The translations under genes were made by a program, and so were the position numbers. Positions 1 through 34,508 of a DNA stretch of 34,508 bases are shown here, piece by piece. Position 1 is the stretch's first letter. The number at the start of each line of letters is the position of its first letter. Source of the DNA: Rhizobium sp. Q54 (GTDB taxonomy: Bacteria > Pseudomonadota > Alphaproteobacteria > UBA828). The stretch lies in contig CAMDDO010000032.1 in assembly GCA_945892755.1 (NCBI GenBank), positions 1-34,508 of the forward strand, read 5' to 3'. Under the pieces are notes generated by a model. The model searched no databases, was not told the DNA's origin, and was given only the letters and a program-made list of their open reading frames with translations.

Positions 1-1
1 C

Positions 2-193
2 GATCCGGAGAACTTCAATTACTGGTGCAGTCCGAAAATCGGCCAGTGCCAGGCCGACGGCCAGTTCAAGATCGTGTTCTCGGCGGAAAAACATGTGCCG
101 CCGGATCCCTTCGCGATCTATCCCGATCGCGGCGTGTGCAAGGTCGACGGCCTGCACAAGACCGATGGCAAGGTCGAGACTGGCGTGCTCTAA
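2..193 (+). CDS. C-terminal end of ABC transporter substrate-binding protein (urea/amide type), partial
   Basis: Only the last 63 codons are in the window; the frame is open from base 2 to the TAA at 191-193. The tail is cysteine-bearing and hydrophilic (NYWCSPKIGQCQADG, then PDRGVCKVDG). Its position directly before two permease and two ATPase genes of the branched-chain amino acid/urea/amide class suggests the periplasmic binding protein of that transporter (UrtA/FmdD type). The fragment itself is too short for a motif-based family call, so the assignment relies mainly on gene order. It would bind the substrate in the periplasm and deliver it to the permeases. The binding-pocket residues that could tell urea from amides lie outside the window. 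Confidence 0.7.
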   Translation, partial: DPENFNYWCSPKIGQCQADGQFKIVFSAEKHVPPDPFAIYPDRGVCKVDGLHKTDGKVETGVL

Positions 194-215
194 GCGACCG
201 CCAACCCTCGGATTC

Positions 216-236
216 GGCGCGCCAGAACGGCGCGCC
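216..236 (+). other. GC hairpin between binding-protein and permease genes
   Basis: Two copies of GGCGCGCC (216-223 and 229-236) flank AGAAC. Because the octamer is self-complementary, they can form an 8-bp stem with a 5-nt loop. It begins 22 nt after the binding-protein stop and has no T-tract, so it is not a standard intrinsic terminator. Inference: a transcript-stabilising or attenuating stem that lets the binding protein be made in excess of the membrane subunits, as is common in ABC operons. Confidence 0.45.
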
Positions 237-406
237 GGGTTCGAGGGCACGGCTCCGGGCCCATCACCGGGCGCGGCCGCGCGACTTGGTTGCGAGCAGG
301 GCGGTTTCGTTCTAGAACCCGCTGATACAAAAACGACAGAACAGGCGTCGGGCCATTCAGACAGGCCTTGGCGCCGGCGGTATCGGGAGGGCGGTCGGAC
401 AAGCCC

Positions 407-1312
407 ATGAGTGTCCATGATTTTTGGACCCCGTTTTCGGCGGGGCCGTTCTTCAACGCGCTCTTACTTGGCTTCACGCTGGGCGCCATTTGGCTGTTGG
501 CGGCGCTGGGGCTGACCATCATTTACGGCACCATGGGCGTCATCAATATGGCCCATGGCGAGTTCATCATGGTGGGGGCCTATTTCACCTTCCTGATGCA
601 GACCGAGGCCGGCATCCCTTGGCTCGCCTGCCTGCCGCTTGCCTTCATCGGCGTCGCCATCATCGGCTGGATCGTCGAGCGCTTCTTGATTCGATATTTG
701 TACGCGCGACCATTGGACACGCTGCTCGCGACCTGGGGCGTCTCCCTGGTGCTCATTCAGGGCGTGCGTCTGATCTTCGGCGGCGAGCCGCAATATGTCG
801 CGGTGCAGCCCCATGAGCTCACCCAAAGCGCGGAACTCGGGTTCATCCATATTCCGTGGCTGCGCATTTTCATCCTGGGCGCCACGCTGGCGCTGGCCGC
901 CGGGACCTGGGCGATCCTCTATAAGACCATCTACGGCATTCGCGTGCGCGCGGTGATGCAAAACAAGGAAATGGCGGCGGCCTTCGGGATTAACGCCCAG
1001 CAGGTCTACGGCATGACCTTCGCCTATGGCGCGGGGCTTGCCGGCATCGCGGGCGCCATGTTCGGCGGTTTGAAGACCGTGTTTCCCGATATGGGCCTGG
1101 GTTACATCGTCGAGGCGTTCCTGGTCGTGGTCACCGGCGGCGGGCATTTGTTCGGCAGCATCTATTCAGGCGCGATCCTGGGCGAGCTCAACTCGGTCTT
1201 CTCATACTTCACCAACAGCACCTTCGCGCGCTTCGTGCTCTTCGTGCTGATCGTCGTGTTCTTGCGCTTCTACCCGCAGGGCCTGTTCCCTGAGGCCAAG
1301 GCAAGGCGCTGA
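407..1312 (+). CDS. urtB: Branched-chain amino acid/urea/amide ABC transporter permease, LivH/UrtB type
   Basis: Integral inner-membrane permease of 301 residues, the usual size for LivH/UrtB proteins. It is hydrophobic throughout, with the family signature MGVINMAHGEFIMVGAY near the N-terminus. A cytoplasmic-loop region (GINAQQVYGMTFAYGAGLAG) before the last membrane segments probably contacts the ATPases. The ATG at 407 is preferred over an upstream in-frame TTG at 368, because the extra 13 residues are polar and unlike the family; a GGAGG lies at 386-390. It heads a tight run with the second permease and both ATPases. The dimethylformamidase genes downstream make a small amide a more likely substrate than an amino acid; this is inferred from context. 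Confidence 0.85.
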   Translation: MSVHDFWTPFSAGPFFNALLLGFTLGAIWLLAALGLTIIYGTMGVINMAHGEFIMVGAYFTFLMQTEAGIPWLACLPLAFIGVAIIGWIVERFLIRYLYARPLDTLLATWGVSLVLIQGVRLIFGGEPQYVAVQPHELTQSAELGFIHIPWLRIFILGATLALAAGTWAILYKTIYGIRVRAVMQNKEMAAAFGINAQQVYGMTFAYGAGLAGIAGAMFGGLKTVFPDMGLGYIVEAFLVVVTGGGHLFGSIYSGAILGELNSVFSYFTNSTFARFVLFVLIVVFLRFYPQGLFPEAKARR

Positions 1313-1329
1313 GAGCGAGGATCGCGACG

Positions 1330-2436
1330 ATGACCGGCCAAACCCAGAATCTCTATCACAACAAGGCGGGGCAGTGGCTCTGCTACATCGCGCTGTTCGT
1401 CGTGCTCGCGCTCGTGCCCGTGTTCGGCGCCGAGCCGTTCCAGCTCAACGTCTATTCGCGTTACGCGGTTTACGCGATGCTGGCGGTCTCGGTCAGCATG
1501 GTATGGGGCTTCGGCGGAATCCTGAGTCTCGGTCAGGGCATTCCCTATGGTCTCGCGGCCTATTGCATGGGCGCGACCATGCAGATGCAATATCAGACGC
1601 CGGACGATCCGATTCCGAGCTTCATGCTGACCAACGAGCTGACCGAGCTGCCGGCGGTCTGGGAGCCGTTCTGGAGCACCTCGATCGGCCTGATCCTCGC
1701 GCTCGGCGTGCCGACGCTGATCATGACGATCTTCGGCATTCTGATGTTCCAGGCGCGCCTCGCCGGTGCCTTCGTCGCGATCATGACACTCGCCATCCTG
1801 AACGCGTTCTACAGCATGGCGCAGGACCTTCAGCCCTTTACCGCCGGCTTCAACGGCATTTCGCCGCCCAATCCGTTCACCGCGTTCGGCGTCACGATCG
1901 ATCCCTATAGCGAGATGCTCTATTGGATCAATTTGGGCCTGCTCGCTTTGGTCACCCTGGTCTCGAAATACGTGCTGCAAAGCAAGTTCGGCACCATCGT
2001 GCAGGCGACGCGCGACGACGCCGAGCGCGTGCGCTTCCTGGGCTATAGCGTGTCCTATTTCCAGGTCGTGGTGTTCGTCTTCGCCGGCTTGATCGCGACG
2101 CTCGCCGGCATCGTCTGGGTCATGACCGTGCAATATGTCTCGCCGACCGCGTTCGAGACGCCGTTCAGCATCTACATGGTGATCTGGGCCGCGGTCGGCG
2201 GCCGGCATTCGCTGTTCGGCGCGATCGTCGCGGCCATCGTGCTCAATTATCTTCAGACCGAGCTCGCCGATATCAGCGAGATTTGGCAAAAGGCGTGGCT
2301 GCTCTTGCTCGGCGGCATCTTCATCGCGGTCGTGCTGTTGCTGCCGCGCGGGCTGGCCGGGTTGTTCGAATACCTGCTCGGCTTCATCAAGATCGGCCGG
2401 CGCCAAGCGGCGCCCGGGCGGATCGCGGCGAATTGA
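1330..2436 (+). CDS. urtC: Branched-chain amino acid/urea/amide ABC transporter permease, LivM/UrtC type
   Basis: Second inner-membrane permease, 368 residues, close to typical UrtC length and longer than most LivM proteins. It has many hydrophobic segments, a conserved first-loop motif (WGFGGILSLGQGIPYGLAAY, around residues 58-77), and a cytoplasmic coupling region around QATRDDAERVRFLGYSV. It should pair with the LivH/UrtB-type subunit to form the channel. It starts 17 bp after the preceding stop and ends 10 bp before the first ATPase gene, so all are probably cotranscribed. Family membership is clear; the transported compound is inferred only from the neighbouring dimethylformamidase genes. 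Confidence 0.87.
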   Translation: MTGQTQNLYHNKAGQWLCYIALFVVLALVPVFGAEPFQLNVYSRYAVYAMLAVSVSMVWGFGGILSLGQGIPYGLAAYCMGATMQMQYQTPDDPIPSFMLTNELTELPAVWEPFWSTSIGLILALGVPTLIMTIFGILMFQARLAGAFVAIMTLAILNAFYSMAQDLQPFTAGFNGISPPNPFTAFGVTIDPYSEMLYWINLGLLALVTLVSKYVLQSKFGTIVQATRDDAERVRFLGYSVSYFQVVVFVFAGLIATLAGIVWVMTVQYVSPTAFETPFSIYMVIWAAVGGRHSLFGAIVAAIVLNYLQTELADISEIWQKAWLLLLGGIFIAVVLLLPRGLAGLFEYLLGFIKIGRRQAAPGRIAAN

Positions 2437-2446
2437 CGGGGCCAAG

Positions 2447-3202
2447 ATGGGCGTCTTGCTCGAACTCAAAGATCTGACCAAGGCCTACGACACCTATGCC
2501 GTTGTCGACCGGCTCAATTTGACCATCAACGAGGGCGAGCTGCGCTGCCTGATCGGACCCAACGGCGCCGGCAAGACCACCACGATGGACCTGATCACAG
2601 GGCGCCAGAAGCTGACCGGCGGCAAGGTCATTTTCGATGGGCGCGAAATCAACGGCCTGAAGGAAAATAAGATCGTCCGGCGCGGCATCGGCCGCAAGTT
2701 CCAGGTGCCGGCGGTGTTTAAGGATCTCTCGGTCCGAGAGAATCTCGAGGTCGCGTTCAATCGCAACCCCGACCCGTTCGCCAACATGCTGATGTTCTTT
2801 CGGCGCACCGACAAACAGCGCTTCGATGAGATCGTCGAGCTGATCGGGCTCGGCGAGCGGCTCGGCGAGAAGGCAGGCTTCCTGTCGCACGGCGAAACCC
2901 AATGGCTCGAGATCGGCATGGTGCTGACGCAGAACCCGCGTTTGCTGCTGATGGACGAGCCGACCGCCGGCATGACCGAGCAGGAAACGCTGAAGACCTC
3001 CGAGATCTTCAAGCGGCTGAAAGGCGCGCATACGCTGGTCGTGGTCGAGCACGACATGACCTTCGTGCGCCAGATCGCCGAGACTATTTCGGTGCTTCAC
3101 CTTGGCAAGCTCTTGGCCGAGGGCCCGATGCACCAGATCGAGAACGACCCCAAGGTACGCGAAGTCTATCTCGGCGCGGAGGGCATCTCCGATGCTGCTT
3201 GA
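2447..3202 (+). CDS. urtD: ABC transporter ATPase, LivG/UrtD type
   Basis: Cytoplasmic ATPase of 251 residues. Walker A is GPNGAGKTT; the signature is the unusual LSHGETQWLEIG rather than LSGGQ; Walker B is LLLMDEP; the switch histidine is in VVVEHDM. The HG-x-x-QWLEIGM signature and the GIGRKFQVPAVF segment (in place of the LivG-style ARTFQ) point to the UrtD branch used for urea and short amides rather than to amino-acid LivG proteins. It pairs with the next ATPase to drive import. Its end overlaps the start of the next gene by 11 bp, implying translational coupling. Confidence 0.87.
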   Translation: MGVLLELKDLTKAYDTYAVVDRLNLTINEGELRCLIGPNGAGKTTTMDLITGRQKLTGGKVIFDGREINGLKENKIVRRGIGRKFQVPAVFKDLSVRENLEVAFNRNPDPFANMLMFFRRTDKQRFDEIVELIGLGERLGEKAGFLSHGETQWLEIGMVLTQNPRLLLMDEPTAGMTEQETLKTSEIFKRLKGAHTLVVVEHDMTFVRQIAETISVLHLGKLLAEGPMHQIENDPKVREVYLGAEGISDAA

Positions 3203-3890
3203 GCTGCGCGAGGTCAATTCGTTCTACGGCAACACGCCGATCCTGCGGAATATTTCGTTCGAGCTCGAGCAGGGCCAATGCCTTGCCGTGCTCGGGCGCA
3301 ATGGCGTCGGCAAGACAACCCTGATGCGCACGATCATGGGTCTGACCACGCGCATGACCGGCACGATGTCGATCGCCGGGCACGACGCTTCGAAGATGCC
3401 GACTTACCTTCGCTCGCATGCCGGCCTTGGCTATATCCCGCAAGGGCGCGGCATTCTCGGCAAATTCACGGTGCGCGAGAACATCCTGCTCGGCACCTTC
3501 GCGCGGACCGACAAGCAGGTCGGCATCCCGAAGATGTGCCTCGATCTGTTTCCCTATCTGGCCGAGAACCTGGACAAGCGCGCGGGCCTTCTTTCGGGCG
3601 GTCAGCAGCAGCAATTGTCGATCGCGCGTGCGCTCGCCACCGACCCCAAGGTTCTCTTGCTCGACGAGCCGACCGAGGGCATTCAGCCGAATATCGTGCA
3701 GGAGATCGAGGCGACGCTGCACCGGCTCAACAAAGAGGTCGGCATCACCATGATTCTGACCGAGCAGCACATCAAGGTGGCGCGCGAGTTGGCCGACAAG
3801 TTCATCATCATGGACATCGGGCGCGTCGTGGCCTTGGGCCCGATCGCCGATTTGAGCGATGAGCTGATCGAGGAGCATTTGACGTTGTAG
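3192..3890 (+). CDS. urtE: ABC transporter ATPase, LivF/UrtE type
   Basis: Second ATPase subunit, 232 residues, normal for LivF/UrtE. Walker A is GRNGVGKTT, the signature is LLSGGQQQQLSIARAL, Walker B is VLLLDEPTEG, and the switch histidine is in ILTEQHI. GRNGVGKTT and YIPQGRGIL resemble UrtE proteins. The open frame reaches back to 3102, but that part is a shadow of the previous gene; the ATG at 3192 gives the canonical start (MLLELREVNSFYG). It overlaps the preceding ATPase gene by 11 bp. This completes a transporter placed directly upstream of dimethylformamidase, consistent with uptake of an amide substrate or scavenging of the amide product pool. Confidence 0.87.
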   Translation: MLLELREVNSFYGNTPILRNISFELEQGQCLAVLGRNGVGKTTLMRTIMGLTTRMTGTMSIAGHDASKMPTYLRSHAGLGYIPQGRGILGKFTVRENILLGTFARTDKQVGIPKMCLDLFPYLAENLDKRAGLLSGGQQQQLSIARALATDPKVLLLDEPTEGIQPNIVQEIEATLHRLNKEVGITMILTEQHIKVARELADKFIIMDIGRVVALGPIADLSDELIEEHLTL

Positions 3891-3892
3891 GC

Positions 3893-3908
3893 CGGCGCGC
3901 AAGCGCCG
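3893..3908 (+). other. Small hairpin with GCAA loop after the transporter genes
   Basis: CGGCGC (3893-3898) and GCGCCG (3903-3908) form a 6-bp stem closed by GCAA, a GNRA-type tetraloop. It starts 3 nt after the stop of the second ATPase and precedes the Shine-Dalgarno of dmfA1 by about 24 nt. No T-tract follows. It may be a processing or stability element marking the boundary between transporter and enzyme genes. Confidence 0.35.
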
Positions 3909-3942
3909 CTGGATTTCGATGGCTAATGAGAGGGAGGCACGC

Positions 3943-4383
3943 ATGATCCGAATCCCCAAAAAGGGCAGCAAAGAACGCGAGCGGATGATCAAGGAGCACA
4001 AGGCCTGCATCGACTCGATGAAGGGCGTTGCCGGCTGCACCATCCTGCGCTGTAAAACACCGGGCGACACGACCGAGGTGTCGGGTGGCATTCATGAGGA
4101 CTTTCAGCTCAACCGCGTGCTCTTGCGCATGCGCGGCCAGCCGGCCCGCAACAAGCTCGTGGTGATCTGCACCAAGGTCGAGAAGGAATGGCGCATCGGA
4201 CGGCTCTCCGGCATTCGCGGCGTGCCGCCCGTGTTCGTGACCGACAAGGTCTACGACAACGAGCAAGATCCGCAGCACGACATTTTCCTGATGCGACTCG
4301 ACGAGCTGGCCGAGTCCGACGGCATGCCGGAGCACTTCCACGAGGGTTGGAAGCGCCGCAGCGACAATTGGGTGGCGACCTGA
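3943..4383 (+). CDS. dmfA1: N,N-dimethylformamidase small (alpha) subunit
   Basis: Predicted 146-residue protein, basic at the N-terminus (MIRIPKKGSKERERMIKEHK), with a cysteine pair in GCTILRCKT. It is read as the small subunit of the iron-dependent dimethylformamidase, which is about 132 residues in characterised strains, because of its size and its position directly before the large-subunit gene. The known small subunit has a fold without wider relatives and packs on the large subunit in an alpha2beta2 unit. The ATG at 3943 is chosen over the in-frame ATG at 3919 because GGGAGG at 3932-3937 sits 5 nt before it. The 105-bp gap to the large-subunit gene contains a hairpin. Confidence 0.82.
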   Translation: MIRIPKKGSKERERMIKEHKACIDSMKGVAGCTILRCKTPGDTTEVSGGIHEDFQLNRVLLRMRGQPARNKLVVICTKVEKEWRIGRLSGIRGVPPVFVTDKVYDNEQDPQHDIFLMRLDELAESDGMPEHFHEGWKRRSDNWVAT

Positions 4384-4411
4384 GACTCTGGTCGAGACGA
4401 GCATCATGATT

Positions 4412-4429
4412 GCCGCGCGGGCGCGCGGC
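4412..4429 (+). other. GC hairpin between dmfA1 and dmfA2
   Basis: GCCGCGC (4412-4418) pairs with GCGCGGC (4423-4429) across a GGGC loop, a perfect 7-bp stem. It lies 28 nt after the dmfA1 stop and about 45 nt before the dmfA2 Shine-Dalgarno. It lacks a T-run. Inference: an RNA stability or stoichiometry element, since both subunits are needed in a fixed ratio. Confidence 0.4.
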
Positions 4430-4488
4430 GCGGGAACGGGACGCGCAGACCAACTCTAAAGCGGCGCGCGGCATGAGGGAGATGATCC

Positions 4489-6888
4489 ATGGCTTGGATG
4501 AGATTGACCGGTTACGCAGATAAATTCGGCGTTCACCCCGGCGACAAAATCCGTTTTTACGTCAATTGCGACGGGCCAAAGAACTACGACGTGCAGGTCA
4601 TGCGGATGATCAATGGCGATACCAATCCGCGCGGGCCGGGCCTCGTCGAGAAGCCGGTGAAGGCCTCATGCAACGGCAATTATGCCGGCCGCCGCCAGGT
4701 GATCTATTCGGGCTCCTATGGCTGCCATAAGGATGAGCCGGAGTTCCGCGTCGACAGCTTCACGCTGCAAGGCTGGATTTGGCCGACCACGCCGAAGACG
4801 CATCCGAAATATTGGAAGCACGGCGCCCAAGGCTTGATGGGCAAGTGGTCCAAGAACAAGGGCTATGGCCTGTTCATAAACGAGGAAGGCTGCCTCGAGG
4901 TCCGTATCAACGAGCACAAGATCGCAACCAACGCGCCGATCCGCGACCATGCTTGGCATTTCGTCGCGGCAAGCTTCAACGCGGCGACCGGCGAGGTGGT
5001 GCTCTATCACGAACCGCAGATCGTCTATGCGCTCGACCCGCCGATTCCGCCGGTCAAGAAAAAGCTCGGCGGCGTCAAGATCAAGCACGACGATATTCCC
5101 TTCACGGTCGCCTGCTATGTCGATCGCAAGGACACGGCGCCTGAGGCGCGCGCCTCGGTGCCGGCTGGCGTCGTGATGGGTGGGCCCTATAACGGCAAGA
5201 TCGATAGCCCGCGTTTGTGCAACCGCGCGCTCTCAAGGCTCGAGATCGAGACCATGAAGCAGGGCGCGCAGCGCGGTATGAGCGAGCGCCGCCATGCGGG
5301 CCCGACCGGCGAACTCGCGACCGCGATTGTCGGCGCGTGGGATTTTTCGGCCGGCATCAACACCGCGATGGGCCATGACAAGGGCCCCTTTCGTTACGAT
5401 TTGACAATCGTGAATTGCCCGACCCGCGCCATGACCGGGCATAATTTCTCGGGTCACAATTTCGACTGGAAACATGCACCCGAGGAATATGGCGCGATCC
5501 ATTTCCATGACGATGACGTCGATGACGCCCGCTGGGAGGTTTCGTTCGAGTGGGACGTGCCGGCCGACACGAAAAGCGATAGCTACGTCGCGAAGCTCAC
5601 CACCAAGGATGGCGACGAGGATTACATCCCATTCTTCGTGACGCCGCGCGTCGGTCAGGAGCAATCGAAGATCGCGGTGATCATTCCGACGATCTCTTAC
5701 ATGGCCTATGCCAATGAGCATCTGGCCAACAATGCGGGCGGCGCGGAGCTTCTGGTCTATCGCGTGCCGATCATGCAGCACCAGAACATGTTCCTGGCCG
5801 AGCACCGCGAATATGGCGGCTCGATCTACGACACGCACACCGACGGCTCGGGCCTTTGCCTGTCCTCACGTCTCAGGCCGATCCTCTCGATCCGGCCGAA
5901 ATACGATCACTTCCTGATGCAGGCGCCCTGGCAATATCCGGCGGATCTCCATCTGATCTGCTGGCTCAACCAGATGGGCTACAAATATGACGTGATCACC
6001 GACGAGGACATCAACTATGACGGCCTCGCGCGGATCAAGAATTACAACGTGCTGATCACCGGCTCGCACCCCGAGCATAATTCGGGACCCGAGCTCGATG
6101 CGCTGCACGACTACACCCAACAGGGTGGCCGTTTGATGTATATGGGCGCGGACGGCTGGTATTGGGTCCACTCCTTCCACCCGGCCTATGAACATCTGGG
6201 GCGCGGCGTGATCACCGAGATGCGCCGATGCGAATCGGGCATTCGGACCTGGCGCGCGGACCCGGGCGAGTATTATCACCAGAGCACGGGCGAGCTCGGC
6301 GGCATGTGGCGCTATCGCGGCCGTTATCTGCACACGGTCGCCGGCACCGGCATGTCGTCCGAAGGCTTCGATATCTCGAGCTATTATTCGCGCACGCCGG
6401 AATCGAACGACCCGCGCGTCGCTTGGGCGTTCGACGGCATTGGCTATGACGAGAAGCTCGGCAATTTCGGCTTCGTCGGCGGCGGCGCCGCCGGCACCGA
6501 GCTCGACATCGTCGATACCATGCTGGGCTCGCCGCCGCACACGCTCGTGGTCGCAACTTCGGCTGGGCGTCACACCGAGGCCTATTTGCTGGTCATGGAG
6601 GATTATGGCTTCAACCAGCAAGGCCTCGATGGCACGCAGCATCCACGCGTGCGCTCCGACATCGCGTATCACGAAACGCCGAATGGCGGCGGTTGCTTCG
6701 CGTTCTCCTCGATCGCGTTCTGCGGCTCGCTGCCGTGGAACAACGGCAAGAACAACATCTCGAAGCTGGTCGGCAATGTGCTCGACCGCTTCATGAAGGA
6801 TGGCCCCTTGCCGCCGGCGCCGAAGAGCGCGATCAAGCATCGCGGCCGCGCGGATTACGACCAGCCGCTCAACAAGAAGCGAAAATAG
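4489..6888 (+). CDS. dmfA2: N,N-dimethylformamidase large (beta) subunit
   Basis: Catalytic subunit, 799 residues against about 762 in characterised Paracoccus and Alcaligenes enzymes. It cleaves the amide bond of dimethylformamide to dimethylamine and formate with a mononuclear Fe(III) bound by two tyrosines and one glutamate. Residues about 90-175 look like a laminin-G/lectin-type beta sandwich (FTLQGWIW ... HFVAASFNAATGEVVLY). The C-terminal half (about 395-700) resembles a glutamine-amidotransferase-like alpha/beta domain. From remembered ligand spacing (Tyr399, Tyr440, Glu521 in Paracoccus), the likely ligands here are Tyr404 (PTISYMAY), Tyr447 (GGSIYDTHTDG) and Glu529 (GSHPEH); this mapping is an inference. 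GAGGGAG at 4475-4481 supports the start. No dimethylamine or formate dehydrogenase gene lies in the window. Confidence 0.92.
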   Translation: MAWMRLTGYADKFGVHPGDKIRFYVNCDGPKNYDVQVMRMINGDTNPRGPGLVEKPVKASCNGNYAGRRQVIYSGSYGCHKDEPEFRVDSFTLQGWIWPTTPKTHPKYWKHGAQGLMGKWSKNKGYGLFINEEGCLEVRINEHKIATNAPIRDHAWHFVAASFNAATGEVVLYHEPQIVYALDPPIPPVKKKLGGVKIKHDDIPFTVACYVDRKDTAPEARASVPAGVVMGGPYNGKIDSPRLCNRALSRLEIETMKQGAQRGMSERRHAGPTGELATAIVGAWDFSAGINTAMGHDKGPFRYDLTIVNCPTRAMTGHNFSGHNFDWKHAPEEYGAIHFHDDDVDDARWEVSFEWDVPADTKSDSYVAKLTTKDGDEDYIPFFVTPRVGQEQSKIAVIIPTISYMAYANEHLANNAGGAELLVYRVPIMQHQNMFLAEHREYGGSIYDTHTDGSGLCLSSRLRPILSIRPKYDHFLMQAPWQYPADLHLICWLNQMGYKYDVITDEDINYDGLARIKNYNVLITGSHPEHNSGPELDALHDYTQQGGRLMYMGADGWYWVHSFHPAYEHLGRGVITEMRRCESGIRTWRADPGEYYHQSTGELGGMWRYRGRYLHTVAGTGMSSEGFDISSYYSRTPESNDPRVAWAFDGIGYDEKLGNFGFVGGGAAGTELDIVDTMLGSPPHTLVVATSAGRHTEAYLLVMEDYGFNQQGLDGTQHPRVRSDIAYHETPNGGGCFAFSSIAFCGSLPWNNGKNNISKLVGNVLDRFMKDGPLPPAPKSAIKHRGRADYDQPLNKKRK

Positions 6889-6915
6889 GTCGGGCGGTCG
6901 GAACCATTAGCACCA

Positions 6916-6942
6916 GGCTCAGGGCGGCTTTCGCCCTGAGCC
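6916..6942 (+). other. 11-bp hairpin just upstream of the Rieske-like gene
   Basis: GGCTCAGGGCG (6916-6926) and CGCCCTGAGCC (6932-6942) are perfectly complementary around a GCTTT loop. The 3' arm ends directly against the GGGAG (6943-6947) that serves the ATG at 6956. There is no T-tract after it. It could act as a partial terminator, a block to 3'-to-5' decay protecting the dmfA mRNA, or a structure controlling access to the ribosome binding site. Confidence 0.6.
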
Positions 6943-6955
6943 GGGAGCATGGGGA

Positions 6956-8188
6956 ATGTTCGTTCACCCCGAACTGGGCTATTTCGACGAACGCGAGGAT
7001 TTGACCGCGGCGAAACTTTACGCCGCGTCGCGCCTCGCTTTCGGTCGCGCGCGTGCGCTGCCGCCGGTCGCCTACCGCTCCAAGGTGTTCGCCGACCTTG
7101 AAGATGAGAAGATCTGGACCCGCGCCTGGATTTTTGTCGGCGGACACGATCAGATTCCCGAGGCCGGCGACCTACTGCCCTATACCGTCGGGCATCACGG
7201 CATCCATGTGCAGCGACGCGCCGATGGCGGGCTGATCGGGCGCTTCAACAAGGCGCAGCATGGCGGCTGTCGCGCCGTGCCGTTGCAGTGCCAGACCGGC
7301 ATCAAGACCAAATGCTCGTTCACCTCATGCGGCTATAGCCGGGATCGCGACGTGATCCCTTCATTCGAGTTGGGTGAGGAAACGCCCGCGATGCGGCAAT
7401 ATCTCGGTGAGCAGCCGGATCGCCTGCTGAAGGTGCGGGTCGAACGCTTCGGGCCGTTCATCTACGCCAATCTCGACCCAGACGCGGACGGGCTCGAGGC
7501 GCAGCTGGTTTCGATCGGCGATTTGTTGGCGCCCTATGTCGAGGCCAACGCCAAGGGCGTCGCCGGCTTCTGGGCCGAGCACCAGTGCAATTGGAAGCTG
7601 GCCGGCAAGGCGTTTCTCGATCATGCCGGGGCGCCGAACGCCGCGCTCCTGGCGACGGCAACCAAGCGTCGAAGGCCGGCCGTCGCCGATGACGTCGCAT
7701 GGCATGTGCGCCGCACGATCAAGCTGGCCGAAAGCGGCGGCCATGATCTTCCGGTCTTCGCGACACTCGATGACGCGGCGCAGGGCGAGGCGCGCTTCGC
7801 CTGGGCCTTTCCGAATCTCTTGATTGCCGCGCAGCCCGATCATCTGGTGACGATCGGGCTTCAGCCGACGGCGTTCCGCTCGACGCTTTATCGGGTGCGG
7901 CTCTATGTCAGCCCAAGGGCCAAAGGCCTTGGGCCCGGGCATCCGGCCGTGATCAAGCGGCTCGGCTTTTGGCGCGACCTCTTGGCTCACGTCGGCGAAC
8001 GGGCGGTCGCCGAACAGCGCGAGGCCGAGCGCTGGGGCACCCCGTCATGGCCGGAAACCGAGGGCAAGAAGCGCCCGATCGAGACCAGCGAACCTGGCTA
8101 CAGATTGCAGCGTTACTTGATCGATCGCCTGCTCGCCAGGCACGACTATCATTGGGCCGGAGCGATGACCGACGCCCGCGTGCGTTGA
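6956..8188 (+). CDS. Rieske ring-hydroxylating-oxygenase-like protein with degenerate metal sites
   Basis: Predicted 410-residue protein with the layout of a Rieske oxygenase alpha subunit: RAWIFVGGHDQIPEAGD and a VQRRADGGLIGRF strand lead into the [2Fe-2S] region, and CNWKL begins the catalytic domain. The ligands are mostly gone. In the first cluster pair (N-x-C-x-H) Ala100 replaces Cys while His102 remains. In the second (C-P-Y-H) Cys120 remains but Thr123 replaces His. In the iron-site helix (D-x-x-H-x4-H after NWK) Gly225 and Ala230 replace both histidines, and Arg349 appears in place of the usual Asp. Oxygenase activity is therefore unlikely; a structural, regulatory or new catalytic role is possible. 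The frame is open throughout with normal codon use, so it is not an obvious pseudogene. GGGAG at 6943-6947 supports the start. Confidence 0.75.
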   Translation: MFVHPELGYFDEREDLTAAKLYAASRLAFGRARALPPVAYRSKVFADLEDEKIWTRAWIFVGGHDQIPEAGDLLPYTVGHHGIHVQRRADGGLIGRFNKAQHGGCRAVPLQCQTGIKTKCSFTSCGYSRDRDVIPSFELGEETPAMRQYLGEQPDRLLKVRVERFGPFIYANLDPDADGLEAQLVSIGDLLAPYVEANAKGVAGFWAEHQCNWKLAGKAFLDHAGAPNAALLATATKRRRPAVADDVAWHVRRTIKLAESGGHDLPVFATLDDAAQGEARFAWAFPNLLIAAQPDHLVTIGLQPTAFRSTLYRVRLYVSPRAKGLGPGHPAVIKRLGFWRDLLAHVGERAVAEQREAERWGTPSWPETEGKKRPIETSEPGYRLQRYLIDRLLARHDYHWAGAMTDARVR

Positions 8189-8194
8189 GCGGCG

Positions 8195-8500
8195 ATGGTC
8201 TACAGCGTCCAGCAAATCAAATACGAGATGCTTGCCTATATCAAAGAATTCGGCGGCGGCTTCGGCGACTATTATGTCGGCATCGCGGCCGATCCCAAGG
8301 CCGAGCTGTTCAAGCGCCACAAGGTGAACCAGAAGAAGGATCCCTGGCTCTATAAGCAGGCGCTGACCTTCAATGCGGCGCGCACCGTGCAGCGTTATTT
8401 CCTGGAAACGCTCGGCACCGATGGCGAGCCGGTGGTGCGCGGCGATGAAGATACGGATTGCGTCTACGTCTACAAAAAGAGCGAGCGCACCACGCCATGA
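8195..8500 (+). CDS. Small hypothetical protein in the dimethylformamidase locus
   Basis: Predicted 101-residue soluble protein with no signal peptide or membrane segment. The order of elements (DYYVGIAADP, then a basic LFKRH, then ARTVQRYFLETLGTDG and a final VYVYKK strand) is loosely like a small GIY-YIG-type fold, but the diagnostic residues are not clearly present, so no function is assigned. It starts 6 bp after the Rieske-like gene and overlaps the Sel1-repeat gene by 4 bp (ATGA). The three are therefore probably cotranslated and may work together. Confidence 0.7.
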   Translation: MVYSVQQIKYEMLAYIKEFGGGFGDYYVGIAADPKAELFKRHKVNQKKDPWLYKQALTFNAARTVQRYFLETLGTDGEPVVRGDEDTDCVYVYKKSERTTP

Positions 8501-9216
8501 CCGATCGGCGAAAGCAAAGGCCTCGCAACCAAAAGGCGCCTAAATCGGGCACGGTCGATGCGGGCTATGCGCGATACAGCAAGGGCGATTTCACGGGCGC
8601 GTTCGAAATCTGGCGCCCGCTCGCCGAGGCGGGCGACGCGCAGGCCCAGGCCTGGCTCGGCTCGCTCTACGCGAACGGCGAAGGCGTCGCGCTCGATGAT
8701 CGGGAAGCCTTCGCTTGGTATGTGCGCTCGGCCGAAGGGGGCAACGCGCAGGCGCAGGCCAATGTCGGCGCGTTCTATGCCATGGCCAAAGGCGTTGACA
8801 AGAACGAGGCGGAGGCCGTGCGTTGGTTCGAGCGCGCGGCCGAGCAGGGCGATGCCAATGCCCAGTTCAACCTCGCCGTGCTCTGCGCCAAGGGCCAAGG
8901 CGTCGCGGCAGACAAGGCCAAGGCGGCCGCGCTTTATCGGCAGGCGGCGGAGCGCGGGCATTATCCGTCGCAGGCCCGCCTCGGTCATGCCTATGCCAAT
9001 GGCATCGGCGTCGAACGAAACCGCGTTCAAGCGTTCCTTTGGCTCTCGCTTGCGGCGCAGCATGGCATCGGCACCGCGCTTCAGGAGCTCGACGCGCTGG
9101 TCAAATTGATGTCGATCGAGGAAAAGCAGGAGGCGCTTGGACAGTTCAACGCGCTGCGAGCGCGGACCAAGGACGCGGTCGGGCCAACGCGGATGGATAT
9201 CAAGCTCGGCACGTGA
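8497..9216 (+). CDS. Sel1-repeat (TPR-like) protein
   Basis: Predicted 239-residue protein with about four Sel1 repeats of 36 residues (roughly 48-83, 84-119, 120-155 and 156-191). Each carries the pattern A-x-A-Q-x-x-L/V-G-x-x-Y-x-x-G-x-G-V followed by A-x-x-W-x-x-x-A-A-E-x-G. Sel1 arrays form alpha/alpha superhelices that bind other proteins. The first 20 residues are basic; there is no signal peptide, so the protein is probably cytoplasmic. The ATG at 8497 overlaps the preceding stop as ATGA and is preferred to the upstream frame start at 8458. Its place at the end of the locus suggests an adaptor or assembly role, but this is not shown. Confidence 0.82.
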   Translation: MTDRRKQRPRNQKAPKSGTVDAGYARYSKGDFTGAFEIWRPLAEAGDAQAQAWLGSLYANGEGVALDDREAFAWYVRSAEGGNAQAQANVGAFYAMAKGVDKNEAEAVRWFERAAEQGDANAQFNLAVLCAKGQGVAADKAKAAALYRQAAERGHYPSQARLGHAYANGIGVERNRVQAFLWLSLAAQHGIGTALQELDALVKLMSIEEKQEALGQFNALRARTKDAVGPTRMDIKLGT

Positions 9217-9219
9217 GGC

Positions 9220-9759
9220 CTATTCGATCATCACCGCGCAGGGAATCGTTTTGACCGCGCCGCTCTTGTCGCTCAGTTCGACCGCGACGAGGCGATCCTC
9301 GAGCCCTAACCAGAATTGGGAACCTTCCGGGCAGAACGCGCCCTTGGCAATGTCATCGGCCGGCGCGCTCAGGCCATAGCGCGAATCCTGCGGTGAGGGC
9401 GAGAAAACGATCCGGACGGTCGCTTCTGCCTCGGTCGGTGCGTCGAGACCGCCAACCGTCCAGCCGCTCGGCAATTCATGCGAGCGATAATGCGCCTTGA
9501 GCCGGCCGAGCAGGGTCGCCGGTTCCGACGAATTCGCGGTCGCCGCGCTCGCTGTCGTTTGCGCCTGGTCTTCGGTGGCACCCCCAGGGGCCGCGATTTG
9601 CTGTTGGCGCGCCAGTTCCCGCCGGGTCTCGAAGACCACGACCACAACAAAAATCACCAGGCTGACCCCGATCATCAGCCAGAGCCCGCGCCGCCGGGCG
9701 GGCCGCGCGGCGCCGGGCAAAGGGTTGCCGCGCCGTTTTTCGCGCCCTCGATCGATCAT
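9220..9759 (-). CDS. Hypothetical single-span membrane protein
   Basis: Predicted 179-residue protein. A basic N-terminus (RGREKRRG ... RPARRRG) is followed by one strong hydrophobic segment at about residues 27-43 (LWLMIGVSLVIFVVVVV), then an Ala/Thr/Ser-rich linker and a C-terminal periplasmic domain of about 100 residues with two cysteines. The positive-inside rule places the C-terminal domain outside. I do not recognise the family. It is convergent with the Sel1 gene (3 bp apart) and divergent from the 9796 gene across 36 bp. Confidence 0.6.
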   Translation of the reverse strand: MIDRGREKRRGNPLPGAARPARRRGLWLMIGVSLVIFVVVVVFETRRELARQQQIAAPGGATEDQAQTTASAATANSSEPATLLGRLKAHYRSHELPSGWTVGGLDAPTEAEATVRIVFSPSPQDSRYGLSAPADDIAKGAFCPEGSQFWLGLEDRLVAVELSDKSGAVKTIPCAVMIE

Positions 9760-9795
9760 TAGAATGCGCCGCCGCTCATGCCCCCAGTATAAGGG

Positions 9796-10191
9796 ATGGG
9801 CGAACCGGATTGGGAGGCCGCCTTGGACGAGTTGTCGAGAGCGCTCCGCGCGGAGCTCGAACGGCGCGATGAGACCATCCTCGCGCTCGAAATGCTGGTG
9901 GTCGATCAGGCCTCACGCCTTTTGGCGCTCGAATCCCTCGTGCTCGAGACGATGTCGGCCGAGAGGGTCGACCTGCCGGCCGTGCACCGCCGTATCACTT
10001 CGGCGGCCGAACGCTTCCGCGAGCGCTTCGAGGCGATCGACGGCTTCGCCGAGCGCGCCCAGCGCATCGCGAGCGAGATGATCGGCGCCGCCGGCACCTT
10101 CGGCTCGAAAGGCCGTAGGATTCCAATCAAAGGTAAATCGCCCGCGAAGCCAAGGGCCAAGCGAACGCCGCCCAAAGCCAAGCGTCGCTGA
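9796..10191 (+). CDS. Hypothetical coiled-coil protein with basic tail
   Basis: Predicted 131-residue protein. Residues 1-55 are rich in Glu/Leu/Ala with heptad-like spacing (LDELSRALRAELERRDETI), suggesting a coiled coil. The last 25 residues are strongly basic (Lys/Arg/Pro), as in nucleic-acid-binding or ribosome-associated tails. No catalytic motif is visible and I do not recognise a family. The start ATG has only a weak GGG before it. Transcription would diverge from the membrane-protein gene at 9220-9759 within a 36-bp gap. Confidence 0.55.
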   Translation: MGEPDWEAALDELSRALRAELERRDETILALEMLVVDQASRLLALESLVLETMSAERVDLPAVHRRITSAAERFRERFEAIDGFAERAQRIASEMIGAAGTFGSKGRRIPIKGKSPAKPRAKRTPPKAKRR

Positions 10192-10325
10192 TCCCGCCCC
10201 GCGCCACGAAGCGCGCGCGGCCCTTCTTGCTCAGCGGCATGGCTAACTCTTTCAGGCGGAAGTTTTCCCGGCTTGACCATCGGCCGTGAACCATCTCTTA
10301 GCACTATCGCCGGCAGAATCGCCGC

Positions 10326-11042
10326 GTGACCAAGCGAGTGCATGAGCCTTCCGCCATGGCGATGTCACGACTGAAAGACCTCTCATACGAAGACTGGATC
10401 GAGCACCTCTTCTGTCACGAGGTGCGGCTGCACGGCAACGCATGGTACTTCGATCTCGACGCCCCGCTGTGGGATGGCTCGCCCGATGAAACCGTCGCCC
10501 ATCTGACGCGCTTTTTTGAAAATCCAGAACCCGCGCTCGCTTATTTCTCGGACGCGCAGATCGACCAGGGCCTGCGTTACATCATCGACAATGGCGCCGG
10601 CGATCTCCTTGGCGCGGTTCGCGAGCCGAGCGTGCCATTGCCCGATCGCCGGCGCTGCGTGAGCGCAATGCGCACGCTCTATGACAAGCTATTCCTGCCG
10701 CGCTGCATGCCGCATTTGTCTCACCTAGACAGGGTGCAGGCTGGTGGCGGGCCACTAAATCTGATCTGTTATATGTGGTGGGATATCATTCCGGGCGTCA
10801 CGACGCCCCATGATCCGCACCATCACGCAATGAACGAGGCCGCGCTCGGCGTGATGCGGCACGCCCTCTCGCTCGATTCAATCGCTTGCCAAGAGAGTGC
10901 GCTGCATGGTCTCGGACATTGGGCCAATGTCAATGTCGCTGCCATCGCATCGATCATCGACGCTTATCTCGACGCACGGCCCGATCTCCGGCCGGAGCTC
11001 CGGCGCTACGCCCTTGCCGCCCGTACCGGCTGCATCCAGTGA
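10326..11042 (+). CDS. Hypothetical protein with histidine-rich motif
   Basis: Predicted 238-residue soluble protein from a GTG at 10326; ATGs at 10356 and 10362 are alternative starts and no clear ribosome site decides. A His cluster (TTPHDPHHHAMNE; His162 and His165-167) is followed by His179 and a second motif, ALHGLGHWANV (His194, His198). This arrangement could bind a metal, but I do not recognise the family. A WWDIIPG segment precedes the cluster. The gene is alone on its strand, convergent with the hydantoinase pair (15 bp between ends), so it is probably a single transcription unit. Confidence 0.6.
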   Translation: MTKRVHEPSAMAMSRLKDLSYEDWIEHLFCHEVRLHGNAWYFDLDAPLWDGSPDETVAHLTRFFENPEPALAYFSDAQIDQGLRYIIDNGAGDLLGAVREPSVPLPDRRRCVSAMRTLYDKLFLPRCMPHLSHLDRVQAGGGPLNLICYMWWDIIPGVTTPHDPHHHAMNEAALGVMRHALSLDSIACQESALHGLGHWANVNVAAIASIIDAYLDARPDLRPELRRYALAARTGCIQ

Positions 11043-11057
11043 CAGCCAGGGGCGGCG

Positions 11058-12824
11058 CTACGCCGCGCTCTTGCGCATTTCTTTGCGGCGGGCGGCGGTT
11101 GCCACCTCGTCGAGCTCGAGCTTGTCGGTGAGCACCACGCCATAGGCGTCGCGTGCATAGTCCCTGGTGCAGAAGCCATCAAGCACATCATCGCGCACTT
11201 GTGCGGGCGTTCGCTCCAAGGGATCGCCATAGCCGCCGCCATTCGGCGAATAGATCGCGATGCAATCGCCGACGTCGGTTTGCAGGCTCGAAAACTTGGC
11301 CGGCATCGAGGTGATGGCGCGCGGCTTCGCCAGGTTGAAGGTCTCGACCTTGCCGCCGGCGCCGGCATGACCACCCAAGAAGCCCCAAGGCGCGTCATCG
11401 TGCCGGTCGCATTCGTGCGTCATCGACCCCTTGCTCAAGAAGCGCTGCACCTTGACGACACCAAGGCCGCCACGGAATTTGCCAGCGCCTGACGACACGT
11501 CGTCGCGCAATTCATAGCGATCGCAGATCAACGGCAAATGCATGGCGAGGTCTTCGACCGGGTTGTTGCGCGTGTTGCGCATCAGCTCATCGATCGAATC
11601 CGGCCCGTCAGAAAACGGTCGCCCGCCATAGGCGCCCTCATTGACCTCGAGGAAGACCCAATAATCGCCGCTCGGGCGCACGCCCGAATAGGCCGCGAAG
11701 GAAAGCGTCGCCGAACTGCCCGCGACCACGCGCTCCGGGATCACCGGCGCCAAGGCCTTGATGATCAGATCGACAATACGCTGGCACTGGCCGAAGCGCG
11801 CCTCGGCGGCGGCCGGAAAGATCGGGTTGAAGATCGAGCCCTTCGGCGCGATGACATTGATCGGGCGGAACGAGCCTTCGTTCTGCGGCACGTATTCCTC
11901 GGTCGTCGCGGTATCCAGCAGCAGCGCGCGGAACGCGAAATAGCACGCCACCTTGGTCGAGCCCTCGAACGGCACGTTGAACGCGGTCGGCACTTGCGGC
12001 GAGGAGCCCGTTAGATCGACTTCCGCCGAGTCGCCCTTGATCCTGACCGTGACCTTGACCGGCAGCGGTTTGTTGCGCGTGCGGCCATCATCATCGAGAA
12101 AACCCTCGGCGCGATATTCGCCGTCCGGAATCTCGGCGATGCGCTTCCTGAGCATGGTCTCCGAGTAATCCATCAATTGGCGCGTCGCCTGCTCGACGGT
12201 CTCTTTGCCATATTCGCCGAGCAATTCCTTGAAGCGCCGCACGCCAAGGCGCGCCGAGGCCACTTGCGCCTCGATGTCGCCCATCACCAGCGAGGGCACG
12301 CGCGTGTTGGTCTCGATGAACTGCCACATCGCCCTGTTGAGCTTGCCTTCTTCATAGAGCTTGATGCCCTTGAACAGCATGCCCTCGGCATAGACGTCGG
12401 GCACGTCGATGATCAGGCCGGGCGTCGCCGCGCCGATATCGACATGGTGCGCGGTATTGCCGGCGAAGCCGACCAGCTCGCCCTCATGGAACACGGGCGA
12501 GATCACCGCGATGTCGGGCGAGTGGCTCGCGCCATGATAGGGGTGGTTGTGCAGCACGACGTCGCCCTCTTTCCAGGGGTCGTGCAGCGTTTTTTCGATG
12601 CCGCGCAAATAGGCCGGAATCGAGCCGATGTGCATCGGCGTCGAATCAGATTCGCACAGCGTGTTGAAGTGCTTGTCGAACAGGCCGGCGCCGAGATCTT
12701 GCGATTCGCGGATGATCGAGGAATAGGACATCCGATAAAGAACGTGGCCCATCTCCTTCGCGATGGTGTCGAGCGCGCCGCCGATCACCTGGAGCGTGAT
12801 CGGGTCGATGGCGTTGCGGGTCAT
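11058..12824 (-). CDS. hyuB: Hydantoinase B/oxoprolinase family protein
   Basis: Predicted 588-residue HyuB-type subunit, full length for the family. The N-terminus (IDPITLQVIGGALDTIAKEMGHVL) is the usual HyuB opening; HNHPYHGASHSPD carries the conserved metal-binding histidines, and GGGYGDPLERTP lies near the C-terminus. HyuA/HyuB pairs perform ATP-dependent hydrolysis of cyclic amides (N-methylhydantoin, 5-oxoproline) or, in relatives, carboxylation. It begins 2 bp after the hyuA stop, so the two are coupled. A role with the dimethylformamidase locus in amide catabolism is possible but unproven; the substrate cannot be read from sequence. Confidence 0.88.
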   Translation of the reverse strand: MTRNAIDPITLQVIGGALDTIAKEMGHVLYRMSYSSIIRESQDLGAGLFDKHFNTLCESDSTPMHIGSIPAYLRGIEKTLHDPWKEGDVVLHNHPYHGASHSPDIAVISPVFHEGELVGFAGNTAHHVDIGAATPGLIIDVPDVYAEGMLFKGIKLYEEGKLNRAMWQFIETNTRVPSLVMGDIEAQVASARLGVRRFKELLGEYGKETVEQATRQLMDYSETMLRKRIAEIPDGEYRAEGFLDDDGRTRNKPLPVKVTVRIKGDSAEVDLTGSSPQVPTAFNVPFEGSTKVACYFAFRALLLDTATTEEYVPQNEGSFRPINVIAPKGSIFNPIFPAAAEARFGQCQRIVDLIIKALAPVIPERVVAGSSATLSFAAYSGVRPSGDYWVFLEVNEGAYGGRPFSDGPDSIDELMRNTRNNPVEDLAMHLPLICDRYELRDDVSSGAGKFRGGLGVVKVQRFLSKGSMTHECDRHDDAPWGFLGGHAGAGGKVETFNLAKPRAITSMPAKFSSLQTDVGDCIAIYSPNGGGYGDPLERTPAQVRDDVLDGFCTRDYARDAYGVVLTDKLELDEVATAARRKEMRKSAA

Positions 12825-12826
12825 CT

Positions 12827-14914
12827 CTATGCCCTCTCGCGAACGTGGAGATTGCCGGATTGGTGAATGTTGCCGACCCAGCCCGGCGGGATCAAGGTGG
12901 TGGAATCGGTCTGCACGACGATCGCCGGCCCGTCGATGACGTGACCCGCCAAGAGCTTGGTGCGCGCGAAGCGCGGGGTCTCATGCGTCGTGCCGTCGTC
13001 AAAGATGGTCCGCCGCGCATAGAGCCACGCATTCTTAGGGTCGGCATCGGCGGATGAGCCCAGCGTCGGCCAAACGACCGGTTCTTCGGGCACGCGGGCC
13101 ACAACCCGAAGCGTGATCAACTCGACGTCCTGGTCCTCGAAGGCATGGCCATAAACCTGGCGGTGCTCCTTGTGGAAATTGCCGAGGACGATGTTGCGGC
13201 TTTCGAGCGTCAGGCGCTCGGCCGGCATTTCGGCTCTCAGCTCGAAGCCTTGGCCGACATAGCGGCATTCGGCGATCCGAACGAAACGCTGTAGCGCCTT
13301 CGGCACGCCATCGGCCTCGAGCGCGGCGCCGGCCTGGGCGGTCAGCTCATCGAGGCGCTTGTTGACGCGGTCGAGCCCGGCCTGGTCGGCCTTGGTCAGC
13401 ACGCTGAGCGAGGCGCCGGCAAACTCATATTGCATGTCGGTCGCCAAGAGGCCGATCGCGGCTTGGATGCCGGGCGCCGGCGGCACGATGACCTCCTTGG
13501 CCGAGACGGTCTTGGCGAGCGCCGCGCCGTGCAAGGGTCCGGCGCCGCCGAACGGCATCAGCGCGTAGCGCCTGGGGTCGACGCCCTTCGCCACCGAATT
13601 GGCGCGGATCGAGAGCGCCATGTTGGAATTGACCACGCGAATGATGCCAAGGGCCGCTTCGATCACACTCACGCCAAGCTTCGGGCAGAGTTTGGTCTCG
13701 ATCGCCTTGCGCGCGAGCGCCGGGTCGATCTTCACGCCGCCGCCGAGGAAGTGTTCGGGGTCGAGCCGGCCGAGCACGATCTGCGCGTCGGTCACGGTCG
13801 GCTCCAGGCCGCCACGGCCATAGCAGGCGGGGCCAGGGTCGGCGCCGGCCGAGCGCGGACCGACGCGGAACGCACCGCCCTCATCGACATAGGCGATCGA
13901 GCCTCCGCCCGCGCCGATGGTATCGATGTCGAGCATGGGCGCCAGCACCGGATAGCCGTTGACCTGGGTATCGCGCGGGTTCATGACGCGGAGCCGCCCG
14001 TCCGGGATCACGCTGATATCGGCCGAGGTGCCGCCGATATCGACCGTGATGGCGTTGCTCTCGCCCGACATCAGCCCGGCCCAGCGGCCACCGATCACGC
14101 CGCCCGCCGGCCCCGACATCAAAATCGTCACGGCGTGCTTGGCCGCGTTCTCGAGCGTTGTGACTCCGCCATTCGACTGCATGACGCGAATCTGCGCGCC
14201 GATGCCCTTGGCACGCAGCGCGCTTTGCAGCCGGTTCAAGTAACCCGCGACACGGGGGCCGACAAAGGCGTTCATGGCCGTGGTCGAAAAGCGCTCATAT
14301 TCGCGGATCACGTCGACAACCTCGTGCGAGGCCTCGACATAAAGCCCCGGCAGCATCTCCTTGACGATCGCCTTGGCGCGCTTCTCGTGCGCGTTGTTCA
14401 GGAACGAGAACAGGAAACAAACGATGACAGCCTCGACGCCCTGGGCCTGCAACAGAGCCGCCGCTTCGCGCACTTCGCTCTCGGCCAAGGGCGTCACGAT
14501 CTCGCCGGTGGGCGGCAGGATGCGCTCGGTGATCGGCACGCGGTTGCGTCGCTTGACCAAGGGCTTCGATTGCCATGGCACGTCGAATTGCATCGAGAAG
14601 TTTTGCGGACGCTTGTGACGCGCCATGTGCAGAATGTCGCGAAAGCCGCGCGTGGTCAGCATGCCGACTTCGGCACCGTCATATTGGAGGATGGTATTGG
14701 TCGCGATCGTCGTGCCATGCACGATGAGCTTGAGCTCGGCCGGCTCGATGCCGCCGATCTTGCACAATTCGACGACGCCGGTGACCACGCCTTCCGACTG
14801 GTCCGCGGGCGTGCTCGGTACCTTGTGAACGAAGACCTTGCGCGCGGCGCCTTGGCCGACCTCGAGAATGAAATCGGTGAACGTGCCGCCGACGTCGACG
14901 CCGATTTTTGCCAT
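12827..14914 (-). CDS. hyuA: Hydantoinase A/oxoprolinase family protein
   Basis: Predicted 695-residue HyuA-type subunit with an actin-like ATPase fold. Phosphate-binding motifs are IGVDVGGTFTDF at the N-terminus and AITVDIGGTSADIS in the middle; GAGGGSIAYVDEGG and GADPGPACYGRGG are further family signatures. It would phosphorylate the substrate amide for hydrolysis with HyuB. The ATG at 14914 is preferred to the TTG at 14941, since the glycine-rich motif normally starts a few residues in; a weak GGGTCGGA precedes it. The substrate is unknown: N-methylhydantoin, oxoproline or another lactam or amide. Confidence 0.88.
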   Translation of the reverse strand: MAKIGVDVGGTFTDFILEVGQGAARKVFVHKVPSTPADQSEGVVTGVVELCKIGGIEPAELKLIVHGTTIATNTILQYDGAEVGMLTTRGFRDILHMARHKRPQNFSMQFDVPWQSKPLVKRRNRVPITERILPPTGEIVTPLAESEVREAAALLQAQGVEAVIVCFLFSFLNNAHEKRAKAIVKEMLPGLYVEASHEVVDVIREYERFSTTAMNAFVGPRVAGYLNRLQSALRAKGIGAQIRVMQSNGGVTTLENAAKHAVTILMSGPAGGVIGGRWAGLMSGESNAITVDIGGTSADISVIPDGRLRVMNPRDTQVNGYPVLAPMLDIDTIGAGGGSIAYVDEGGAFRVGPRSAGADPGPACYGRGGLEPTVTDAQIVLGRLDPEHFLGGGVKIDPALARKAIETKLCPKLGVSVIEAALGIIRVVNSNMALSIRANSVAKGVDPRRYALMPFGGAGPLHGAALAKTVSAKEVIVPPAPGIQAAIGLLATDMQYEFAGASLSVLTKADQAGLDRVNKRLDELTAQAGAALEADGVPKALQRFVRIAECRYVGQGFELRAEMPAERLTLESRNIVLGNFHKEHRQVYGHAFEDQDVELITLRVVARVPEEPVVWPTLGSSADADPKNAWLYARRTIFDDGTTHETPRFARTKLLAGHVIDGPAIVVQTDSTTLIPPGWVGNIHQSGNLHVRERA

Positions 14915-15001
14915 GACAATCCGACCCGTGGTTTCAACCAAAATCCGGCTCGGACGATAGGGCAGCGCCGGCGGCCGGGCAACAAGGCACGGCCGCGCCG
15001 C

Positions 15002-16306
15002 TCAGGGCTGTCGGCTCAGCGTGAAGATCACATTGTCGAACGCCGTCAGCGCCAGATTTGGCTCGGGCAAATGGAATTCGTAGACGCCCGTGTCGCAGGC
15101 GAGCGAGACCGATCGGGTTTCCCCGGTTGACAGGCCGAGCGCCTTGGCGGTCGCCGCTGCGCGCATGTCCGGCTCGGCCGCCCTTGCCGCTTCGAGTTCG
15201 GCGAGGCCGCCTTGAAACAGACCCGGCGGCGGCACGAGCTCGCTATCATAGCGCGCATTGGCACAGGCGATCGGGCTGTCCGATACCACGCGGTCGGCCT
15301 TGACCTCGATCAGTCTGGTCATGAACAGCGCGACCGTGGCCGAAATATCCGTGCCGGACGCGAGCCAGGGCGCCGGCTTGGCGGTGCTGACCGTCCAACG
15401 TCCAAGCAGCAGATTGGGCGGGAAGGGTTCGAGCGAAAGCCCATTGCTGAGCCTCGCCTTCTTGGGATCGAAGCCATTGGCGCGAACCGGAATCTCGAGC
15501 GTCGCGCCGTCGGGCGCGAAGGCAACGCTGATGGCGAGCCGGCCCGCCTTGGGATCGGGCATCGCGCCGTCCGCCGTCGCCGCTTTGATCGCCTTGCCGC
15601 GCCAACCGAGCTTGACCCTCTGATCGACCACCGAGCGCAGGAACCGGGCGCGCTCGACATCCGCCGCCTTGATGACAAGCTGGTCCAGCATGCGGTCGCG
15701 CGCGACATAGCTGAGCAGGGCGACCGCCCGGTCATCATGCAGCGCGGCGTCGTCGGCATCGTCGAACACTTGGGCGAGCGCGACATAGCGCCGCTCGTTC
15801 CAATATCCGCCATTGGCGGCGCGCAACCAAGGCACCGTCGCGTCGAACAGTTTGTTGCCACTGGCTAGGCTATAGGCGGATTGCCAGTCGAACTCGTCGA
15901 CACCGCGCTCGACGACATAGACGTCATTGTCGATCACGCGCCCATCGCTCCCGCTAGCCGCGATGGTGAAGAGTGGCGTTGCCGCGTCGGGGTTGGCGTC
16001 GAGCGGCCAGGCGGCCACGCGGACCTCGCCTTCCATGCCTTTTTCCCCGAGCGCTTCAGTGGTCTCGATTTCGGTGCGGAGCAATAATCGCTGCTCGGGG
16101 TTGAGCCCGACGATATCGGGTCCGGCGAGATCAAAGCGGCGGTTCAGCCGACGAACCGTCACCACCGTGCCTTCGGTCTCGACCGAAACCGTCGATGGCG
16201 CGCTGGTCGTGCGCGTCGCCTCGCCGGCCTGGACCGGCGTCAGCAGGGCCACGATCGATGCCGCCGCGCAAAGCGCCAGACAACGTGTTCGGCTTGCCGG
16301 CCTCAT
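15002..16306 (-). CDS. Hypothetical periplasmic protein with signal peptide
   Basis: Predicted 434-residue protein. The N-terminus is a classic Sec signal (basic MRPASRTR, a hydrophobic core, then TPVQA before GEA, cleavage near residue 27). The rest is mixed alpha/beta with a few cysteines (for example IACANARYDSELVPP) that may form disulfides in the periplasm. No catalytic or binding motif that I recognise. It lies on the same strand as hyuA-hyuB, with 87 bp between its stop and the hyuA ATG, so partial cotranscription is possible, but nothing ties it to hydantoin metabolism. Confidence 0.7.
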   Translation of the reverse strand: MRPASRTRCLALCAAASIVALLTPVQAGEATRTTSAPSTVSVETEGTVVTVRRLNRRFDLAGPDIVGLNPEQRLLLRTEIETTEALGEKGMEGEVRVAAWPLDANPDAATPLFTIAASGSDGRVIDNDVYVVERGVDEFDWQSAYSLASGNKLFDATVPWLRAANGGYWNERRYVALAQVFDDADDAALHDDRAVALLSYVARDRMLDQLVIKAADVERARFLRSVVDQRVKLGWRGKAIKAATADGAMPDPKAGRLAISVAFAPDGATLEIPVRANGFDPKKARLSNGLSLEPFPPNLLLGRWTVSTAKPAPWLASGTDISATVALFMTRLIEVKADRVVSDSPIACANARYDSELVPPPGLFQGGLAELEAARAAEPDMRAAATAKALGLSTGETRSVSLACDTGVYEFHLPEPNLALTAFDNVIFTLSRQP

Positions 16307-16388
16307 GGCATCCTCAATCGAGCGCGGTCGACGTCCGTCCGCGACGAAGCGCGGCGGTAGCCCGCAGGGCGCGCCGCGACGGCGATGC

Positions 16389-16408
16389 GGGCGGACACCT
16401 GTCCGCCC
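16389..16408 (-). terminator. Hairpin downstream of the acidic-protein gene
   Basis: GGGCGGAC (16389-16396) pairs with GTCCGCCC (16401-16408) around a 4-nt loop. It lies 33 bp beyond the stop of the minus-strand 119-residue gene and about 80 bp before the ATG of the next minus-strand gene. No T-tract follows, so it is at best a weak or Rho-assisted terminator, or an RNA-stability element. Confidence 0.4.
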
Positions 16409-16441
16409 ATCTGAGCATACGTCCAGCGGTCGCGGAAGGGT

Positions 16442-16801
16442 TCAGGCCGTCTCTGGCAGGACCAGGAGCTTCGACTCGCTTGGATAGAATACGGTGATGC
16501 CGCTATCGAACGCGGTGAACGAGAAGCCGTTGACGTCGAGCCCGCTCGCGGTCACGTGCGGCTCGGCCACGCCCTGGCCGGAAATCTGATTGTGCGTGAC
16601 GATGGCGAAGCCTTCGCCCGCATCGTCGAGCAACACGACCTCGCCACCCGCATCAGGCAGCAACTCATCCATGCGCAGAACGAGGAAGTTTTCCGTGCCT
16701 TCGGCCACCGGCGGTTCGCTTCGCGCGCCGGTCACGGCCAAACCATCGGCGTTGCCGGCCTCGATCAGGCCGTCGCCGACAAGGTTGAGTTCGTCGCCCA
16801 T
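16442..16801 (-). CDS. Small strongly acidic hypothetical protein
   Basis: Predicted 119-residue protein, very rich in Asp, Glu, Gly and Val, nearly free of basic residues and without cysteine. The second half is a series of short beta-prone stretches (EGFAIVTHNQI, NGFSFTAFDSGITVFYP). It ends in a hydrophobic tail (KLLVLPETA). There is no signal peptide. Such composition is seen in extracellular and T1SS-exported proteins, and a type I exporter is encoded about 2.5 kb away; the link is only a hypothesis. Upstream lies the AT-rich 16802-17210 gap, which probably holds its promoter. Confidence 0.55.
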   Translation of the reverse strand: MGDELNLVGDGLIEAGNADGLAVTGARSEPPVAEGTENFLVLRMDELLPDAGGEVVLLDDAGEGFAIVTHNQISGQGVAEPHVTASGLDVNGFSFTAFDSGITVFYPSESKLLVLPETA

Positions 16802-17019
16802 GGTCGTCTCGTCTTTGCTTTTTTTTGCACGGCCCGCGAGCGGATCCGCTGCTGTTCTGTTGCTCTAAAATGCCCCCACAAGCCGCCCCCGTCAACCGCT
16901 GAAACAGCCGCTTTGGCGGCACATCCGGGCGCCAACCGCGATTAAGCATAAGAACGCTTGAAAACCGCCGCGGGTGAAAACGGGGCGCCCCAAAAATTCA
17001 CCGAATGTTAACGAAACTG

Positions 17020-17033
17020 TGCCGTATACGGCA
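17020..17033. promoter_or_regulatory. 14-bp perfect palindrome, operator candidate
   Basis: TGCCGTATACGGCA reads the same on both strands. It lies about 180 bp upstream of the first protease start, in the AT-rich gap. The symmetry suits a dimeric helix-turn-helix regulator; which one is unknown. Confidence 0.4.
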
Positions 17034-17108
17034 TCGTGAGCGACTTGTGACAGAGCTGTAGTTAATTGATTCTCAATACATTAATAATGCCGTCACCGAA
17101 GTCTTGAG

Positions 17109-17125
17109 TAACCATTGTTAACCAT
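17109..17125 (+). promoter_or_regulatory. Tandem TAACCAT sites, CtrA half-site-like
   Basis: TAACCAT occurs at 17109-17115 and again at 17119-17125, exactly 10 bp apart, so both face the same side of the helix. The second copy is part of TTAACCAT, the half-site bound by the alphaproteobacterial cell-cycle regulator CtrA. It lies 85-100 bp upstream of the first protease start. Binding is inferred. Confidence 0.35.
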
Positions 17126-17210
17126 CCACTGGTCAAATGGGGCGGCAAGAGGGCTGAGAGCGGGAAACCCGCCCGGCCTACCGTCGTTACCAACCTCTGG
17201 AAAGCCCAAC

Positions 17211-18044
17211 ATGCCGGTCACCACGTGGATACGCCCTCCCGATCAGCGGCATGCCGCCGCTCAGTCCTTTCGCCGCGTCGCGCGGGTGCTGCTCGCAATG
17301 GCCGCCGGCGCGGTCCTCGGGGTCGCCGTGGCCCACTTGAGCCAGGCCTCCGATCAGCTGCCCGGGATCATCGGATCCGACGATCGCCAGCCGATCGCGT
17401 CGTCCATTTTGCCCTGGTCCGCCATTGGACGGGTCAATCGCGAGTCAGGCGGCTTCTGCACAGGCGTGCTGATCGCGCCGGACAAGGCCCTGACCGCCGC
17501 TCATTGCCTCTGGAATTCACGGGCACAGCGATGGTTGCCGCCTGATGCGCTCCACTTCGTCGCTGGCTGGCGGGGCGGTACCTACAAGCAGCACGCGCGC
17601 GCCACCGGCTTCAAGATCCAGCCGGGCCTTTCGTTCTCGAGCCGCGGCAAACCCAATCACATCGCGGATGACTGGGCGATTATCGAGCTCGATCGGCCGA
17701 TTGGCGCCATGGTCGGCTTCGTGTCGCTCGCCACGACTGAAGAAGGGCTCGCCACCAAGCAGCGAGGCGGCCAACCGGTACTTTATACCGCAGCCTATAG
17801 CGCGGATCGACCTAACCTCCTGCACCGCCACGCCAAATGCAGCCCCCATGCCGCGATCTTGAAAGGTCCGCTGTTGATGCACGACTGCGATTTGACGTTC
17901 GGCGCGTCAGGCGCCCCAATCTTGATTCAGGTTGGCGACGGTTATCGTGTGGTGGCGATCCAAGTCGCGGTGGTACGAAATGCCACGCATGAACGCGGCA
18001 TCGCGGTCATTCCCCGTATCGATCAGATTCTTGCAGCGCGCTGA
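17211..18044 (+). CDS. Trypsin-like serine protease (S1 family), copy 1
   Basis: Predicted 277-residue protein. One hydrophobic segment at about residues 25-45 serves as an uncleaved or late-cleaved export signal, preceded by a basic stretch. The catalytic triad is visible: His98 in LTAAHCLW, Asp in ADDWAIIEL (Asp153 or Asp154) and Ser233 in FGASGAPI. Cys82 and Cys99 probably form the disulfide around the His loop. The ATG at 17211 is preferred over a TTG at 17115, whose extra 32 residues look like noise; GGA lies upstream. It is a paralogue of the next gene, with long matching blocks such as LPWSAIGRVNRE. The substrate is unknown; it acts in the periplasm or outside the cell. Confidence 0.85.
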   Translation: MPVTTWIRPPDQRHAAAQSFRRVARVLLAMAAGAVLGVAVAHLSQASDQLPGIIGSDDRQPIASSILPWSAIGRVNRESGGFCTGVLIAPDKALTAAHCLWNSRAQRWLPPDALHFVAGWRGGTYKQHARATGFKIQPGLSFSSRGKPNHIADDWAIIELDRPIGAMVGFVSLATTEEGLATKQRGGQPVLYTAAYSADRPNLLHRHAKCSPHAAILKGPLLMHDCDLTFGASGAPILIQVGDGYRVVAIQVAVVRNATHERGIAVIPRIDQILAAR

Positions 18045-18090
18045 GCATGTTAATCGAGGTTCGGCATCGCGAATGATGATCGAGCGACGG

Positions 18091-18108
18091 GTGTGACGGG
18101 CGTCACAC
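18091..18108. promoter_or_regulatory. CRP/FNR-type operator, TGTGA-N6-TCACA
   Basis: An inverted repeat with 8-bp arms (GTGTGACG and CGTCACAC) and a 2-bp centre. The core at 18092-18107 is an exact match to the CRP consensus TGTGA-N6-TCACA. It lies 47 bp after the stop of protease 1 and about 62 bp before the ATG of protease 2, a fitting position for control of the second gene. Confidence 0.6.
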
Positions 18109-18168
18109 GCCGGTCGAATATAACGGGTGTCAACATGTGGGCGATGCTCACAAGGCGGAGATCGTGGT

Positions 18169-19068
18169 ATGATAATCGTTCTTGCCGCCAGGCCGCGACT
18201 TCGCGCCTGCCGTATGCGGTCGCGAAGGGGCTTTCTGTTGCGCGCTAGAACATGGCTGGGCCAGACCTTGCCCCGAGCGGCAAAGGGCGGACCCTGGGCG
18301 CGCGCCGGGGCGGCGGCGGCGGTCGCCTTGGGGCTTCTGATTGGTTTGGCCAGTCCGGCCCCGACGCTTTCGAGCGACGCGCTGCCCGGTATCATCGGCA
18401 TGGACAATCGCGCGCCCGAACGATCCCGGACTCTGCCGTGGAGCGCGATCGGGCGGGTCAATCGCGAGACCGGCGGCTTTTGTACCGGGGTCTTGGTCGG
18501 TTCGCGGATGGCGTTGACCGCCGCGCACTGTCTGTGGAACCGCCGCACCAATCGCTGGATTCCGACGGATGCGCTGCATTTCGTCGCGGGCTGGCGCGGC
18601 GGACCCAATCTCGGTCACGCCAAGGTCATCGAGGTTCGCGCGGCGCCCGGCCTCAGATTCGATCTCTCCGGCAAGCCGGTCCGCTACGCCGACGATTGGG
18701 CGTTGCTGGTTCTTGATGATGCGCTCGGAGATTCGGTGGGCTCCGTACCGATCCTGAGCCTTGACCCCGCCGCGGCCATGACCTTCGCGGCACGCCAAGA
18801 TGTCATCGAGGCGGCCGGCTACAATCAAGACAAGCCGCATCTGCTGTATCGCCAGAATGCCTGCCGCCTGTTCGGCACCGAAAGTGGCGGTCGCTTGCTC
18901 ATCCACGACTGCGATTTGACGCGCGGTGCCTCGGGCGCGCCGATCATGTTCGAACGCGACGGCCGCTATGCCGTGATCGGCGTGCAAATCGCGGTGCTTC
19001 GTCGAGCCGGTGAAGACCGGGGCTTGGCGGTCATTCCGTCGATGAGTTCAGCACGGCCGGTAAACTAA
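18169..19068 (+). CDS. Trypsin-like serine protease (S1 family), copy 2
   Basis: Predicted 299-residue paralogue of the preceding protease. An Arg-rich N-terminus precedes a hydrophobic export segment at about residues 45-65 (AGAAAAVALGLLIGLAS). The triad is conserved: His in LTAAHCLW, Asp in YADDWALLVL and Ser in RGASGAPI; the nearby cysteines also match. The start at 18169 is chosen for the GCGGAG about 10 nt upstream; the GTG at 18127 is less likely. The two copies share blocks such as GGFCTGVL and DALHFVAGWRGG but diverge in the C-terminal third (CRLFGTESGG against CSPHAAILKG), suggesting an older duplication with divergent specificity. A CRP-type site lies upstream. Confidence 0.85.
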   Translation: MIIVLAARPRLRACRMRSRRGFLLRARTWLGQTLPRAAKGGPWARAGAAAAVALGLLIGLASPAPTLSSDALPGIIGMDNRAPERSRTLPWSAIGRVNRETGGFCTGVLVGSRMALTAAHCLWNRRTNRWIPTDALHFVAGWRGGPNLGHAKVIEVRAAPGLRFDLSGKPVRYADDWALLVLDDALGDSVGSVPILSLDPAAAMTFAARQDVIEAAGYNQDKPHLLYRQNACRLFGTESGGRLLIHDCDLTRGASGAPIMFERDGRYAVIGVQIAVLRRAGEDRGLAVIPSMSSARPVN

Positions 19069-19108
19069 GCGATCAGGTCCCGCCCTCGGCGCTTGCGCGA
19101 TGCAGAGT

Positions 19109-19133
19109 CGCCGCCGACCAGCGACTGGCGGCG
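19109..19133 (+). terminator. Possible terminator hairpin after protease 2
   Basis: CGCCGCC (19109-19115) can pair with GGCGGCG (19127-19133) across an 11-nt loop, 41 nt beyond the protease stop. No T-run follows, so termination would need Rho or may not occur. Confidence 0.3.
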
Positions 19134-19172
19134 GAGTGGACGGGTGCCAAACCATCGCCTTTTGTTGAATTT

Positions 19173-19196
19173 CCTCTATAATAGCGCACTTAGAGG
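19173..19196 (+). promoter_or_regulatory. Promoter-like TATAAT within an inverted repeat, upstream of the T1SS genes
   Basis: TATAAT at 19177-19182 is a perfect -10 hexamer in an otherwise GC-rich stretch. It overlaps the left arm of CCTCTA (19173-19178) / TAGAGG (19191-19196), an arrangement that would let a dimeric repressor cover the start site. No good -35 lies at the standard distance. A GGGGG-TTCG-CCCCC hairpin (19229-19242) would fall in the 5' leader. Confidence 0.4.
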
Positions 19197-19320
19197 TTTG
19201 TTAATCGGGTGCGAGGGAATGTTGGACGGGGGGTTCGCCCCCGGCGCCAACGCTGCGGGCCCTCGCGCCTATTTCGATTCATGAGCGCGAGCAGCCGCTC
19301 CAAGCAACGGACCTGTGCCG

Positions 19321-21642
19321 ATGACCGATGATCCGAAAGGCAACCCGGCCTCAGGCATAACAGTGAAGATCGCCGACAGCCCGCGCGGCGACGCGAAACC
19401 CGCGGCGACTGCACCTTCGGCCGAGCCGGCGCCGGCCAAGCCCGCCCCGGCGGCGCTGCACCAGGTCAAAGTGGCTGAAGGCCCCGAGCCGCCACGCCTC
19501 GATATCAACCCGAGCGACGTGACCTGGGATCCGCCGCTTATTATCTGCCTGTCGACCTTGTGCGGTTTGCTGCAGCGCCCGATGTCGACCAGCGCGCTTC
19601 TGGCCGGCCTGCCAATCGACAAGGCCGGCTTCACGCCAGCGCTCTTCATCCGCGCGGCCGAACGTGCCGGCCTGGTGACCCGGTTGGTCAAGCGCTCCCT
19701 CGAGCAGATTTCGCCGCTCAACGTGCCCTGCGTGCTCGTGCTCAAGGGCGGCAACGCGCTGGTGCTGACGCGCTACCGGTCGGATACCGAAGTTGATGTG
19801 ATCTCGCCTGAGGGCGAGCGCGCCAAGACCACGCTCAAGATCGCCGACCTGAACAAGGAATATACCGGTTATGTGCTCTTCGCGAAGGCGGAGAGCATGC
19901 CGGACGTGGTGGTCGACGAATTTGCCGAGGCGCCGGCGGGGTCGTGGTTCTGGCGCGTCATCAAACGGCTCTGGCCGGTCTATGGCCATGTCATCGTCGC
20001 CTCGACGGTGGTCAATTTGTTCGCCATCGCGAGCCCGATCTTCGCGATGAACGTCTATGACCGCGTGGTGCCGAACAATGCGGTTGAAACCCTTTGGGTG
20101 CTCGCCATCGGTGTCGGCATCGTCTTTGCCTTCGATTTCTTGCTCCGCACCCTGCGCGCCTATTTCGTCGATTCGGCGGGCAAGAGCGCCGATATCGTGC
20201 TGGCCCGACATCTGTTCGCCCAGGTGCTGGGCATGCAGTACGACAAACGTCCGGCCTCGACCGGCGCGTTTGCCAGCAATTTGCGCGATTACGAACAGGT
20301 GCGCGACTTCGTCACATCGGCGACGCTGATCGCGCTGATCGACATGCCGTTCGCGCTTCTGTTCATCGCCGGCGTCTTCATCATCGCGGGCGAACTCGCG
20401 CTCATCCCGTTGGGCGGCGGCCTGCTCATCATCCTGATCGGCTTTGTGCTCCAATTTCCGCTCAAGTCGCTGGTGCAGAAGACGCAGCGCGAGGCGGCGC
20501 AGAAACACGCCGTGTTGGTTGAATCGATCGAAGGGCTCGACACGCTCAAGGTGGCGGGCGCCGAGGGCCGCACGCAGCACATCTGGGAACGCGTGGTCGC
20601 CCAATCGGCGCGCACCGCGACCGGTGTTCGCCTGTATTCCTCGCTTGCGGTCAATTCGTCGCTGGTGATCTCGAACCTGGTCTATGTCGTTGTCATCGTG
20701 GCCGGCGTCTACCAAATCAAGGAGGGCAACCTCACGGTCGGCGGCCTGATCGCGGCTTCGATCCTGGCCGGCCGCGCGATGGCGCCGATGGCGCAGGTCG
20801 CCGGTCTGCTTGGCCGGCTGCACCAATCGATGAGTTCGTTGAAAGCGTTGACCCGCCTGATGAAGCTGCCGACCGAGCGCCCCGCCGGCCGCCGCTTCAT
20901 CTCGCGCAGCACGGTGCGCGGGCAGATCGAGTTCAAGGGCGTCTCGTTCCAATATCCCGAGCAAAAAATTTCGGCGCTGGAAAAGGCCTCATTCTTCGTC
21001 GAGGCCGGCGAGAAGGTCGGCATCATCGGCCGCATCGGCTCGGGCAAGAGCACGGTCTCCCGCTTGATTCTCGGTCTCTATCAGCCGGCCTCCGGCGCCG
21101 TGCTGATCGACGGGACCGACATCCGCCAGCTCGACCCCGCCGAAGTGCGCCGGCGCATCGGCTGTGTCCAGCAGGACCCATTCCTGTTTTCCGGTTCGGT
21201 GCGCGAGAACATCTCGATCGCCGCGCCGCACATCGACGATTCGGTCATCCTGCGCGCCGCGACGCTGGCCGGCGTCGACGATTTCCTTAAGCGACATCCG
21301 ATGGGCTACGATCTTCCGGTCGGCGAGCATGGCCGGATGATTTCGGGCGGTCAGCGTCAGGCCATCGCGATCGCGCGAGCGCTACTGCTCGATCCGCCGA
21401 TCCTGGTGCTCGACGAGCCGACGAGCTCGATGGACAACGCCTCCGAGGCCCGCTTCAGGGCGCGTCTTGGGCAGGTCGTCGCCAACAAGACCCTGATCCT
21501 GATCACGCACCGGAGTTCCATGTTGCAGCTGGTTGATCGGCTGATCGTGCTTGATGGCGGCAAAGTGGTCGCGGATGGGCCGAAGGCGCAGGTCTTGAAT
21601 TCGCTCATGCAGGGCGAAATCCGCGTTGCCAAGGAAGGCTGA
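19321..21642 (+). CDS. Type I secretion ABC exporter (permease/ATPase, LapB/LssB-like)
   Basis: Predicted 773-residue inner-membrane exporter. Residues 1-60 form a Pro/Ala-rich extension, unusual for the family. Residues about 65-190 match a C39-peptidase-like domain (LIICLSTLCGLL ... VPCVLVLKGGNALVLT) without the catalytic residues, as in LapB/HlyB types, where it binds substrate rather than cleaving it. A six-span membrane domain follows (about 210-500), then the ATPase: Walker A GRIGSGKST at 570, signature ISGGQRQAIAIARAL, Walker B ILVLDEPTSSMD. The adaptor gene starts 4 bp after its stop. The ATG at 19321 is used; a GTG lies two codons upstream. It would export an unfolded, probably RTX-type, protein through a TolC-like channel; neither is in the window. 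Confidence 0.88.
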   Translation: MTDDPKGNPASGITVKIADSPRGDAKPAATAPSAEPAPAKPAPAALHQVKVAEGPEPPRLDINPSDVTWDPPLIICLSTLCGLLQRPMSTSALLAGLPIDKAGFTPALFIRAAERAGLVTRLVKRSLEQISPLNVPCVLVLKGGNALVLTRYRSDTEVDVISPEGERAKTTLKIADLNKEYTGYVLFAKAESMPDVVVDEFAEAPAGSWFWRVIKRLWPVYGHVIVASTVVNLFAIASPIFAMNVYDRVVPNNAVETLWVLAIGVGIVFAFDFLLRTLRAYFVDSAGKSADIVLARHLFAQVLGMQYDKRPASTGAFASNLRDYEQVRDFVTSATLIALIDMPFALLFIAGVFIIAGELALIPLGGGLLIILIGFVLQFPLKSLVQKTQREAAQKHAVLVESIEGLDTLKVAGAEGRTQHIWERVVAQSARTATGVRLYSSLAVNSSLVISNLVYVVVIVAGVYQIKEGNLTVGGLIAASILAGRAMAPMAQVAGLLGRLHQSMSSLKALTRLMKLPTERPAGRRFISRSTVRGQIEFKGVSFQYPEQKISALEKASFFVEAGEKVGIIGRIGSGKSTVSRLILGLYQPASGAVLIDGTDIRQLDPAEVRRRIGCVQQDPFLFSGSVRENISIAAPHIDDSVILRAATLAGVDDFLKRHPMGYDLPVGEHGRMISGGQRQAIAIARALLLDPPILVLDEPTSSMDNASEARFRARLGQVVANKTLILITHRSSMLQLVDRLIVLDGGKVVADGPKAQVLNSLMQGEIRVAKEG

Positions 21643-21646
21643 AGCC

Positions 21647-22967
21647 ATGGCCCGCCGCCGCGAGGAAGTCGAGTTCCTGCCCGATCTGCATCAGAGCATG
21701 AGAAGGGTCGGCGGTCGGTTCAGCTACATTCTTTCCGCCGTCGTCATCGTCTTCGTCGGCGGCTTCATTTTTTGGGCCAGCCAGGCCATGATCGACGAGG
21801 TAACGCGCGGCGAAGGTCGGATCGTGCCCTCGGGACGCATCCAGACCGTGCAGAACCTCGAGGGCGGCATTCTCTCCGAGCTCTTGGCGCAGGAAGGCGA
21901 CATCGTCGAGAAGGATGCGATCCTGATTCGAATCACGAATACGACCGCGGCCTCCGACTACAAGGAGATCCTGTCGCAGATCTTTAGTTTGAAGGCGGCG
22001 ATCGCGCGCCTGGAATCCGAAGTCGAACTCAAGCCGCTCAAGTTTCCCGACGACGTGCAGAAGGATGCGTCTGGCGCCGCAGCGAGCGAGCGCTCGTTGG
22101 CCGAAGCGCGTAAGGGTCAGCTCGATTCCGAGATCGCCGTGCTCAAGGATCAGACGACCCAGCGTCGGGGCGAGATCCGCGAAGTGCGAACCAAGCTCGC
22201 GTCGCTCCAGAAGTCACTCGAGATCGCACGCGAGGAAGAGGCCATTCTGAAGCCACTGGTCGCCAAGGGCAATGCGGGTAAGCTCGAGCTCGTACGCAAT
22301 CAGCGGGACATTTCGGAGATTCAGGGTCAGATCAACAATCTGACCAGCTCGCTGCCGCGCGCCGAGGCCGCAGTGAGCGAGGCCGAGCGACGCATCGAAG
22401 AGAAGCGCGCGACCTTCATGGCAGATGCACGGGCGGAGCTCAATCAGAGACGCGTGCAATTTTCCTCGCTCAACGAGAAGATTCAGGCTGGCGTCGACCG
22501 CGTGACGCGCAGCGACGTGCGCTCGCCGGTGCGCGGCATCATCAAAGAGCTCAAGGTCAACACCATCGGTGGCGTGATCAGTCCAGGCCAGGATCTGATC
22601 GATATCGTGCCGCTTGAGGAATCGCTGATCGTCGAGGCGCTGCTGACGCCACGCGACATCGCCTTCCTGCGGCCCGGTCTGCCCGCGACCGTGAAGATCA
22701 CCGCCTACGACTATTCGATCTATGGCGGGCTCGATGCCAAGCTCGAGCAGATTAGTCCTGATGCGATCGAGAACGAGAAGGGCGAGGCGTTCTTTCACGT
22801 CTATCTCCGGACCGAACAGAGCAGCCTCAAGAAGGGCAGCGAGGAGCTTCCGATCATTCCCGGCATGACCGCAGACCGCGGAAATCCTGACCGGCAAGAA
22901 GACCGTGCTCGACTATATGCTGAAGCCGATCCTCAAGGCCCAAGAAGGCGCCCTGCGCGAGCGTTGA
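21647..22967 (+). CDS. Type I secretion membrane-fusion protein (HlyD family), with apparent frameshift
   Basis: Adaptor linking the exporter to an outer-membrane channel. One membrane span lies at about residues 28-50, followed by a lipoyl-like half motif (IQTVQNLEGGIL), a long coiled coil (about 95-290), and the family motif SPVRGIIKELKVNTIGGVISPG. The frame from 21647 is normal up to PGMTAD near 22876, then turns into a basic, unrelated tail ending at 23011. Reading one base over from 22878 restores AEILTGKKTVLDYMLKPIL and a stop at 22967, the expected HlyD C-terminus of about 439 residues. One extra C near 22877 explains it; this is either a sequencing error or a real mutation. AAGGAAGG at 21631-21638 supports the start. 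Confidence 0.85.
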
Positions 22968-22991
22968 GCGCGTCGAGCTGGAGCTGCGACC

Positions 22992-23318
22992 ATGCCGTTC
23001 ATCAGACGTGACGCGAATGGAATAATCGTCGAGGCGCGCGAAGCCCCGACCGACGAGGTCATCGAGTTCCTCGAGCCCGATGATCCCGAGATCGGCCGCT
23101 TCAACGCGCGCGGCGGTGGCGCGGCCGCGGTCCGCGATCAGCTCTCGGTTTCCGATTCGGACATGGTACGCGTGATCGAGGACGTCATCGACGTCTTGCT
23201 GCGGAAGAAGGTGATCGAGACTACCGATCTACCGGACGCCGTTCACGCCAAACTAGCGCGCCGCCGCGAGCTGCGGACGACGATGGGAACGCTGAGCCGG
23301 CTCATCACCGATGATTGA
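22992..23318 (+). CDS. Small conserved protein at the end of the T1SS operon
   Basis: Predicted 108-residue soluble acidic protein beginning MPFIRRDANGIIVEA, with a helical C-terminal half (VRVIEDVIDVLLRKKVIETTDLPD). It resembles small proteins of unknown function that often follow HlyD genes in alphaproteobacteria and are sometimes misnamed tryptophan-synthase-beta-like (from memory). With the HlyD frame corrected it starts 24 bp after the HlyD stop; in the uncorrected frame the genes would overlap by 20 bp, which supports the frameshift reading. Function unknown. Confidence 0.7.
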   Translation: MPFIRRDANGIIVEAREAPTDEVIEFLEPDDPEIGRFNARGGGAAAVRDQLSVSDSDMVRVIEDVIDVLLRKKVIETTDLPDAVHAKLARRRELRTTMGTLSRLITDD

Positions 23319-23403
23319 CGCCGCCGGCTTTGCGCCGAAGCGAGCGCGTCGGAGCGCCATCGAAAATCCAACGCCGCTTGGGCGCGACGCCGTGACGCCC
23401 GAT

Positions 23404-24570
23404 CTACCAGGCGAGATCGAGAATTTCTTTCACCTGCGCGGGTGCGGTGATCGGTCTTGGGTTCGAGCGCACCATCATGTTCTGCATCGCGCCATTGGCG
23501 ATGAAGTCATAGTGCTCGCGCTTGACGCCGACATCCCGGAGCGTGCGCGGCATGCCGAGCGCCAAGATCAGATCGCCAATCGCTTCGGCCGCGTCGTCAT
23601 TCGGGCGCCCTAGCGCCGTCGCGATCTGTTGTTGTCGGGGGCCATTCACCGGCTTGTTGTAGGCCAACACGCTTGGCAGCAGCACGCAACTGGTATGGCC
23701 GTGCGGCACGTCGGCCACGGCACCCAATTGATGGCCGATGCCATGGCTCGCGCCCCATTCGATCCGGCCCAAACCGGTCGAGGCGAGCCAGGCGCCAAGC
23801 TGGCTATCGAGCCTCGCGTCGAGATCGTCCGGCCGCTCCTTGTTCCGCCGAAGCGAGCGGTCGAGCATGGCGAGCGCGTGCAGGCAGGTCGCGTCGGTAA
23901 ACGGTTGAGGCGCACGCGAACAGATCGTTTCGACCGCGTGGTCGACCGCGCGAATCCCGGTCGAAAGCCAAAGCCAGTCCGGCGTGTGCACGGTGAGGCG
24001 CGGATCGAGAATGGCGACCTGCGCACCAATCTCGCGCCCGGTATAGAGATCCTTCACTTTGCGCGCGAGATCGGTGCATCCGCCGAGATTGGAAAACTCG
24101 GCGGCGGACAACGTCGTCGGCACGACGATCTGGCGCAGCGGCGGGCGCCCGACCGCCGGCGCATGGCGCGTGCCATCGGGGCGGACCTGCACGCGGTATT
24201 CTCCGAGCGCCTCGACCGAGCGCACGTTTTCGGCAAGGCAGACAAGCGCGATTTTCACCGTATCGATCGGCGTGCCACCACCGATGGTCACGATTAAGTC
24301 CGGCTCCGCCCGGCGCACCGAATCGGCGCAGGCGATCACGCTCTCACGCGGCACGTGCTGGATGGTCTCGTCGAACAGGCCGGCGAAGCGTGCGCCCAGC
24401 GTGCGCCGGATGGTGTCGACCACGTCGGTCTTGCGACTGAGGGTCTTGCTCGAGACCAGAAACACTTTTTGGGCGCGATAGAGCTCAACCTGTTCGGCCA
24501 CGGCCTCGCCCGCCGGCCGGCCGAACACCACCCGATCCTGCGCCAGAAACTCATATTTGCCGTTCAGCAT
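23404..24570 (-). CDS. Iron-containing alcohol dehydrogenase family, maleylacetate-reductase-like
   Basis: Predicted 388-residue dehydrogenase. The nucleotide-binding motif is GGGTPIDTVK (98-107), and the characteristic GIRAVDHAVE (205-214) matches maleylacetate reductases rather than classic metal-binding Fe-ADHs, which have a D-A-L-x-H pattern there. SHGIGHQLGAVADVPHGHTS (275-294) keeps the conserved histidines. Maleylacetate reductase makes 3-oxoadipate in chloroaromatic and resorcinol pathways, but no ring-cleavage gene is present here, so the substrate is open. The ATG at 24570 is chosen over 24624, because the shorter form fits the family and leaves a 69-bp promoter gap to the divergent acyl-CoA synthetase gene. 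Confidence 0.82.
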   Translation of the reverse strand: MLNGKYEFLAQDRVVFGRPAGEAVAEQVELYRAQKVFLVSSKTLSRKTDVVDTIRRTLGARFAGLFDETIQHVPRESVIACADSVRRAEPDLIVTIGGGTPIDTVKIALVCLAENVRSVEALGEYRVQVRPDGTRHAPAVGRPPLRQIVVPTTLSAAEFSNLGGCTDLARKVKDLYTGREIGAQVAILDPRLTVHTPDWLWLSTGIRAVDHAVETICSRAPQPFTDATCLHALAMLDRSLRRNKERPDDLDARLDSQLGAWLASTGLGRIEWGASHGIGHQLGAVADVPHGHTSCVLLPSVLAYNKPVNGPRQQQIATALGRPNDDAAEAIGDLILALGMPRTLRDVGVKREHYDFIANGAMQNMMVRSNPRPITAPAQVKEILDLAW

Positions 24571-24639
24571 GGGGGCCTCGATTGTCGTTGGTTGCGCTGC
24601 GCCATGGATGGGGAATAAAACCAAGGCGTTCGCCCGTCA

Positions 24640-26151
24640 ATGAGGTTCGACGCCGTGGTCAATCTGAGCGCCTTCATCCGCTTCCATGCCGCGCGCGAGC
24701 CAGGCCGGCTTGCGCTGGTCTATCAGGACCGGCGCGTGACCTATGGCGATCTGGATGAGCGCATCGGGCGGCTGGCGGGCTGGCTCACCGCACGGGGCAT
24801 CAAGCCCGGCGATGTGGTTGCCGCGGTCATGAAAAACAGCGCGGCGTTCATCGACTATATGTTCGCCGCCAGCCATATCGGCGCGGTGTTTCTGCCGATC
24901 AATTATCGCCTTGCGCGCGAGGAGGTGCGCTACATCCTCGGCAATGCCGAAGCGAAGTTGTTGCTGGCTGACGAAGAATTCCGTCCCGTCGTCGATGGCC
25001 TTTGCGAGAGCGCCTATTTGGGTACGGAGGCGCAGCAGGAATCGCGCGTGCTGGCGGGGTATGACGCGCCGATTCCGCCGATCAGGGTCTGCGCGCCAGG
25101 TGATCTATTTCGCTTGATGTACACCTCGGGCACGACCGACCGGCCCAAGGGCGTCATGCTTTCCTATGATAATTTCTATTGGAAGTGCATGGACCATGTC
25201 GTGGCGCTCGGACTCACGGCGCAAGATCGGTTGTTGGTGGTGGGCCCGCTCTATCATGTCGGCGCGTGCGATCTGCCGGGCCTCGCCGTGCTATGGCTTG
25301 GCGGCATGCTTTATATCCATCGCGATTTCGATGCGGCGCGCGCGCTCGCCTCGATCGAGGCCGAACGGCTGACTTGCGCCTGGCTCGCGCCGGTCATGAC
25401 CGGACAAATTCTTTCGCTCGACGGCCGCGAGCGGTTTGATCTCTCGAGCTTCAAATGGACCATCGGCGGGGGTGAGAAAACACCGGAGGCCCGCATCCGC
25501 GCCTTCTCCACGCTGTTCAGAGGCGCGCGCTACATCGATGGCTATGGCCTGACCGAATCGTGCAGCGGCGATACGCTGATGGTTGCCGGCAAGGAGATCG
25601 AGAAGATCGGCTCGACCGGCCGCGCGCTCGCCCATGTCGAAGTCGAAATCAGGGACGAAACAGGCACGCGCCTGCCACCGGGCCAAGAGGGTGAAATCTG
25701 TTTGCGCGGCCCCAAGATCACCAAAGGCTATTGGAAAGACCCGGAGAAAACCAAAGCGAGTTTCTTCGGCGATTGGTTCCGCAGCGGCGATGTCGGCTAT
25801 TTGGATGATGATGGCTTTCTGTTCCTGACAGACCGCAAGAAGGACATGATCATTTCGGGCGGCGAGAACATCGCCTCGTCGGAAGTCGAGCGCGTGATCT
25901 ACCAGATGCCCGAGGTGCAGGATGTCGCGGTGATCGGCGTGCCCGACGCGCGTTGGGGCGAGCGCCCCGTGGCTGTCGTGGTGCCGAAGTCGGGCGTGAC
26001 ACTCGATTACGCGACGCTGGAGCGCCACTGCCGGGCCAATCTGGCCGGGTTCAAGGTGCCGTCGGCCTTGCACATACGGGAGTCGCTGCCGCGCAATCCC
26101 TCTGGCAAGATCCTCAAGCGCGTGCTGCGCGCGGAGTTCACCGGCAAATAG
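24640..26151 (+). CDS. AMP-forming acyl-CoA synthetase/ligase
   Basis: Predicted 503-residue member of the adenylate-forming superfamily. The phosphate-binding loop is YTSGTTDRPKGVML, with GYGLTES, the hinge segment SGDVGYLDDDGFLFLTDRKKD, and the catalytic lysine in NPSGKILKRVLR near the C-terminus. It activates a carboxylic acid through an acyl-adenylate and transfers it to CoA. The acid is not identifiable from sequence; the family also includes cyclohexanecarboxylate-, benzoate- and fatty-acid-type ligases. It leads a five-gene chain with minimal spacing and is divergent from the maleylacetate-reductase-like gene, suggesting a shared control region. Confidence 0.88.
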   Translation: MRFDAVVNLSAFIRFHAAREPGRLALVYQDRRVTYGDLDERIGRLAGWLTARGIKPGDVVAAVMKNSAAFIDYMFAASHIGAVFLPINYRLAREEVRYILGNAEAKLLLADEEFRPVVDGLCESAYLGTEAQQESRVLAGYDAPIPPIRVCAPGDLFRLMYTSGTTDRPKGVMLSYDNFYWKCMDHVVALGLTAQDRLLVVGPLYHVGACDLPGLAVLWLGGMLYIHRDFDAARALASIEAERLTCAWLAPVMTGQILSLDGRERFDLSSFKWTIGGGEKTPEARIRAFSTLFRGARYIDGYGLTESCSGDTLMVAGKEIEKIGSTGRALAHVEVEIRDETGTRLPPGQEGEICLRGPKITKGYWKDPEKTKASFFGDWFRSGDVGYLDDDGFLFLTDRKKDMIISGGENIASSEVERVIYQMPEVQDVAVIGVPDARWGERPVAVVVPKSGVTLDYATLERHCRANLAGFKVPSALHIRESLPRNPSGKILKRVLRAEFTGK

Positions 26152-26160
26152 GAGGCCGCC

Positions 26161-27516
26161 ATGGGCCTGACCGCGACGATCGCCGAGTTTCTGTGCCAGC
26201 TTGATGCACGCACCATCCCACCCGAGGTGATGGAGAAGGCGCGCGCGTGCCTGCTGAACGGCTATGGCATCGCGCTTGGCTGCCACGCGACACCCTATGC
26301 ACCAATTGCGCGCCAGACGGCGCTTGCGATCGATGGCGTGCGTGCCGATGGCGCGACGTTGTTGGGCGATGGGCGGCGCTCGACGGTTTCGGGTGCGGCG
26401 CTCGCCAATGCCGCGCTGTTTCATGGCCGCGCGCAAGAGGACACGCTGGGCGCCGCGCACCTCGGCGCGATCGTGATTCCCTTGCTCACGGCCATGATCG
26501 AGGTTGACGGGTATCCGATCGATCGCCTGCTGCCGGCGCTGGTCGCGGGCTATGAGGCGGGTGGCCTGTTGGAAGGCGCCTATAATCGCCTGACCTCGCC
26601 GGCGGGTCTGCGCGCCTCGCCGCTCTACGGCACGATTGCGGCGGCAGCGGCGTCGGCGCGGCTGATGGCGCTGCCGCCCGAGCGGATGAACGCCGCGCTG
26701 GCGAATGCCGTGTCGTTCACCGGCGGCATACTGCAATCCTTCGCCGAGGGCACCGACGAATGGCGCTATCAGGTTGGCGTCACCGCGCGCACCGGCTTGA
26801 TCGCGGCCGAGCTTGCGCGCGCCGGCTCGGTTTCGACCGCGCAGTCGATCGAGGGTCGCGCCGGCTTCGTGCGCGCCTTCGTGCGCGAGACCTGCGACGT
26901 CGAGGCGCTCAAGGCACGCATCGGGCGCGAGTGGTCGACGATGCGAGTCGCCTTCAAGCCCTATCCCGTGTGCGCGTTCAATCAAACCCTGGTCGGCGCT
27001 GCCCTGGCCTTGAAAGAACGCATCGGCGCGGCGCCGATCAAGCGCGTCACGGTACGGATGAACCCGTTCGAGACCGGCTATGCCGGCATGGACGCGAAGG
27101 GGCCGTTCACCACGGTTTCGGGCACCTTGATGAGCATTCCCTTCTGCGCCGCCTCGCCATTGCTGCGCGGCTCGCCGACCATGACCTCGATGACCAGTTA
27201 TGACGACAAGGCGGTCAATGATTTGACCGCGCGCGTCGCGCTTGAAAGCGACGCCACGATCCCGACGCTCTCGTGCAAAGTCTCGGTCGAGCTCGAAAAC
27301 GGCACGACCGTCGAGGAACACGCGAAGAAAACCGCCGCCGATTACAGCTATGGCCGTGCCCAGGTTTCAGCCTTGATCCGCCGCATCGGGCGCGAGGAGG
27401 GCGTGACCATGGCCGCCTATGACCGCATCGAAGCGTTCGTCGACGGGCTGCCCAACGGCGCCATCGCCGATGCAGTCAGCCCATTCGCCCTGATCGCCCA
27501 CCGCGCCGCCGCGTGA
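26161..27516 (+). CDS. MmgE/PrpD family protein
   Basis: Predicted 451-residue protein of the family that includes 2-methylcitrate dehydratase, cis-aconitate decarboxylase and iminodisuccinate epimerase. Recognisable features are the helical N-terminus, AALANAALFHGRAQEDTLGAA (the usual D-D-T-H is E-D-T-L here) with His100 kept, and SFTGGILQSFAEGTDEWRYQVG. The altered active-site loop (HLG in place of HPG) suggests a substrate different from 2-methylcitrate. GGAGG lies 5 nt before the ATG and the upstream stop is 9 bp away. Reaction unknown. Confidence 0.85.
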   Translation: MGLTATIAEFLCQLDARTIPPEVMEKARACLLNGYGIALGCHATPYAPIARQTALAIDGVRADGATLLGDGRRSTVSGAALANAALFHGRAQEDTLGAAHLGAIVIPLLTAMIEVDGYPIDRLLPALVAGYEAGGLLEGAYNRLTSPAGLRASPLYGTIAAAAASARLMALPPERMNAALANAVSFTGGILQSFAEGTDEWRYQVGVTARTGLIAAELARAGSVSTAQSIEGRAGFVRAFVRETCDVEALKARIGREWSTMRVAFKPYPVCAFNQTLVGAALALKERIGAAPIKRVTVRMNPFETGYAGMDAKGPFTTVSGTLMSIPFCAASPLLRGSPTMTSMTSYDDKAVNDLTARVALESDATIPTLSCKVSVELENGTTVEEHAKKTAADYSYGRAQVSALIRRIGREEGVTMAAYDRIEAFVDGLPNGAIADAVSPFALIAHRAAA

Positions 27517-27519
27517 GGG

Positions 27520-28758
27520 ATGAATCTTCTCGGGTTCGCCGCTGCGGCAAGCGAGAAGGGTGATGCGGTTGGCGCCGAGCGCTTAGTGCGGGCCGTGCTT
27601 GCCGCGCAGCCTGACGATATTGCGGCGCATTTTCTGCTTGGCGTCATATCGCTCAAGGCCAGGCGTGATCATGAGGCCGAGGCGGCTTGTCGCGCCGCGC
27701 TTCGATTGGCGCCGGGCTTTGCCGCCGCGCAGACCAATCTAGGCACGGCGCTCAAGCGTCTCGATCGGCTCGACGAGGCGGTTGCGTGTTTTCGTCAGGC
27801 AACCGCCCTATTGCGCGGCACGAAGCCCCACGAAGGCGTGCTGATCGAACCGGGCCAAGCGGAGACCTTTCGCATTGCCGCGCCGATCAAGCTCCAGCAC
27901 GACATCGAGCAGTTCGACTATTTGATTGAGCGGGGCGCGCTGCCGCGATCTTTCTCCGCGACGATCGACGCTTATCGGGCGGTGCTCGGTGAGCTTGATG
28001 ATGGCAATGCCACGCTCTCTCAGAGGCTCAGCCCGGACCAGCTCGACCGCATCGGTGCGACCTATAATCGGCTGGTCTATCGGCCGCCCGATGAGCACGT
28101 TTCGCCTTGTCTCAATCCGAGGCTCGCTGCCGAGCGCATCGAGGCGGATTATTTTGACAGCTCGCCCCATGTCGTGGTGGTCGACGAGCTATTGAGCAAT
28201 GACGCGCTCGGCGCGCTGCGTCGGTTTGCTCTCGAAGCGTCGATCTGGTTCGACTGCAAACAGGCCGGCGGCTATCTCGGCGCCTATTTGCATGATGGTT
28301 TCGATGCGCCGGTGCTGATCCGCCTCGCGCACGAACTGCGCGCGCGGCTGCCTCGTCTGCTGGGAACTCACCCGCTCGCCCAGGCCTGGGCCTTCAAGTA
28401 CGCGCCTGGCGGCACCGGCACGCGCCCGCACGCGGATGAGGCCGCGCTCAACATCAATATCTGGATCACGCCCGATGAGGCGCGGCGCGCTGGTGAATCC
28501 GGCGGCCTCCGCCTTCATGACGCCACCGTGCCGGAGGGCTGGTCGTTTGATGACTATAACCGTGAGCCCGAAGCCATGCGGGCGCTGCTCTCCGCCAAGC
28601 GGGCCCGGCCGATCGATGTGGCCTATCGCTGCAATCGCGCGGTGATTTTCGATTCGTGCTTGATTCACGAAACCCTTCCGTATGACTTTGGCTCGACCTA
28701 TGCCGATCGCAGGGTCAATGTGACCCTGCTTTATGGCGCGCGACCGCATGGTGCATGA
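27520..28758 (+). CDS. TPR protein with C-terminal 2-oxoglutarate/Fe(II)-oxygenase-like domain
   Basis: Predicted 412-residue protein with two parts. Residues 1-100 contain about two or three tetratricopeptide repeats (for example HEAEAACRAALRLAPGFAAAQTNLGTAL). Residues about 215-408 resemble a 2OG-Fe(II) oxygenase: His304-x-Asp306 in TRPHADEA, distal His383 in CLIHETLP and Arg398 in DRRVNVTLLYG, spaced as in prolyl-hydroxylase-like enzymes. Expected chemistry is hydroxylation of a protein or small molecule with 2-oxoglutarate, O2 and Fe(II). TPR fusions often act on proteins or peptidyl substrates. It starts 3 bp after the MmgE/PrpD stop. The ligand assignment is by pattern only. Confidence 0.78.
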   Translation: MNLLGFAAAASEKGDAVGAERLVRAVLAAQPDDIAAHFLLGVISLKARRDHEAEAACRAALRLAPGFAAAQTNLGTALKRLDRLDEAVACFRQATALLRGTKPHEGVLIEPGQAETFRIAAPIKLQHDIEQFDYLIERGALPRSFSATIDAYRAVLGELDDGNATLSQRLSPDQLDRIGATYNRLVYRPPDEHVSPCLNPRLAAERIEADYFDSSPHVVVVDELLSNDALGALRRFALEASIWFDCKQAGGYLGAYLHDGFDAPVLIRLAHELRARLPRLLGTHPLAQAWAFKYAPGGTGTRPHADEAALNINIWITPDEARRAGESGGLRLHDATVPEGWSFDDYNREPEAMRALLSAKRARPIDVAYRCNRAVIFDSCLIHETLPYDFGSTYADRRVNVTLLYGARPHGA

Positions 28759-28765
28759 GGAGCGG

Positions 28766-30838
28766 ATGGCCTATCGCATCGCCGTCGATACGGGAGGCAC
28801 CTTTACCGACGTCGTGGTGGCCGACACTGAGGGCCAGCTCGCGCTCGGAAAGGCCTTGACCACGCCGGGGCGGAGCTTCGGCGGGCTCTCCGAGGCGCTG
28901 CGCGATGCCGCGCGCAATATGGGCATCGCCTATGAGGCGCTGGTGCAAGGCGCCGATGTGCTGATCTATGGCACGACGCGCGCGACCAACGCGATCGTCC
29001 AAGCCAAAGTCGCGAAAACCGGATTCCTGGTCACGGCCGGTTTCCCCGACATTCTGGTCTATCGCCAAGGCGGCAAGCTGAACGCGATGCAATTGGACAT
29101 CGACCTTCCGCCGCCCTATGTGCCGCGCCGGCTCACCTGTCAGGTCAGGGAGCGCATCGACGCCGAGGGCGGCATCGTGACGCCGCTCGATGAAGACGAT
29201 CTCAAGGTTCAGTTGGAGCGCTTGAAGAAAAAGAACGTCGAGGCGATTGCGGTCTGTCTTCTGTGGTCGATCGTCAATCCGGACCATGAATTGAAAGTGG
29301 GCGAATGGATCGAGCGCGTGCTGCCCGGGCTGCCCTACACACTCTCGCACCAATTGAACCCAATCATCCGCGAATACCCACGCGCGTCCTCCACCGCGAT
29401 CGACGCGTCGCTCAAGCCGCTGATGCAGGAGCATCTGAAGGGCCTGCGCGACGATCTCAAAGCGGCCGGCTTTGGCGGCGAGCTCTTGATCTCGACCTCT
29501 GGCGGCGGCGTCATGCATGTCGAGGATCTGATCTTGCGGCCGATTCACATGGTCAAGTCGGGCCCTGCCATGGCGCCGCTCGCGGGCATCTCCTACGCCG
29601 ATGCCGAGGGACTGGGCAAAGACGTCATCGTGGTCGACAGTGGCGGCACCACGTTTGATGTGAGCCTCGTGCGCGGCGGTCAGGTCAAATACACGCGCGA
29701 GACTTGGCTCGGGCCGATGTACACCGGCCACAATCTCGGCATGGCATCGGTCGACGTGCGGAGCGTCGGTGCCGGCGGCGGCTCGATCGCCTGGATCGAT
29801 TCGGGCGGGCTGCTTCGCGTCGGGCCCTTGAGCGCGGGCTCGGAGCCGGGCCCCGCCTGTTATGGGCGCGGCGGCGTGGCGCCGACCGTGACCGACGCGG
29901 CGGTCGTGCTCGGCCATGTCGACCCTGCGCACTTTCTCGGAGGGCGGATGCGGCTTGATGGCGACGCCGCGGTCAAGGCCGTTACGTGCATCGCCGAGCG
30001 CATCGGAAAATCGCTCGATGAAACCGCCGCCGCGATCGTCACGCTCTCAAGCGAAACCATGATCGCGGCGATTCAGGACATCACCGTGAATGACGGCGTC
30101 AATCCGCGCGAGAGCCTCTTGGTCGCGGGTGGCGGCGCGGCCGGGTTGAACATTCTTCCGATCGCCAGCGCGCTCGGTTGCGATCGCGTGCTCCTGCCGC
30201 GCACGGCGGGCGCGCTCTCGGCCTGCGGCGCGCAGTTTTCCGATATCGTCGCCGAGTTCAGCCAATCGCGTTACGCGCATACCGGCTTCTTCGATTTCGC
30301 CGCGGTCGACGCCGCGCTCGATAGCATCGAGCGCAAGATCGAGGGCTTCGAGCGCGAGCTTGAGGCGCGTGGCATCACGCGCTTCCGCCGCGACTACTTT
30401 GTCGAGGCGCGCTACCTCGCGCAGCAATGGGAGATGGAGATTCCGTCCCCGGTTCGTCGCTTCAAAACGCCCGCCGATGTCGAAACGCTGCGCGCGCATT
30501 TCAATGAGATTCACGAGCGGCTTTATGCGGTGAAGGATCCTGCCTCGCACCTCGAGTGCATGAACTGGAAAGGCCGTCTTACCGCCACGCTCGCAAAGCC
30601 CAGACTCAATCCCGAGCCGGCGGGCCTCGCACATGCGCCCAAGCCGGCGCGCCAGGCCCATGCCTATTTCTCGGGGCTGGGCCGAGTCGCGACGCCGATC
30701 TATGATGGCCCCGCGCTCGCGACGGCGGCGCGCATCGAGGGGCCGGCGATCATCGAGGAGCCGACCACGACGATCGTGATCTATCCCGGCATGCGGGCCG
30801 AAGTGACGCCGCTCCACAATTATCTGTTGGTGCCATGA
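28766..30838 (+). CDS. Hydantoinase A/oxoprolinase family protein, not next to a HyuB
   Basis: Predicted 690-residue HyuA-type protein. It shows IAVDTGGTFTDVVVADTEG near the N-terminus, VIVVDSGGTTFDVSLVRGG in the middle, and GAGGGSIAWIDSGG with GSEPGPACYGRGG. These nucleotide-binding motifs are intact. Unlike the 12827-14914 homologue it has no hyuB next to it; the partner may lie elsewhere, or this HyuA acts alone or with a different subunit. The ATG at 28766 has AGGAG 3 nt before it; an ATG at 28748 would overlap the preceding gene by 11 bp and is possible. Its end overlaps the sulfurtransferase gene by 4 bp. Confidence 0.85.
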   Translation: MAYRIAVDTGGTFTDVVVADTEGQLALGKALTTPGRSFGGLSEALRDAARNMGIAYEALVQGADVLIYGTTRATNAIVQAKVAKTGFLVTAGFPDILVYRQGGKLNAMQLDIDLPPPYVPRRLTCQVRERIDAEGGIVTPLDEDDLKVQLERLKKKNVEAIAVCLLWSIVNPDHELKVGEWIERVLPGLPYTLSHQLNPIIREYPRASSTAIDASLKPLMQEHLKGLRDDLKAAGFGGELLISTSGGGVMHVEDLILRPIHMVKSGPAMAPLAGISYADAEGLGKDVIVVDSGGTTFDVSLVRGGQVKYTRETWLGPMYTGHNLGMASVDVRSVGAGGGSIAWIDSGGLLRVGPLSAGSEPGPACYGRGGVAPTVTDAAVVLGHVDPAHFLGGRMRLDGDAAVKAVTCIAERIGKSLDETAAAIVTLSSETMIAAIQDITVNDGVNPRESLLVAGGGAAGLNILPIASALGCDRVLLPRTAGALSACGAQFSDIVAEFSQSRYAHTGFFDFAAVDAALDSIERKIEGFERELEARGITRFRRDYFVEARYLAQQWEMEIPSPVRRFKTPADVETLRAHFNEIHERLYAVKDPASHLECMNWKGRLTATLAKPRLNPEPAGLAHAPKPARQAHAYFSGLGRVATPIYDGPALATAARIEGPAIIEEPTTTIVIYPGMRAEVTPLHNYLLVP

Positions 30839-31689
30839 ACCATCCAGCCTTCGGTCCGGTCGTCAGCGGCGAATGGCTCGCGCGCGCGCTTGGCGCGGCC
30901 GATCTCCGCGTGCTTGATGGTTCGTGGTACATGCCGGCCGAGAAGCGCGACCCGGCGGCCGAACATCGCGCGGCCCATATTCCGGGCGCGGTTTTCTTCG
31001 ATATCGATGCGATCGCCGACAAGAGCACCGCCTTGCCGCACATGCTGCCGAGCGCCGCGACGTTCGCGGCGGCGGTCGGCGCGCTCGGCGTTTCGAACGA
31101 CGATCGCGTGATCGTCTATGATGGCGCCGGCCAGCTCGGCGCCGCGCGCGTGTGGTGGACCTTTCGCGTCTTCGGCCATGCGCGTGTCGCCGTGCTCGAC
31201 GGCGGCCTGCCGAAATGGCGCGCCGAAGGGCGGCCTGTCGAATCGGGAGGTGCCGCGCCGGAGCCCGGCCACTATGTCGCCAAGCCGGCGGACGCACGCC
31301 TGGTGCGGGGCTTCGAGCAGATGAAGGCCAATCTCGAACAGCAGGTCGAGCAAGTGCTCGATGTGCGCTCGGCAGGACGCTTCAACGCGGCCGAGCCCGA
31401 GCCGAGGCCGGGCCTGCGCGGCGGACATATTCCAGGCAGTCTCAATCTGCCGCTGCCCGCGCTGCTCGATCCGGCGGACAAAACCTTCCTGCCTGCGGCG
31501 CGGCTTCGCGTGGCACTCGACACCGTCGGGCTCGACCCGGCCCGCCCCGTGGTGACAAGTTGCGGCTCCGGGATCGCGGCCTGCGTCGCGGCGATCGCGG
31601 TTGAGCTGGCCGGCTTCGCGCCGGTCGCCGTCTATGATGGCTCGTGGACCGAGTGGGGCGGGCGTCCCGACACGCCGGTCGAACCCTGA
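30835..31689 (+). CDS. sseA: Thiosulfate/3-mercaptopyruvate sulfurtransferase
   Basis: Predicted 284-residue protein with two rhodanese domains. The N-terminal one is inactive (VIVYDGAGQLGAARVWW) and the C-terminal one carries the active-site loop SCGSGIAACV, with Cys243 forming the persulfide. CGSG-x-x-A is typical of 3-mercaptopyruvate sulfurtransferases rather than thiosulfate rhodaneses. It transfers sulfur to cyanide or thiol acceptors. It overlaps the HyuA-like stop as ATGA and closes the five-gene chain. Its place beside a cyclic-amide-type enzyme hints at a sulfur-containing substrate, but this is speculative. Confidence 0.87.
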   Translation: MNHPAFGPVVSGEWLARALGAADLRVLDGSWYMPAEKRDPAAEHRAAHIPGAVFFDIDAIADKSTALPHMLPSAATFAAAVGALGVSNDDRVIVYDGAGQLGAARVWWTFRVFGHARVAVLDGGLPKWRAEGRPVESGGAAPEPGHYVAKPADARLVRGFEQMKANLEQQVEQVLDVRSAGRFNAAEPEPRPGLRGGHIPGSLNLPLPALLDPADKTFLPAARLRVALDTVGLDPARPVVTSCGSGIAACVAAIAVELAGFAPVAVYDGSWTEWGGRPDTPVEP

Positions 31690-31699
31690 ACCGCGTGGC

Positions 31700-32164
31700 T
31701 CAGGCGGCGCCGCGACAGATCATTTCGTCGAGCCGCGAGATGCGCACGAACAGATGGTGGCTGCGCGACATCAGCTTTTGCAGGCGCGTCGGCAGGCGCG
31801 CCATGGTCGCAGAGTCGTCGACCAGGCAAACACTGTGGCCGCCCAGCCGGTTGATTTCCGTGGTGGCTTCCTCGGCCGGGATTTCGCCCGCGTGAATGGC
31901 GCGCTGGATCAGCAGCCAGGCCATGACATGGGTCAGCCGCGAGGTCAGTCGCAGGGTCTCGCAGTCGCAGATCAACTGATCCGCGAGACCGATGGTCTCG
32001 CGGTCGAACGCAAGCCGGCCGGCGACATAGTCCCGCGCCTCGATCACCAGACCGAGTGCTTCCTCGAATGTGCGGCCAAAAAAGGCTGTATTGGCGAGCT
32101 CGCTGGCCAAGCCTCTGCTCCCACGTCGCAGCGGTTCGCGGGCTCGCCCGCCGGAAGCCTGCAT
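31700..32164 (-). CDS. rcdA: DUF1465 protein, RcdA-type regulator of CtrA degradation
   Basis: Predicted 154-residue helical protein. ANTAFFGRTFEEALGLVIEARDYV and LRLTSRLTHVMAWLLIQRAI match the DUF1465/RcdA family as I remember it, which is confined to alphaproteobacteria. In Caulobacter RcdA is an adaptor that helps ClpXP degrade the cell-cycle regulator CtrA. The C-terminal tail (SHHLFVRISRLDEMI) is part of the family helix bundle. The gene is convergent with the sulfurtransferase (10 bp between ends) and divergent from the L,D-transpeptidase. It is good evidence for the lineage. The function in this organism is by homology only. Confidence 0.8.
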   Translation of the reverse strand: MQASGGRAREPLRRGSRGLASELANTAFFGRTFEEALGLVIEARDYVAGRLAFDRETIGLADQLICDCETLRLTSRLTHVMAWLLIQRAIHAGEIPAEEATTEINRLGGHSVCLVDDSATMARLPTRLQKLMSRSHHLFVRISRLDEMICRGAA

Positions 32165-32317
32165 TTTCGCCCGCCCGCAATTAAGAAACTCTTTTTTATC
32201 TGGAGCTTACAACCTTTGCCAGGGGGCCCAAGACGCCCTTTCCGGGCCTCTCGCGCCGCCGCCCTGGCCGCGCCGTCGCGACAGGCTATGATCGCCGAAG
32301 GATTCTGAAAAGCCGTC

Positions 32318-33265
32318 ATGAACCATCACCGAAAATTAACCATGGCCTTGCTTGGGTTGGGGGCGCTCGGCCTGGCGGCCGGCCACGCGACGGTCGCCAA
32401 AGCCGATCCTGGGGCCGCCACGTTCGTGGCGTCGGCCTTGGTCGGCGTCGTCCAGGCCTATGTCACGCACTATGACGATACGCTGCTCGATGTCGCGCGA
32501 GCCAGCGGTCTTGGCTACACCGAAATGGTCGTGGCCAATCCGGAGGTCGACCCTTGGCTGCCGGGCGAAGGCACCGAGGTCGTGTTGCCGACCGGACATC
32601 TGCTGCCCGACGGTGCGCGCGAGGGCATCCTGATCAATCTCGGCGACCACAGGCTGTATTTTTTTCCGGGCAAGGGCGAGCCGGTGCTGAGCTATCCGAT
32701 CGGTGTCGGGCGCGAGGGTTGGGCGACCCCGATTGGCCGCACCACGATCCTGCGCAAGAAGAAGGATCCGAGCTGGTATCCGCCGCCGAGCGTGCGCGCG
32801 GAGAAACCCGAATTACCCTCGGTCGTGCCGCCGGGACCGGAGAACCCGCTTGGCGGCCATGCCATGTATCTAGGTTTCGAAAGTTACCTGCTGCACGGCA
32901 CCAACAGTCCCTGGGGCGTCGGAAGGCGCGTGAGCCATGGCTGCATCAGGCTCTATCCGGAAGACATCGCCGACCTGTTCGAGCGCGTCGCGATCGGCAC
33001 GCCGGTCGAGATCGTCGATCAAACCGTCAAGTTCGCCTGGATCGAGGGCGAGCTGTTCATGGAAGCCCATCCCGAGACGACTCAGATCGCGGCGATCGAA
33101 GAGACCGGCGCCTATGATCGTGCGCCGGTCGACGAGATCGGCGAGGCGTTCACGGCGGCGCTGCTCGGCAGGGCCGGCGAGGCGGTCGACCGCTTGGACT
33201 GGGATCAAATAAAGCGCACGCTCGGCGCCCGCAGCGGCCTCCCGGTGCGGATCACGCAGCCCTAG
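32318..33265 (+). CDS. L,D-transpeptidase (YkuD family), periplasmic
   Basis: Predicted 315-residue protein with an N-terminal signal (MNHHRKLTMALLGLGALGLA, cleavage near VAKA). A LysM-like or linker region (DTLLDVARASGLGYTEMVVANPEVDP) precedes the YkuD domain, with catalytic HGTN (His193) and VSHGCIRLYPED (His207, Cys209). It makes 3-3 peptidoglycan cross-links or attaches lipoproteins or outer-membrane proteins to peptidoglycan. A C-terminal extension of about 90 residues follows the domain. The family is certain. It converges with a Lpp/OprI-like lipoprotein gene. TTAACCAT at 32336-32343 lies within its first codons. Confidence 0.9.
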   Translation: MNHHRKLTMALLGLGALGLAAGHATVAKADPGAATFVASALVGVVQAYVTHYDDTLLDVARASGLGYTEMVVANPEVDPWLPGEGTEVVLPTGHLLPDGAREGILINLGDHRLYFFPGKGEPVLSYPIGVGREGWATPIGRTTILRKKKDPSWYPPPSVRAEKPELPSVVPPGPENPLGGHAMYLGFESYLLHGTNSPWGVGRRVSHGCIRLYPEDIADLFERVAIGTPVEIVDQTVKFAWIEGELFMEAHPETTQIAAIEETGAYDRAPVDEIGEAFTAALLGRAGEAVDRLDWDQIKRTLGARSGLPVRITQP

Positions 33266-33329
33266 GAGCGTCGTTAGGCACGCTTGGGCGGGCCGGCGCG
33301 CCCGGACCGCCCTGGTTCGCGCGCCCGAG

Positions 33330-33611
33330 CTATTTGTTCATCGACTTCTGGAACATCCGGTCGGCCTTGTCCGAGGCCGCCTTGGCCTCGGCGGAAGCGG
33401 CTTCGGCCGCGGCCGCGGCGCGATTTGCCGCGTCGGCGGCGGCCTTTGCCTGCGCGCTGGCCTCCATCGCCATTTGTTTGGCTTCGGCCGCCTGCTGCGC
33501 GGCGCTGTCAACCTTCGAGGTGTCGGTCGCGCTGGTTTGCGCGCAGCCAACGGCGATAGCGAGCGGCAAGGCAAGAACCAGCGAACGGGTGATGAAACGC
33601 TTGGTAAGCAT
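33330..33611 (-). CDS. Lpp/OprI-like alanine-zipper lipoprotein
   Basis: Predicted 93-residue outer-membrane lipoprotein. The signal peptide ends in a lipobox-like IAVGC with lipidated Cys23, then a long alanine-rich helix with coiled-coil heptads (about 40-85) and an ending of KADRMFQKSMNK. The final lysine and the RM-F-x-K pattern match Pseudomonas OprI and Braun's lipoprotein, where the C-terminal lysine is joined to peptidoglycan by an L,D-transpeptidase. GGGAG lies about 9 nt before the ATG at 33611, which is preferred over 33647. The convergent neighbour is an L,D-transpeptidase, 64 bp away. Confidence 0.82.
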   Translation of the reverse strand: MLTKRFITRSLVLALPLAIAVGCAQTSATDTSKVDSAAQQAAEAKQMAMEASAQAKAAADAANRAAAAAEAASAEAKAASDKADRMFQKSMNK

Positions 33612-33731
33612 AAAGGGTCTCCCTTCGGGGGCGGTGGACGGGGCCAAAATGAAGGGATTTACTCTTTCATGTCAAGGCAATAACAGACACGTGATGGCGC
33701 GAGCGGAATTGCCCGGGCGGCAAAGAAAAGG

Positions 33732-33752
33732 GCCGCCGGGGTTACCGGCGGC
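33732..33752 (-). terminator. Terminator-like hairpin, T-rich on the minus strand
   Basis: GCCGCCGG (33732-33739) pairs perfectly with CCGGCGGC (33745-33752) around GGTTA. On the minus strand the stem is followed by CCTTTTCTTTG, the best T-rich tail of any hairpin in the window. It would end transcripts coming from the DUF1192 gene before the lipoprotein gene. Confidence 0.5.
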
Positions 33753-33788
33753 GCAAGTTACAGGGAGACGGAACAATCAGGGAGGACA

Positions 33789-33860
33789 ATGCACGATAGA
33801 TCGAGGTATCGATTTATCGGCAAGACCCACTCTAAGAGAGATATCCTAACAAATGGTTAA
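33789..33860 (+). CDS. Possible 23-residue small ORF
   Basis: ATG at 33789 follows GGGAGG (33780-33785) by 3 nt and leads a 23-codon frame (MHDRSRYRFIGKTHSKRDIL plus three more residues) ending at TAA 33860. The strong ribosome site is the only argument. The product would be basic. The reading may be chance; the spacing is shorter than usual. Confidence 0.2.
   Translation: MHDRSRYRFIGKTHSKRDILTNG
33852..33859 (-). promoter_or_regulatory. TTAACCAT octamer, CtrA half-site-like
   Basis: ATGGTTAA on the plus strand reads TTAACCAT on the minus strand, about 240 bp upstream of the lipoprotein start. It is one of three such octamers I noticed in the window. Regulation by CtrA is inferred only. Confidence 0.3.
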
Positions 33861-33903
33861 CACGACTGCAGCGAAATACTTTTCTTGAGATAGGCGGTCG
33901 GGA

Positions 33904-34086
33904 TCAGCGCTTGAAGATCGAATCGGCCGCGTTGCGCTGCTTGGCGCGCGACTCGATGGTTCGCTTGACCCGGGCGAGCTCGACCTGGAGCGCCTGGCCA
34001 TAGGCCTCGAGCGCATCGAGCGACAGGTGATCGAGCGTCTTCGGCGGCCAATCCGGAAACCTCGGTTTTGGCTCTTCCTCGTCCAT
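33904..34086 (-). CDS. DUF1192 family protein
   Basis: Predicted 60-residue acidic-to-basic helical protein. LDHLSLDALEAYGQALQVEL followed by ARVKRTIESRAKQRNAADSIFKR matches the short DUF1192 family common in alphaproteobacteria, typically a single helix pair of unknown function. The start at 34086 is chosen for the GGGGGG just upstream and the MDEEEPKPRFPD opening; the frame extends to 34116. It is divergent from the quinone oxidoreductase gene across 62 bp. Confidence 0.78.
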   Translation of the reverse strand: MDEEEPKPRFPDWPPKTLDHLSLDALEAYGQALQVELARVKRTIESRAKQRNAADSIFKR

Positions 34087-34148
34087 GGTGCCCCCCGTCG
34101 GCGGTCTGCTAAACACTAGCGCCGAAGCTGATTGGAGAGAACCCTGCC

Positions 34149-34508
34149 ATGGCCGCTTTGCCGCGCGAGATGACCGTGATCGAAATTGCCCAACCCGGCG
34201 GGCCCGACGTGCTCCGCCCGGCTAAGCGCGCTCTACCTGATCCGGGTCTCGGCGAAGTTCTGATCAAGGTCGAGGCGGCGGGCGTCAACCGTCCCGATGC
34301 CATGCAGCGGAGCGGGGGCTATCAGCCGCCGCCCGGCGCCAGCGACCTGCCGGGGCTCGAAGTGGCGGGACGCGTCGTTAGCGTTGGCCCCGGTGCCCAG
34401 CGATACCGGGTCGGCGACCCTGTCACCGCGCTGACCTCGGGTGGCGGCTATGCCGAGTATTGCGTGGCGCCGGAGGGCCAGTGCCTGCCCGTGCCGAACG
34501 GTCTCTCA
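34149..34508 (+). CDS. NAD(P)H quinone oxidoreductase, PIG3/zinc-less MDR family, 5' part
   Basis: The first 120 codons are in the window and the frame is open to the edge. The sequence (EVLIKVEAAGVNRPDAMQRSG, then PPPGASDLPGLEVAGRVVSVG and VGDPVTALTSGGGYAEYC) is typical of the GroES-like N-terminal domain of PIG3/QOR-type medium-chain reductases, which reduce quinones with NADPH. AGAGA lies upstream of the ATG at 34149. The Rossmann domain lies beyond the window. Confidence 0.88.
   Translation, partial: MAALPREMTVIEIAQPGGPDVLRPAKRALPDPGLGEVLIKVEAAGVNRPDAMQRSGGYQPPPGASDLPGLEVAGRVVSVGPGAQRYRVGDPVTALTSGGGYAEYCVAPEGQCLPVPNGLS

Follow-up and report, generated by a model that had tools for sequence, protein, structure and literature searches.

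What does a protein do that keeps the fold of a Rieske oxygenase alpha subunit, has lost the canonical ligands of both metal centres and is encoded directly behind a dimethylformamidase-like enzyme? This question is raised by a gene, here called X, in a stretch of 34,508 nucleotides from Rhizobium sp. Q54 (contig CAMDDO010000032.1 of assembly GCA_945892755.1), the whole of which is referred to as the window. Two metal centres are the hallmark of Rieske oxygenases, and a family in which the Rieske scaffold was kept, both centres were gone and a new invariant ligand set had appeared would be a clear natural example of metal-site rewiring. The original prediction held that selection keeps X without the ancestral chemistry, in a new role connected with amide metabolism. 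The features of the locus are collected in Table 1.

Table 1. Features of the X locus in the window, with positions counted from the first letter of the window.
Feature	Position	Strand	Basis or remark
Transporter substrate-binding protein, C-terminal end	2..190	+	cut by contig end
Branched-chain/urea/amide-type ABC transporter	368..3890	+	Pfam and synteny
Transporter permeases	368-1312, 1330-2436	+	
Transporter ATPases	2447-3202, 3192-3890	+	
dmfA1-like small subunit (A1), 154 aa	3919..4383	+	in 74/76 loci
dmfA2-like large subunit (A2), 799 aa	4489..6888	+	Pfam, 6lvb match, alignment
RNA hairpin in dmfA2-X spacer, perfect 11-bp stem, without U-run	6916..6942	+	folding
X, Rieske-oxygenase-fold protein, 410 aa	6956..8188	+	ORF, phmmer, Pfam, alignment, AlphaFold2, VIA-align
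Putative rewired cluster loop of X, codons for residues 96-130	7241..7345	+	alignment: 18/35 columns invariant, 68 sequences
Y, 101 aa, no known family	8195..8500	+	in 75/76 loci
Sel1-repeat protein, 239 aa	8497..9216	+	in 76/76 loci

Results and discussion

The open reading frame of X is unbroken from the ATG at 6956 through 410 codons to the stop ending at 8188, as had been stated before. The Pfam analysis assigned Ring_hydroxyl_A to the product at 37.7 bits (cut-off 24.9), and no Rieske-domain Pfam match was obtained in X. Residues 29-225 were aligned by phmmer with biphenyl dioxygenase 1uli (3.4e-14), and in the comparison with sequences of solved structures biphenyl dioxygenase and other Rieske alpha subunits matched residues 29-232. 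The AlphaFold2 model, which was computed from 68 family sequences, reached a pLDDT of 87.2 and a pTM of 0.89, and both of its domains were superposed on Rieske oxygenase alpha subunits by Foldseek and VIA-align; the VIA-align match to 3n0q had a Z of 28.2 and an rmsd of 3.9 over 336 residues, covering model residues 11-398, and that to 3eqq a Z of 27.4. X is therefore predicted, on the strength of this model, to have the two-domain alpha-subunit fold with a Rieske domain and a helix-grip catalytic domain, and the preserved scaffold of the original prediction was confirmed. The likeness to biphenyl and toluene dioxygenases, stachydrine demethylase and the carnitine monooxygenase CntA extends over residues 11-398 (Z 24-28), the sequence similarity lies in the Rieske half, and the NWK motif is retained.

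Unlike these alpha subunits, X lacks both canonical metal sites. In the alignment with the canonical Rieske proteins of the same genome, X has A100-x-H102...C120-x2-T123 where these proteins have C-x-H...C-x2-H, and A100 and T123 are common to all 80 aligned family sequences. The iron ligands D-x2-H-x4-H are absent after N212-W213-K214, where G225 and A230 are present, and the columns 222, 225, 230 and 349, which would hold the facial triad of the mononuclear iron (D-x2-H-x4-5-H...D), are variable and contain no His/His/Asp set. All seven residues that had been named beforehand (A100, H102, C120, T123, G225, A230 and R349) were found to be correct. R349, which had been given as an iron-site residue, sits in a freely variable column, so that the third iron-ligand position is ill-defined. 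Intact ligands hidden by misalignment were considered and discarded, as MAFFT with the genome's canonical Rieske proteins and phmmer to 1uli agree on the register, and as the nearest non-family proteins in an HMM control carry intact motifs. When 385 genomes of the class were searched with a profile, members of the X family scored 469-502 bits and the next matches at most 120 bits. All of these next matches have an intact C-x-H/C-x2-H, and no intermediates with partial ligands were found among the 385 genomes. By fold and ancestry X is a member of the Rieske oxygenase alpha-subunit superfamily, but it should not be called an oxygenase because the residues that define either metal centre are missing from it.

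The loss of the old ligands is accompanied by a new set of residues. H102, C105, C112, C120 and C125, together with the upstream H81 and H84, are invariant in the 80 family sequences, as are R106, Q111, S128 and D130 in the loop, whose family pattern reads A-Q-H-G-G-C-R-x2-P-x-Q-C-x2-G ... C ... T-x-C-G-x-S-x-D. C105, C112 and C125 match no canonical Rieske ligand position. The loop (residues 96-130) is the best-conserved part of X, with a mean entropy of 0.43 bits as compared to 2.3-2.6 bits in the C-terminal domain. The diverged X of Paracoccus aminophilus pAMI5 reads V-x-H...C-x2-L instead of C-x-H...C-x2-H, the abandoned positions having turned to V and L with every residue of the new set retained. 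As read from the alignments, then, X has both lost the old ligands and fixed a new residue set; a rewired metal or thiol site in this loop is likely, and we infer from the sequences that the new residues may bind a metal. The earlier statement that both metal centres are lacking holds for the canonical centres and overlooked this set: C120 had been noted merely as a leftover ligand, the invariance of C105, C112, C125, H81 and H84 had been missed, and the view that the metal chemistry of X was simply lost is not supported now that the cluster loop proves to contain a new invariant Cys/His set.

The nature of such a site can be read in more than one way, since the former cluster loop has a pLDDT of just 65-72 in the AlphaFold2 model and the invariant cysteines could form disulfides, bind zinc or make up a thiol active site rather than hold iron. 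Rieske electron-transfer proteins of the bc1 type carry C-T-H-L-G-C...C-P-C-H-G-S with a disulfide. X lacks the first Cys and the second His of this motif, and its sole match is the Cys three positions after the His; this position, C105, we take to be that of the disulfide Cys of the bc1-type proteins. X could accordingly be a structural protein, a zinc-binding or disulfide-bonded scaffold in which four cysteines steady the loop and which aids folding or the formation of multimers but handles neither electrons nor iron, and the freely variable C-terminal domain would agree with this. We regard it as unlikely, because the 18 invariant positions among the 35 of the loop, including H102, R106, Q111, S128 and D130, exceed a plain structural need, and because disulfides are rare in the cytoplasm, the probable location of the X family.

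With X as the sole query, a scan of GTDB genomes retrieved 76 loci in alpha-, beta- and gammaproteobacteria, with Hyphomicrobium, Methylobacterium, Methylorubrum, Methylopila, Hansschlegelia, Ancylobacter, Xanthobacter, Methylocella, Rhodopseudomonas, Bradyrhizobium, Mesorhizobium, Methyloversatilis, Stutzerimonas and uncultured alpha- and gammaproteobacteria as hosts; these loci are mutually related and do not count as 76 independent trials. Family members are 328-415 aa long, many of them shortened. The dN/dS of X against its two nearest orthologs was 0.124 and 0.179, and within the loop it was 0.027-0.039. Virus-borne relatives of X were not found in IMG/VR, and no description of the family was found in the open-licence literature, to which the search was limited. 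The missing ligands of both metal centres might suggest that X is the functionless, decaying remnant of a Rieske oxygenase gene that lies beside dmfA2 by chance, but this reading is rejected and has practically no probability left in view of the dN/dS of 0.12-0.18, the loop that is invariant in 80 sequences and the co-location in 76/76 loci across three classes. Judged by its sequences, X is a conserved family under selection and not a product of decay, because 80 sequences share the change, the dN/dS is low and the loop is the best-conserved part; the expectation that selection keeps the protein without its ancestral chemistry was thus upheld, and the window does not hold an isolated decayed copy.

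The gene directly upstream of X, on the same strand, is dmfA2 in 76/76 loci. As X, not DmfA2, was the query that retrieved these loci, the association is not built into the search. DmfA2 relatives occur at about 88 places in 22 genomes of the order; X adjoins 16/16 of those that are at least 79% identical to that of the window, and none of the remoter paralogues in these 22 genomes has X beside it. In a phylum-wide sample, a DmfA2 relative of 76% identity is accompanied by X and all others, at most 47% identical, are not. The X-bearing DmfA2s (at least 72% identity) are monophyletic in a tree of 55 sequences with a support of 100/100, on a long stem of 1.14 changes per site and with one change of state; some remote paralogues form long branches in this tree, and the support of the X group is still full. 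Outside this clade lie the validated dimethylformamidase (DMFase) of pAMI2 and the copy on the plasmid of Methylobacterium DM1. For the genomes covered, these comparisons show a one-to-one genomic link of X to one DmfA2 clade, in that X is found with every DmfA2 of 72% or higher identity to the window's and with no remoter paralogue. The DmfA2 family is strongly expanded in this order, and the window's own genome has at least four more DmfA2-like genes of 39-47% identity, none with X (contigs C75, C1 and C25 of G000). A DmfA2 fragment of 68% identity, located on a contig of its own (G009:C315), probably represents the remaining half of a split gene.

The DmfA2 of the window matches parDMFase (6lvb) at 4.9e-152 and is about 38-39% identical to the validated DMFase of pAMI2, so that the earlier label dimethylformamidase is loose for this neighbour, which has the DmfA2 fold and belongs to a separate clade. 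Y407, Y447 and E529 of the window take the places of the DMFase iron ligands Y399, Y440 and E521, and H527 that of H519 close by; they are present in 32/32 X-clade members and invariant in both groups. The X clade differs close to the iron. His530, next to the iron ligand E529, is found in 32/32 members where 23/23 others have Tyr, and Asp555 is found in 32/32 members where 21/23 others have Asn, so that Asp replaces the oxyanion residue N547, which was shown to be essential in DMFase by mutagenesis (PMC7686228). These altered residues suggest a different chemistry or substrate.

They also bear on the main rival of the reading preferred below, namely that X joins the enzyme as a third, stoichiometric subunit or as a partner in electron transfer, in which an Fe-S cluster at the rewired site reduces or oxidises the DmfA2 iron and the chemistry is redox-assisted or redox-regulated rather than plain hydrolysis. 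The appearance of X at the base of one DmfA2 clade, its constant adjacency and the altered residues His530 and Asp555, the latter at the essential Asn547 (PMC7686228), are in keeping with this, as is the ancestry of Rieske folds as electron carriers. X is, however, the least conserved protein of the set (42.5% median identity), which is odd for a subunit that is tightly bound; neither a reductase nor a ferredoxin gene is a constant neighbour in the 76 loci, although reductases can lie elsewhere, and no change is seen in the three iron ligands from the protein or in the His close to them. We therefore consider it rather improbable, and the purely structural Cys site ranks next after it.

Paracoccus aminophilus carries both kinds of DmfA2. 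No X lies beside the DMFase of pAMI2 or that of pLVM1, nor are Y and Sel1 found beside the validated DMFases. On the chromid pAMI5 a second dmfA1-dmfA2 locus (JCM7686_pAMI5p063-064), which belongs to the same clade as that of the window and whose DmfA2 is 72% identical to the window's, is followed by X and Y. This X-type operon (L098, 8502-13325) includes a two-component system, a urea/amide binding protein and an AmiS/UreI channel; unlike the window locus, it adjoins this AmiS/UreI transporter and has no Sel1 gene. Its X is annotated as 'biphenyl 2,3-dioxygenase', a label that would mislead pathway predictions. A strain cured of pAMI2 was unable to use DMF, and the pAMI5 copy is reported to be unlinked to DMF use (PMC4543880), for which reason the substrate of the X-clade enzyme is probably not DMF.

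The genes of the block are arranged as A1-A2-X-Sel1-Y or A1-A2-X-Y-Sel1, the latter in the window, and fusions of X with A2, Y or Sel1 were not found in the loci. In about 52 loci the block is preceded by a five-gene ABC transporter consisting of a Peripla_BP_5-type urea/amide binding protein, two permeases and two ATPases; the remnant of the binding protein in the window is about 59% identical to a Hyphomicrobium Peripla_BP_5 protein. The model of Y is a compact alpha/beta structure with a pLDDT of 95.9; Y has no Pfam family, and its fold search against the PDB returned no match better than E 0.4. The median identity to the window is 76% for A2, 70% for A1, 57% for Y, 56% for Sel1 and 42.5% for X. 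The hairpin between dmfA2 and X has a folding energy of -34.9 kcal/mol (z -3.2) and, lacking a U-run, it is not called a terminator. Hairpins with z < -2 occur in 39/61 dmfA2-X spacers as compared to 12/72 A1-A2 spacers; strong ones are also found in 11/24 T2-A1 spacers, and the dmfA2-X hairpins of the relatives differ in sequence.

Because X recurs beside dmfA2 in every relative examined, as had been proposed for checking, its role points to the DmfA2 enzyme. Each of the roles listed earlier (chaperone, subunit, iron delivery, regulator) may still apply, with the balance of evidence on the side of accessory or maturation work. Our preferred reading, to which we give a probability of roughly 0.4, is that X serves one clade of DmfA1A2-like iron hydrolases as a dedicated accessory or maturation protein. 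It is favoured because X evolves fastest in the block (42.5% against 76% for A2 and 70% for A1), because it occurs together with a Sel1-repeat protein and a small protein, a frequent situation among assembly factors, and because the recurrent dmfA2-X hairpin would allow unequal levels of A2 and X. Sel1-repeat proteins often act as adaptors or in assembly. X would have descended from a Rieske oxygenase alpha subunit, the C-terminal domain having lost its iron site and now varying freely, and the tip of the N-terminal domain, the old seat of the [2Fe-2S] cluster, having become a new Cys/His site of C105, C112, C120, C125 and H102, possibly with H81/H84. Iron or an Fe-S cluster would be bound at this site, X would deliver iron to the Tyr2-Glu iron centre of DmfA1A2 or set its redox state, and X, the Sel1-repeat protein and Y would together help to assemble or mature DmfA1A2. 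In this reading the target of X would be DmfA1A2 and not the substrate, and its action may be maturation. Several points speak against it. The parDMFase made in Escherichia coli was active, apparently without accessory proteins, so that the fold does not generally need a maturation factor (PMC7686228); the pAMI5 operon without Sel1 indicates that the supposed assembly set is not fixed; and it is gene order that connects X with DmfA1A2 as an interacting pair.

A more specific form of the accessory reading, which we put forward with greater reserve, is that the Rieske fold has been re-engineered for a non-Rieske metallocentre, an Fe-S or mononuclear metal site formed by C105, C112, C120, C125 and His, and serves a hydrolase of the DMFase fold as a dedicated iron-delivery or redox partner. 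If this is true, both a new cofactor site and a new maturation or redox system for Tyr2-Glu iron enzymes would have been found. X might instead be an enzyme itself, whose new site would use thiol or metal chemistry on a product or substrate of the DmfA1A2-like enzyme, since the dense invariant patch of polar and Cys/His residues could be an active site in an operon that is catabolic in layout and has its own transporter. We think this quite improbable: the domain of the former substrate pocket is the most variable and often shortened (328-415 aa), and to our knowledge no known catalytic motif fits X.

Precedents among the known systems are Rieske oxygenases whose metal centres are divided between or missing from the subunits of a complex, such as NdmC in the NdmCDE complex, a caffeine N-demethylase (PMC4408171), and the CAO of Micromonas, which consists of two chains (PMC9615114). 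Those complexes keep both centres and stay oxygenases, whereas X keeps neither centre and is paired with a hydrolase whose fold is unrelated. Oxygenase partner genes, as would suit a Rieske alpha subunit, were not seen with X, which is always found with DmfA1A2; that partner has the parDMFase fold, the Tyr2-Glu iron ligands and the nearby His. The X-bearing loci mark out a sub-group of DMFase-like iron enzymes that is common in methylotrophs and has its own accessory genes and transporter.

Judging from the type of transporter and from the urease, amidase and sarcosine-oxidase genes nearby, the X-clade enzyme probably acts on a small amide or urea, perhaps an N-methylated one. Dimethylglycine/sarcosine oxidase-like genes lie near the operon in 6 loci and a CN-hydrolase gene in 4, and an amidase gene and, in pAMI5, AmiS/UreI are further neighbours. 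Urea itself is made less likely as the substrate, as the window's genome also carries two ureases, yet 19/76 loci are near urease genes. In these 19 loci (L051, L053, L054, L057, L067, L069, L072, L079, L080 and L086-L095), which belong to several families, ureC, ureG or ureD lies within about 8 kb downstream of the operon. A HyuB/HyuA pair of the hydantoinase/oxoprolinase family is found near the operon of the window at 11061-14941 on the minus strand, and a second HyuA at 28733-30835 on the plus strand. The pAMI5 locus also has hydantoinase fragments, which hints at a hydantoin or N-methyl amide theme.
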